A DNA stretch of 47,918 nucleotides from an uncultured Microcaldota archaeon. GTDB taxonomy: Archaea > Micrarchaeota > Micrarchaeia > Micrarchaeales > Micrarchaeaceae. The stretch spans positions 1 through 47,918 of the forward strand of contig CAISDH010000006.1 of NCBI GenBank assembly GCA_903884115.1. Reading direction: 5' to 3'. Below are positions 1 to 47,918 of the stretch, one piece after another (the first letter of the stretch is position 1; each line of letters opens with the position of its first letter). The notes under the pieces were generated by a model, which saw nothing but the letters and a program-made list of their open reading frames with translations, did not search any database and was not told the origin of the DNA. The translations under genes were made by a program, and so were the position numbers.

Positions 1-1417
1 CATACGCTCCTGCTACGAAGGCAGCAGGATACACAGGAGTCCCTACTGTCGGAGAAGTAAGGGTTCCCAGCAATGAATAGCCGAGATAATAGGATGCCGT
101 AGATGTGGAGGTATCATACACCGTCATCAACTGATTGGAGGTTATTCCAAACGCTGAAGTGCCTGTGTATGTCTGAGTTCCAGCACCATTCGACTGATAG
201 CCAGCGTAATAACCCATCGCAGATTGGTACTGCCCCTGTCCAGTCTCTATTGTGAATCCTTCTATGCCGGCATTGTTTTGGACTGGAACTACTATTGCGC
301 CATCTGCAACCCACCACTGGTTTGGCCAGGAAGCGGGGTTCTGATAAACTTTGCCGTAGAAATCCAATACAACTGGAGCGGTCACAGCAGAAGAATAATA
401 CATAGCACCGCTTGCAGCTGTAGCTGTTGCGGTTAATCCATTGTTCTGCGTATAGGTTATGCCTGCGTCAGTCCATCCTGTCGGCAGGCTTGAGCCAGCA
501 AAGTTCCAGTAGTTAGTGAATACACTAGCTCCGTTGTCATACTGCCCATAAGTGCCTGTAAGCTGCGGGGCCTCGCCTGTTGGCCCGGAAGATGACATTA
601 CAGCGCTTGGCATGAAGTCCATGTATATCGTTATGGAGTTGCCGGGTCCCGGCGAAGCTGTCATGATGTCAGATCCGAGGTTGACCCACCATGTCGATGT
701 CGAAGAGCTTGAACAGCTGCTCTCGCACCACGACTGCAGTATGCTTCCTGTCCCTCCTGCGCCCGTGGTGAATTCAACGTTCTGCATGTTTGCGAGTTCA
801 CCATACGTAGAGTAGCTGCTGCCGATCGTTATCATCTGCTGGAAGTTGGAGCTAGTGCCTGAAGATGCCTGGAAGTTAGACAATGTTATCGGAACGTAAT
901 TGCCCGTAGGTGCCGTTGTTGAGGCGCCTCCTAGCACGATCACCTTTGTGCTTACAGTGCCTATCTTTGAAACCAAGCCGGTTATGGTTCCAAGAGTGTA
1001 CTGGATCCATAGCGTGCCTGTGAACGGCGCGCCTATGGTGTTTACAGGCAGGATGCAGATGAAAGAACTGCCTACCGCCTGCGAGGGCCGCAGAGAAATG
1101 GTTGTCGAGTAGAAGGTCGAAGGCTGTGTGGAGGAATTGGAGCATCCGAGGGACGTGACCGTCATGGTCCCGCTGCTGGCTGTCTGCCCTATCGTGGTCA
1201 ACAGAACGCCGTTGCTCTCCAGCACAGGCGTGCCGCATAGGTAGCCGATAGAGCCGATGCACGCAGCGCCGCCCCCGCCGCCCGGACTGGAGAACACGCC
1301 GAGAGTCCACAGCGACGCCAGCACCAATGAAATTATCAGGATCGCCCAGCCGTACGTCATGAGGTACTCCATCGCGGACTGTGCAATTACTTTACGCTTA
1401 AGCGTCTGCTTCTTCAT
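1..1417 (-). CDS. pilin-like surface protein with DUF2341 domain (3' end outside window)
   Basis: The reading frame starts at ATG 1417 and stays open to the window edge, giving at least 472 codons. The N-terminus is a short Lys/Arg-rich leader, then AQSAMEYLMTYGW and a hydrophobic segment of about 20 residues. This resembles the class III (prepilin-like) signal of archaeal pilins, which is cut just before the Gln and leaves the hydrophobic helix for assembly or anchoring. Downstream lies a Ser/Thr/Gly-rich extracellular region with a DUF2341-type stretch (TIYMDFMPSAVMSSSGPTGEAPQ) and a beta-rich end. It is a paralogue of the genes at 28355, 29960 and 31689. One block of about 70 nt (around 519-593) is almost identical to 29167-29239 in the 28355 gene. 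The role, surface filament or adhesin, is inferred. Confidence 0.85.
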   Translation of the reverse strand, partial: MKKQTLKRKVIAQSAMEYLMTYGWAILIISLVLASLWTLGVFSSPGGGGGAACIGSIGYLCGTPVLESNGVLLTTIGQTASSGTMTVTSLGCSNSSTQPSTFYSTTISLRPSQAVGSSFICILPVNTIGAPFTGTLWIQYTLGTITGLVSKIGTVSTKVIVLGGASTTAPTGNYVPITLSNFQASSGTSSNFQQMITIGSSYSTYGELANMQNVEFTTGAGGTGSILQSWCESSCSSSSTSTWWVNLGSDIMTASPGPGNSITIYMDFMPSAVMSSSGPTGEAPQLTGTYGQYDNGASVFTNYWNFAGSSLPTGWTDAGITYTQNNGLTATATAASGAMYYSSAVTAPVVLDFYGKVYQNPASWPNQWWVADGAIVVPVQNNAGIEGFTIETGQGQYQSAMGYYAGYQSNGAGTQTYTGTSAFGITSNQLMTVYDTSTSTASYYLGYSLLGTLTSPTVGTPVYPAAFVAGAY

Positions 1418-1577
1418 TGCTATTCACATTTGTGGCAGTAGCAGTATCTAAGGGAAAATATTTATGGATTTGATATTGAGGGCTTTTTTCAAGTCTGGGC
1501 TCCATCTGCCCGAAATAAAGATGGCTTCTGAGAATCAAGGCGCTCTTGGAAATAGGGTTGAACCGTTGGCTGCCTGA

Positions 1578-1982
1578 TTACAGTGCCTTGGTCTCCCTGT
1601 CTGCCTCTTTGTGCTCGTACAGGAACACTGCTTCCTTTAGGGTTCTAAGCGAAAGCGTAGCGCACTTGAGCCTGGCAGGCCCAGGGTCAATTCCAATAAT
1701 GCCTATTATCGTCTTCACATTCATGCCTTCTACATCCTTCAGGCTTTTGCCCTTCGCAAAATCTGTCAGCATGCTTGCGCTTGCAACGCTTACAGCGCAT
1801 CCGGTGCCCTTGAACTTGATGTCTGTTATCTTGTCCTTGTCAAGCTTCAGGTATATCGTTATGTCGTCCCCGCATGATGCGTTGTAGTTGTGGAAGCTCG
1901 CATCCGCATCCTTCATGACTCCTGCGTTGTGCGGATGCTCGTAATGCGACACTATGTCCTCAGCATAGAGATCAAGCGCCAT
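1578..1982 (-). CDS. sufU: SufU/IscU-type Fe-S cluster scaffold protein
   Basis: This 134-residue protein is a SufU/IscU-like scaffold or sulfur acceptor of Fe-S cluster assembly. It shows the LYAEDIVSHYEHPHN start typical of the family, and three conserved Cys in ASCGDD, TGCAVS and LKCATL contexts, with the Asp next to the first Cys. The ATG at 1982 lies one base after the sufS stop. A longer frame would need a TTG at 1991 and is less likely. It is the last gene of the suf operon, directly behind its presumed sulfur donor SufS. In the family, such proteins take persulfide sulfur from the desulfurase and either build or relay clusters. Which of the two applies here cannot be told from sequence alone. 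Confidence 0.93.
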   Translation of the reverse strand: MALDLYAEDIVSHYEHPHNAGVMKDADASFHNYNASCGDDITIYLKLDKDKITDIKFKGTGCAVSVASASMLTDFAKGKSLKDVEGMNVKTIIGIIGIDPGPARLKCATLSLRTLKEAVFLYEHKEADRETKAL

Positions 1983-1983
1983 G

Positions 1984-3249
1984 TTATCCAACCTTGAACG
2001 TCTTCTTCACAAGCTCTACGGCCTGCGCTGCCCTGTCGACTTCAGATTCTTTGTTGTACAGGTAGAAGCTAATCCTTGAGACTGCGCTCTCCCCAAGTAT
2101 CTCTTCCACAAGCGGCATCGCGCAGTGGTGTCCTGCCCTTATCGCTATGCCTTCGCTGTCAAATACCTGCGAAACATCATGCGGATGCACCTTGTCGATG
2201 GAGAAGGATATTACTCCTCCCCTGCGTTCCAGATCTTCTTTGCCCAGACCGTACGTCTTCAGATGCTTGATTCCGCTAAGTTTTTCAAGCGCGTATTTTG
2301 TGATCTTCTTCTCATGGTCTCTTATGCTCTTCATGCCGATGCCGTTGAGGTAGTCTATCGCGGCGCCGAATCCTATTCCGCCCGCAATGTCTGGCGTGCC
2401 TGCCTCGAACTTCCAGGGCAGGTCGTTCCACGTGACATCAGAGAACGTGACGCTCTTTATCATGTCTCCTCCGCTTAATACCGGATCCATTTTGTCCAGA
2501 ATATCAAACTTACCATACAGCGCGCCGATGCCCGTCGGGCCCAGCATTTTGTGCGAGGAGAGCGTGAAGAAGTCGCACCCAATATCCTGCACGTCGACCT
2601 GCATGTGCGGCGCGGACTGCGCCCCGTCCACCAGCACAACCGCTCCGTGATCGTGCGCCTTCCTTGTTATGTGCTTCACGTCATTTATCGTTCCGAGAAC
2701 GTTGGAGACGTGTGTCACTGCAACGATCTTAGGCTCATTCTCCAGTTGTTCCTCCAGGCTTTGCATGTCTAGCATGCTCTTGCTTTCATCGAGCTTCACA
2801 TAGTCCAGCACGGCCCCGTTACGCCTTGCAAGAAGCATCCAGGGCACAAGGTTGCTGTGGTGCTCCATCTGCGTTATGAGTATGTGGTCCCCCTGCTTTA
2901 TGTTCGCGCCGCCCCAGCCTAGCGCGACGATGTTTATGGCCTCTGTTGTGTTCCTAGTGTAGATGATCTCCTCCATGCCCTTTGCATTCACCAGTTTCGC
3001 AAGCTTCACTTTCGAATCAACATAGGCATCCGTGGCCTCTACGGCAATAGCGTATATCCCGCGGTGAATGTTCGCGTTGTATGTCCTGTAGTAATTTGAA
3101 ATCGATTCTATGACCTGGTTAGGCTTCTGCGATGTCGCCGCATTGTCCAGGTACACAAGCGGCTTGCCGTTCATCTTTGTACTAAGTATCGGAAAGTCTG
3201 ACCTTATGCGCTCAACGTCAAAAGTTTCGTGCATGTTATCTTGTTTCAT
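1984..3249 (-). CDS. sufS: cysteine desulfurase, SufS type
   Basis: A PLP-dependent cysteine desulfurase of 421 residues, normal for the group II (SufS/CsdA) class. It converts cysteine to alanine and passes persulfide sulfur to the Suf scaffold. The PLP-binding Lys is K234 in SSHKMLGPTG. The catalytic Cys is C376 in RAGHHCAMP, the SufS-type context. The N-terminal YLDNAATSQKP and the IHRGIY stretch are also typical. The start codon overlaps the sufC stop in an ATGA arrangement, so the two are probably translationally coupled. It sits between sufC and sufU in the operon. Confidence 0.96.
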   Translation of the reverse strand: MKQDNMHETFDVERIRSDFPILSTKMNGKPLVYLDNAATSQKPNQVIESISNYYRTYNANIHRGIYAIAVEATDAYVDSKVKLAKLVNAKGMEEIIYTRNTTEAINIVALGWGGANIKQGDHILITQMEHHSNLVPWMLLARRNGAVLDYVKLDESKSMLDMQSLEEQLENEPKIVAVTHVSNVLGTINDVKHITRKAHDHGAVVLVDGAQSAPHMQVDVQDIGCDFFTLSSHKMLGPTGIGALYGKFDILDKMDPVLSGGDMIKSVTFSDVTWNDLPWKFEAGTPDIAGGIGFGAAIDYLNGIGMKSIRDHEKKITKYALEKLSGIKHLKTYGLGKEDLERRGGVISFSIDKVHPHDVSQVFDSEGIAIRAGHHCAMPLVEEILGESAVSRISFYLYNKESEVDRAAQAVELVKKTFKVG

Positions 3250-3992
3250 TTCGCATCACTCTTTACATATGGCTCATATCCCCCCTTTTCAAGCTTTTCT
3301 GCAAGATCGCGGCCTCCTGACGCGACAATCCTGCCGCCTACCATCACGTGCACGCGATCTGCATTTATGTAGCGCAATATTCTGTTGTAGTGTGTTATTA
3401 TTAAAAGACCCATATTATTCTCTTTGGCTACTGCATTTATCTTTGTCGAGACCACCTTCACCGCATCGATGTCAAGGCCGGAGTCGGGCTCGTCGAGTAT
3501 TGCTATCTTGGGCTTGAGCACTGCCATCTGCAGTATCTCTGCCTTTTTCATCTCGCCGCCTGAAAATCCCTGGTTCAGGTGCCTGCCTATGAAATCTTCG
3601 CTCATTTTCAATGACGATATGTTGTCCTTCAGTTCTGTCATGAACTCCTTCATTCCCAACGCGTTGTTGCCGAGCGACTGCTTTGCGCTGTGCAGGAAGT
3701 TTATGAAGCCTACGCCCTCTACCTCTACAGGGTTCTGGAACTGCAAGAAAAGACCGAGCTTTGCCCTCTTGTCTGCGCTCAGGCCCGTTATGCTTTTGCC
3801 GTCAAGCAGTATGTCCCCTTTGGTGATCTTTGCTTTCGGATGCCCCATTATGGCCTTTGCTAGCGTGCTCTTGCCTGAACCGTTAGGTCCCATTATCACA
3901 TGGGTCTCCCCTTCCTTGACTGTGAGATTGACCCTGTCTATGATGTGCTTTTCATCAACCTCTACACTCAGCTCTTTTATTTCAAGTTTCAT
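3246..3992 (-). CDS. sufC: Fe-S assembly ATPase SufC
   Basis: A soluble ABC-type ATPase of 248 residues, the energising subunit of the SufBCD complex. Walker A is GPNGSGKS at about 35-42, the signature is FSGGE at 143-147, and Walker B runs to LDEPDSGLD at about 167-174. A switch His follows in IITH. The overlap with sufS (ATGA) and the position after the small regulator gene fit a single transcript. SufC in the family binds SufB and SufD and drives conformational change for cluster assembly in the cytoplasm. Confidence 0.97.
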   Translation of the reverse strand: MKLEIKELSVEVDEKHIIDRVNLTVKEGETHVIMGPNGSGKSTLAKAIMGHPKAKITKGDILLDGKSITGLSADKRAKLGLFLQFQNPVEVEGVGFINFLHSAKQSLGNNALGMKEFMTELKDNISSLKMSEDFIGRHLNQGFSGGEMKKAEILQMAVLKPKIAILDEPDSGLDIDAVKVVSTKINAVAKENNMGLLIITHYNRILRYINADRVHVMVGGRIVASGGRDLAEKLEKGGYEPYVKSDAK

Positions 3993-3999
3993 AGCATCA

Positions 4000-4314
4000 C
4001 TATTTCATGAAAGCGCAATCGAACTTCACATTGTCCTGGCACATCTTGCACATCAGCTTCTGGCCTCCTTCCATATCCTTGACGTTCACTCTCTTTACAA
4101 ACTCTTTAACAATTCTTGAATTTATCTTCATGTCAGGGTAGCGTTTCTGGCCCTCGTTGATGTACTTGCTTATGGCCGCCTGCGTCACTCCTAGAAGGAC
4201 TGCAGCACGCTGCTGTGTCATTCCATATTCCTTGGCCATGACATTCGCTGCGCTGGACTTGAATGCAGGCATGAATTTCTTCAACACCTTGTCGTAATCT
4301 TTTAGTGCGCTCAT
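4000..4314 (-). CDS. HTH transcriptional regulator within the suf operon (COG2522-like)
   Basis: A 104-residue protein with an XRE-like helix-turn-helix (MTQQRAAVLLGVTQAAISKYI). This resembles the archaeal COG2522 family of small regulators. The last 20 residues carry Cys in CKMC and, ten residues on, FDC. Three closely placed Cys could bind a metal or an Fe-S cluster, which is inference. The ATG at 4314 is preferred because it lies 4 nt after the sufD stop. An ATG at 4341 would overlap sufD by 23 nt. The location between sufD and sufC, and the palindromic operator before sufB, make autoregulation of suf by this protein a reasonable hypothesis. Confidence 0.85.
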   Translation of the reverse strand: MSALKDYDKVLKKFMPAFKSSAANVMAKEYGMTQQRAAVLLGVTQAAISKYINEGQKRYPDMKINSRIVKEFVKRVNVKDMEGGQKLMCKMCQDNVKFDCAFMK

Positions 4315-4318
4315 GGCA

Positions 4319-5488
4319 TTACCCCGTCTCAAGCTTTTCATTTATCCGCGACATGGCTATATATCTCATTGCGGCGTTATCTATTTTTTCCATGCATCCA
4401 GAAAAGAAGCCGTTGACTATCAACTTTCTGACGCGCCCGCCGTCTATGCCCTTTGACATCAGATAGAATATCTCTTCAGAGTCTATCTGTGACGTTGCAG
4501 ATGAGTGCGTCGCCCTGACGCTGTTCTCATCCACTGACATGTCAGGAAGGCTGTCAATCCTTGCCCCTTTGCCGAGCAGCATGCCTCTTTCATGTATGCA
4601 TGAATCAGACCTCTTGGCTCCATGTGCGACCTTCGCGAAGCCCTTCAGCACGCATCGTGATGTGCCCATGAGTGCTGCCCTGGATCTGAGCATGGTTTTG
4701 GTGTCTGATGCGGCATTGATGATGTGCGTATCTATGTCGAACTTCTGCGCAGCGGATCCGAATATGATCTCGTTGACTTCGGCACTGCTGTTCTTCGCTC
4801 CGGCCTCTACGATGTTCCTTGCCCTTACATGCGATCCGCCATTGTAGACAGAGTTGAATTTCAGGTTAGCTCCCACGCCAAGCTTGTCCTTGAAGAAGCA
4901 TAACACTGTGGTGTTGGCGTTCTCATTGTGCAGGGCGTTTATTTCTGCGGACGCATTGTCCTGAAGTATCGTCTCGTGCATCACGCCGATAACTGTGCCG
5001 GGTGCGGTTGATTCGTGCAGCTCCAGGAGGTTGAGCTCCGCATCCTTGCCTATGCTGATGACCACGCGAGCATTCAGTGGCATTCTTGTAGCTGCAAAAA
5101 GTATTGATGCCTTCGCGTGCATTCCTGGCGGTACATCCACAAAAAGCGTGCTCTTGGCGTAGGCGTTTATGAAGGCGGCATACTTGTCCTCTGCACTGTC
5201 CTGTGCGGCATCTTCGAGAAGCCTGCTGCCCAGTTTGCTGCTGTCTTTTACTGTGACAATGCTTCTGTTGTTCAGGATGCACTTGCCGCTGCCAATAACG
5301 GCGTCAAACTCAGACCTCATTGCATATGGCACCTCGATCGCATCGATGTCCTCTCCACTACTATGGTCGAAACGGTCCCTAAGATCAAATGGGATGTGGA
5401 TGCTGTGCTTCTTGTAGAGCTCGTTCGTCTCCTGCGGCAGGGACTCATAGTTCATCATGGCGTCGGCAACAAACTCCTTGTAGTTCAT
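4319..5488 (-). CDS. sufD: Fe-S assembly protein SufD
   Basis: A 389-residue member of the SufB/SufD beta-helix family. It follows sufB by 4 nt and is shorter than SufB, as SufD usually is. The C-terminal part has ATHSSATSQIDSEEIFYLMSKG; the His at position 328 matches the functional His described for SufD at the SufB interface. The partner is SufB, with SufC dimers binding the C-terminal helices. The call as SufD rather than a second SufB rests on length, gene order and the absence of the SufB Cys in the core region. Confidence 0.93.
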   Translation of the reverse strand: MNYKEFVADAMMNYESLPQETNELYKKHSIHIPFDLRDRFDHSSGEDIDAIEVPYAMRSEFDAVIGSGKCILNNRSIVTVKDSSKLGSRLLEDAAQDSAEDKYAAFINAYAKSTLFVDVPPGMHAKASILFAATRMPLNARVVISIGKDAELNLLELHESTAPGTVIGVMHETILQDNASAEINALHNENANTTVLCFFKDKLGVGANLKFNSVYNGGSHVRARNIVEAGAKNSSAEVNEIIFGSAAQKFDIDTHIINAASDTKTMLRSRAALMGTSRCVLKGFAKVAHGAKRSDSCIHERGMLLGKGARIDSLPDMSVDENSVRATHSSATSQIDSEEIFYLMSKGIDGGRVRKLIVNGFFSGCMEKIDNAAMRYIAMSRINEKLETG

Positions 5489-5492
5489 TCAA

Positions 5493-6920
5493 TCACCCAT
5501 TCTGCCCTACCGATCTCGGAGCTATGTCCAGTTTTATGAGCCGCTTAAGCTCCAACGAGTATTCCAGCGGCAATGCCCTTGCCAAAGGCTCCAGGAATCC
5601 AAGCACTACTGTAGTTACGGCCTCATCTTCGCTAAGTCCCCTGGACATCAAGTAGAATAGCTGCTCATCACCGATCTTTCCTGCGCTCGCCTCGTGCACG
5701 ATCGTTGCATCATCGCTCAGGACCTCCATGTAAGGGAAGGTGTTCGTTTTTGATGCTTCATCGAGCAGCAGGGCGTTGCACCTCACTGCCGATTTCACAT
5801 TCGTAGCCTTTTTGTCCACGTGTATGGTGCCCCTGTAGGTTGTGACCCCGTTGCCTGAAGACACGCTCTTCGATACTATCTGCGATGTCGTGTCAGGCGC
5901 AAGGTGATAGATTTTCCCTCCGGAATCCTGCATCTGGCCATCTCCAGCAATTGCCACGGAGAGCACGGAGCCTCTTGCGCCGCGCTCCTTCAAGTAGACG
6001 CTTGGATACTTCTCATTGAGTTTGCTGCCTATGTTGCAGTCAGTCCACTCCACGCTTGCGTTTTCGTATGCGAATGCCCTCTGCGTCACCAGGTTGTACA
6101 CGTTCTTGGACCAGTTCTGCACCGTAACGTACCTCACGTGCGCATTCTTCCTCGCTATTATCTCCACCACTGCCGCATGCAGCGAAGCGCTCAAGTATAT
6201 CGGTGCTGTGCAGCCTTCAACATAGGTAACATCGGCACCTTCTTCTGCAACAATAAGAGTTCTTTCGAACTGGCCTGCCTTCTCTGCGTTTATCCTGAAA
6301 TACGCCTGCAGCGGCATCTTCACCTTGACGTTTTTTGGAACGTAGATAAAGGAGCCGCCTGACCATGTTGCCGTATTGAGTGCGGCATACTTGTTATCAG
6401 TGTACGGCACCACGGTGCCGAAATACTTCTTGACGATGTCTGGATGCTTCTTGACGGCATCGTCTGTGCTTATGAAGATCACTCCCTGGCTCTCAAGCTC
6501 TTTCTTCACGTGCGAGTATACTACTTCCGAGTCGTACTGCGCCTCCGATCCGGCGAAGAACTTCCTCTCGGCCTCTGGTATTCCGAGCTTGTCAAACGTC
6601 CTCTTTATCTCATCGGGCACTGCATCCCATGTGCTGCTCTCCTTGTTCGTGGGCTTCAGATAGTAGTAGATGTCATTATAGTCAATCTTGCTGAGGTCTC
6701 CGCCCCACTTCGGCACCGGAGCGCCCACAAAATGCCTGTACCCCGCAAGGCGCTTCTCAAGCATCCACTCCGGCTCGTGCTTTATGCTAGATATTTCCCT
6801 TATCACATCCTCGGATAGCCCTTTCTGCGTCACATGCTTGTACTTTATGACGTCGCAGAATCCGTACTTCTCCCTATATTCCTCGTTCAAGGCACGTGTG
6901 CCTTCATCGGTGTCTGGCAT
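5493..6920 (-). CDS. sufB: Fe-S assembly scaffold SufB
   Basis: A 475-residue SufB, the usual length. The N-terminal part has the family stretches KHEPEWMLEKRL and PKWGGDLSKID. The C-terminal core carries C381 in SAVRCNALLLDE and H409 in ATIVHEASAGK, which correspond to the cluster-building Cys and His of bacterial SufB. It is the first gene of the operon. The ATG at 6920 lies only 13 nt from a tandem palindrome that contains TTTATAA elements, so the transcript is probably leaderless or nearly so, and the palindromes lie over the promoter. Confidence 0.97.
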   Translation of the reverse strand: MPDTDEGTRALNEEYREKYGFCDVIKYKHVTQKGLSEDVIREISSIKHEPEWMLEKRLAGYRHFVGAPVPKWGGDLSKIDYNDIYYYLKPTNKESSTWDAVPDEIKRTFDKLGIPEAERKFFAGSEAQYDSEVVYSHVKKELESQGVIFISTDDAVKKHPDIVKKYFGTVVPYTDNKYAALNTATWSGGSFIYVPKNVKVKMPLQAYFRINAEKAGQFERTLIVAEEGADVTYVEGCTAPIYLSASLHAAVVEIIARKNAHVRYVTVQNWSKNVYNLVTQRAFAYENASVEWTDCNIGSKLNEKYPSVYLKERGARGSVLSVAIAGDGQMQDSGGKIYHLAPDTTSQIVSKSVSSGNGVTTYRGTIHVDKKATNVKSAVRCNALLLDEASKTNTFPYMEVLSDDATIVHEASAGKIGDEQLFYLMSRGLSEDEAVTTVVLGFLEPLARALPLEYSLELKRLIKLDIAPRSVGQNG

Positions 6921-6933
6921 GCAAAACCTTTTT

Positions 6934-6961
6934 ATAACCGAGTTATTTATAACTGAGTTAT
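6934..6961 (-). promoter_or_regulatory. tandem palindromic operator over the suf promoter
   Basis: Two 13-nt palindromes of the form ATAAC-YGA-GTTAT lie at 6934-6946 and 6949-6961, offset by 15 nt. They differ only in the middle triplet (CGA, TGA). The TATA-like sequence TTTATAA or TTATAAA falls between and inside the repeats, 25-30 nt before the sufB start on the minus strand. A protein bound here would block the promoter. The binding protein is unknown; the HTH regulator inside the operon is the nearest candidate. Confidence 0.75.
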
Positions 6962-7045
6962 AATCCTTAGAATAAGAGGGACGCTCATATATAAGCCTTG
7001 CCTTTGGAGGGAGCGGTGGAAAGGTCTGCTAGTGGTATCTAAATA

Positions 7046-7062
7046 TCCAGGTATGACCTGGA
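7046..7062 (-). terminator. hairpin downstream of the sugar isomerase gene
   Basis: A perfect 7-bp inverted repeat, TCCAGGT and ACCTGGA around a 3-nt loop, lies 34 nt beyond the stop of the isomerase gene. On the minus strand it is followed by the AT-rich ATATTTAGATA. It could end that transcript, but archaeal termination relies mainly on T-rich runs, so the role is uncertain. Confidence 0.35.
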
Positions 7063-7095
7063 GAATTTCTCATGAGCGACAATGCATCCTGCTGT

Positions 7096-8154
7096 TCATT
7101 TCAGCTTGGACTTCAGGAAGTCCACTGCAGGGACTGGTGACGGATCAAGTTCCCGCATTATCGCAAGGTAGTATGTGGTGTATTCCAGATAGTACATCAT
7201 CGACGCTATCATGCCAAGGTATTGGCTGCGTTCGTAAGGTGCCTTTATCGTTTTGATGCCCCTAAGCTGCAGCAGCTCTCCAAGGACGTCCTGCCTTTGC
7301 TTGATTTCAACCGGATCGTCTTCAAGGTTAAGCAGCGTGGCCCTGTAACCAGTGCGCCTTTCCGGTGGAGCGTCGAATATGTCCACTGTGTTGTGGAATG
7401 CCTCTGGGATGTGGTTAAACGTGGCGTTCATCTTGCTAGTCTCGTTGAGCGACTGCCTGAACCTCTCTCCTGCTGCAGTTGTTCTCCTAGACGCGAGTAT
7501 TATCGGTACGCCTCCCTTCTCCAGCTCCTCCGCAAGCTCTAACGACTTGTTGCCTTCTGATATGCTGCCGGCGTTCTTCCTTGCCGATTTCATGGCATCC
7601 AGCGATCCGCGCAATGCCCTTTCGTCTATGTTCAAGATCCTGCTCTCGCACAGAAGCCTGAGCGATGCGTAGAGCATCGCAGGCATTGATGCGCGCGGGC
7701 TGCTGAGCATCTGGGTCTTCACATGGATCTTTCCGCGTGATTTTGAGAACTTCTCGAGCGCCCCTCCTGAGCCTACAGTAACGTACGGTATTCCGAGCTT
7801 GTCAGCATGCGCTATCGCAGACAGCGTCTCCTGCGTGTTGCCGCTGCAGCTTATGCCCACTACCAGCGCGTCTGGGCCTGCCCATGCCGGAATCCTGTCG
7901 TCCTTCAGGACTGTGAACATCGTCTTTGATCTGCTCTCGTCAGAAATCGATTTCAGTATGTCCCCTGTTATCCCTGAGCCTCCCATACCCACGACTATTA
8001 CCTTGCTGGGCACAGAATCCAAACGAGCGCCATCCTCTGTCCACGCTTTCTCTGCAAGCTCTGGCCAGCTGTCAAGGTCTGATTTCATCCCTGATTTGTC
8101 AAGCTCCTTTGCCCTTTGCGCAAAGTCAGACAATTGCTGTTTTGAATAGGTCAT
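7096..8154 (-). CDS. bifunctional phosphoglucose/phosphomannose isomerase
   Basis: A 352-residue SIS-domain protein of the archaeal PGI/PMI family, which interconverts glucose-6-P, fructose-6-P and mannose-6-P in the cytoplasm. The first SIS motif is GMGGSG at 56-61, and the second half has ISCSGNTQET. E238 (in LNETSK) and H254 (in EAFHN) are 16 residues apart, the same spacing as the catalytic Glu and His known in crenarchaeal PGI/PMI. The gene is divergent from the dehydrogenase at 8265. An AT-rich ATTTAAAT stretch near 8176-8184 may be its TATA box. Confidence 0.92.
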   Translation of the reverse strand: MTYSKQQLSDFAQRAKELDKSGMKSDLDSWPELAEKAWTEDGARLDSVPSKVIVVGMGGSGITGDILKSISDESRSKTMFTVLKDDRIPAWAGPDALVVGISCSGNTQETLSAIAHADKLGIPYVTVGSGGALEKFSKSRGKIHVKTQMLSSPRASMPAMLYASLRLLCESRILNIDERALRGSLDAMKSARKNAGSISEGNKSLELAEELEKGGVPIILASRRTTAAGERFRQSLNETSKMNATFNHIPEAFHNTVDIFDAPPERRTGYRATLLNLEDDPVEIKQRQDVLGELLQLRGIKTIKAPYERSQYLGMIASMMYYLEYTTYYLAIMRELDPSPVPAVDFLKSKLK

Positions 8155-8216
8155 GATTTGACTTATGTTTCAAATTATTTAAATGTTCACTGTAAGGACC
8201 GCTCAAGCAGGCACAA

Positions 8217-8226
8217 GTTATAAATC
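8217..8226 (+). promoter_or_regulatory. TATA box of the P5C dehydrogenase gene
   Basis: The sequence AGTTATAAAT lies about 40-48 nt before the ATG at 8265. The expected start of transcription is near 8247, which leaves a short leader containing GGTGGTG as a possible ribosome binding site right before the start codon. Confidence 0.55.
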
Positions 8227-8264
8227 TTTGAGCGCACAGGTAACTTGCTATTCTTGGTGGTGTG

Positions 8265-9890
8265 ATGACAAAGACAAGGTTCACGAACGAATTCACTTAC
8301 AAAAACTTCGTGGAAAGCAACAGGGAGCCCGAATTCGACGCGCTGTTCGACAGTGCTGCGAAAGAGGTGCGCCAGATCTTCGGGGGGACCTATCCGTTAT
8401 ACATAGGAGGCAGGCCGGTAAATGCCATAGAGGCGTTAGTCGAAAGATCGCCAATTGATTCCGGCATCGTAATAGGCAACTTCCAGAAAGGTACGCGCGA
8501 GCATGCGCAGCAGGCGATAAGCGCCGCGCAGAGGGCATTTCCATCATGGAGTGCGATGGGCTACAGAGAGCGCGCAGCGCTGTTCAGGAAGGTCGCGGAG
8601 CAGTTTGCCAAGGAGAAGTTCAGGCTTGCCGCAATACTGGGCTATGAGAACGCCAAGTCCCGCTACGAGTCCATCGGGGAGGTCGACGAGGCCATAGACT
8701 TCATACGTTATTATGCAAATGAGTTGGAGGCGAACAAGGGCTTCGAACGGCATACAAGCATGCACCAGAGCAGCGCAAAAGTGAGCGCAGGATTCCAGGG
8801 TGCCCCTTCAGGCATGGAGAAGATCAAGATACTCCTCAGGCCTTATGGGGTGTTTGGTGTCATAGCCCCATTCAACTTGCCCGTGTCAATCTCAGTGGGC
8901 ATGAGCGTCGGGGCGATGATTACAGGCAACACCGTTGTATTCAAGCCCTCGTCAACAGACAACATGACCATGCTCACAGGGCTCAAGATCTACGAGATCT
9001 TCAAGAGCGCAGGCATTCCTGATGGCGTGTTCAACTATGTGACAGGGCCGGGCTCTGTAATCGGCGCGGAGCTCGCCACCAACGAGAACGTCGCAGGTAT
9101 AGTCTTTACCGGTTCAAGAGATACCGGCATGGGCATGATTTCCAGGAACTTCGCTGCTGGAAAGCAAAAGGTCTTTGTGGTCGAGATGGGCGGCAAGAAT
9201 GCCGCGATAGTTTCTAAGAATGCGGACATCGCAAAGGCAGTATCCGGCGTGGCTAGCGCCGCCTTCGGCTTTGCGGGCCAGAAATGCAGCGCGCTTTCAA
9301 GGCTGTACATACATGAATCGATAAAGGAGCTTTTCATAAGCAAACTGATCGATAAGCTGCACACCTTCAAGGTGGGCAACCCGCTGGAGAAAGCCAACTA
9401 CATAGGTCCTTTGATTGGCGAGCGCGCATACGTGCGATACCAGGAAGCGGTGGAGAAGGCAAGGAAGGAAGGCCGCATACTGTACGGAGGCAACCGCGTG
9501 AACGTAAGCCTGCGCGGCTATTACGTTGAGCCCACGCTCATAGAGGTGATTCATAACAGCGATCTTGTGCGCAAGGAACTCTTCGTGCCTATCCTGACAG
9601 TTGAGGGGTTCAAGAACATTGACGAAGCAATTGCCATGGCAAACGATACCGAATACGGGCTCACGGCAGGATTCTACGGAAAGAGCAAGAAGGAGATGAA
9701 TCAGTTCTGCGATAAGATACAGGCCGGCGTGGTGTATGTAAACAGGGAGATAAGCGCCACAACGGGCGCGATAGTCGGGGTGCACACGTTCGTGGGCTGG
9801 AAGGGCAGCGGCCTGACAGGCAAGGGCACGGGCAGCAAGCTCTATCTGCAGCAGTTCATGCGCGAGCAGAGCGTCTCAATAACAGCATAG
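8265..9890 (+). CDS. L-glutamate gamma-semialdehyde (1-pyrroline-5-carboxylate) dehydrogenase
   Basis: An aldehyde dehydrogenase of about 541 residues. It oxidises P5C or glutamate semialdehyde to glutamate with NAD(P), the last step of proline breakdown. The catalytic Cys lies in FGFAGQKCSALSR (about C341) and the general-base Glu in VVEMGGKN (about E307). The length, the PLYIGGR start and the QKCSALSR context match P5C dehydrogenases rather than general aldehyde dehydrogenases. ATG 8265 is chosen; the codon before it is GTG in the same frame. No proline dehydrogenase is visible nearby, so the source of P5C is not shown. The neighbouring DUF192 gene follows by 29 nt. Confidence 0.88.
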   Translation: MTKTRFTNEFTYKNFVESNREPEFDALFDSAAKEVRQIFGGTYPLYIGGRPVNAIEALVERSPIDSGIVIGNFQKGTREHAQQAISAAQRAFPSWSAMGYRERAALFRKVAEQFAKEKFRLAAILGYENAKSRYESIGEVDEAIDFIRYYANELEANKGFERHTSMHQSSAKVSAGFQGAPSGMEKIKILLRPYGVFGVIAPFNLPVSISVGMSVGAMITGNTVVFKPSSTDNMTMLTGLKIYEIFKSAGIPDGVFNYVTGPGSVIGAELATNENVAGIVFTGSRDTGMGMISRNFAAGKQKVFVVEMGGKNAAIVSKNADIAKAVSGVASAAFGFAGQKCSALSRLYIHESIKELFISKLIDKLHTFKVGNPLEKANYIGPLIGERAYVRYQEAVEKARKEGRILYGGNRVNVSLRGYYVEPTLIEVIHNSDLVRKELFVPILTVEGFKNIDEAIAMANDTEYGLTAGFYGKSKKEMNQFCDKIQAGVVYVNREISATTGAIVGVHTFVGWKGSGLTGKGTGSKLYLQQFMREQSVSITA

Positions 9891-9919
9891 GTGCTTGCCT
9901 GCTCGGAATTCTATATAAA

Positions 9920-10288
9920 ATGCAAAGATACCGGACTGCTGACATATCCGTGAGAGGCAAGGTTCTGCACGCCATGGTTGCCGATTCCTTTGTCAAGCAG
10001 ATGATCGGCCTGATGTTCAGGCAGCGCATGGGCAAGGACGCGTGCATGCTGTTCATTTTCTCAAGAGAGGCACGCCACGGAATATGGATGCGCAACATGC
10101 GCTTCCCCATAGACATAATGTGGCTTGACAGCGGCAGAAGGATTGTCGACTTCGTCGAGATGGCTATGCCGACGTCAAAGAGCGTATACAAACCAGATGG
10201 AAACGCAAAATACGTGCTGGAGGTTAATGCAGGATTTATAAAAAGAAATAGAATAAAGAAGGGCGACGCTGTTCGCGCCGCCCTCTAA
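9920..10288 (+). CDS. DUF192 family protein
   Basis: A 122-residue DUF192 (PF02643) protein. It shows the family pattern: MIGLMFRQRM, then MLFIF, IWMRNMRFPIDIMWLD, and YVLEVNAGFIKRNRIKKGDAV near the end. The function of the family is not established. Many members carry a signal peptide, but none is evident here, so a cytoplasmic place is likely. A TATATAAA sequence abuts the ATG at 9920, too close to act as a promoter for this start, so read-through from the dehydrogenase gene is the likelier way of expression. Confidence 0.85.
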   Translation: MQRYRTADISVRGKVLHAMVADSFVKQMIGLMFRQRMGKDACMLFIFSREARHGIWMRNMRFPIDIMWLDSGRRIVDFVEMAMPTSKSVYKPDGNAKYVLEVNAGFIKRNRIKKGDAVRAAL

Positions 10289-10313
10289 TTCCAATATGTA
10301 AGGTATGCAAAAG

Positions 10314-10541
10314 TTATCTTCTGCCCCTTCTGTTCATCTTAGCTCTTGCTACATACCCTGCCTTGTCCACAAAGTACAGATAACCAGAGTCTCTCTTGAC
10401 CTTTTCCTCTGTTACCTTCCCCTTTCTTCCGCGTGGGTTTGACTTCATGGGTGCTTTGTATGCAAAGCCATCTGAGCCAACGTAGTAGAGGTATCCGTTC
10501 TCTCTTTCTATTTTTTCGCGTCCGATTCGTTCGGCCATCAT
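10314..10541 (-). CDS. small basic protein with two copies of a GYLYxV-type repeat
   Basis: A 75-residue basic protein. Two copies of about 30 residues follow each other: one with ENGYLYYVGSDGFAYKAPMK, one with DSGYLYFVDKAGYVARAKM. Each copy looks like a short beta hairpin, separated by RGRKGK and ended by NRRGRR. I recall similar small proteins in other archaea but no assigned function. Two adjacent ATG codons (10541 and 10538) could start it; GGTGA lies 5 nt before the second. It faces the PAC2 gene across a 128-nt divergent promoter region. Confidence 0.8.
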   Translation of the reverse strand: MMAERIGREKIERENGYLYYVGSDGFAYKAPMKSNPRGRKGKVTEEKVKRDSGYLYFVDKAGYVARAKMNRRGRR

Positions 10542-10669
10542 TTCACCTGATTATTCTTATCTCAATAGCTTTATATATCTATCGTCGACAGACCTCCATT
10601 ACGCCCTCGGAAAACGCGCAGCAGAATCGCACATTAATTAAATCTTTGCAGTGAATCTCTACCGATTCC

Positions 10670-11410
10670 ATGATAGAAATCAGAATGTTCAAGCAGGTAA
10701 ACCTGAAGGGAGCTATATTTATAGAGGGCTTTCCCGGCGCAGGGCTTGTTGGCCCTATGACCATAAGCTACATGATAGACAAACTCAAGTTGGAGTACGT
10801 TGGCTACATGAAGAGCAGCGATTTCCCCCCTCTCGTCTCGATACACAAGAATGAGCCCATGCCGCCGATAAGGATATATTGCAGCTCCATCGCGAAGGAC
10901 GAGAAGATTGTCACCATATTCGCAGAATTTGCAATACCGTTGGAGCTTGTCTCCGAGCTGAGCGACGCCGTTTACAAGTTCGTAAAGGACAACGGCATAG
11001 CAAGCATATACTCAATAGGAGGCATACCTGTCGATAAACCCACAAACACCATTTTCGTGCTGGCCTCGACCAGCAGGCTTCTTGCAACTGCGCAGAGCGC
11101 AGGCCTTAAGCCTGTGGGCGAAGGAGTTGCAACCGGCGTGAGCGCGATGCTGCTGATAAACTCTACATTTGACAAGCTTCCGGACATGAACATCATGGTC
11201 CCAATACTGCCTGACACGATAACTCCGAAATACGCCGAGTACGCGATAGCAAGCCTGGGCAAGTTCATCAAGCTCAACATAGACATTCGCGAGCTGGAGA
11301 AAGAGGCCCAGGACGTGGAAGCGAAGATACGCGACATCATAAACAAGCACAGAGAGGGCCACAACACGCTAAAGAAGGACATATACTCCGGCCCGTCGCT
11401 GTACGCCTGA
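10670..11410 (+). CDS. PAC2 family protein (proteasome assembly chaperone-like)
   Basis: A 246-residue PAC2-domain protein (PF09754, COG2047). Typical stretches are IFIEGFPGAGLVGPM near the start, YSIGGIPVDKP in the middle, and GVATGVSAMLL followed by a C-terminal helix rich in Glu and Lys. Eukaryotic PAC2 helps assemble 20S proteasomes. Archaeal members are structurally similar, but their function is not settled. It is monocistronic as far as can be seen, with tRNA-Leu downstream. Confidence 0.88.
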   Translation: MIEIRMFKQVNLKGAIFIEGFPGAGLVGPMTISYMIDKLKLEYVGYMKSSDFPPLVSIHKNEPMPPIRIYCSSIAKDEKIVTIFAEFAIPLELVSELSDAVYKFVKDNGIASIYSIGGIPVDKPTNTIFVLASTSRLLATAQSAGLKPVGEGVATGVSAMLLINSTFDKLPDMNIMVPILPDTITPKYAEYAIASLGKFIKLNIDIRELEKEAQDVEAKIRDIINKHREGHNTLKKDIYSGPSLYA

Positions 11411-11480
11411 ATTCCACAAGAGAGCGATGCGCTGCACTGCAGGGCAAACCTTAAAAGCAGAAATAAGGATATACCTACGG

Positions 11481-11587
11481 GCAGGGGTTGCGGAGTCTGG
11501 TCTGGCTCGCAAAGCCACGGAAAAACGCGCGGGACTTAAGATCCCGTGGCCTTAGCGCATTCGTGAGTTCAAATCTCACCCCCTGCA
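11481..11587 (+). tRNA. tRNA-Leu (UAA) with an insertion or intron in the D-loop region
   Basis: Acceptor strands GCAGGGG (11481-11487) and CCCCTGC (11580-11586) pair perfectly, with A11587 as discriminator. The anticodon stem-loop is CGGGA-CTTAAGA-TCCCG (11530-11546), anticodon UAA. The T arm is GTGAG-TTCAAAT-CTCAC. The gene is 107 nt, about 18-20 nt too long. The excess lies between GGTC (ends 11502) and AAAAACGC (11521 on), and holds the hairpin TGGCT-CGCAA-AGCCA (11503-11517). Removing about 16-18 nt restores a normal archaeal Leu D arm (GCG...CGC stem). This suggests a noncanonical intron at about position 20-21. The exact splice sites are ambiguous. A TATA-like CCTTAAAAG lies about 25-30 nt upstream. 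Confidence 0.88.
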
Positions 11588-11656
11588 CATCTTCTATTTT
11601 GCTGCAGTAATCTCTTTTCATGTCTCAAGGTGCCAGAATGCCCCTAAACGTATCAT

Positions 11657-11683
11657 CTTATAAATCAAAACACACAATATATT
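11657..11683 (+). promoter_or_regulatory. promoter of the first repeat-protein gene
   Basis: CTTATAAATC lies at about 11657-11666, with the TATA centred about 22-25 nt before the GTG start at 11684, as in leaderless archaeal transcripts. The stretch ATCAAAAC...ATTGT that follows is shared, with small changes, by the promoters at 14059-14087 and 15241-15269. Confidence 0.65.
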
Positions 11684-13978
11684 GTGCACTCCAAGCATAC
11701 GGAAGGCGCTAACTTTTCAGAAAACAAAGAGCGAGCCAGTCCGCTGGCAAATGAATCAAGGGTTCATCCTGCTGCAATCCTACGTAATGAAACTAATTCA
11801 GATCCGCAAATCGAGACTCAGGTAAGCGATGCAAGCGAAACTTTATCCAACAACATCTTGGAGAACACGAAGACATTCAAAGCGCACGGACTGCCCGTTA
11901 CCAAAGCATCAAAAAATGTCTTAATGTCAAACCCCTCCAATCTGAAGTCCAATATCGAGACGCTAGAAGCCCACAACATATCTATCACCCGAGCGATGTC
12001 TCTCTTAACATCAAGACCATCCACTCTTAAATCCAACATCGAGACACTTGAGAAGAAAGAACTGCCTATTCCAAAGTCAATAAATGTCTTAAGGACAACG
12101 CCCTCCAATCTAGAATCCAACATCAAAATACTCGAAGCCCACAACATATCTCTAACCCTGGCAATGTCTGCCTTAAAGTCAAGACCTGCTAATCTGGAAG
12201 CCAACATAGAGACCCTGGAGAAGAAAGGGCTGCCTCTCGACCAGTCAATTGAAGTCCTAAGGGCAAACCACTCAAATCTGGAATCCAATATTAATATCCT
12301 GGAAGCTCACGGGATGCCTTTCGACAAATCAATTTCAGTCCTAACGTCAAATCCATCCAATCTGGAAAAAAACATCATTATCCTGGAAGCACACAATCTG
12401 CCCATAACTCAGTCACTTACGCTCCTAATGTCTAGCACCTCTGATTTAATAGAAAACATCAAGATACTGGAAAAGAAAGGGCTGCCTCTTAACCAATCAA
12501 TGGAAGTTCTGAGCGCAAATCCGTCTAATCTAAAAAAGAACATAAGGACTCTGGAAAAGAAAGGCCTGCCTCTCAGCCAGTCAATGAAGATCCTAAGAGC
12601 AGATCCCTCCAATTTGAGGGATAACATCAAGACCTTAGAAAAGAAAGGCCTGCCTTTCGACCAATCAATGGAAGTTCTGCTGTCAAATCCTGCCGATCTG
12701 AAAAAAAACATCAGGACGATCGAAGCTAACGGCCGGCTCATGGGTCAGTCAATTACTGTCTTGATGTCCAGTCCGTCCAAGCTGGAAAAAAACATCAAGA
12801 CGCTGGAAACTTACAAACTGCCTCCGTCTGTCGAGATCAATCTTAGGCTTCAACCCGAAGAATTCAAAAATAAAATTCTAGACTTACTTAAACAGAATGC
12901 GGTTCTATCCGAAGATGCAAAATCAAATTATTCGGATAGAGAATTGAACGAAATACTGCAAAAGGTTGAGGAAGGTCACACTCCGAATAAAAAAGGAGGT
13001 ACTATCGAACAAGCAGAATCCCCTATACCTCCTACCGTGCCAGCAATCTTAACTTCAGATCATGCAGTTGCGAAAGAGGACACTGTGGTGTTGAAAGATG
13101 GCAACGTGTTCCCGGTCAAGTCGTCAAAAGACATCAAACTGCAAAACTCAACATTTCTGGAAGAAAAGTCCAAGGCGCTGAAAGACCACAAAACGGCACA
13201 TTCAAGACACATCAAGGCATACTCTCTAGCCGTCCAGCACAAAGAATCCAAATATGAACCTCCAAGCGTTCGCAAACAGAGTGTGGCGGTTTATTATTTC
13301 CTAAATGAAAGTTCCAAAAAGAACTTCGAGTATTTGATTGATAGAATCCTCAACTCAGACGAGAAAAAAATATTCAGCGAAATAGGCGAACTGCTAGGTA
13401 ACGGTGCAAAACTGTCAAAAGAATATATCAAGCAGATAGTCAACAAACACACGGAATACGCTATTGCAGATTACAGATTAAACAAAATACTGAAAGAGCT
13501 TAGAGGTATTTTGCAGTCGCCAATACACGTCTTAAGGTCTGACAAGGCTGCTTCTGAAGAAAATATCAACATAATGGATGCGAGTATCGCTGAACCACCA
13601 GCATCTATTCAAGAGTCTATCCCAAGCACTTTACCTGAAGAATTAATAGAAAAGCCTCAGGATGTGTCCAAACTAATCAGACGAACTCCGGCAACGTACT
13701 CACGAAAGCGATACACCTATTTTATTTCTGATATGGCTTGCTTTGAACGTCGGATCGAAGAGCTTAATGCCCATGAGCAAAAAGCATTTAGAAGAATAGG
13801 CGAAGAGTTGAAAGAGAAGAAGGAAATAAGCAAGAAAGAAATCGAAAAAATTTTCGAAGAAGAAACCAGGCCAGATTATCCAAAAAAGATATACGGCCCC
13901 GGATTTAACTCCTGCCTTAGAACTAAGTTAACTAGAATACTAAATACCTATTTCAACGAGGCATTGAAGAAGAAGTGA
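11684..13978 (+). CDS. mTERF-like 28-residue tandem repeat protein (large paralogue)
   Basis: A 764-residue protein with no signal peptide or membrane segment. Residues about 54-393 hold 12 tandem repeats, 11 of them close to 28 residues, with consensus LxxNIxxLExxGLPxxxSMxVLxxNPSN. The spacing and the conserved NP near the end recall mTERF repeats, which form helical solenoids, so a superhelix is expected. Residues about 394-440, 520-610 and 680-760 carry a second module with an EKKxFxxIGExL core that also occurs in the downstream paralogue. GTG at 11684 is chosen because M-HSK...FSENKE aligns with MASK...PSENKE of the paralogue at 14088, and because of the TATA distance. The function is unknown; nucleic acid or protein binding is a guess from the fold. 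Confidence 0.8.
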   Translation: MHSKHTEGANFSENKERASPLANESRVHPAAILRNETNSDPQIETQVSDASETLSNNILENTKTFKAHGLPVTKASKNVLMSNPSNLKSNIETLEAHNISITRAMSLLTSRPSTLKSNIETLEKKELPIPKSINVLRTTPSNLESNIKILEAHNISLTLAMSALKSRPANLEANIETLEKKGLPLDQSIEVLRANHSNLESNINILEAHGMPFDKSISVLTSNPSNLEKNIIILEAHNLPITQSLTLLMSSTSDLIENIKILEKKGLPLNQSMEVLSANPSNLKKNIRTLEKKGLPLSQSMKILRADPSNLRDNIKTLEKKGLPFDQSMEVLLSNPADLKKNIRTIEANGRLMGQSITVLMSSPSKLEKNIKTLETYKLPPSVEINLRLQPEEFKNKILDLLKQNAVLSEDAKSNYSDRELNEILQKVEEGHTPNKKGGTIEQAESPIPPTVPAILTSDHAVAKEDTVVLKDGNVFPVKSSKDIKLQNSTFLEEKSKALKDHKTAHSRHIKAYSLAVQHKESKYEPPSVRKQSVAVYYFLNESSKKNFEYLIDRILNSDEKKIFSEIGELLGNGAKLSKEYIKQIVNKHTEYAIADYRLNKILKELRGILQSPIHVLRSDKAASEENINIMDASIAEPPASIQESIPSTLPEELIEKPQDVSKLIRRTPATYSRKRYTYFISDMACFERRIEELNAHEQKAFRRIGEELKEKKEISKKEIEKIFEEETRPDYPKKIYGPGFNSCLRTKLTRILNTYFNEALKKK
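11942..12862 (+). repeat. coding tandem repeat, 84-nt unit, about 11 copies
   Basis: Eleven units of 84 nt (28 codons) run without interruption from residue 87 to 393 of the large repeat protein; the last is one codon shorter. A looser unit lies before them. Protein identity between units is high at L, NI, LE, GLP, S, VL and P positions, while the DNA is diverged, so the array is old and kept by selection rather than freshly amplified. Two unit flavours (LEKKGLP and LEAHNIS/LP) alternate in the first half. Confidence 0.85.
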
Positions 13979-14058
13979 GGGCATACCGAAGAGATAAAGC
14001 AACATGCCTTATCTGGCTGCAGTCTTCTAGTTCGTCGGGCGTCGATGTGATAACGTAT

Positions 14059-14087
14059 TTTTTATATATCAAAACCACATTGTAAGC
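14059..14087 (+). promoter_or_regulatory. promoter of the second repeat-protein gene
   Basis: TTTTATATATC at about 14060-14070 places a TATA box 20-27 nt before the ATG at 14088, so the transcript is probably leaderless. The following AAAACCACATTGTAAGC is nearly the same as before the third locus (AAAACCACAGTGTACGC). Confidence 0.7.
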
Positions 14088-15161
14088 ATGGCTTCAAAGG
14101 AAATCAAGAAAGGCACACCATCGGAAAACAAAGAGTCTGAGCACATAGTAAGCGAATTCAAGGCTACTGATGGCAAAGTAGCTACAAACTCTATCGCCTT
14201 CCTGCCGGATGGTGCACCTGTAACGCTGCGCAAGGATGATGTGTCAAAAGCGTCTCTCGAAATGTCTGAAAGCTCAAACGACTTATCATATGCATGTATC
14301 TTGGCAAACATTGAGACTTCGAAAGAAAACCATCTGTCACTCCCTCATTCGATCGCAGTATTGGCTTCTCTGCCTGAAGACTTCGAAACGAAGTTTCTTG
14401 GTGTAAAAAAAGCAGGGTATTTGATTATAAACGAAGAAAGCTTCAACGCAGTACTGGCGACAACTAAAATCTTGTCCGTGGAGCGGGACGCATTCTGCGA
14501 AATGGCCGAAACGCTAAAAAGCGAGGGAATGGACAGAAATGGAATACTGAAAACCTACAAAAAACACAACGCTCGCTATTCAGTTGCAAGATTAAACAAA
14601 GTACTGCGTCTCTTTGAGAATGCCGGTGCGCTGACTAAAAACGAAGTGATCATAAACAGAGTTCATCAGGACTCTGCTGATTTTTCACAGGCTGATGTTT
14701 TATATGACCATCTCTCAGAGAACATCAAAACGTTGCAGAGACTCAATTTGCCCATCATATACTCAATTTCAACCTTGATGCTTTCGCCTGACGATTTCAA
14801 GGATAAGATTCAGGGAGTTTTTGAAGTGAAGTTATCTGTATACTCTATTCTGGATAAAAGACGCTTTGACCTCCAGCTTGTTGGTCTGCACGACAATGAG
14901 AAAGAAGCGTTAATAGAAATAGGTAAAACACTGTATAATGACGGTAAAAACGATGTTGAGTTGGATAGGGATGAGATTCGGGATATCTTCAAAAATTATC
15001 CAAGGCCGTGTTACTCGCCCCGCAGCCCCGAGTTAGAAGTAGCCAATCAGAAAAAAAGGCTACGCCTAATACTGGGGCGTTTTGAGGAATCCGGAAGTCT
15101 TAAGAGCGAAGACAAGATTATTAAAAAAGCAAAGTATCCCATACCTGGTATTTATGACTGA
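14088..15161 (+). CDS. mTERF-like repeat protein (small paralogue)
   Basis: A 357-residue paralogue of the preceding gene. The N-terminus (MASKEIKKGTPSENKE) aligns with that of the large protein. It keeps degenerate repeat units (around HLSLPHSIAVLASLPEDF) and one clear unit, LSENIKTLQRLNLPIIYSIS, at about residue 212. Each is followed by the second module: ERDAFCEMAETLKSEG...RLNKVLRLFENAG and NEKEALIEIGKTLYND...KKRLRLILGRFEESG. The modules look like small helical, possibly winged-helix, domains. No catalytic motif is seen. The protein seems cytoplasmic. The lower GC content compared with the neighbouring lipid reductase gene suggests a different history. Confidence 0.78.
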   Translation: MASKEIKKGTPSENKESEHIVSEFKATDGKVATNSIAFLPDGAPVTLRKDDVSKASLEMSESSNDLSYACILANIETSKENHLSLPHSIAVLASLPEDFETKFLGVKKAGYLIINEESFNAVLATTKILSVERDAFCEMAETLKSEGMDRNGILKTYKKHNARYSVARLNKVLRLFENAGALTKNEVIINRVHQDSADFSQADVLYDHLSENIKTLQRLNLPIIYSISTLMLSPDDFKDKIQGVFEVKLSVYSILDKRRFDLQLVGLHDNEKEALIEIGKTLYNDGKNDVELDRDEIRDIFKNYPRPCYSPRSPELEVANQKKRLRLILGRFEESGSLKSEDKIIKKAKYPIPGIYD

Positions 15162-15240
15162 AACCTGCCGTTGAGTTCTTCTTGCGCATATCCTTATTTT
15201 GCCACAGTTCGCTAGTTCTTCAAATATCGATGAGACCGGT

Positions 15241-15269
15241 CTTTTATATGCTAAAACCACAGTGTACGC
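15241..15269 (+). promoter_or_regulatory. promoter of the third, degenerate repeat-protein locus
   Basis: CTTTTATATGCTAAAACC lies about 20-28 nt before ATG 15270 and matches the promoter of the gene at 14088 in sequence and spacing. The promoter is thus better kept than the gene behind it. Confidence 0.6.
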
Positions 15270-15474
15270 ATGAATGCCAAGCCGGCCCTGCAACTCAAAC
15301 ACCAACGACGAATTCGAATTAGAAGCCAAGCATTCATGGGTAAGGGTAAGCGCAATACTGAATAGTCTTGTGAAAGCTCACGTCTTTGAGCAAGAAGAAA
15401 GTTATCACGTCTTGAAGCGAGAAGAAAGTCCCAAGAAAAAGACAGAGCAGCCAATACCGGATCTTCGCAACTAA
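15270..15474 (+). pseudogene. truncated third member of the repeat-protein family
   Basis: The ATG at 15270 is at the same distance from the shared promoter as in the paralogue, but its frame stops after about 31 codons. A second frame, open from an ATG at 15274 to 15474 (66 residues), carries ELEAKHSWVRVSAIL near its middle and ends in EQPIPDLRN. This matches the last 50 residues of the 14088 protein (PELEVANQKKRLRLIL ... YPIPGIYD). The locus therefore looks like a paralogue that lost its centre and shifted frame. Expression of the 66-residue frame as a small protein cannot be excluded. Confidence 0.65.
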
Positions 15475-15554
15475 AACCCTCCTACAAGAAAGATATTTAA
15501 GGCTGAAGATGCCTAAGTTACTGTTCTTCCTTTTAACAGAAAACAGGCACGTTT

Positions 15555-16994
15555 ATGAAGGATTCTTATGATGTGATAGTCGCAGGGGCCGGCATGGCTG
15601 GCTCCATCGCAGCCGCAGTTGCTGCGAAGGCAGGCCTCAGCGTGGCGCTCATCGACAGGAACAATGCACAGGAGGTCGGAAAGAAGACCAACTGGGGTTG
15701 GGTGTGCGGCAATGCTGTCGCAGCAAGCCACCTGGATTTTGTGCATTCCAAGCTAGGCATAAGCTTCAAGTATCCCGAATTGGAGACTGAGGTCGACAGC
15801 GTCACTGCGCTTTCTCCCGACATGAAGTACAGGTTCGATTTCGAAGGCAAAGGCTTCATGCTGGACAGGCCAGAATTCGAGCGCAAGCTCCTCGGCATGG
15901 CGATAAAGAACGGTGCTGACTTCATTCCCGAGTTTGAGGTAGAAGCCCCGCTGCTGGACGGCTCGTCTGTCGCAGGCATAAACGGGAAGGACAAGGACAA
16001 GCTCCATAAGGAGATGCGTTCAAAAATAGTGATAGATGCGCTGGGCATGGCGACCACGCTCAGGAGGAAGCTGCCGAGCAACCCGTATGTCGACAGGGAC
16101 GTGGACATAAGCGACATAGAGTCGACGGGCAGGTACATCTACGAGTTCGAGCCTGACCATGAGGACTTGGACTATTTCGACCAGAAGAAGGCGCTCATAC
16201 ATCTCAACAACATCAACACGCCAGGAGGCTACGGCTGGGTGTTCCCACAGGGCAAGAGCAAGGTCAACATAGGCATAGGCGTGCAGAAGCAGAGCCTTGA
16301 CGAGAGGAACAAGAAGCTGGGAAAGCATGACACGCTTCATATGCTGATGGACGAGTACGTCAGGAGCAATCCTGTGCTAAAGGAACTGCACCTGTCCAAC
16401 AAGGACAACAACGGAGCGGGCTACTGGTCCGTGGGCGTGCGCAGGCAGATGCCAGGCCTCGTGTTCAACGGCTACATGGGTGCCGGAGACAGCATGGTGA
16501 TGGCGAACCCGCTCAGCGCAGGAGGCATAGGTCCTTCGTTGGTCGCCGGGATTCTGGCAGGCGAGAATGCAGTGCGCGCCATTTCAAACAGGGACACGAG
16601 CATCGCAGGGCTATGGAAGTACAACACCGATTTCGTCAGCGCTTATGGCAACAAGACCGCGGGCCTGGAGGTGTTCAGGATATACCTGCAGTCGCTCAAC
16701 AACGATATAATCAATTACGGCATGAGGACGTTCCTGACTGCCGAAGAGGCCGTTGACCTGAGCTACGGCCGCATACCTAAACTTAGCATAGCCTCGAAAT
16801 TCAAGATGATACTCCAAGGCACGTCCAACATAAAGGCGTTCTCAAACCTGCTCCATGTCGTAAATAAGATGAAGCTCATGAACGAGCTTTACCAGAAATA
16901 TCCCTCTTCTCCCGAGGGCTTCGAGAGATGGCGCGCAACGGTCGACAAGGAGATAGAGGACGCCAAGGCGCGGTTTGAGCCAAATCCTGTTTAA
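15555..16994 (+). CDS. geranylgeranyl reductase family flavoprotein
   Basis: A 479-residue FAD enzyme that saturates the isoprenoid chains of archaeal ether lipids. The FAD-binding start is [15 protein letters not shown]. The family motif [17 protein letters not shown] lies in the middle and [21 protein letters not shown] follows. It has a C-terminal extension of about 100 residues beyond the FAD domains, longer than in minimal family members. The rpoK gene follows 8 nt downstream. The exact substrate (digeranylgeranylglycerophospholipid or another prenyl lipid) cannot be read from the sequence. Confidence 0.88.
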
Positions 16995-17002
16995 GTGAGC
17001 TG

Positions 17003-17170
17003 ATGGAATACACGAAATTCGAGAAAGCTAGAATCATAGGCGCACGGGCATTGCAGATCGCATACGGCGCCCCGCCACTGGTGAAGGTGCCAGAAGGCAT
17101 GGTCAATCCTCTGGACCTTGCGGCGCTTGAGTTCGACAAGGACGTAATACCCATAACCATACTCAAATAA
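17003..17170 (+). CDS. rpoK: DNA-directed RNA polymerase subunit K (Rpb6 homologue)
   Basis: A 55-residue protein. It has [21 protein letters not shown] at the start, then [18 protein letters not shown] at the end, the two hallmark stretches of archaeal RpoK/Rpb6 ([15 protein letters not shown] and IAxxEFxxxxxPIxI). RpoK stabilises the polymerase clamp and helps assembly. The length is right for archaeal RpoK. It is probably cotranscribed with the lipid reductase. The last 8 nt overlap the end of the convergent phosphoesterase gene. Confidence 0.93.
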
Positions 17171-17894
17171 CTGCGCTGTTCACGACAGAGCCGTCCAGGG
17201 TATAGACCTTCGCCCTTTTGTAGTCGAAGATATCGCTCCTGAACAGCGGGTTGTGGCTTTCCAGCTCATTTCCCATGAGCCTGCCCATTATCAGGTAATT
17301 GAATGCAGGCGCGATGACGAGCTTGATCCTCTTGTTGAAATGCGCATAGCTCTGCGCGGCAACCGCTTCCTTCACATTTGCTACGACCCACACCTTTTCC
17401 TCATAGACGGCTCCGTTCTTGTCTATGATCCTTACCGCCGGGTGGCTGTGTGCAGTTATGAGGTAATCGCACAGCATGGCCTTTTCGCTGGGCCTCTTGT
17501 CTCCGTGCAGGAACGCGAACCTCCCTATTATCAGTTCGCGGCTTATCCTGTTGCTTATCAGTTCCTGCAGGTGAGCGTCGTGGTTGCCCGCTATCACCTC
17601 TATATCCAAGTCGCCGAGTCTCTCGAAGAACGACCTTACCAGCCTTGCCTCAGCCGCATCTGGATAGAGTATGCTCTCCTTTATGTCGCCGAGCAGTATC
17701 ACTTTGTCGATGGAGAACTCCTTCACCAATTTGCGTATCCGGTCAGAGAGCTGCGCTGTCGCATCCACGTGCACTCCGCGCTCGCGCAGATTGCGCTCCA
17801 TCCCGATGTGGAGGTCCCCGATCACAAGATACTTCTCCGCGCCGTGCAGCGCAATAATCGCAGGCTCGTTGTATACAAACCTCAAGTAACGCAT
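17163..17894 (-). CDS. COG1407-type metallophosphoesterase
   Basis: A calcineurin-like phosphoesterase of 243 residues from ATG 17894. Metal-binding motifs are GDLHIG, GDIKES, GNHDAH, then HGD and HSHP near the end, all intact. The ATG at 17894 is preferred over an upstream one at 17981 because the conserved beta strand ([13 protein letters not shown]) starts here and a TTTTTATT element lies about 36 nt before it. Natural substrates of this archaeal family are not settled; nucleic acid or nucleotide phosphodiesters are possible. A second, less typical member is at 33260. Confidence 0.87.
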
Positions 17895-17940
17895 GGTGCC
17901 ACCAGCACTGTTATTAATGCTTGGACGTGAATAAAAACTA

Positions 17941-19017
17941 ATGGCTGACTTCTCCCCGCACATAGGAAGGATATTCGGCATAGACGTCGAGCTGCACTGG
18001 TCATTCCTGCTGCTTCTTATCGTGATACTTCTTCTAAGCTTCTACTTTTTCGTATTATGGGTTCTCCTATTCTTATTCGTGCTTCTGCACGAGCTCGTCC
18101 ATTCAGTCACATCGATAAGGAACGGAGTCAAGGTCAAGAAAATAGTCCTGTACCCGTTCGGCGGCGGCTCTGTTATAGACTTCGAGCACATAACGCCTGA
18201 AGTAGAGTTCCGCATATCCATAGTGGGGCCGCTGGCAAGCCTTCTTCTTGCATCGCTGCTCGGCATGGCCACCATCTTCTCGCCTCCCGGGATCGTGAGG
18301 GCCACCATGCAGGAGCTGTTCATACTGAATGTGTTCCTTGGCGTGTTCAACCTCTTGCCATGGCTTCCGCTGGACGGAGGCAGGGCGCTGCGCAGCTATC
18401 TGCAAAACAAGCACAGCTTCATCGACTCAACAAGAATGGCTGTGAAAGTGGGTAACGCCATAACGTTCGCCTTTATAGCCGGCACGGTACTGTACGCCGC
18501 GACGCTCAATGCGCCTTTCGCGTACAAGGAATTCATCGTGCTCTGGGATGCGGTCATAGCGATGTTCATATATAGCGGCGCACAGGCAGAGCTTCAGTCT
18601 GCGATAATCAAGACTGAGATTGCAGAGCTCCGCGTGAAGGACGTGATAAGCCACGGCTACGTCATGCTCAATGGCGGCGTGACCCTGCAGAAGCTATACC
18701 GCGCCGTGCTCAAATCACACCAGCACATCATCCTGTTCAAGAAGGGCGACAGGCTGATGGAGCTCTCAAGAATTCCTGTAGAGCCGGGCAAAGCAACTGC
18801 AGAGGTCATCTCGCACTGGGCCAAGGAGATACATTACATACAATACGATGCGCCGCTCTACAGCGCCGTGGAGAAGATGCGTTCTGAAGACACGGGCGTG
18901 CTTGCGGTCTTGAAAGCAGGAAAGCTTTTCGGCATACTCACCGCTCCGCACGTCGAATCTGTCATAGCGCTGTTCATATCGAAAAAGAGCCACGAAAATG
19001 CAGGCAATGCTAAATAA
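17941..19017 (+). CDS. site-2 protease family (M50) membrane metalloprotease with CBS-like C-terminus
   Basis: A 358-residue intramembrane protease. Several membrane helices lie in the first 210 residues. The zinc site is HELVH at 50-54, and the second metal motif is NLLPWLPLDGG at 137-147 with the ligand D145. After about residue 210 comes a soluble part with two regions resembling CBS domains (VKDVISHGYVMLNGG... and EDTGVLAVLKAGKLFGIL), the common build of archaeal/bacterial S2P group III. Such proteases cut membrane-bound substrates; no substrate is encoded next to it. Confidence 0.9.
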   Translation: MADFSPHIGRIFGIDVELHWSFLLLLIVILLLSFYFFVLWVLLFLFVLLHELVHSVTSIRNGVKVKKIVLYPFGGGSVIDFEHITPEVEFRISIVGPLASLLLASLLGMATIFSPPGIVRATMQELFILNVFLGVFNLLPWLPLDGGRALRSYLQNKHSFIDSTRMAVKVGNAITFAFIAGTVLYAATLNAPFAYKEFIVLWDAVIAMFIYSGAQAELQSAIIKTEIAELRVKDVISHGYVMLNGGVTLQKLYRAVLKSHQHIILFKKGDRLMELSRIPVEPGKATAEVISHWAKEIHYIQYDAPLYSAVEKMRSEDTGVLAVLKAGKLFGILTAPHVESVIALFISKKSHENAGNAK

Positions 19018-19130
19018 ACCTGGAGCTGTGCGCCCTTCTTCTGCAAAAGCCGGATATCGTCATTATTGCGGGAACAGCGCAAACAAATAAAAAGAATAGG
19101 GTCGATAGGTATAACGCGACCGGTGTAGCG

Positions 19131-22100
19131 ATGCTCTACCTAGACAGTCTAGTACTGCACAACTTCAAATCATTCAGGCACGCAAGCATAAAGCTGAAGC
19201 CGAACTTCAACTGCATTGTCGGCCCCAACGGCTCGGGCAAATCCAACATATGCGACTCGCTGCTCTTTGTACTTGGCGAGAGTTCTCTCAAGCGCCTGCG
19301 CGTCACGAGCCTGCAGCAGCTGATAAACGACAAGGCGAAGCCCAAGAATGACGAGGGCACGAAGCGCGCATACGTCAAGCTCAACTTCGCGGGCGACGAG
19401 CAGCTGGAGATCGCGCGCATCATAAAATCGAACAACAAGGTAGGATACAGGCTTAACGGCAAGCACGTGACAAGGCAGGAGATGCTGGAAGTCATGCGCG
19501 CCCACAAGAGCGAGATCAGCGAGGTCAATACCATAACCCAGGGCGAGATCACGTCGATGGTCTCCCTTAACCCGAAGGAGCGCAGAGTTCTCATAGAGGT
19601 TGCCGCTGGCATACAGGAGTTCAACGAGAAAAAAGACGCGTCGATGCACGAGCTGGAGAGGGTCGAGGCAAAGACCAACGAGGCCAACATACAGCTGAAC
19701 GAGAGGCTTGGATTCCTCGAAGAGCTCGCCAAGGAGAAAGAGGATGCAGAACGCTACATGGCGTTGACGAACACGATAAAACGCATCAACTACACATTGC
19801 TGAAGCTCAAGGAGAATGCCGCCACAAGCGAGCTGTCAAAGGCGATAGCTGCGCTGCGTGAGCGGGAAACACAGCAGGCATCACTGTCAGAGAGGATAAT
19901 GCATGCGAACCTAGAGACAGAGGCGCAGCTCGCAAAGAAGTCCGAACTGTCTAAGAAGCTGAACGAGCGCTCGATGGAAGTGAGCGTCACGAACAGGCTT
20001 CTGGAAGACCTCGGGAAGGAGATTGCTGTAGCAGAGACGCAGCTCGCCGCATCAAAGACCAAGTCTGAAGAGCTTAACACTCGGATAACTGAGCTGCAAT
20101 CATCAAGGAAGAAGATCATAGAGCAGCTGGAAGCCAACGAGCCCATGATGAAGAGCTCGCAAGATGAGCTTGCGGCGCTTGCGAAGAAACTCGAGGGCAA
20201 GGATGTCCGAACAGTCGAAGGCGAATACGAGCTCATCAACAAGCACACAAGCAACCAGCACAGCATAGACTCTCTTATCGAAAAGCAGAACGCATTGAAC
20301 GGCACGCTCATGCACAACAGGCTCAGCATCGAGGCCATAGACAAAAGCACGGCGCAGGTACGGTCCTCAGTGCAGGAGAAGCGCAGGCGCCTCGAGTCGA
20401 TGGAGAGCGAGCTTGCCACTAAAAAAGAGAGCGCCTCTGCCCTGAAAGGCAAGGCCTCGGAGGCAAAGGCTCAGCTGAATGCCAAGAACGCAGAGAGCAG
20501 CGAGATCAAGAACCTGTCAGAGGCTCTTTACGTCGAGAGCGTCGAGGTCCGGGAGCGCATCGCATCGCTGGGCGCGCGCACAGACAAGAGCGCAGAGGCG
20601 CTAAGGAAGAACATCAAGGGCTTCTACGGCAGGGCGTACGAGCTCTGCGGCTATGAACCAAAATACGCAAACGCTGTCAACGCCGCTGCATCGAGCAGGT
20701 TCGGCTATTTCATTGTCGATTCGATAGACGTGGCAAAAGATGCCATAGCCATGCTGAAGTCAAAGGAGCTGGGCAGGGCCACGTTCATACCGTTGAAGGA
20801 GGTCGTCGCAACACAGCAGCAGAAGGATCGCGGCCTGGTATCAGTTCTGGAGCACGTCAGCTTCGACAAGAAGTACGAACGGGCATTCTCATACATCTTC
20901 GCGAACACATACCTCGTCGATGACATCGACGAAGCGAAGCGCAAGGGCGTGGGCAGCCACAGGTTCGTCACGATAGACGGAGAGCTTGTAGAGACTTCTG
21001 GAGTAGTGACAGGAGGCTCTGCGAAGGGCCTGGAGTCGCCGGCAGTGCTGACTGCAAGGCAGAAGGGCATCGAAGAAAAGAGAACGGAATTGAATTCAAG
21101 GCTCAACGAGATCGCGAAGTCCGCCGAGCAGATAAGCAAGGTTGCGGCGGGCTACGAGACCGAAGCGATGAGCCTCGGGATGGACATCAAGTACGCTGAA
21201 GAAGGCGCAGGCAAGCTGCGCACCGAACTGCAGGAATTGTCAAGCTCGCTCACTGCACAGGAGAAGGAACGCGAGAGGCTGCGCACAGCAGCGGATTCAT
21301 CAGGCACAGAGTCTGATTCTCTGGCGCGCAGCATAGACGCGCTGAAGAAGGAGAACGAACGGATATACTCTTTGGCCAACAGCCCGGAGAGGCGCAGCTC
21401 GAAGACGAGCAAGAGCGAGCTCGAGGCGATAAAGGCCATGACTGCGCGTTCGGAAGAGCTCACAGTAAAGATTGCAACAACAAACAAGGAGAGCGAGCTT
21501 CTGAAGAGCAGGCTCGGAGAGATAGAGTCCGACATCAAGAAGGGCACCGAGGAGCGCAAGTCCATTTCGGTAACGCTTACGTCTCTCGGAGCGTCGATCG
21601 CAGAGAGCAGGAAGAAGCAGGAGGCGCTGCAGCAGAAGATAAAGAGCCACGACACGAAGTCAGCAGGCCTATTCAAGGAAGAGGAGATTGCAGAGTCTGC
21701 CATAGCAAAGCTGGCGCAGGAGAAGGGCGGGCTGTCAAGCAATGCAGAAAAACTGACCAGGGATATCATCGAGCTTCAATCGCGCGGCTCCCAGCTGCAG
21801 ACAAGGATTGCAGACATAAAGGCCGAGCTCATGTCCTACCAGGGCGTGGACATGCTCGATGAGCACGCATCAGAGAAGCTGGAAGCGCAGCTGGCAGTGT
21901 CCAAGAGCGACCTGGAGCGGCTGGGCAATGTGAATCTGAAGGCCACGGAGCTCTATCTGCAGAAGAGCCGCGACGCGGAAGAGGCAAAGCAGAAGCTTGG
22001 CATACTGGACAACGAAAAGGGCTCTATACTGGCCATGATAAACGAGATAGAGACCAAGAAGCTGAACATATTCAACGAGACTTTCAACATAGTGAACGAG

Positions 22101-22529
22101 AACTTCAAGAAGCTGTACAATTACATATTCGACGACCAGGCGTACCTGTACCTTGATAACGTCAAAGACCCGTTCAACACGGGGCTCATGATACACCTGT
22201 CGAACAAGCTGAAGGCGAGCAACTCGGACCTTATGTCAGGAGGCGAGAAGGCGCTGCTCATGCTGATGCTGATATTCGCGATACACATGAAGAGTCCGAG
22301 GAGCTACTACATCTTCGACGAGATAGACACGATGCTGGACAAGGAGAATTCCAAGAAGCTCTCCAAGCTGCTCGGCGAGCTGAGCAAAAAGTCGCAGATG
22401 ATAGTCGTGAGCCACAACGACTCGCTGATAACCGCAGCTGACACTGCCATCGGTGTGGTGCGCAGGGAAGGCGAGTCGCAGGTCGTGGGGCTGCAGCTCA
22501 CAGAGGCCAGCGCGATAACGCGCGGCTAG
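19131..22529 (+). CDS. smc: chromosome segregation/condensation protein SMC
   Basis: A full-length SMC of 1132 residues. Walker A is GPNGSGKSN at 31-39 and the Q-loop region follows at VNTITQGEI. Long coiled coils run from about 170 to 490 and 640 to 980. The hinge lies around 493-633. The signature LMSGGEKALL is near 1034-1043 and Walker B FDEIDTMLD at about 1062. SMC dimers organise and segregate the chromosome, usually with ScpA/ScpB; neither is in this window. The signal peptidase gene follows 8 nt after its stop, so the two may share a transcript. Confidence 0.97.
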   Translation: MLYLDSLVLHNFKSFRHASIKLKPNFNCIVGPNGSGKSNICDSLLFVLGESSLKRLRVTSLQQLINDKAKPKNDEGTKRAYVKLNFAGDEQLEIARIIKSNNKVGYRLNGKHVTRQEMLEVMRAHKSEISEVNTITQGEITSMVSLNPKERRVLIEVAAGIQEFNEKKDASMHELERVEAKTNEANIQLNERLGFLEELAKEKEDAERYMALTNTIKRINYTLLKLKENAATSELSKAIAALRERETQQASLSERIMHANLETEAQLAKKSELSKKLNERSMEVSVTNRLLEDLGKEIAVAETQLAASKTKSEELNTRITELQSSRKKIIEQLEANEPMMKSSQDELAALAKKLEGKDVRTVEGEYELINKHTSNQHSIDSLIEKQNALNGTLMHNRLSIEAIDKSTAQVRSSVQEKRRRLESMESELATKKESASALKGKASEAKAQLNAKNAESSEIKNLSEALYVESVEVRERIASLGARTDKSAEALRKNIKGFYGRAYELCGYEPKYANAVNAAASSRFGYFIVDSIDVAKDAIAMLKSKELGRATFIPLKEVVATQQQKDRGLVSVLEHVSFDKKYERAFSYIFANTYLVDDIDEAKRKGVGSHRFVTIDGELVETSGVVTGGSAKGLESPAVLTARQKGIEEKRTELNSRLNEIAKSAEQISKVAAGYETEAMSLGMDIKYAEEGAGKLRTELQELSSSLTAQEKERERLRTAADSSGTESDSLARSIDALKKENERIYSLANSPERRSSKTSKSELEAIKAMTARSEELTVKIATTNKESELLKSRLGEIESDIKKGTEERKSISVTLTSLGASIAESRKKQEALQQKIKSHDTKSAGLFKEEEIAESAIAKLAQEKGGLSSNAEKLTRDIIELQSRGSQLQTRIADIKAELMSYQGVDMLDEHASEKLEAQLAVSKSDLERLGNVNLKATELYLQKSRDAEEAKQKLGILDNEKGSILAMINEIETKKLNIFNETFNIVNENFKKLYNYIFDDQAYLYLDNVKDPFNTGLMIHLSNKLKASNSDLMSGGEKALLMLMLIFAIHMKSPRSYYIFDEIDTMLDKENSKKLSKLLGELSKKSQMIVVSHNDSLITAADTAIGVVRREGESQVVGLQLTEASAITRG

Positions 22530-22537
22530 CTATTTTG

Positions 22538-23545
22538 ATGTTTATGTCCAGGAAGAGCGGCAGGCACACAGCAACGGATCGCAAGCAAGTGCCAACGCTG
22601 CCCCTGTATGTGGCGCTTGTCGCGCTGTTCGTGCTCTACATGTATTTCCAGCAGGTTCAGTTTCTTGCGCTTCTCTTCGGCCTGCTCCTGCTCATCGTGT
22701 TCGTGCTGCTGATCGTGCTTGAGCTGGCTGGCAGCATGGCAGAGGAAGGACTTACAAGGAGCACGCTGGAGATAGCTGTTGCGATTGTGGCTGTGTTGCT
22801 GCTGTGGTATTCTGCAAAATTTCTTCTGCACACCGCATATCCCCTTGATGTCGTTCCGAGCTGCAGCATGCAGCCGCACCTCAACAGGGGCGACGTGATA
22901 CTGCTGCAGGGCATAACAAACATAAGCGAGCTCCGCGCCCCGGTAGTGCGCGTGAGCAAGGCCGCATACGCGCAGATGAATTCCGGCATTGGAGGCGAGT
23001 TTCTTGCGTGCGCTGCATACAACGTCAGCGCCGTAGGCAGGGTCACGACGTCGCAGCTGCTAAGGCCAGGCTATTCCATAGGCCTGTACAACGAGATTAC
23101 GGGTACAATCGCGCAGCAGGGTGCGCAAAGCGGCAGCCTTGTGCAGTACACATGCGGCACAAGCAAGGTGAATTTCAGCAATGGAACCACAGGCACCGAG
23201 GTTTACACCACAGCAATAACCATCGCGGGTTCTACGATAATAGGGGACAGGAACGACTCAGTAGTGGTCTACCAGACTGTGCCCTCAGACCTGTTCTACA
23301 AGTTCGGTGACAGCTATATCGTGCACAGAGTGTATGCCATAATAAACGCAAGCGGCACCTATTACCTGCTGACAAAGGGAGACAACAACCCCGGACTTGA
23401 CATGCAGTATGGCAACTATCCCGCCAACCTCAGCCAGATACAGGGCAAGGTAGTGGCATCGGTGCCGTACATAGGCTACATAAAGCTCATTTTCTCAGAG
23501 AGCTACACCGAACCCGCAGGATGCAACGCGACGATGTCGGATTAG
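22538..23545 (+). CDS. signal peptidase I, archaeal/ER type
   Basis: A membrane protease that removes signal peptides from secreted proteins. Three hydrophobic segments lie before residue 100. The catalytic Ser is in PSCSMQPHLNRGD (about S110). The family His that replaces the bacterial Lys is in SYIVHRVYAI (about H263), and the acidic site is LTKGDNNPGLD. There is an insertion of about 100 residues between the Ser and His boxes, Ser/Thr/Asn-rich. ATG 22538 is taken; a TTG at 22535 and an ATG at 22544 are alternatives. The last seven codons recur at 24063-24087. Confidence 0.88.
   Translation: MFMSRKSGRHTATDRKQVPTLPLYVALVALFVLYMYFQQVQFLALLFGLLLLIVFVLLIVLELAGSMAEEGLTRSTLEIAVAIVAVLLLWYSAKFLLHTAYPLDVVPSCSMQPHLNRGDVILLQGITNISELRAPVVRVSKAAYAQMNSGIGGEFLACAAYNVSAVGRVTTSQLLRPGYSIGLYNEITGTIAQQGAQSGSLVQYTCGTSKVNFSNGTTGTEVYTTAITIAGSTIIGDRNDSVVVYQTVPSDLFYKFGDSYIVHRVYAIINASGTYYLLTKGDNNPGLDMQYGNYPANLSQIQGKVVASVPYIGYIKLIFSESYTEPAGCNATMSD
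23522..23545 (+). repeat. direct repeat, left copy (3' end of the signal peptidase gene)
   Basis: About 24 nt covering the codons for CNATMSD-stop. A second copy at 24063-24086 differs at four positions, most of them synonymous, and also encodes CNATMSD-stop. The two copies flank the ORF at 23561. Confidence 0.7.
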
Positions 23546-23560
23546 TTGTGATGTGATCTT

Positions 23561-23947
23561 GTGAGAGATAGGTGGACCATACCATCAAAACAAATCCCTC
23601 AAAATATTGTCAATTGGGAGATAGCTAGGAGCAGAAGTTTGGTACAGGATGGTCTCTATGACTCTTGGGTCGTTGCTGCAGAACAGGCTGTTGCCAAGCA
23701 CTCTCAATACATAGTGCATGATGTGATAAAGGCGATGAAAGCCTTGGACAAGAACGATACAACAGAAAAAACTCACAAGGCACTGAAACCCTTGTTACTC
23801 TTGAGGACGGATCTTGGCGAGCGCCTTCTTAAGTTCTCCAAACACTACAACGAATACAAAGAAATGTATGAGCCCGTGCTTATAGAAGAGAACCGGAAAG
23901 AATTTGACGCTTGGAATAAGGAGCAAGAAAAGAAATTACTTAGATAG
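23561..23947 (+). CDS. hypothetical protein between direct repeats
   Basis: A 128-residue soluble, mostly helical, charged protein that I do not recognise. It starts with GTG at 23561; no ATG lies upstream in frame. There are no Cys and no membrane segment. It includes HSQYIVHDVIKAMKAL and a Lys/Glu-rich C-terminus. It lies 15 nt after the signal peptidase gene and, with its 3' flank, between two copies of that gene's last codons. The composition is more AT-rich than that of the neighbours. It looks like an inserted accessory gene. Confidence 0.6.
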   Translation: MRDRWTIPSKQIPQNIVNWEIARSRSLVQDGLYDSWVVAAEQAVAKHSQYIVHDVIKAMKALDKNDTTEKTHKALKPLLLLRTDLGERLLKFSKHYNEYKEMYEPVLIEENRKEFDAWNKEQEKKLLR

Positions 23948-24062
23948 GAAGAGAAGGACATGCGAAGCGGCAGGCTACAAGTAGATCCTGGATTTGATGA
24001 TTGATATTTTGTGAATTTTAATTGCTCGCCATGTCCTTTTGTCGCTCTCAAAACATGCAATC

Positions 24063-24086
24063 TGTAACGCGACGATGTCTGACTAA
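24063..24086 (+). repeat. direct repeat, right copy
   Basis: Second copy of the signal peptidase 3' end, encoding CNATMSD-stop in a frame without an upstream gene. The preceding 115 nt (23948-24062) have no gene but contain AAGGACATG (23954-23962) and its exact inverse at 24030-24038. Confidence 0.65.
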
Positions 24087-24127
24087 GCGTTATAAAGTTT
24101 AAGTGCTAAGAAGTATCAGGTGACTGA

Positions 24128-24574
24128 ATGAAATACGTTGAAGCGCTTCAGGAATACGACGGCAAGGAAAAAAGCATCTTTATGGCCGGTCCAATCACGC
24201 ATGCGCCGGACTGGCAGAGTTCTATTGTCGAGCTTCTAAAAGACACAGACTTGGTGCTTCTGAATCCAAGGAGGAAAGACTTCCCTATAAACGACCTTGC
24301 CGCTGCAGAGGAGCAGGTCAGGTGGGAATACGAGCATCTGAGAAAAGCAAGCGCGATCTCCTTCTGGTTCTCTAGGGAGACTTCGTCTCCGATAGTGCTG
24401 TACGAGCTTGGAGCGTGGTCCATGAAAGACAAACCTATTTTTGTAGGCATTGATATCGGCTATCTAAGAAGGGCAGACGTTGAGATCCAGACAAGATTGG
24501 CGCGGCCTGAAGTCAAGATAGTGTACAGCATGGAGGCTCTTGCAGACCAGATTAAGGAATTCGCAAAGAAGTGA
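24128..24574 (+). CDS. nucleoside 2-deoxyribosyltransferase-like protein
   Basis: A 148-residue protein with the pattern of the Nuc_deoxyrib_tr family: SIFMAGPIT near the start, LLNPRRKDF, EEQVRWEYEHLRKASAISFWF, and PIVLYELGAWS. Those stretches hold the nucleotide-binding Gly, Asp/Glu and the catalytic-type Glu of the fold. Family members move or remove bases on deoxyribonucleosides or related nucleotides. TATA-like GTTATAAAG lies about 35 nt upstream, and GGTGA lies 4 nt before the ATG. The true substrate is unknown. Confidence 0.82.
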   Translation: MKYVEALQEYDGKEKSIFMAGPITHAPDWQSSIVELLKDTDLVLLNPRRKDFPINDLAAAEEQVRWEYEHLRKASAISFWFSRETSSPIVLYELGAWSMKDKPIFVGIDIGYLRRADVEIQTRLARPEVKIVYSMEALADQIKEFAKK

Positions 24575-24583
24575 CGTTTCGAA

Positions 24584-25636
24584 TCACTTTAGCCACTTGC
24601 CCATGCCCTGCTGCCGCTGCTGCTCCTGCCGCTCCCCCAATCTGTCTGCAAACTTTTCTATGCGGTCTGGCAAGAAGCCGTGCTCTTCGCACATGAACTT
24701 GACGAGCTCCGACCTGCTGCCTGTCTTCTCCAGGAGCTTCCCCACATCGTCCTTGCTGAACTCCTTCACTTCGGGATTCGTGAATAGTTCCTCCACTTCC
24801 TTTATGTCAAGCTCGAACTCCGTCTTGAACTTCTCCTTTACCTGCGCCTTCACGTCGTCAATGCTCTTTGCGGATTTCGCCATCTTGAGCGCAGTCTTGG
24901 GTCCTACACCCTTGATGCCCTCGTTGAAGTCAGTGCCAAGCAGAATCCCCAGCCAGATGAGCTGCTTGTGGCTTATGCCGAGGCTATTGAGCGTCTCGTT
25001 GAAGTCCAGCATCTCCGGTTCAACGTTTATGTAGACATTTTTCTTCGGCAGCTTTCTCCTTCCTGAGAACGTCAGGTTCCTTACAACGCGCGGAGATCCG
25101 AAGAGCATGGTGTCATAGTCTTGGCTTGCAGCGGCGTACACAAGACCCTGCCTGCACATGAAACTTGCCTGCGCCTCGCCCTCGCTCGGCGCATTTATGT
25201 AAGCAACGCCCATCCTGTCCAGCAGTGCCTTTGAGCTCTCGACAATCCACTTGTCAACGCGCGTGCTCGCCTGGGCGTGCGTCCTTGCCGCCGCGACATC
25301 GCCCCTGCGCACCGCTTCCTGCCACGCCTCCCTGGCTGCATTGCGCCTCTGCATGCGCGCCTCTATGGTCTTCTGCTTAAGCATGGACGGCAGGCCGTCG
25401 AAAACGTAGATCGGCTTTATGCCGTAGCCCGCCAGCTCTATTGTCCTATAGAATATTCCAGATAAGTGGCTGGTGACATTGCCATTGGAATCGGTCAAAG
25501 GCGTTCCGTCGGGCTGCCTTATTATCGAAAGGAACTGGTAGAGCACGTTGTATGCGTCTATCGCAATCACAGTGTTGCTGAGCTCATCGAACGCGATCCT
25601 GCGCTTCGACACGAGCTTGCTCAGGTCTACTGCCAT
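24584..25636 (-). CDS. fen: flap endonuclease FEN-1
   Basis: A 350-residue structure-specific nuclease that removes 5' flaps in Okazaki fragment processing and repair. The acidic active site residues lie in AIDAYN, VFDGLP, PSEGEAQA, SQDYDTML and GTDFNEG, in the order and spacing of FEN-1. The helix-hairpin-helix is IKGVGPKTALKMA. The end QQGMGKWL fits a PIP box (QxxMxxWL) for binding the PCNA clamp, with Trp-Leu in place of Phe-Phe. It follows the MBF1 gene by 2 nt, so the two probably form an operon. Confidence 0.96.
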   Translation of the reverse strand: MAVDLSKLVSKRRIAFDELSNTVIAIDAYNVLYQFLSIIRQPDGTPLTDSNGNVTSHLSGIFYRTIELAGYGIKPIYVFDGLPSMLKQKTIEARMQRRNAAREAWQEAVRRGDVAAARTHAQASTRVDKWIVESSKALLDRMGVAYINAPSEGEAQASFMCRQGLVYAAASQDYDTMLFGSPRVVRNLTFSGRRKLPKKNVYINVEPEMLDFNETLNSLGISHKQLIWLGILLGTDFNEGIKGVGPKTALKMAKSAKSIDDVKAQVKEKFKTEFELDIKEVEELFTNPEVKEFSKDDVGKLLEKTGSRSELVKFMCEEHGFLPDRIEKFADRLGERQEQQRQQGMGKWLK

Positions 25637-25638
25637 TG

Positions 25639-26091
25639 CTATCTCTCTATGAACTCGCCCAGAGTCGCTTTCTCTGAGTTGCCCCTGCTGTGCACTGAAC
25701 CTGCTGGCTCCTGCATCTCGTATAGCGTTATACCGAGCGCCTTCTCCAGCTTCTTCGCAAGCTTAATGTCCGGCCTCAGCGTCTGCTCCTCCGCGCGCAG
25801 GATGAACGTCTCCTTCTCGTTGAGCATCTCTGCGAGCACCTTTATCGGCAGCTTCATGCGCTCCCTAGCCTCCCTTATTATTCTGCCGTAGTTCTCCTTG
25901 AGGGAAGCTTCTTCTTTCACATTGCTGCGTTGCATCGGCGCGACCCTTACCTTCTCGCCGCTCCTTCCTATAACGGTCTTGCCCTGTGCGCATTTTGTGC
26001 ACACGCGCAGCTCCGTGCCGTCCAGGTTTATTATGTACACGTCATTGATCTTGTTTCCGCATAGTTCGCACTCTTCCACGTTTTCACCCAT
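25639..26091 (-). CDS. multiprotein bridging factor 1 (archaeal MBF1)
   Basis: A 150-residue protein with an N-terminal zinc ribbon (CELCG at 8-12, CTKCA about 22 residues later) and a C-terminal XRE-like helix-turn-helix (LPIKVLAEMLNEKETFILRAEEQTLRPDIKLAKKLEKAL). This pairing defines archaeal MBF1. Such proteins bind the basal transcription machinery or ribosomes. It heads an operon with FEN-1. The palindromic CTTTATAAAG at about 26122-26131 lies between it and the divergent protease gene and could serve both promoters. Confidence 0.93.
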   Translation of the reverse strand: MGENVEECELCGNKINDVYIINLDGTELRVCTKCAQGKTVIGRSGEKVRVAPMQRSNVKEEASLKENYGRIIREARERMKLPIKVLAEMLNEKETFILRAEEQTLRPDIKLAKKLEKALGITLYEMQEPAGSVHSRGNSEKATLGEFIER

Positions 26092-26161
26092 GTGCCGTAC
26101 CGTGCATAGCTATTTCATATAATCTTTATAAAGATGCACACCCCAACAGTCAGGAATCACA

Positions 26162-27609
26162 ATGAAAGACAAATACCGCACGATCGCCGCTGTGGCCATC
26201 GTGCTGCTCGCGCTTCTCGCATCCTACCTGCTCGTCACCGCGAATTCCGTGGGGTTCGTAATACGCGCGGCTCTTGCGATACTCATGCTCGCGGTTGCGG
26301 GCATTGGAATACGGCGCACGCTCTCGCTCAACGGCGGTTTTGGCCTGTACCTGCTCGCAGGCAGGAAAGGCTTGAAGTGCATAGACCGCATATCAAAACA
26401 CGACAAGGTTTTCTGGAACTCCATGGCGCTCTGGGGATTCGTGCTCGGATTCGGCCTGCTCAGCTACCCCCTCATGCGCGGCAAGCTCAGCAAGAAGCTC
26501 TTCGCATTCGGCATGGTCTTGCTTGCAGTCATTTATGTGTTTGTGACTCCGTATCTCGGCTACGCCATGCAGTTCATAAACATGTCAGCGATACAGAGCG
26601 GCGTATCAACTACGACATCCGCGCACGCCAGCCTGCTGGGCTACGCCCTTATGGCCATCACATTGCTCTTCGGCTTCTCGGGCTTTGCGATAGTGTCGCT
26701 GTTCTTCAGCGCAGCAACCATCGTGGAGGGCATAGCTCGTTATGTGATGGGCGCGCTCTCGGGCTCTGCAAGCGCGTCTGCGCTGAGCAGCCGGTGCCTG
26801 GCGTGGTGCCCATAATACCAGGTCTTGACATACCTTTCGCAGCCGGCATCATATCGCTGGTGGTGCTCCTCACAATACACGAGCTGTCCCATGGCGTGCT
26901 GTCGCGCATATTCGGAGTGAAGCTGAAGTCCACGGGCCTTCTGATATTCGGCATATTGCCGATCGGGGCGTTTGTAGAGCCCGAGGACAAGGCAATCAGG
27001 AAGTTGGCTCCGGCAAAGCAGATAGGCATATTCTCCGCGGGCATAGCTGCGAATTTCGTTGCCATGCTTGTATTCTTCGTGCTGATGCTCACAACAATAC
27101 TCTACATCGCCCCAAAAGCGTACTCCTATGGCATTGTCGTGTCAGGCACCACGCAGGGATATCCTGCATACAACGTGCTTAGCATCGGTTCGCAGGTGCT
27201 CAGATGGAACGGGCAGAACGTGAGCGACATCAGCACGTTGGAAAGCGCATCCTCAATGGACAAGCCCAACGAACCTGTAACGATAGTGACGAACGTCAGC
27301 ACATACGCCTTCAATGCGCTCCCTGATCCCGCCAATGCATCGAGAGGGCTGGTAGGCGTGGCCCTGAGCTACAAGCCCATAATCAGGGGCGCAGCTGCCT
27401 CTGCGGTTTACTTCCTGTACACTCTCTTCGCGCTATCGATGCTGCTCAACTTCTTCATTGCGGTGTTCAACCTGCTGCCCCTGCCCGGCCTTGACGGCTG
27501 GGCCATATACAACTCCAGCATAAGGAACAAGCGGCTTGTTAAGTACCTGGCCTGGATAATGCTTGTGGCAATAGCGATAAACGCGCTACCATGGCTCTTC
27601 TACATCTGA
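26162..27609 (+). CDS. site-2 protease family (M50) membrane metalloprotease, with an apparent frameshift
   Basis: The frame from ATG 26162 encodes membrane helices up to about GALSGSASASAL and then stops at 26815. The rest of the protease continues in the -1 frame from about 26785 (EQPVPGVVPIIPGLDIPF) to 27609. Joined, they give a protein of about 480 residues. The zinc motif HELSH is in TIHELSHGVLSR. A PDZ-like region follows, and the second metal motif is LLPLPGLDGW near the end. Multiple membrane helices are present throughout. The shift falls between about 26761 and 26786. It may be a real mutation, a sequencing or assembly error, or programmed slippage; no typical slippery heptamer is seen. 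Confidence 0.78.
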
Positions 27610-27654
27610 TTCCTCATTGTTTTAAACTATCAGGTTCCTAATGACACTGAGATC

Positions 27655-28263
27655 ATGGATGGCAAGCCAAAGACAGGAAGTGGCCTGCTCTTTGACGGGA
27701 TCAAAGAGAACCTCGTGTTAGGTCCTGGTGTCTATAGTCCAAGGTACGATTCTCGCATGCTCTCAAGCGCCATAGAGAGATACGCATTCGGCAAGATGCT
27801 CGATATGGGCACGGGCACCGGAATTCAGGGCATTGTCGCAGCAAAGAAAGGCTGTTCCGTGACATTTGCCGACAAGAATCCCGACGCAGTCGCATGCGCC
27901 AGGCTCAATGCGAAGCGCAACGGCGTTCATGGCCGGTTTGTCGTGTCAGATCTCTTCTCCAATGTACGAGATGAATTTAACACAATAGCGTTTGACCCTC
28001 CGTATCTCAGGACTTTTCTGGTGCCAGAAAGAATGCAGGACTGCGCGCTTCACGGCGGCGGTCTGCACGGCAGAGAGATCATTGACCGGTTCCTTGCAGG
28101 CTACGCCGATCATGTCCTGGATGACTATCTTGTCCTGCTGGTAGAGCCTCCATGGGCCGGATGGAAGAGGGACGCATCGAAGTTAGATGCGAAAGTTGTT
28201 GAAAAGAAGCACTATTCGCTGCTCGGTACTTTTGTGATATTGATGTTCGGATCTAGTGCATAA
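27655..28263 (+). CDS. HemK/Mtq2-like class I methyltransferase
   Basis: A 202-residue SAM-dependent methyltransferase. The SAM motif is MLDMGTGTGIQGI, and the active-site motif is FDPPYLRTF, with Asp in place of the usual Asn of NPPY. The N-terminal GVYSPRYDSRML is typical for the HemK2/Mtq2 group, which methylates the GGQ Gln of release factor 1. Asp instead of Asn in the DPPY motif makes a different target possible. TTTTAAACTA lies about 35 nt before the ATG. Confidence 0.82.
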   Translation: MDGKPKTGSGLLFDGIKENLVLGPGVYSPRYDSRMLSSAIERYAFGKMLDMGTGTGIQGIVAAKKGCSVTFADKNPDAVACARLNAKRNGVHGRFVVSDLFSNVRDEFNTIAFDPPYLRTFLVPERMQDCALHGGGLHGREIIDRFLAGYADHVLDDYLVLLVEPPWAGWKRDASKLDAKVVEKKHYSLLGTFVILMFGSSA

Positions 28264-28317
28264 AAGATCTAAACGTTTCTAAGCTTCGCCACATGCCTTG
28301 CGCTTCTGCTTCTATAG

Positions 28318-28390
28318 GTTATTTATTCCTTCATTTCCCTAGCAGCGTGAGTGCATGCAGGACATCAAGCGCGCCACACGCCCTTCCAAG
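28318..28390 (+). repeat. 73-nt promoter-leader repeat, copy 1
   Basis: This block spans the TATA-like TTATTTAT, the leader and the first 12 codons of the pilin-like gene at 28355. It is identical to 29923-29995 except for one base. A looser third copy precedes the gene at 31689. The repeats show recent duplication or gene conversion of a promoter plus signal-peptide cassette. Confidence 0.85.
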
Positions 28391-29812
28391 AAGTCTTATG
28401 GAAGGAATGCGCAGTCTGCGATGGAGTACTTGATTACATACGGCTGGGCGATACTGATAGTGGCCGTTGCGCTCGGCGTGCTGTGGTCCTTGGGCCTATT
28501 CTCCAATAAATCCGTAAACAACCTGTGCGTAGGTGCGGCAGGATACGTCTGCAGCAACCCTGTGCTAGTAAGCAACGGCGTTCTGTCCGTCTCTATTGAG
28601 CCGATAAGTGGCAGCGCATTGACTGTTACAGGCCTAGGCTGCTCCAATTCCTCTATGCAGCCTTCAACATTCACTTCAACGAGCACTACTCTTCCCTCTC
28701 TCCAGACCATAAGCCTCTCGTTCGTATGCACGCTCTCCTCCAACGCGATAGGCGCGCCATTATCCGGCACGCTGTGGGTGCAGTACAGCAGCGGGACACA
28801 GACAGGGTACACAGAGCTCAGCCAGTTCAGCACGCAAGTGGTGGCATACGGGCCTCTTGTTGTGACGGGTCCAGCATCGCATTACGTTCCTATAACAATC
28901 ACGAGTTCAGGCACAACAGCTTCCAACTTCCAGCAGATGCTTACGATAAACAGCAATACATACAACGCATACATCAACTCCGGCTGGACAAACGTAGAGT
29001 TCACGACAGGCGCGAAAGGTTCAGGAACTCCGCTGCAGGCGTGGGTCGAGAGCAACCCGAGCAACACCGCGACAAGCACAGTGGTGTGGGTGTTTTTCCC
29101 TTCCGGCCTCGCATCAGGCAGCACAACAATATACATGGACTTCATGCCCAGCAACGTGATGTCGTCTTCCGGGCCTACAGGCGAGGCCCCGCAGCTTACA
29201 GGCACTTATGGGCAGTATGACAACGGAGCTAGTGTATTCAGCTTCTATGATGACTTCTCTAGTGCATCATTGACTGCGAATGGGAAATGGGTAGTTGAGG
29301 GAAGTCCTGCATATACTACGGGAACTGGACTGAGAGAAACAGGTTCGATCAGTAATAGTAACTTTGTTGCATCGTCTGGAACGTGGGATTCTACAGCGTA
29401 CATCTCGGAAATGTATGGCTACCAAACGGATACGAATGGCAATGATAGGTTCTTTTCAGTTGTCACAGGGCAAACTGGTTCTAATCAGGGCGTATATTTT
29501 GAAGGTAATTCAGGAACACTTCAGTCCTATGTTCTGTATGGAGGTAGTGGTGGTCAAGGTTCATTTGCAGGAACAACATTAGGAACTACTGTAAACGCAA
29601 TACTTTCTATTTATGCAGCACCAGGTGGAGGAACAACGTATGTGATGTATAACTATGTCCTTTCATCTACAGGTGCTCCACCAAGTCTAACTACTGCATA
29701 CTATCAGCTCGGTGGCGCACTTTCCGCAACAAACTTCTATCAGTGGGTGAGAAGAAGACCAATTCCGCCCAACAACGTGATGCCAACAGTGAGCTTTGGC
29801 ACGTTTAGTTGA
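28355..29812 (+). CDS. pilin-like surface protein with DUF2341 and lectin-like domain
   Basis: A 485-residue protein. The leader MQDIKRATRPSKKS...NAQSAMEYLITYGW is followed by a hydrophobic helix ending near residue 50, a class III/prepilin-like signal. Residues about 170-290 are a DUF2341 stretch (YVPITITSS...LQAWVESNPSNTATSTVVWV...STTIYMDFMPSNVM). The rest (FSFYDDFSSASL ... onwards) looks like a beta-sandwich of concanavalin/LamG type. Only few Cys occur. The protein should sit outside the cell, either in a filament or anchored. Closest relatives in the window are at 1-1417 and 31689. Confidence 0.88.
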   Translation: MQDIKRATRPSKKSYGRNAQSAMEYLITYGWAILIVAVALGVLWSLGLFSNKSVNNLCVGAAGYVCSNPVLVSNGVLSVSIEPISGSALTVTGLGCSNSSMQPSTFTSTSTTLPSLQTISLSFVCTLSSNAIGAPLSGTLWVQYSSGTQTGYTELSQFSTQVVAYGPLVVTGPASHYVPITITSSGTTASNFQQMLTINSNTYNAYINSGWTNVEFTTGAKGSGTPLQAWVESNPSNTATSTVVWVFFPSGLASGSTTIYMDFMPSNVMSSSGPTGEAPQLTGTYGQYDNGASVFSFYDDFSSASLTANGKWVVEGSPAYTTGTGLRETGSISNSNFVASSGTWDSTAYISEMYGYQTDTNGNDRFFSVVTGQTGSNQGVYFEGNSGTLQSYVLYGGSGGQGSFAGTTLGTTVNAILSIYAAPGGGTTYVMYNYVLSSTGAPPSLTTAYYQLGGALSATNFYQWVRRRPIPPNNVMPTVSFGTFS

Positions 29813-29868
29813 AACCAGTTTCAAAATTAAACCGAAATTGCGGTGCAGTATCAACCATTAAGTTGGTT

Positions 29869-29891
29869 AAATCAACGAAACGTGTTGATTT
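29869..29891 (+). terminator. hairpin after the pilin-like gene
   Basis: AAATCAAC and GTTGATTT pair perfectly around a 7-nt loop, 57 nt after the stop. They follow a weaker CAAC/GTTG hairpin just upstream. The hairpin may end the transcript or protect its 3' end; this is inferred from shape only. Confidence 0.35.
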
Positions 29892-29922
29892 TAAACAACT
29901 TCTCTATCGGCGCAATGATACT

Positions 29923-29995
29923 GTTATTTATTCCTTCATTTCCCTAGCATCGTGAGTGCATGCAGGACATCAAGCGCGCCACACGCCCTTCCAAG
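29923..29995 (+). repeat. 73-nt promoter-leader repeat, copy 2
   Basis: Same block as 28318-28390 with a single G to T change in the leader. It provides promoter, leader and first 12 codons for the glycine-rich gene at 29960. Confidence 0.85.
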
Positions 29996-31552
29996 CGTTC
30001 CGATAAAGGGAATGCGCAGTCCGCGATGGAATACCTCATGACATACGGCTGGACGATTCTGATAGTGTCTGTAGTTATTGCGATGCTATTTCTATTGGGT
30101 ATATTTCGTACAAATAGTGCTTCCTCTGCCTTCTGCACTCCTATTGCCCCTTACACTTGCAGCAGTCCGACTCTGCTCTCCAATGGTGTTCTGATAACCC
30201 AGATCGAAGAGCTCGGAAGCACGATAACCGTGAACGGACTAGGCTGCTCCAGCACCAACACCGCGCCTTCCTCATTCATGCCTACAAACGCGCAATTATT
30301 CTCAGGTGTTTCTAGCAGCCTCTCCTTCTCCTGCAATATACCGTCCACTGCGATAGGCACACCTTTCTCTGGCACGCTATGGATCCAATACATCAGCGGA
30401 GCGCAGACAGGCGTATCGCAGGTAAGCACTGTAGATGCAAAAGTGGTCCAATTAGTCCCTCCACCCGCATACTCATTCTCTGCGTCTGCGGTGTCTAATG
30501 GTATGGTGTCTTGCACTCCTTCGTGCTCTGGAACATTCTCGGCAGGGACGTCAATTTCCATTACAGAAACTCCATACGGCAGCAACGTATTCAATGGCTG
30601 GTCCGGGACCTCTTGTTCTGGCAGTTCAAACCCGTGCGCTTTCTCAATGCCTGCAGGTGCGGATACTGAGTCTGCAAGCTTCTACTTGCCAGTTGCATGC
30701 GCGCTCACAATCACAAGCAATGCGATATACACATCGCCCATCACGGCAACCATCAGCTATACAATGTATGGCGGTGGCGGTGCCGGAGGTAGTAACCAGT
30801 GCTGCGGCCAAGGCTCAAGCGGAAATACTGGTTCTGGCGGTGCGTCCAGCAGCGGAAGTTTCTCAATATCTGCAGGCAACACGATTACAATTTATGCGGG
30901 TGGCGGCGGTGCAGGTGGTGGCGGCCAGGTTAGTAGCAATTGCGGTGGGGATTGCTCCACTGGTGGTGGAGGTGGCTCTGGTTATTATGGTGGCGGTGGC
31001 GGTGCCGGTGGTGAAAGCTACGACAACAGCAAGCCTGCCTCGGGCGGCGGTGGTGGTGGAAGCTCTGCAGTTCTTGTAAGTGGAGTTGTGGTTGCTAGTG
31101 CTGCAGGTGGAGGCGGCGGTGCCGGTGGCGGCGGCAAGATTGGCGGTGGCGGCGGAGGCACAGGCAGCGGTGGCGGCTCTGGTGCCACGTGTACTAATTG
31201 CAACGGCGTTACTGGCCAGACCGGAAGCAGCTATACAGGAGGTGTTTCTTGGCCGGATACCGGTAGCGGCAACGGCGGAAGCTACGCTACTGCTGGTGGT
31301 GGTTATTCTGTATTATGTAGCGGCACAGGCGGAGGCGGCGGCGGATTCGGAGGTGGTGGAGGTGGTGGCGGTGGCGATTGCACCGTCGCAGGCGCAGGTG
31401 GCTCTAGCGGTGCATCAGGCACCACAGCTACTGGCTCTGGCGGTGCAGGCGGATCAACGGGATCTGCTGGTGGTGGTGGCACTGTCGGCAGCGGAGGTGC
31501 AGGAGGCAGCGTCCAGCTTTCATGGACCGGTCCTGGCACATGCATTCCATGA
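29960..31552 (+). CDS. pilin-like surface protein with InlB-type and glycine-rich domains
   Basis: A 530-residue protein with the same MQDIKRATRPSK...AQSAMEYLMTYGW leader and hydrophobic helix as its neighbours. After a shared Ser/Thr-rich part (to about residue 160) comes a segment like the divergent InlB B-repeat (VSCTPSCSGTFSAGTSISI...FNGWSG). From about residue 265 to the end it is dominated by runs of Gly with Ser, Ala and Tyr (GGGGGAGGGG types). There are about a dozen Cys, some in pairs. Such glycine-rich ends occur in adhesins and coat proteins. The strand-reversed frames here are proline-rich shadows, not genes. Confidence 0.87.
   Translation: MQDIKRATRPSKRSDKGNAQSAMEYLMTYGWTILIVSVVIAMLFLLGIFRTNSASSAFCTPIAPYTCSSPTLLSNGVLITQIEELGSTITVNGLGCSSTNTAPSSFMPTNAQLFSGVSSSLSFSCNIPSTAIGTPFSGTLWIQYISGAQTGVSQVSTVDAKVVQLVPPPAYSFSASAVSNGMVSCTPSCSGTFSAGTSISITETPYGSNVFNGWSGTSCSGSSNPCAFSMPAGADTESASFYLPVACALTITSNAIYTSPITATISYTMYGGGGAGGSNQCCGQGSSGNTGSGGASSSGSFSISAGNTITIYAGGGGAGGGGQVSSNCGGDCSTGGGGGSGYYGGGGGAGGESYDNSKPASGGGGGGSSAVLVSGVVVASAAGGGGGAGGGGKIGGGGGGTGSGGGSGATCTNCNGVTGQTGSSYTGGVSWPDTGSGNGGSYATAGGGYSVLCSGTGGGGGGFGGGGGGGGGDCTVAGAGGSSGASGTTATGSGGAGGSTGSAGGGGTVGSGGAGGSVQLSWTGPGTCIP
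30188..30310 (+). repeat. 123-nt block shared with 31920-32042
   Basis: This coding block of the glycine-rich gene recurs in the next gene at 31920-32042 with four differences. The flanking sequence is much less alike. The pattern fits gene conversion between neighbouring surface-protein genes. Confidence 0.8.
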
Positions 31553-31688
31553 CTCTGTTCTAATGCACTGCGTTTGCCGGTGAGAATCAGCTACACAGTG
31601 CAAACGTAAGGACGACTCCTATCTCTCCACAACTTTGTGGCATTGCCACCAGCTATTTATTACTTCGTCTCGATATTCTTACGAGTGC

Positions 31689-33200
31689 ATGCAGGACATC
31701 AAGCGCGCCGAACGCCCTTCCAAGAAGTCCAATAAAGGGAATGCGCAGTCCGCGATGGAATACCTCATGACGTACGGCTGGACTATTCTAGTCATTTCCA
31801 TCGTCATCTTAACGCTATCTTTATTAGGGATATTTCGCATTGGTGGTGCGTCATCATCTAATTTCTGCACACCTATTGCGCCTTTCACCTGCAGCAATCC
31901 AATTCTTAGCTCCAACGGAGTTCTGATAACCCAGATCGAAGAGCTCGGAAGCACGATAACCGTGAACGGACTAGGCTGCTCCGGCACCAACACCGCGCCT
32001 TCATCATTCATGCCTACAAACGCACAATTGTTCTCAGGTGTTCCTAGCAGTTTATCCTTCGCCTGCAACCTTCAGTCCACAACGATAGGCGCTCCTTTCA
32101 CAGGCACTCTATGGATCCAATACAGCAGTGGAATGCAGACAGGAGTCACAGAGATCGGCACTGTCAGCACGCCCGTGGTCATCCTGGGGACGTCTCCTCC
32201 GTCTGCGATAGCTTACGTTCCGATAACCCTCGCGAATTCGAATGGCGCGACAGGCTCAAACTTCCAGCAGATGCTTACGATAAACAGTCAGACGTACAAC
32301 ACATACATCAACTCCGGCTGGATGAACGTCGAGTTCACTACGGGCCCTAACGCTGCAGGTACTGTACTTCAGGCATGGGTAGAGAGCAACCCGAGCAACA
32401 CCGCGACAAGCACAGCGGTGTGGGTGCTTCTCCCTTCAGGTCTCGCATCAGGCAGCACAACAATATACATGGACTTCATGTCCACCAACGTGATGTCGTC
32501 ATCCGGGCCGACTGGAGAGGCCCCACAGTTATCAGGCACCTACGCACAGTACGATAACGGAGCCAGCGTGTTCGCCAATTACAATAACTTCATCTCTTCA
32601 AGTTCCATAAGTGGATGGACCGAAGGCGGCCCTGGATGCTGGAACGGTTGCATCGAGACTTACAGTGCGAGCAACGGACTTACACTTACTGAAGGACCTT
32701 CAGGATATGGAACCAATAATGAAGGAGTCGCATCAACTTACGCCCTTACCATACCTTTTGTTTATGAGGCATATGGAGAAGCCAAAAATCTTCTGGGCTT
32801 CAGCTCGATAGGCTGCGTAGACTTTGGCCTGGATTATGCCACCAACAGTCTAAGCCAGATTGTAGGCGGCCCTTGGTTCTGGTCGCCAACTGGAGTTCAA
32901 TACGCCTGCGGCGGCTCAACTTGGGAAGGCTTTGCAAACGGCGGCTATATGGCGATTTCGTCCTCTCCTAGTGGCAATTCAAACACCTTCTATGTGCTGG
33001 GCCAGACCGTAACAAGCACAAACGTTTATTGGTATGTTAACTACGGGCAGATAGGCAGTGTACTGTATAGTGCATCTTCTGGAAACTATGCCGGCTTCTG
33101 GGTGGATGGTGGCGACAACCAGTTCTACTACTGGATGCGCACTCGCGTCTATCCGCCAAGCAACGTGATGCCGAGCGCGACCTTTGGCGCGATTGCTTGA
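31689..33200 (+). CDS. pilin-like surface protein with DUF2341 domain
   Basis: A 503-residue protein from ATG 31689, chosen because MQDIKRAERPSKKS...AQSAMEYLMTYGW matches the starts of the two upstream genes; a frame-internal ATG further upstream (31635) lacks that support. The DUF2341 part (YVPITLANS...STTIYMDFMSTNVMSSSGPTGEAPQ) is followed by a beta-rich domain with a few Cys (GPGCWNGCIETY). It combines an N-terminal half close to the 29960 gene with a middle close to the 28355 gene, so it is a mosaic. A role as surface filament subunit or adhesin is inferred. Confidence 0.88.
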   Translation: MQDIKRAERPSKKSNKGNAQSAMEYLMTYGWTILVISIVILTLSLLGIFRIGGASSSNFCTPIAPFTCSNPILSSNGVLITQIEELGSTITVNGLGCSGTNTAPSSFMPTNAQLFSGVPSSLSFACNLQSTTIGAPFTGTLWIQYSSGMQTGVTEIGTVSTPVVILGTSPPSAIAYVPITLANSNGATGSNFQQMLTINSQTYNTYINSGWMNVEFTTGPNAAGTVLQAWVESNPSNTATSTAVWVLLPSGLASGSTTIYMDFMSTNVMSSSGPTGEAPQLSGTYAQYDNGASVFANYNNFISSSSISGWTEGGPGCWNGCIETYSASNGLTLTEGPSGYGTNNEGVASTYALTIPFVYEAYGEAKNLLGFSSIGCVDFGLDYATNSLSQIVGGPWFWSPTGVQYACGGSTWEGFANGGYMAISSSPSGNSNTFYVLGQTVTSTNVYWYVNYGQIGSVLYSASSGNYAGFWVDGGDNQFYYWMRTRVYPPSNVMPSATFGAIA

Positions 33201-33259
33201 AAAGAGGATGGTATTGGCTGTAGGCATGCGTCAAAACAAAATAGAGATGGGAACGCCGC

Positions 33260-33997
33260 CTAAACCTTTCTTAGTTCTGCAACCTTGCCGAAGTCTACTG
33301 TCGATCCGTAGCCCACTGCTATCGCACGCATGCTGTCTATTTCGGTGCGCTTGAACATAGGAGAAAGCAGCTCGCTTGCCGGGATTGCATTTACTTCAAC
33401 ACCAGATGAGAAGTAACCCATCGCAGGCATCACTAGCAGCGGAACGCGATTGAATTCGCCGTAAAGGAAGCACCTCAGGCGCTCCCTTTTTCCAGAATTG
33501 CCAGTTATCCCGATGGTGGGATGTTCGTGCCCCATTATCATCATGCTGGTTTTGTCTCCGATCTCGGGCTCCGTGTCTCCGTGGAAGAACAGGTAATTGC
33601 CAAGTTCGGCCTGGTCTTTGTAAACTTTCAACCTCATCCTTTCGCTGTATCTCTCTACGAAATTGTCATGCTTTGTCTTTACCAGCGCGGTCTCCACGTT
33701 GTGCTTCTTCAGGAAGTCTGCAAGGTCAAAGAGCTCATTGAGCTCGTCGGTTATCACATCAGAGAACGTGTTCTTTATGTCGCCGGTTATCATGATCTTC
33801 TTGGCCTTCGTCATGTTCAATGCATTTCCCAGCGTTTCGAGTATGTGCCTTAGATTGACTTTCGGTATGAATGTCCCTTTGTTTGCCATCGCTCCCTCGT
33901 AGCCCAAGTGCAGGTCCGAGACAACGAGCATGTCCAGGCTGCGTATGTACGCCACTGGCAAGCCCTCCAAAAGTTCTACATCACTTGTCAGTCTCAT
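33260..33997 (-). CDS. COG1407-type metallophosphoesterase, Lhr-linked, with altered GNHD motif
   Basis: A 245-residue calcineurin-like phosphoesterase. SDLHLG (27-32) and TGDIKN are intact, but the GNHD motif reads KTKHDN (107-112), so the Gly-Asn pair is replaced by Thr-Lys while His-Asp remain. HGD and GHEHP follow. Loss of the Asn, a metal ligand in the family, could weaken or change catalysis. ATG 33997 overlaps the Lhr helicase gene by 17 nt; a GTG at 34003 is possible. Archaeal genomes often pair this family with Lhr, which suggests a joint role in DNA or RNA processing. Confidence 0.85.
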   Translation of the reverse strand: MRLTSDVELLEGLPVAYIRSLDMLVVSDLHLGYEGAMANKGTFIPKVNLRHILETLGNALNMTKAKKIMITGDIKNTFSDVITDELNELFDLADFLKKHNVETALVKTKHDNFVERYSERMRLKVYKDQAELGNYLFFHGDTEPEIGDKTSMMIMGHEHPTIGITGNSGKRERLRCFLYGEFNRVPLLVMPAMGYFSSGVEVNAIPASELLSPMFKRTEIDSMRAIAVGYGSTVDFGKVAELRKV

Positions 33998-36662
33998 CGG
34001 CACCCCTTATCTTCTTCATGACCATCCTGTGGAGCTTCTGCAGGTACGTGCGCCGCTCATTCATCATTACCACGTCCGCATGGCCGAACGTGATCATGCT
34101 GTGCGAGAACGGCGAAGGCAACGGCGTCGTTATGTGTTTGTGCTTTATCTCCTTGTTGCGCAACTCATCCAGGACTCTCTGCGCGTTCGGCAGGTCCATG
34201 ACCTCGTTGAGTATCTCCCTGTATGTCTCTTTTATGACAGGGAAGTTCGGATCAATCTCCTCTGCGGCCTTGAGCAGCAGCTGCGAGTTCACCTGCTGCC
34301 TCCTGACCGTTATCTTGTAGCCCTTGTAGTTGCGCAGTATCATGAAGCTTCTCGCCGCCACCTGCCTGAACCTCCTCTTCATTATTTCTGTTCTTCTTAT
34401 GTTGCGCCGCAGCATCTGCGCTATGCCTGTGGCATCTATCTCCGCTATGACCGCATCAAAGAGCTTATCATTCATGTCTAGCTTCTCGTCCTCTGTTGAG
34501 AATACAAACCCGTTATCTCCGACCATCATGCCTATGTCCGTGGAGAGCATATCAGACAGCACTATTGCAAAGGCTCTTGCCAGCGCGTCGTTTACCCTCC
34601 TGCCGTACAGCGCGTGGAATATCAGGTAGTTCGTGTCTGACTCGATGTCCTTTGTGGCTTCGACGAGAATCTGCTTGTTAGTTGGCACCGCACCGCAGAA
34701 CAGCAGCTGCTCCAGGAAATAGCCGAATATCGCATGCTTCGCGTTATCGTCAATGGGAAGCGTGCCCAGATAATCATCTATCTCCTTGGGTATCCTTGCG
34801 GTGCGCGGGCTCCTGAACTTCCCGTTCTTGATGTATGCGCCGAGCCTGCCTGCGAATTCTTTTCTGAATTCACCAATATTATTAGCAAGCTCGAAGCTCA
34901 GCGGAAGCTGCTCAGAGAACCACGGCGGTATCGTAGGCGCGCTGGTCTGCGCTTCTGTGACATAGCAGTTCATGCCGCTCGCATGGTCAAACCTGTACAG
35001 CTTTCCGCCAAGCGTGAACACATCTCCTACCTTGAGCTGCATCAGGAACTCCTCTTCTATGCTGCCTATCCGCTTGTTGCCTGAGTGCACGTCTATAGCT
35101 ACCTCGTCGGGTATGGTGCCAAGGTTGAGCATGTATATGACGCGCGCAAGCTTTCCGCGCCGTCCGAACACGCCCTCCTTCTCGTCATACCATATCTTGC
35201 CGTACACCCTCCTGCTTTCCAGGCCTACGTAGTTGCCTGCCAGGTAGTTGAGCAGTGCAGTGAAATCGTCCTTTGAGAGTGTATGGTACGGATATGTGTT
35301 CCTTACAAGTGCGTAAGCTTCGTCAGTGTTCCATTTCTTTGTAAGCGACATGCCGACTATGTGCTGCGCCAGCACGTCAAGTGCGTTCTTCGGCGTGAGG
35401 AACGCATCCAGATGGTGCTTGAGCGCCGCATCGAGCATGATGGTGCATTCCACAAGGTCATCGCGGTTGAGCACAATCATCTCGCCCTTCGCCACCGACT
35501 CGAACGAATGCCCTGCCCTGCCTATCCTCTGTATGGCTCTTGTGACGCTTTTTGGAGAGCCCAGCTGCAGCACGTTGTCGACCGCGCCTATGTCCATGCC
35601 GAGCTCCAAGCTCGTCGAAGATACCACGCACTTGAGCGCGCCCTTCTTGAGCAGCTCTTCCACCTCCAGCCTTGACTCCCTTGAGAGCGAGCCGTGGTGC
35701 GCAGCTATGCCCTCCCCATATCCAAAACGCTTCTTCAGGTTGAACACAACGCGTTCAGTGCCGCTCCTTGTGTTCGTGAATATCAGCGTTGTCTTGCCCT
35801 TCTTTATTATCGAGTCCATCTCCTTGTAGAGCGCATCTTCGATCTCTTCCTCTTTCGTGTAGATCATGTCCTTTACCGGGCTCATCGCCTTTATGTCGAG
35901 CTTCTTGCTCCATGACGCATCCACGATTGTGCAGTCATTGAGCTGTTCGCCGCTGTAGCCCACAAGGTACTTCGCGGCCTCATCAAGAGGGTACAGCGTA
36001 GCGCCCATCCCTATCATCACCATCCTGTGCCCTATTATCTCCTTGAGCCGCTCCACGCTCAGTGCAAGATGAACTCCGCGCTTGTTGTTGGCAAGCTCGT
36101 GTATCTCGTCGATTATCACGAATTCAGCGCTCTTCAGGTTCTCCACGAACTTCTCGGAATTTATCATTATTGCCAGGCTTTCAGGAGTGGTGACAAGTAT
36201 GTTCGGCGGCCTCACCAGCTGCCTGTGCCTCTCCTGCTGCGAAGTATCCCCTGTTCTCACGCCTATGGTGACCTGCCTTATGTTGCTTTTCAGTATGTCG
36301 ACGCCCTTCTCCTTCATGATAAGGGAGTATACCTCTTCCAAGGGCCTTGTAAGGTTCTTGTAGATGTCGTTGTTCAGCGCCCTCAGGGGTGACACGTATA
36401 TGCAGTACACCTTGTCCTTGAGCTTGCCCTGCAGGCTGTAATCGAACAGCCTGCTTATTATCGAAAGGAATGCCGACAGCGTCTTGCCGCTGCCTGTGGG
36501 TGCCGTGACAAGCAGGCTCTTGTTCTCGCAGATGAGCTTGAATGCGTACTTCTGAGGCGGCGTGAGCTTTCCGAAGTTCTTCGTGAACCATTCCCTCACG
36601 TAAGGGTTGAGCACGCCAAGGCTTTCACTGTCATCAAAAGGTTTCTCTGCATAATTCAGCAT
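33981..36662 (-). CDS. lhr: Lhr-type superfamily 2 DNA helicase
   Basis: An 893-residue helicase of the archaeal Lhr-core length. Walker A is APTGSGKT at 54-61, motif II is DEIHEL at 185-190, with TTPES and VSPLRALNND between. The second RecA domain has SSTSLELGMDIG and QRIGRAGHS. The C-terminal half holds a winged helix and the Lhr-specific domain. Lhr translocates 3' to 5' on single-stranded DNA, prefers RNA:DNA hybrids and forks, and is linked to repair. The phosphoesterase gene overlaps its 3' end, so the two are coupled. Confidence 0.95.
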   Translation of the reverse strand: MLNYAEKPFDDSESLGVLNPYVREWFTKNFGKLTPPQKYAFKLICENKSLLVTAPTGSGKTLSAFLSIISRLFDYSLQGKLKDKVYCIYVSPLRALNNDIYKNLTRPLEEVYSLIMKEKGVDILKSNIRQVTIGVRTGDTSQQERHRQLVRPPNILVTTPESLAIMINSEKFVENLKSAEFVIIDEIHELANNKRGVHLALSVERLKEIIGHRMVMIGMGATLYPLDEAAKYLVGYSGEQLNDCTIVDASWSKKLDIKAMSPVKDMIYTKEEEIEDALYKEMDSIIKKGKTTLIFTNTRSGTERVVFNLKKRFGYGEGIAAHHGSLSRESRLEVEELLKKGALKCVVSSTSLELGMDIGAVDNVLQLGSPKSVTRAIQRIGRAGHSFESVAKGEMIVLNRDDLVECTIMLDAALKHHLDAFLTPKNALDVLAQHIVGMSLTKKWNTDEAYALVRNTYPYHTLSKDDFTALLNYLAGNYVGLESRRVYGKIWYDEKEGVFGRRGKLARVIYMLNLGTIPDEVAIDVHSGNKRIGSIEEEFLMQLKVGDVFTLGGKLYRFDHASGMNCYVTEAQTSAPTIPPWFSEQLPLSFELANNIGEFRKEFAGRLGAYIKNGKFRSPRTARIPKEIDDYLGTLPIDDNAKHAIFGYFLEQLLFCGAVPTNKQILVEATKDIESDTNYLIFHALYGRRVNDALARAFAIVLSDMLSTDIGMMVGDNGFVFSTEDEKLDMNDKLFDAVIAEIDATGIAQMLRRNIRRTEIMKRRFRQVAARSFMILRNYKGYKITVRRQQVNSQLLLKAAEEIDPNFPVIKETYREILNEVMDLPNAQRVLDELRNKEIKHKHITTPLPSPFSHSMITFGHADVVMMNERRTYLQKLHRMVMKKIRGADETDK

Positions 36663-36769
36663 AAGTTCGCCTGCAAGGAAATAGACTGGATTGCCGCCTG
36701 CGCGCGCATCGCGCTAGAAAGGCACCATGATCCTGCTACATTAATCATTGAATGAACTAGAATAATTAT

Positions 36770-37420
36770 CTATCCTTTTAATCCAAACCTAATCCGTATG
36801 ATCTCCTTCTCCCTCTTTTTCATCCTTTTGTCGTAAAGGTCCAGTATCTCCAGCGTTGACGAGATCTGCTGGTGTGTTGCAAGCGCGGTCTCATCGTGGA
36901 ACTTTGCATCCGGAACCACGCTGACTTTCATATAAGAATACCCTTTCTTGTCCAACTCCTTCGCCATATCTTCGGAAGACACTGCTCTTTGGAAGTACCG
37001 TTCGAAAGTATCCGAGAAGTAGCTCATTATCTGCCTTCTCCTGAGCCCGAACCAGTAATGCAGTACGAACCACATGACCTTGTTGGCGCGTATATGGTCG
37101 CAGTATACGTATACCCTGCCTGCAGAGTCAAGGTCCAGGTATCTCCTGGCAAAGCTTATGTTCTCAGGTGTGCTCAGCGACCGTTCCTCCTTGCGTATGC
37201 GCACTCCGGGAAGACGGGGCTCAATGTATGCTGCCATGCTCGCAGCTTCTGATGTGTGCACTTTCGGGTTTGTATAGCCGCTGCAGGCTATGACCTCGCT
37301 AATATTGTGCGCTTTTGAAAACTTCACAAATCGATTGAGATATCCCTGGTATTGCCGCACGCACTTTTTGTCCAAGCCTAGTATGCCGTATGACAGCAAA
37401 ACTGCACAATTCTTCGCCAT
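36770..37420 (-). CDS. DUF218/YdcF-like protein
   Basis: A 216-residue protein. AVLLSYGIL near the start, IACSGYTNPK...SEAASMAAYI and ERSLSTPENISFARRYL follow the order of the DUF218 (YdcF/ElyC/SanA) fold. Those stretches give its Ser/Gly loop and the Glu-x-x-Ser-x-x-Thr-x-x-Asn motif. Bacterial members act in envelope metabolism or bind SAM-like ligands; the archaeal function is unknown. No membrane segment is seen, unlike many bacterial relatives. Confidence 0.75.
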   Translation of the reverse strand: MAKNCAVLLSYGILGLDKKCVRQYQGYLNRFVKFSKAHNISEVIACSGYTNPKVHTSEAASMAAYIEPRLPGVRIRKEERSLSTPENISFARRYLDLDSAGRVYVYCDHIRANKVMWFVLHYWFGLRRRQIMSYFSDTFERYFQRAVSSEDMAKELDKKGYSYMKVSVVPDAKFHDETALATHQQISSTLEILDLYDKRMKKREKEIIRIRFGLKG

Positions 37421-37477
37421 GCTATCTTCTCTAGCGTTCTAAAAAAGAGAAAGCGCACACAATATGCCGACTGTTCG

Positions 37478-37837
37478 CTACTTGTACACTGACTTGTACT
37501 TGTTCCCGCTGTCGTCTGTTATGCGTATGCACTCGCCCTCGCATTCTATGAGGCACGCCTGGCACAGTATGCACGAGCTGCCGTTCACAGCTGCTGAGAT
37601 GCCGCCGCTGGTTCCGTCGTTCTCTACCGCGAAGTGCTTGTGGCCGTCGTTGATCTTTGACCATTTGTCCTTTACCTGTCCATTGACGGCGCCCTTCCAC
37701 TTCGCCTCTTCAGGAGCGGAGTCTGCGTTGACCTTGCTAGCGTCTGCCCTGGACCTCATCTCGTATGTGCCTACGGGGCACACGTCCTTGCAGTGCTGGC
37801 ATCCTGTGCAAAAAGGCTTGTCAACGTAGACGTCCAT
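37478..37837 (-). CDS. 2[4Fe-4S] ferredoxin with a long spacer between clusters
   Basis: A 119-residue ferredoxin. The first set of Cys is CTGCQHCKDVCP (10, 13, 16, 20), the second CILCQACLIEC near 89-99. The two sets bind two [4Fe-4S] clusters in the usual crossed way. The 68-residue spacer between them is Lys/Asp/Ala-rich, longer than in minimal 2[4Fe-4S] ferredoxins. It contains HKHFAVEN, which might add a zinc site as in some archaeal ferredoxins, an inference. It precedes no obvious redox partner. Confidence 0.88.
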   Translation of the reverse strand: MDVYVDKPFCTGCQHCKDVCPVGTYEMRSRADASKVNADSAPEEAKWKGAVNGQVKDKWSKINDGHKHFAVENDGTSGGISAAVNGSSCILCQACLIECEGECIRITDDSGNKYKSVYK

Positions 37838-37864
37838 TCAATCAACTCTCAAAGATTACAGGGC

Positions 37865-38176
37865 TCAACCGCCGAACAGGCTGGCCAATCCTCCTGCGGC
37901 CTCCTCTTCGCGCTTTGCCTGGTCCTCCTTGTTATCCTCTTTCTTCTTTTCCTCTTTTGCGGGGGCCGCTGGCGCAGAAGCTGCTGCCTGGACAGGTGCT
38001 GCTTGTGCCGTCTTCAACACGGCCTTTATGTCAACGCCCTTGAGTGATGCAATCAGGGCCTTTGCCTGCGCTTCGTCAGGTTCTATCCCTGCGGCCTTCA
38101 CTACGTCCATTATCGCTTTTTCGTCTATCTTCTTGCCTGCCTCTTCGAGAAGCAATGCTGCATATACATATTCCAT
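37865..38176 (-). CDS. rpl12: ribosomal protein P1 (archaeal L12)
   Basis: A 103-residue acidic stalk protein. The helical N-terminal dimer domain (MEYVYAALLLEEAGKKIDE) is followed by an Ala/Pro hinge, a Lys/Glu-rich stretch and the end GGLASLFGG, which binds translation factors. In archaea several P1 dimers sit on P0. It is the third gene of the L1-P0-P1 operon, 19 nt after P0. Confidence 0.97.
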   Translation of the reverse strand: MEYVYAALLLEEAGKKIDEKAIMDVVKAAGIEPDEAQAKALIASLKGVDIKAVLKTAQAAPVQAAASAPAAPAKEEKKKEDNKEDQAKREEEAAGGLASLFGG

Positions 38177-38195
38177 TGTTTCACCTTAAATATCA

Positions 38196-39032
38196 CTAAT
38201 TCTTATGACTCAAGCTATTTAATGCTGACGCATGCGACGCCGCATTGGACAGGAGCTTTTCTGTTATGCCCTTGTCGTAGATTCCGGCATGCACGCCCAC
38301 AGCCATCGCATTGTTGAACGCCTTCGTTATCAGCGTATTGATCGTGTAGCTGTTCGTTATCCCGCATTCGAAGCATATTGCCACTGCAGAGTTGAAGCTG
38401 CGCGCTATCTCCTCTGCTGTCTTGCCCGGATTGATGTCAAGCACCGCCTTCTTGAACAGCAGGCCTCCTGATATGATCTCAACGGGCTCTATCACCGCGG
38501 TGAACGGCGTTATGCCAAGCGTGTGCAGCGCCTTCGAGAGTGCGGGCGATATCACCTCGTTCTGCTTGACGACTACCTTGTCCTTTCCTATGACTACTTT
38601 GCCCTTCTGTATTTGAACGTCTATTCCTGCCGCCTTGACCTCTGTGACCGCCTGGCCTGGCTGCAGGCTTGTCTCTCCAGCGTGCACGGACACATCTGCC
38701 GTTGCAATCTGCTTGGGCTTAGCCTCCAACTTTATCCTGTTGCTCTGGAATATCTTGAAAAGCTCGAACGGGTCCTCGTTGCTAAGCACTATCGCGCACG
38801 TGCCTGAAAGCGCCGCAGCTAGCTTCTTCGAGTCTGCGTTGGTTTCGAGTATCCTCTCCAGCATCTTTTTCCTGCCAAGTACGAACTCTGCCTTGCCCTT
38901 TAGCTTGTTCTTTGTCGCCTGCAGCAACCTGTCCGGTATGCCGCTCAGCTGTATTATGCCTACTGTCTTGTACTTCTTCAGCACAGTCTGCCTGTTAAGC
39001 ACGAATTCCTTCTTCTGGGATTTTGTCAACAT
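38196..39032 (-). CDS. rplP0: ribosomal protein P0 (archaeal L10)
   Basis: A 278-residue P0 protein. The N-terminal RNA-binding half (FVLNRQTVLKKYKTVGIIQL...AEFVLGRKKMLERIL) is followed by the insertion domain (VSVHAGETSLQPGQ) and the helical spine for P1 dimers. It ends at LNSLSHKN without the acidic P1-like tail, so it is shorter than most archaeal P0 proteins (about 330-340). The number of P1 dimers bound may be smaller. ATG 39032 overlaps the L1 stop codon by one base. Confidence 0.94.
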   Translation of the reverse strand: MLTKSQKKEFVLNRQTVLKKYKTVGIIQLSGIPDRLLQATKNKLKGKAEFVLGRKKMLERILETNADSKKLAAALSGTCAIVLSNEDPFELFKIFQSNRIKLEAKPKQIATADVSVHAGETSLQPGQAVTEVKAAGIDVQIQKGKVVIGKDKVVVKQNEVISPALSKALHTLGITPFTAVIEPVEIISGGLLFKKAVLDINPGKTAEEIARSFNSAVAICFECGITNSYTINTLITKAFNNAMAVGVHAGIYDKGITEKLLSNAASHASALNSLSHKN

Positions 39033-39664
39033 CACATCAGCCTCAACGGCGCACTCATCGTCATCTTCACGAAAACGGACTTGATGTGCGGCCTTCCGAC
39101 TTTCCTTACAAGCGAACTCAATACTTCGTCAATGTTTGCGGCAAGATCCGCTGCTTTCATGTTCTCTGCGCCAACTACGCAGTGCACCGTGGGCAGGTAC
39201 TTGCCCTTGCTCCTTATCGATATGGACCTGCTGCTTTCACTTATTACCTTCGCAACGTCAGTGTCTATGAGCGGCCTCGGCATCTTGTTCCTTGGTCCGA
39301 GAAATGGTCCAAGCACTTTCGCTATCTGGGGCATGAGGCTTGGCTCTGCGAACAGCTCGTACTCTAGGAGTTCTGCCATCCTCTTCTTGTCAGTAGTTAG
39401 GTCTGCAAGCTGGTTGGCGTGAATGAGCTTCGCGTTTATCTGCGCAGCCGCATCAATCATCTTGTTGTTGTCTGCGAAGACCACGACTCCCCTCACCCTG
39501 CCCGTGCTGTTGGGCAGCTTTATCTCCATGTTGAGCCTGTTGTCCTGCTTGCTGAAGTCGAGGCCCGTGAAGTTCACAGCGAGCTCGACGCTCTGCGTGA
39601 ACTTGCGTTTGCCCTTGTTAGTGTCAACGAATGCGCTGAACTTTTCCAATTGTTCTGTTTCCAT
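39032..39664 (-). CDS. rpl1: ribosomal protein L1
   Basis: A 210-residue L1 from ATG 39664. The typical stretches are FTQSVELAVNFTGLDFSK near the start, PNSTGRVRGVVVFAD, and LGPFLGPRNKMPRPL in the second domain. The ATG is preceded by GGAGGG at 7-8 nt, a clear ribosome binding site, which decides the start over an upstream codon at 39724. L1 forms the mobile stalk near the ribosomal E site. In methanogens L1 represses its own operon by binding its mRNA; the leader of about 40-45 nt here could allow similar control, but I did not verify a binding-site fold. Confidence 0.96.
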   Translation of the reverse strand: METEQLEKFSAFVDTNKGKRKFTQSVELAVNFTGLDFSKQDNRLNMEIKLPNSTGRVRGVVVFADNNKMIDAAAQINAKLIHANQLADLTTDKKRMAELLEYELFAEPSLMPQIAKVLGPFLGPRNKMPRPLIDTDVAKVISESSRSISIRSKGKYLPTVHCVVGAENMKAADLAANIDEVLSSLVRKVGRPHIKSVFVKMTMSAPLRLM

Positions 39665-39726
39665 GAAAGCCCTCCTGCATATTGCAGTGATACCGGGAGA
39701 ACCAGCATTATGTTTCTGTAGCAACT

Positions 39727-39737
39727 GATTTATAAAC
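39727..39737 (-). promoter_or_regulatory. TATA box of the L1-P0-P1 operon
   Basis: On the minus strand AGTTTATAAAT lies about 65-73 nt before the L1 ATG, so the transcript has a leader of roughly 40-45 nt, unlike the leaderless genes elsewhere in the window. Confidence 0.6.
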
Positions 39738-39769
39738 TTTGCTTTTCTGGGACGTCATGCCAAGTAAAA

Positions 39770-40528
39770 CTATAATTTACGGGCAGCAACAGTTATCTGC
39801 TGGGTGTCGTCATCAGGGAACTCAAAGGTTAATGACTTGAATATCTGGGCTATCGCGAAGCCTGCCTGCCTCAGCATCTCATCCAGCTTTTCGATTGAGA
39901 AAAACATCATCTGCTTTGTTGCATGCCAGACTATCTGGTATGTGCTGTATTTCTTCTCAAGAAACTCTTCATCAACGACCCAGTATTCTCCCTCGATCCT
40001 GTTGCGTGCCAGCCTGACTAGGCTGTCGCTTGCAAAATTCGCGAATATAGGACGCATATACTTGACGGCCGCTTCGCGGTTGGGCAGGTCCATTATGAGA
40101 AAGCCTCCGCGCCTGAGAAGCCTGTTGAATTCGTGCAATGTCTGCATGTTGCCGTTGTAATCAAAGTATCCAAAAGAGGTGAACAAATTTAGCACGGCGT
40201 CGAAAGACCCTGGTTCGAGGCCTGTGCGCCTCATGTCCGCAACGACATAGCGGTCCTGGAATTCTGGATATCTCCTTTGGGCCTTGGCTATGAAATCAGA
40301 CTCTATGTCCACGCCATACACATCGAGGCCTCCTTCTCGGAATGTGCCGTCATGCCTGCCCCAACCGCAAGGTATATCCGCTACTTTTTTTATTTCAGAA
40401 TCTGTGGTGCTCCGCAGAAGCGAAACAAGCGCTGAGAAGTACCTCGCCTCTCTGACTGCCCTGTCGCCGCCTGCCTGTGTCTCGGATATCGACCATTCTG
40501 CTTCCTTTAACAGAGAAGAATTTGCCAC
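39770..40528 (-). CDS. class I SAM-dependent methyltransferase
   Basis: A 252-residue methyltransferase. Motif I is VADIPCGWGRHDGTF, motif II VYGVDIE, then YVVADMRRTG and FDAVLNLFTSFGYFD. The second half has the long beta strands typical of small-molecule methyltransferases of the ubiE-like type. No specific substrate can be given. The start is GTG at 40528; no ATG is in frame. A TATA-like CATAAGTA lies 22-29 nt upstream inside a 23-nt repeat that recurs before the gene at 40731-41300. Confidence 0.85.
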   Translation of the reverse strand: MANSSLLKEAEWSISETQAGGDRAVREARYFSALVSLLRSTTDSEIKKVADIPCGWGRHDGTFREGGLDVYGVDIESDFIAKAQRRYPEFQDRYVVADMRRTGLEPGSFDAVLNLFTSFGYFDYNGNMQTLHEFNRLLRRGGFLIMDLPNREAAVKYMRPIFANFASDSLVRLARNRIEGEYWVVDEEFLEKKYSTYQIVWHATKQMMFFSIEKLDEMLRQAGFAIAQIFKSLTFEFPDDDTQQITVAARKL

Positions 40529-40540
40529 AAATGCATTGAA

Positions 40541-40563
40541 TTATCCAGATACTTATGTGCTTG
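40541..40563. repeat. 23-nt direct repeat, copy 1
   Basis: An exact 23-nt match to 41323-41345, starting TTATCCAGATACTTATG. On the minus strand it carries CATAAGTA at about -26 relative to the methyltransferase GTG, so it is probably its core promoter. Confidence 0.9.
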
Positions 40564-40651
40564 TTTTTCATCTGGTTGTATGCGATATTTTGTAACTCCG
40601 CTTGAGAATTAAGGATTCATTACAGTGACAAACAAGCACCGAGAGGGTTCG

Positions 40652-40671
40652 TTACTGGCAGTAAAAAGCCC
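40652..40671. repeat. palindromic repeat TTACTG-N-CAGTAA, copy 1
   Basis: TTACTGGCAGTAA followed by AAAGCCC. The second copy is at 41762-41780 with A as centre base and one A fewer in the tail. The palindrome has 6-bp arms. Confidence 0.75.
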
Positions 40672-40730
40672 TAGTTTGGCTTCGTTTCAGCCATTTCTTA
40701 ACCTCAACTAGAAAGTAGAAGACAAAGAGG

Positions 40731-41300
40731 TCAGTTCTTTCTTAATGCTCTTAACAGCTCTAGTGTTTTCAACAGCGCTCTTGTTTTAGGCAGGTCCTCT
40801 CTACCTGCGGTCTCGTTTGATGCATCGCTAAGTAACGCGTCAAACTGTTCAACAGTAATTCCAGTAATTGTGACTTCTCCGATTTCGGATGCGTCGTCCG
40901 CCTCAATTCTTGGCGTTGCTGCTTCATCAGCCTTAACTCCGACAACCAACGACACGGCAGTATTGCCATTCGGCAAGAAGACGAACATCCCTTTATTATT
41001 GCTAATACGGTGGATGCCTGCCTTTAGTGCCTTGTCAAGCTCTCCAGATTCATGTAGGCTTTTTACATCGAAATAGAACCCGCCATCTCTTACTTGATCA
41101 TTCAGTTCTTTTGAATCTAGATTCTGGTCTAGCTCTTTTACCTCTTGATCAGTCATGAATCTTAGGTGGTTTCGCCGCAGAAGTTCTATAGAATATTCGA
41201 GATTTGCAGCAGTCTTGATTATGAATACCGTTGTAGTGTTTACTTTTACTTTCTCAAACTGCGGTTCAGCCCTTAATTTAGTTCCATTAATTCCAGACAT
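40731..41300 (-). CDS. hypothetical protein in a repeat-flanked segment
   Basis: A 189-residue soluble protein that I do not recognise. It has no Cys and no membrane segment. A helical middle part (NLEYSIELLRRNHLRFMTDQEVKELDQNL) and a beta-like part (GMFVFLPNGNTAVSLVVGVK) precede an acidic linker and a C-terminal helix. Codon use is less GC-rich than in the housekeeping genes. Its promoter region shares an exact 23-nt block with that of the downstream methyltransferase. It lies between the two palindromic TTACTG repeats as well. Confidence 0.6.
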   Translation of the reverse strand: MSGINGTKLRAEPQFEKVKVNTTTVFIIKTAANLEYSIELLRRNHLRFMTDQEVKELDQNLDSKELNDQVRDGGFYFDVKSLHESGELDKALKAGIHRISNNKGMFVFLPNGNTAVSLVVGVKADEAATPRIEADDASEIGEVTITGITVEQFDALLSDASNETAGREDLPKTRALLKTLELLRALRKN

Positions 41301-41322
41301 TTTGACACATTGTTATTTCCAT

Positions 41323-41345
41323 TTATCCAGATACTTATGTGCTTG
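41323..41345. repeat. 23-nt direct repeat, copy 2
   Basis: Exact copy of 40541-40563, placed 23 nt before the ATG of the unknown gene at 40731-41300. The CATAAGTA element is about 32-39 nt from that ATG. Confidence 0.9.
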
Positions 41346-41761
41346 GTTACCTCGTAGTTTGTTTGCGGGAGTTTGCGGTTCTGCAAACTTGTAAGACGGG
41401 CGCAACCCCATCCAACCAATGAGCAATTTTAAGGGATTTGGACCCTGATTCTACGTAGTGTCACTTCTAGGAAGCCCTGAGAGGTCTCGGCGAATATCAT
41501 TTAAACCCTTAACAGATTTCTGCTGATTTTCATAGTTGAAACATAATATGATATGAGTGCTCCGACGTCAAGGGGTACAAAATGGGTTTATAAATAGGGG
41601 ATAAATTTTTGTCTTTTATCCCATCTCCCAAAAAGATAAAAGCCCTTATGTAAGTTCGGCGCTTTCCAGAGTGTTTCTGGACGTTTGCAGACGAGAAGGG
41701 AGAGGATAAGTTATCCTTAATAACTTGTGTTATACTCGGTTAAAAACCCTAGGAGAGACAA

Positions 41762-41780
41762 TTACTGACAGTAAAAGCCC
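41762..41780. repeat. palindromic repeat TTACTG-N-CAGTAA, copy 2
   Basis: TTACTGACAGTAA followed by AAGCCC, the partner of 40652-40671. The two copies enclose about 1.1 kb containing the unknown gene and most of the gene-free region. Confidence 0.75.
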
Positions 41781-41861
41781 GAAGCAGTAGTTATCTGATC
41801 CAAAAAGGTGCATAAACAATACATATTTAAATCATACCCCCATAAGGTATATTGTGATAAG

Positions 41862-42104
41862 ATGAATGTTGTCATAAGAAACAAGATGCTTCAAATTTTA
41901 GATATCATGGTTAAAGAAGGATATGCAAATACAAAGTCAGAAGCAATTCGGCTGGCAATACTCAATTTTGGAGAAAAATATATTGGCGAAGACGTCTTAG
42001 TAAGTGAAAAACTTGATGAGATCGACAACATGATAAAGGCAGGAAAGAGAAAAACGCTGAACGCTAAAGAGGCATTGGGCATCCACGCAAGATATCTTAA
42101 GTGA
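41862..42104 (+). CDS. ribbon-helix-helix antitoxin-like protein
   Basis: An 80-residue protein from ATG 41862. The N-terminal beta strand and helices (MNVVIRNKMLQILDIMVKEGYANTKSEAIRLAILNF) fit the ribbon-helix-helix (CopG/ParD-like) DNA-binding fold. The charged C-terminus would bind the toxin. Its stop overlaps the toxin start in GTGA. Antitoxins of this type repress their own operon. A frame extension up to 41808 has no support. Confidence 0.85.
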   Translation: MNVVIRNKMLQILDIMVKEGYANTKSEAIRLAILNFGEKYIGEDVLVSEKLDEIDNMIKAGKRKTLNAKEALGIHARYLK

Positions 42105-42370
42105 TAAACACGTACAAAGCCGAGTTTGATCAAGACTGGCCGAGATATTTCGATGTACTGGATAACAGCATAAAGGAGAGGATTGCAAAGAAAATAGGGA
42201 AGATTCTTGAATATCCCATTAAAAGACATTTGAAGAATATTTCTTTCTTTGTGGATGAAGTGGGACAGTATAGAATTATTTACAGAGTATTTGATGAAAC
42301 TAAGCAAGTACGTTTCTATTTTGTAGGCACACACAAGGAATATGAAAAGTGGTACAGACAGGGTTTCTGA
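42101..42370 (+). CDS. RelE/ParE-family toxin-like protein
   Basis: An 89-residue protein starting with GTG at 42101. The order helix-helix-beta sheet and the stretches LDNSIKERIAKKIGKILEYPIKRHLKN, YRIIYRVFDETKQVRFYFVGTHKEYEKWYRQ are those of RelE/YoeB-like mRNA interferases. The YRIIYRV and FVGTHKEYEKWY motifs bear the usual Arg, His and Tyr. The overlap with the antitoxin gene supports the pair. Activity as ribosome-dependent RNase is expected from the family, not shown. Confidence 0.87.
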   Translation: MINTYKAEFDQDWPRYFDVLDNSIKERIAKKIGKILEYPIKRHLKNISFFVDEVGQYRIIYRVFDETKQVRFYFVGTHKEYEKWYRQGF

Positions 42371-42435
42371 AGGAAGCAGCCCTTTTTATCCCTTACAAAT
42401 AAGCCTTAAACCCTGAGAGGGAATTGGATTCTTGA

Positions 42436-43515
42436 TCATCTGTCTCCGTTCTGGTACAACAAGTCTCTCCTTATGTTCATTGCAGTTGGCAGCAGTCCTG
42501 CGCCAGGCGCTTCCACAGCGTAGTATCTGTCTTTGTATATGTTGGATTTGATCACTATTTTGTTTGCGGTTCCTCTGAGTTGGCCCAGCGGGCTGTCCCT
42601 TGGCATGCTCTGCAGGCCTACTGATATCTCAGGGGCGTCTTCCCCCATTACAAACCTTGCAACATACTTAAATGTGGAATTTTTCTTCATTTCGTTGTCC
42701 ATCTTCAGTTTCATATCCTCGTCTATCTCCCTAACTCTCAGAAGAAGCCTGCTCGGGTCGCTCTCCGAGAGGTACTTTTCTGGGATGAAAGGGACGATCT
42801 TCACATCATCTATGCTGGCATTAACTCCTGCGGTTCTGACTAGTATCAGTATCTTGTTTGCAACATCAGTGCCACTCAAGTCTCTGGTCGGATCTGGCTC
42901 GGTATAGCCTTCTGTTATCGCTTTAGACAGTGCCACTGAGAATTTCCTTCCGGCCTCAAGTTCCGATGTTATGTAAGCCAGAGTGCCTGAGAAACTTCCG
43001 GTGATTTCGGTCGGGATCTCTCCAAGATCCCGCATGTCTCTTATGATGTCAACTGCTTCCGCCCCTGCCATTACAGAGCACCTATACCTGTATCTCTTGG
43101 GGTTTGCCGTCAGTGTTTGGAAAGTGCTGAAATCGCTCTGAACAAGCGGATTCTTGTTTGCAGTGACTATCTTATGGTGAGTCTCTTCTATGACCTTCCT
43201 GTGCAGCGCCAGCATGTCCTGTGACGGGGTGACATCTATCATTGTCACGCTGTCTTCGCTTGCTCTCAGCAGATCCACAAGACGTATGGGGTCTTTGTAC
43301 GCGATGCCTTCCGTGCTCCTGGATGCAAAATCCCTAACAAGTGTCTCTTTAAGACCATCAGGATCGTACAAAAACGAGGTGCTGGAAGCCACGCCAACTA
43401 TGCTTATCGGGTTCCTACGGTGCAGAGGGTCTGTATCCCCCTTGTCGTATATTTGTGATACTAGCGTTTTTCCGACCTTGCCGGTGGCGCCAATTATGAA
43501 AATAGACTCGGGCAT
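42436..43515 (-). CDS. hom: homoserine dehydrogenase
   Basis: A 359-residue NAD(P)-dependent homoserine dehydrogenase of the aspartate pathway to threonine and methionine. The nucleotide-binding start is IFIIGATGKVGKTLV. VTANKNPLVQ carries the conserved Lys. The catalytic signature is EGYTEPDPTRDLSGTDVANKILIL, with its Glu, Asp and Lys. A C-terminal ACT domain is missing, as is usual for the short archaeal form. No aspartate kinase gene is nearby. Confidence 0.93.
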   Translation of the reverse strand: MPESIFIIGATGKVGKTLVSQIYDKGDTDPLHRRNPISIVGVASSTSFLYDPDGLKETLVRDFASRSTEGIAYKDPIRLVDLLRASEDSVTMIDVTPSQDMLALHRKVIEETHHKIVTANKNPLVQSDFSTFQTLTANPKRYRYRCSVMAGAEAVDIIRDMRDLGEIPTEITGSFSGTLAYITSELEAGRKFSVALSKAITEGYTEPDPTRDLSGTDVANKILILVRTAGVNASIDDVKIVPFIPEKYLSESDPSRLLLRVREIDEDMKLKMDNEMKKNSTFKYVARFVMGEDAPEISVGLQSMPRDSPLGQLRGTANKIVIKSNIYKDRYYAVEAPGAGLLPTAMNIRRDLLYQNGDR

Positions 43516-43550
43516 GCATTTACCTCATAAGGATTGCATAGTGCCTCTCT

Positions 43551-44063
43551 CTATACTCTGTGCACTATGTCTTCGAGCTTCTTTCTCGGCTTGGGCGCTG
43601 GGTTCTCTGCAGGATATCCTATGGGCATCAGCATCACCGGAGCCAGCGTCTTCGGTGCGCCCACCGCTTCCGACAGCTTGTCAGGATCAAAGCTTCCGAC
43701 CCACACACAGCCCAAGCCAAGCGCAGTCACAGCAAGCTGTGCATAAGATGCTGCTATCGTGGCGTCTTGCACTGGGAATATGTTGGGCAACGGTCTCTTG
43801 CTGTCCTTATCTTCAGTTTCAATATTTGCGCAAAAAACAAGCACTGCAGGAGCAGTGTACACGAATTCCTGCTTTGCCGCAGATTTCAATTTGGCCGTTT
43901 TGTTCTTGCCTTCCATTAAGAATATCACATAGTTCTGTGCGTTGTGAGCCGACGGAGCGGAATTAGCTGCTTCAAGCACCTTTCTTATCTTGTCCGCCTC
44001 CACGGGCCTGTCAATGAAAGCGCGTATCGAATGCCTGCTTTTTATCACATCGAAGAATTCCAT
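43551..44063 (-). CDS. nitroreductase family flavoprotein
   Basis: A 170-residue FMN-dependent nitroreductase-like protein. The start FFDVIKSRHSIRAFIDRPVE with the Arg-His-Ser-x-Arg FMN-binding motif, AANSAPSAHNAQNY, and LGLGCVWVGSFD are typical. Such enzymes reduce quinones, flavins or nitro compounds with NAD(P)H. The native substrate is unknown. It follows the homoserine dehydrogenase gene in the opposite reading order with 35 nt between them, so both may belong to one transcript. Confidence 0.9.
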   Translation of the reverse strand: MEFFDVIKSRHSIRAFIDRPVEADKIRKVLEAANSAPSAHNAQNYVIFLMEGKNKTAKLKSAAKQEFVYTAPAVLVFCANIETEDKDSKRPLPNIFPVQDATIAASYAQLAVTALGLGCVWVGSFDPDKLSEAVGAPKTLAPVMLMPIGYPAENPAPKPRKKLEDIVHRV

Positions 44064-44120
44064 GTCTACCTATGTAACTTCAAAACTTAAGAAGCTTTTC
44101 TATAATATGCATAGACTTCT

Positions 44121-44241
44121 CGGATCTGGCGGGATTTTCATGAGCTTTTGGTTTTGATTAAACTTTTTCCAAAAGTTTATTTTGAACCCGCAACCACCCG
44201 GTCCGAAGCCGGGCGCGCTATCCAAGTTGCGCCACAGATCC
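44121..44241 (-). tRNA. tRNA-Arg (UCG) with an intron in the T loop
   Basis: The 5' acceptor GGATCTG (44241-44235) pairs with CAGATCC (44128-44122). The D stem is GCGC/GCGC. The anticodon arm is CCCGG-CTTCGGA-CCGGG, anticodon UCG. The T stem is GCGGG (44191-44187) and CCCGC (44133-44129), 7-nt loop TTCAAAT after splicing. Between TTC and AAAT about 46 extra nt are inserted, so the 121-nt gene gives a 75-nt tRNA. The insert carries its own hairpin, TAAACTTTT and AAAAGTTTA around a GGA loop. Splice points are uncertain by a few bases because both borders are runs of A. Confidence 0.93.
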
Positions 44242-44279
44242 AGCAAATCATGGTATGGCAAAGAATAAGATTATGGAGT

Positions 44280-45014
44280 CTACTGCTGCCTGTGCGCCTC
44301 TTCCCATGCCGGCAGCCTTGCCTGCTTTATCCTGTCCATCGTCGCCCAGTATTCGCGCAGGTAGCCGTTCAGAACGCCCGTCTTCAGGTTGGCCTTTATT
44401 GCGCTTATGGTGTAATGGTCCGAGGGGTAGCCAGAGCCTATGTGCATCTTCAATGTGCGCTCCACCCTTTTCATCTCCCTGTCCCTGACGACCTTTGCGA
44501 TTATGCTGGACGCAGAGACGACGGGATACCTGGCATCCGCCTTGTGCTCAGCCACGATCCTCACCTGCTTTGTTTCGGGGTGGCGCTCTGATTTTATGCC
44601 CGCTACCTTCGTTGACTTCGCGCTTGACATGCTGAACCTTATGCCGAACTTCTCGGCTATCACGTCAGGCGAATCAAGATAGATGGTGCTGATGTCCCCT
44701 TTCATGCTGTCGAAGAGCCTCGCAAAATGCACCGCCTCCAGCTCATTGAGCGATATGTTGTTGTGCATCGCCTCATTGATCTCTGCCGGCATTATCCTGT
44801 CGACTTTTATCTCGTGGGCTATCTCCTCTATAAGGCCGTACAGGTTGTTGCGCCTTTTCTCTGTGAGGAGCTTGGAATCCCTGACCCCTATCTCCGATAA
44901 CATGTGCAGGCTGCTCTTCTTCACAGAGACCAGGCTTATCACGAGAGGCCCCACGACTGCGCCCCTGCCTGCCTCATCTCCACCACAAAGAATCATAATA
45001 GCACCAACAGCCAT
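44280..45014 (-). CDS. rnhB: ribonuclease HII
   Basis: A 244-residue RNase HII that removes RNA from RNA:DNA hybrids. The active-site Asp and Glu are in CGGDEAGRGAVVGP, the third Asp is in YLDSPD, and the fourth lies in the stretch before SASSIIAKVVRDREM. The archaeal length of 210-240 fits. ATG 45014 is favoured over 44996 because a TATATAT element lies about 28-33 nt before it, as for leaderless genes here. The tRNA-Arg gene lies 38 nt downstream. Confidence 0.95.
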   Translation of the reverse strand: MAVGAIMILCGGDEAGRGAVVGPLVISLVSVKKSSLHMLSEIGVRDSKLLTEKRRNNLYGLIEEIAHEIKVDRIMPAEINEAMHNNISLNELEAVHFARLFDSMKGDISTIYLDSPDVIAEKFGIRFSMSSAKSTKVAGIKSERHPETKQVRIVAEHKADARYPVVSASSIIAKVVRDREMKRVERTLKMHIGSGYPSDHYTISAIKANLKTGVLNGYLREYWATMDRIKQARLPAWEEAHRQQ

Positions 45015-45129
45015 TGCTGTTGAGAAATCTGAGTGCGGGAATATATACTTTTCCCTCTGCTAGGGGTGCCGAGCAATTTGCGGCGCTGTTGCTCGCTTCG
45101 ATGCCGCTGAATAGAATCAGAGGAACTTA

Positions 45130-45381
45130 TCAGAGAAACTTCCTGTCGACGACCATGAAGTCGTTCACAGCAGTTAGTGCGTTGTAGGGCACCTTTATCT
45201 GGTTGTCTTCCTGCTTGACCTTGCTGGCGATATTGCTGTCAGGGTTCGGCTCGACAATGATGCTCACTATCTTGCCTGTTACCTCGCTCACTTCTGCGTC
45301 GATGAACCTGCCGAGGTCGAAACCGTCGCTTGTCACCACGCGCTTACCAACCAGCTGTTTTGCTATGATGTATTTTACCAT
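45130..45381 (-). CDS. PRC-barrel domain protein
   Basis: An 83-residue single PRC-barrel protein. LVGKRVVTSDGFDLGRFIDAEV, VSIIVEPN and IKVPYNALTAVNDFMVVDR match the beta-barrel found in RimM and photosynthetic reaction centres. Single-domain forms are common in archaea, where the role is unknown; membrane association or RNA metabolism has been proposed for relatives. A TATATAC element lies about 30 nt upstream. Confidence 0.88.
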   Translation of the reverse strand: MVKYIIAKQLVGKRVVTSDGFDLGRFIDAEVSEVTGKIVSIIVEPNPDSNIASKVKQEDNQIKVPYNALTAVNDFMVVDRKFL

Positions 45382-45595
45382 ATAAGCTACCTCAAATCAG
45401 CAACAGGATAGTATATACAGCAACTTATTAATAGGTTTAGGTATCGTCGTTTTGACTTCGCTCTAATGATTCACGAGGGCAACACTGTCCGTTATCCCGC
45501 ACCGCACCCTCCTGATGGGCCCCTGCGCCACAATTTTCTAAGCCCGCCGCGCATCTTGACTAAGGCTTTATACTTTGTCATGGGAATAGTAACAT

Positions 45596-45901
45596 ATGAT
45601 GGACAACATCCTGTTCAAGGACAAGCAGCTGAGGATGCTTCTCACCCTTAATGACAGTTCGCAGAGTTGGTATCTATCGACCCTAGCGAAGCATTCAAAC
45701 TCCACGTACGTGCACGCCTGCAATTTCGTAAACGCGTGCGAGAGCCTCGGCCTTGCGATCAGCGAGAAGCACGGGAAGATAAAGACGGTAAAGCTCACTG
45801 AGAAAGGCTACAAGCTAGCGGAGCTCCTGGAGAGCGCAACCTCGATAATAGGTAGCAATGCCAAGAGCGCCAAGGCCGAGACGCAGGAACTGCCGAAATG
45901 A
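45596..45901 (+). CDS. winged helix-turn-helix (MarR-like) regulator
   Basis: A 101-residue protein (100 from the second ATG at 45599). SSQSWYLSTLAKHSNSTYVHACNFVNACESLGLAISEKHGKIKTVKLTEKGYKLAELL is a winged helix with the recognition helix in the middle and the wing at GKIKTVKL. It probably acts as a DNA-binding repressor of a nearby or own promoter. TTTATAC at about 45567 lies about 30 nt before the start. Target genes cannot be told; the membrane protein at 45940 is next in line. Confidence 0.82.
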   Translation: MMDNILFKDKQLRMLLTLNDSSQSWYLSTLAKHSNSTYVHACNFVNACESLGLAISEKHGKIKTVKLTEKGYKLAELLESATSIIGSNAKSAKAETQELPK

Positions 45902-45939
45902 CTGGCCGCCATTAGAGCGGCACCGAACAAAGAACTCTG

Positions 45940-46422
45940 ATGAACATGGAAAACAAGCCAAGGGTTAGCAAATGGATTCTGGGCGGATACTTGCTTTTGG
46001 CCATTATGGTCTCAGGCATCTTTATCACACTGGCGCTCGTCATCCCTTTCAGGTCAAGCATCGGATTTGAATTGTTCTGCCTATTGACAATAGTTGTCGT
46101 GGCTCTGGTGTGTGCCGCCCCCTATAGCCTATATACGACCAGGTACGTAATAAACAAGGGCAAGCTATCATCCAGATCGATCTTCGCCTCCATAGACATT
46201 GACAAAAAAGACATAGCCAAAGTCGAGCAGACAAGAATACCGTTCATGTTCCGGGGATTTGGCGCAGGCGTCCATTCAGGATGGTTCTATATCCCTGGCA
46301 TCGGCTGGACAAAGGTAATAATGACAAACTTGATTGATGGCGTGCTGCTGAAAACCAAAGACAACAAGAACTATCTGATCACTCCTTCAAATCCCAAAGG
46401 CTTTGTAAAACTGTTAAAGTAA
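45940..46422 (+). CDS. membrane protein with bacterial PH-like domain
   Basis: A 160-residue protein. Two membrane helices occupy about 13-36 and 43-63. A beta-rich domain follows (YVINKGKLSSRSIF...IDKKDIAKVEQTRIP...GWFYIPGIGWTKVIMTN...NYLITPSNPKGFVKLLK) that fits the bPH family, where the domain sits at the membrane. The function is not known. The gene lies 38 nt after the winged-helix regulator and is possibly cotranscribed with it. Confidence 0.75.
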   Translation: MNMENKPRVSKWILGGYLLLAIMVSGIFITLALVIPFRSSIGFELFCLLTIVVVALVCAAPYSLYTTRYVINKGKLSSRSIFASIDIDKKDIAKVEQTRIPFMFRGFGAGVHSGWFYIPGIGWTKVIMTNLIDGVLLKTKDNKNYLITPSNPKGFVKLLK

Positions 46423-46437
46423 AAGAAACTCAATTGA

Positions 46438-46851
46438 CTACACTACGTTGAGTGTGGTTCTCTTCTTCACGGCGTTAAGCACATGTGCATAGTCCCTGTA
46501 GTGCGCGATGGCGGTTAGAGTTAGCGTGTACTCGCCCACGTCGGCGTTGAGGCTGTTGAACACGTCCATGCGCACCTCTTTTTCCTCATCAGGCGCGAGC
46601 TCTCCCACGTGCACCTCCCTTTGCCTGGCTACGCCTATCTCATCAAATCCGAGCTGCTGGGGCAGCTCAGCAACTATGGAAGTAAGCAGCACCTCCTTTG
46701 TCATGTTCCTTACCTTCACGAACAGGCTTGCGCCTCCTGTCCTGCGCGAATACAGCTTGTAGGGCACGAGCTCTGTGGAGATCCTGTATGGAGAGTTCTT
46801 TGCGATGTCCGTGCTTACATCGCGCTTTCCGAAGATGTTGAATATTCCCAT
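46438..46851 (-). CDS. conserved hypothetical beta-sandwich protein
   Basis: A 137-residue protein without signal peptide or Cys. After MGIFNIFGKRD it consists mostly of predicted beta strands (LFVKVRNMTKEVLLTSIVAELP, HVGELAPDEEKEVRMDVFN, GEYTLTLTAIAHYRDY), like the immunoglobulin/CARDB-type sandwiches common in archaea. The function is unknown. It is divergent from the gene at 46940 and shares the AT-rich TATATATTTTATTG region at 46883-46897. Confidence 0.72.
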   Translation of the reverse strand: MGIFNIFGKRDVSTDIAKNSPYRISTELVPYKLYSRRTGGASLFVKVRNMTKEVLLTSIVAELPQQLGFDEIGVARQREVHVGELAPDEEKEVRMDVFNSLNADVGEYTLTLTAIAHYRDYAHVLNAVKKRTTLNVV

Positions 46852-46939
46852 CCAATCGCATTCTCATTATTGCTTGCTATGCTTATATATTTTATTGTTG
46901 ATTATGGTATCACTACATGGTGGGTGTAGGAGTCTTCAG

Positions 46940-47380
46940 ATGCCGATAAAATACACTCTTACCAAAAATGACCTGCTTGCGGAGAAGATTCATAAATACG
47001 TCCTGGACTCTGGAAATTCCAATTCTGAAAAAGAGTCTGCCACTGACAACGACTACCTGAAGGCGAAGGCGACGATAATAGCGGCATTCGCATCATCACT
47101 CTCATGGCAGACCTTCAGGACGCTGAAGGACAGCATGCCCATACTCCGAAGTCCTGAAATAAAGAACGAATATGACCTTGCCAAGTCCATGCGCTGGAAG
47201 CAGATCAGGAGCGCAGACATACAGGAGGTCGCAAGCATGAACATCAGCGAAAGAACATTCTTTACGTGGCTGCTGTTCAATGTAAACAAAGAAGAGCACG
47301 AACTCTACAAAAAGGCATGGGGCTCGCTCAGGCAGGAGTTTGCGCAGGAATGCGACGACATAAGCAACGGAAATCGGTAG
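46940..47380 (+). CDS. hypothetical helical protein
   Basis: A 146-residue soluble, helical protein from ATG 46940 (MPIKYTLTKNDLLAEKIHKYV). A GGAG sequence 8 nt before this ATG decides the start; in-frame ATGs upstream overlap the divergent gene's promoter. It contains several Trp/Phe-rich helices (SLSWQTFRTLKD, RTFFTWLLFNVNKEEHELYKKAWGSLRQEF) but no known catalytic motif. I do not recognise the family. Confidence 0.68.
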   Translation: MPIKYTLTKNDLLAEKIHKYVLDSGNSNSEKESATDNDYLKAKATIIAAFASSLSWQTFRTLKDSMPILRSPEIKNEYDLAKSMRWKQIRSADIQEVASMNISERTFFTWLLFNVNKEEHELYKKAWGSLRQEFAQECDDISNGNR

Positions 47381-47444
47381 CCGAGTAAACTTTTGCGTCA
47401 GTTTCTTACAAAGCGTATTGAAAAGGTTATTTAAATCTTGCATG

Positions 47445-47456
47445 AGCAGCGCTGCT
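47445..47456. promoter_or_regulatory. palindrome in the nrdJ promoter
   Basis: A perfect 12-nt palindrome, AGCAGCGCTGCT, lies 12 nt after a TATA-like TTATTTAA (47426-47433) and close to the expected start of transcription of the reductase gene. The place fits a repressor site; nothing shows which protein binds. Confidence 0.4.
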
Positions 47457-47502
47457 GCCTGATTTGATCTGCTGACATTCAATAGGGTAACGGGGGTATT
47501 AA

Positions 47503-47918
47503 GTGGACGGAACGCTCATGGAGACTGAAGGTGTGACTACTAAGAAGTCTACAGAAGTGACGCAGGAGATACCCAAGGTAACACTGGACTATTTCAACGG
47601 GGACGAGATACGGGCCCGCGTGTTCTACGAGAAGTACGTGCTGAAGGACCAGAACGACAAAGAGCTGGAATATGTTCCTGAAGACATGTGGAAGAGGCTG
47701 TCAAGGGAAATTTCTGGTGTAGAGACCACCGAAGCGAAAAGAAACGAATGGAACGATAAGTTCCTGTGGCTGATGCAGGACTTCAGGTTCATACCCGGAG
47801 GCCGGATAATGTTCGGCGCAGGACGCAAGCTCCGAGTTACGCTTCTAAATTGTTACGTCATTCCGATAAGAGCGGATTCCATTGAGGCGATATTCGACTG
47901 GTGCAAGGAAGCGGCGAG
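47503..47918 (+). CDS. nrdJ: class II (B12-dependent) ribonucleotide reductase, 5' part
   Basis: The frame from GTG 47503 runs to the window edge (138 codons). FLWLMQDFRFIPGGRIMFGAG, then TLLNCYVIPI and DSIEAIFDWCKEAA are typical of NrdJ large chains; the Cys in LNCYV is one of the redox pair that reduces the substrate. Class II enzymes use adenosylcobalamin to make deoxyribonucleotides without oxygen dependence. An ATG at 47518 is an alternative start, but GGGGGT lies 5-6 nt before the GTG. Confidence 0.9.
   Translation, partial: MDGTLMETEGVTTKKSTEVTQEIPKVTLDYFNGDEIRARVFYEKYVLKDQNDKELEYVPEDMWKRLSREISGVETTEAKRNEWNDKFLWLMQDFRFIPGGRIMFGAGRKLRVTLLNCYVIPIRADSIEAIFDWCKEAA

What the first reader, a model, noticed from the sequence alone, without database searches (positions are those of the whole stretch)
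11641..15474. Cluster of mTERF-like 28-residue repeat proteins with shared leaderless promoters
Three adjacent loci, directly after tRNA-Leu, encode related proteins made of NIxxLExxGLPxxxSMxVLxxNPSN repeats plus a second helical module with an EKKxFxxIGExL core. mTERF repeats are known mainly from mitochondria and chloroplasts, where they bind nucleic acids. An archaeal solenoid of this build is unfamiliar to me. All loci share a TATA box at about -25 and the block AAAACCACAxTGTAxGC before the start, so they are probably expressed together. The unequal repeat number suggests unit gain and loss.
Basis: partly seen in the sequence, partly recalled or inferred. Interest (0 to 1): 0.78.

Follow-up and report, generated by a model that had tools for sequence, protein, structure and literature searches.

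The report
Archaeal mTERF-like helical repeat proteins
This small archaeon carries a gene pair for rod-like helical repeat proteins related to the mTERF family, which is reported as absent from prokaryotes; the repeats resemble DNA-wrapping proteins and are fused to a small domain that matches nothing known, so they are probably regulators that bind nucleic acid.

Summary
The repeat cluster is real. P0001 (11684-13978, 764 aa) has a strictly periodic 28-residue array of about 12 units plus two copies of an ~85-residue module. P0002 (14088-15161) has two repeats and two modules. The third locus is only a 66-aa ORF with the same promoter block and no demonstrable homology. The exact promoter block occurs twice in the genome (loci 2 and 3); locus 1 shares only the -25 TATA box and an adjacent 8-mer.

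The mTERF reading holds. The array's profile matches archaeal mTERF proteins (hhalign probability 96-97%, E 6e-10). The same genome has a canonical mTERF (PF02536, E 4e-24), and 26 of 301 Micrarchaeota genomes pass the Pfam cut-off, although the literature calls mTERF absent from prokaryotes. The predicted fold is a two-helix-per-repeat solenoid whose best PDB matches are TAL-effector and mTERF structures. The fused module has no PDB match; in relatives it is joined to AbrB/MazE-type DNA-binding domains.

The cluster is low-GC and lies in a variable spot behind tRNA-Leu, with true relatives only in one other genus. Most likely these are nucleic-acid-binding regulators, a divergent mTERF subfamily. 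Binding itself is inferred, not shown.

The parts
11481..11586 (+). tRNA-Leu(UAA) with an extra ~20-nt hairpin in the D-arm; left border of a variable spot
   Evidence: Read by eye; weak covariance-model match; same tRNA with the same extra hairpin before the orthologous spot in seven relatives
11659..11683 (+). Promoter-like stretch of locus 1: TATAAATCAAAAC at -25, directly before the GTG start (leaderless layout)
11684..13978 (+). P0001, 764 aa: 28-residue repeat solenoid plus two C-terminal modules
11843..12862 (+). Solenoid array, residues 54-393, about 12 units of 28 residues, two short helices each
   Evidence: PF02536 25.9 bits summed; hhalign to archaeal mTERFs
13283..13519 (+). Module copy 1 in P0001 (Y-x-F/L..F..L..E..xF.EIG.. 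domain)
   Evidence: profile match E 9e-22
13706..13975 (+). Module copy 2 in P0001
   Evidence: profile match E 7e-37; AlphaFold2 model pLDDT 84, no PDB fold match
14063..14087 (+). Promoter block of locus 2: TATATATCAAAACCACATTGTAAGC, ending at the ATG
14088..15161 (+). P0002, 357 aa: [repeat + module] twice; N-terminus aligns with that of P0001 (SK...SENKE)
14406..14642 (+). Module copy 1 in P0002
14712..14813 (+). Isolated 28-residue-type repeat in P0002
   Evidence: repeat-profile match E 3.5e-4
14829..15110 (+). Module copy 2 in P0002
15245..15269 (+). Promoter block of locus 3: TATATGCTAAAACCACAGTGTACGC, ending at an ATG
15270..15474 (+). Locus 3: ATG at 15270 opens a 31-codon frame; a 66-aa ORF starts at 15274 in another frame; probably a decayed remnant

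Best explanation
P0001 and P0002 are divergent members of an archaeal branch of mTERF-like alpha-solenoid proteins. Shown: a strict 28-residue array, a sequence-profile relation to archaeal mTERF proteins, a predicted two-helix-per-repeat solenoid whose best structural matches are TAL effectors and mTERF1, and fusion to a recurring ~85-residue module. Inferred: the array wraps along nucleic acid, most likely double-stranded DNA, with its basic side, and the modules act as the oligomerisation or partner-docking end, so that the protein works as a lineage-specific transcription regulator or road-block. Repeat number sets the length of the contact. The short, homogeneous units make a one-residue-per-base code unlikely. 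The pair sits as a low-GC insertion in a variable spot between tRNA-Leu and the geranylgeranyl reductase gene, each gene with its own leaderless promoter.
For: Solenoid profile vs archaeal mTERFs: hhalign probability 96.6, E 6e-10 and 95.0, E 4e-8. The repeat self-profile scores 68.7 over 262 columns; reversed 9.4; in 400 within-repeat permutations the next best over long stretches was 47.6, plus one 15-column outlier at 71.2. PF02536 over P0001 25.9 bits summed (cut-off 23.1). Canonical mTERF in the same genome, E 3.7e-24, whose only PDB sequence matches are mTERF chains, best 6.5e-6. Fold: regular hairpins, pLDDT 76; all five PDB matches with E<0.001 are TAL-effector or TAL-derived DNA-binding proteins, mTERF1 on DNA at E 0.03, probability 1.00. 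Solenoid pI 9.4. The module in f11 relatives is joined to the same kind of solenoid or to AbrB/MazE domains (E 1.6e-11, 1.2e-13). Repeats evolve under constraint, pS 0.60 vs pN 0.32.
Against: hmmscan of whole P0001 does not list mTERF; its N-terminal half scores 20.4 bits, below the 23.1 cut-off, and L044/L045 show no PF02536 match. Direct profile comparison of the array with the genome's own canonical mTERF gives nothing. Net positive charge is modest (43 K/R vs 35 D/E) and E12 is invariant. The model rests on four sequences, and superhelix geometry from such models is uncertain. P0002 has only two isolated repeats and pI 6.1, so it cannot wrap DNA as a long solenoid. No binding data exist.
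Confidence: 0.55

Rival explanations
1. Protein-protein scaffold: the solenoid is an mTERF-like or merely similar helical rod used to bind protein partners or to contact the host archaeon, with the modules as adaptors; no nucleic-acid binding.
For: Mixed charge with an invariant Glu per unit; alpha-solenoids commonly bind proteins; human MTERF4 binds a methyltransferase with one solenoid end (PMC4005652); lineage restriction and low GC fit a fast-evolving interaction gene.
Against: No signal peptide or membrane segment is apparent in the sequence (by eye); the best fold matches are DNA-wrapping proteins rather than TPR/HEAT; module partners in relatives are DNA-binding domains.
Confidence: 0.22
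2. RNA-binding mTERF-type factor acting on transcripts or rRNA (splicing, stability, ribosome assembly) rather than on DNA.
For: Several plant and animal mTERFs act on RNA or rRNA (PMC4005652); in G081 and two G282 contigs the module gene lies between rpoB and the uL3 ribosomal protein gene.
Against: Module fusions are to AbrB/MazE-type DNA-binding domains; the fold search returns dsDNA binders.
Confidence: 0.2
3. Convergence: a low-complexity amphipathic 28-residue repeat that only resembles mTERF because of regular L/N/P spacing; not homologous.
For: Composition-driven weak matches to coiled-coil families; repeats make E-values optimistic; one of 400 permutations reached the score, over 15 columns.
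Against: Permutations that keep composition and period otherwise stay far lower. Outside f11 the only genomes hit by the repeat-plus-cap profile at E<=0.001 are two that also carry mTERF (G133, G138).
Confidence: 0.12
4. Decaying foreign island: a past insertion at tRNA-Leu whose genes are no longer used.
For: GC3 0.45-0.46 against 0.66-0.75 for neighbours; insertion spot variable in relatives; locus 3 has a broken or frameshifted start.
Against: Two long intact ORFs, synonymous excess between repeats, conserved promoters; no viral or plasmid relatives.
Confidence: 0.08

Closest known systems
mTERF family (Pfam PF02536; MTERF1-4 of animals, about 30 in plants)
   Same: Tandem helical solenoid; L..LGL..........P..L-type unit; profile relation through archaeal mTERFs; predicted fold matches human mTERF1 bound to DNA
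   Different: 28-residue units with two helices instead of 33-residue units with three (PMC4705650); C-terminal module unknown in mTERFs; archaeal and not organellar; borderline Pfam score
Archaeal mTERF proteins found here (e.g. L096 in the same genome; L107, L104, L108, L113, L118, L121)
   Same: Unit NPxxixxNxxxLxxLGLxx.. aligns with NPSNLKKNIRTLEKKGLP..; hhalign E 6e-10
   Different: 31-36-residue units; strong PF02536 scores (E 7e-17 to 3e-39); no module
G094/G086/G282 solenoid-module proteins (family f11, genus g70, Micrarchaeota)
   Same: Same 28-residue repeat and same module; duplicated genes with near-identical promoters
   Different: Fewer repeats (about 1-5) and an N-terminal cap domain that P0001 lacks
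TAL effectors and TALE-likes (BATs, MOrTLs)
   Same: Best PDB fold matches: two short helices per unit, DNA-wrapping solenoid
   Different: 28- not 34-residue units; no PF03377 match; no evidence of a repeat-variable code; no secretion signals tested. None listed in archaea (PMC11514114)
AbrB/MazE swapped-hairpin regulators with the same C-terminal module (L047, L049)
   Same: Share the module
   Different: DNA-binding part is AbrB-like, not a solenoid

Membership tests
mTERF (PF02536) | Sequence match above the curated Pfam cut-off | tested here: inconclusive
   25.9 bits summed over two stretches in the genome search (cut-off 23.1); 20.4 bits for the N-terminal half, not listed for the whole protein by hmmscan
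mTERF (PF02536) | Units of about 30-33 residues with three short helices | tested here: not met
   28-residue units; two helices in the model; reference value from PMC4705650
mTERF (PF02536) | Helical-repeat solenoid similar to solved mTERF structures | tested here: met
   3n6s E 0.03, Foldseek probability 1.00, TM 0.39/0.43; weaker than the TAL matches
mTERF (PF02536) | Profile homology to undisputed family members | tested here: met
   hhalign vs archaeal PF02536 proteins 96.6%, E 6e-10; permutation control; no match to L096 alone
mTERF (PF02536) | Binds nucleic acid | not testable with these tools
   No experiment possible
TAL effector / TALE-like | Sequence match to the TAL repeat family PF03377 | tested here: not met
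   Not listed for P0001 at E up to 10
TAL effector / TALE-like | 33-35-residue units | tested here: not met
   28 residues
TAL effector / TALE-like | Two hypervariable positions in an otherwise constant unit | tested here: not met
   Many positions vary; the inter-unit loop is nearly constant (NPTN) in G094
TAL effector / TALE-like | Fold similarity | tested here: met
   Top PDB matches, E 1e-4 to 6e-3, TMq 0.48-0.61
Archaeal 28-residue solenoid-module family (defined here) | 28-residue repeat plus module in one protein | tested here: met
   P0001, P0002, L044, L045

The most novel reading that the evidence does not exclude
Micrarchaeota have an anciently diversified set of mTERF-type nucleic-acid-binding solenoids, from canonical 31-36-residue forms to this compact 28-residue form fused to a new fold, used as lineage-specific DNA-binding regulators. 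The organellar mTERF family would then have prokaryotic relatives, and the compact form would be a natural structural bridge between mTERF and TAL-type solenoids.
Probability: 0.35. Interest if true: 0.85.

Novelty: new variant of a known kind. Interest (0 to 1): 0.66.

Why it matters
Published work states that mTERF genes are apparently absent from fungi and prokaryotes (PMC3981765), and none of the 5.39 million held papers mentions mTERF together with Micrarchaeota. Finding Pfam-level mTERFs in 26 of 301 Micrarchaeota genomes, one of them in a single-contig genome, opens the question of where the organellar family came from and lets it be tested with a tree. The window's own proteins add a compact 28-residue unit whose model resembles both mTERF and TAL solenoids, and a small domain with no PDB match that is shared with AbrB-type regulators. 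If the array binds DNA it would be a new natural scaffold for modular nucleic-acid binding in archaea.

Tried and rejected
Close-homolog searches found nothing: the search for related loci in genome contigs with P0002 and viral contigs with P0001, tblastn in phages and plasmids, BLAST-type search of 60 near relatives. Profiles were needed.

Hits rejected as chance or unrelated: G101 (an SMC-like protein), G074 (PIN-like), G154 (ThiH/HydG-like) from the repeat profile; the coiled-coil Pfam hits CENP-F, SMC and the like, explained by composition; Plastid-ycf2 and tRNA-Sec Rfam matches at the tRNA; pAgo at E 0.003 for P0002; the three-mismatch promoter-like site on contig C36, whose neighbourhood shows no related gene.

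Mobile-element reading: considered because of low GC and the tRNA, but no integrase, viral or plasmid relative was seen. Direct-repeat attachment sites were not searched systematically.

Link between cluster and tRNA-Leu: human MTERF1 is known to bind in the mitochondrial tRNA-Leu(UUR) gene, and this cluster follows a tRNA-Leu(UAA). I treat that as coincidence, since the same spot in relatives holds unrelated small genes or nothing.

Module as winged helix: suspected by eye, but the model is strand plus four helices and matches no PDB entry. Viral fold library: nothing significant.

Full report
WHAT IS THERE. The window is contig C6 of a 1.02-Mb draft genome. The phylum is Micrarchaeota: a relative of the same class, G086, has a contig of the same length (16,237 bases) as a contig titled Candidatus Micrarchaeota archaeon, Lake Pavin. 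Two long genes follow tRNA-Leu. P0001 (11684-13978) has a leader, about 12 units of exactly 28 residues (54-393), and two copies of a second module. P0002 (14088-15161) has [repeat + module] twice. The first-stage unit is right: P-S-N-L-x-x-N-I-x-x-L-E-x-x-G-L-P-x-x-x-S-M/I-x-V-L-x-x-N, with L4, N7, I8 and E12 invariant. Alternating units are more alike (lag 56, identity 0.50) than neighbours (0.42), which points to growth by two-unit duplications. Nucleotide divergence between units is large but skewed to synonymous sites (mean pS 0.60, pN 0.32), so the protein repeat is maintained by selection.

THE THIRD LOCUS AND THE PROMOTERS. All three loci have a TATA-like box at exactly -25 from a start codon and a leaderless layout. 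The longer block is identical only at loci 2 and 3, expected 0.00 times in the window, and these are its only two exact sites in the genome. Locus 1 has TATAAATCAAAAC and then a different sequence. The ATG at 15270 that corresponds to the P0002 start opens a 31-codon frame; the 66-aa ORF starts four bases later in another frame and shows no significant similarity to P0001 or P0002. It is best read as a decayed remnant carrying the family promoter. A parallel exists in G094, where two solenoid-module genes (57% protein identity, 74% coding nucleotide identity) share nearly identical stretches just before the ATG.

SETTING. Genes on both sides are conserved across the family: PAC2-type protein, tRNA-Leu, then geranylgeranyl reductase and a short ORF, with a phosphoesterase and an M50 protease in most. 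The space between tRNA-Leu and the reductase gene is 103-172 nt in four relatives, 349 nt in one, and 850-1170 nt with unrelated small genes in three others. In this genome it is 3.96 kb at 42% GC. P0001 and P0002 have GC3 0.46 and 0.45 against 0.66-0.75 in neighbours. So the cluster was inserted at a variable spot. No phage, plasmid or viral relative was found.

RELATIVES. Simple sequence searches found none. Profiles found the same repeat and module in one other genus (g70, family f11). L044 (405 aa) has a cap domain, about five 28-residue units and one module; L045 (359 aa) has about three units; L046 has a cap and module with little repeat. All five g70 genomes have the module. Two of them fuse it to AbrB/MazE-type domains (E 1.6e-11 and 1.2e-13), one protein carries weak HTH signals beside it (E 0.12-0.34), and in G081 and two contigs of G282 a module gene lies between rpoB and the uL3 gene. 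A 13-sequence module profile over 301 genomes gives strong hits only in this genome and g70.

THE mTERF QUESTION. Pfam mTERF (PF02536) searched in the own genome gives two things. First, a canonical 291-aa mTERF on contig C11, E 3.7e-24 by hmmscan, whose only PDB sequence matches are mTERF chains, best 6.5e-6. It lies beside a deoxyhypusine-synthase-type gene and, further on, genes that read as an isopentenyl-diphosphate isomerase and a DRG-type GTPase, so contamination by a eukaryote is unlikely. Second, P0001 itself, 25.9 bits summed over its stretches against a cut-off of 23.1. Across the phylum, 26 of 301 genomes pass the cut-off and none of 14 control genomes does. One is G008, a single-contig genome with matches at both ends of the contig, as expected if the gene crosses the circular junction. 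Individual proteins score E 7e-17 to 3e-39. Family f7 proteins such as L113 have 31-residue units, NPETIQRNADFLKALGLTPEKIATNAQLLGR, which line up with the 28-residue unit over its first twenty positions; the difference is three residues in the second helix. hhalign of the P0001 array against three of these gives probability 96.6, E 6e-10, and the cap-plus-repeat profile 95.0, E 4e-8. To guard against composition and periodicity I permuted the 28 positions identically in all units. The real score is 68.7 over 262 columns and the reversed profile gives 9.4. Of 400 permutations, 200 peaked at 18.3; in the other 200 three exceeded 25: 71.2 over only 15 columns, 47.6 and 30.5. The link is therefore well supported but not beyond doubt, and the array does not match L096 alone.

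FOLD. AlphaFold2 on four sequences gives regular hairpins, helix A about residues 4-13 and helix B 18-27 of the unit, pLDDT 76, pTM 0.57. All five PDB matches with E below 0.001 are TAL-effector or TAL-derived DNA-binding proteins; next come designed left-handed alpha/alpha toroids, another TALE and human mTERF1 on DNA (E 0.03, probability 1.00). [quoted passage not shown] The 28-residue unit is thus mTERF-like in sequence and TAL-like in having two helices. The module model (13 sequences, pLDDT 84, pTM 0.71) is strand-helix-helix-helix-helix-strand with no PDB match better than E 4.4.

HOW IT PROBABLY WORKS. Shown: homology at profile level to archaeal mTERFs, solenoid architecture in the model, repeated module, own promoters, foreign composition. 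Inferred: nucleic-acid binding along the array, most likely dsDNA, because every significant structural neighbour and the AbrB partner domain bind DNA; and regulation as the output. A one-residue-per-base code is unlikely, since the loops are nearly constant in G094. Weak points: modest net charge (+8 over 340 residues), an invariant Glu in each unit, a model from few sequences, and P0002 with only two repeats.

VERDICT. Whether public annotation databases already list archaeal members of PF02536 could not be checked here; the literature search found no discussion of it.

Noticed in passing
window 11481-11586 +, and L067, L069, L073, L076, L083, L084, L086: tRNA-Leu(UAA) carries an extra hairpin (TGGC...GCCA stem, variable loop) in the D-arm, conserved across genera of the family and invisible to ARAGORN; either a non-canonical intron or a structured insertion.
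   Followed up: partly
G000:C11:12238-13062 - (L096:1342-2217 -): Canonical mTERF protein in this archaeal genome beside a deoxyhypusine-synthase-type gene.
   Followed up: yes
L107 (G092), L104 and L108 (G291, G023), L113, L118, L121 (family f7): Long archaeal mTERF arrays of different unit lengths (31-36 residues), some proteins over 600 aa.
   Followed up: partly
L145, L155, L158 (G216, G282): 542-672-aa proteins with another long helical repeat, hit by the cap-plus-repeat profile; not matched to PF02536.
   Followed up: no
L050, L062, L063, L142 (G081, G282): In genus g70 a module gene lies between rpoB and the uL3 ribosomal protein gene; the G282 C23 copy looks frameshifted, and a G216 C2 copy near uL3 has internal stops.
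   Followed up: partly
window 28355-33200 +: Three large adjacent proteins with class III signal-peptide-like N-termini (MQDIKRA..AQSAMEYL), probably pilin- or adhesin-like, one with a long Gly-rich tract.
   Followed up: no
window 41000-43000: Second low-GC stretch (0.39-0.44) in the window.
   Followed up: no
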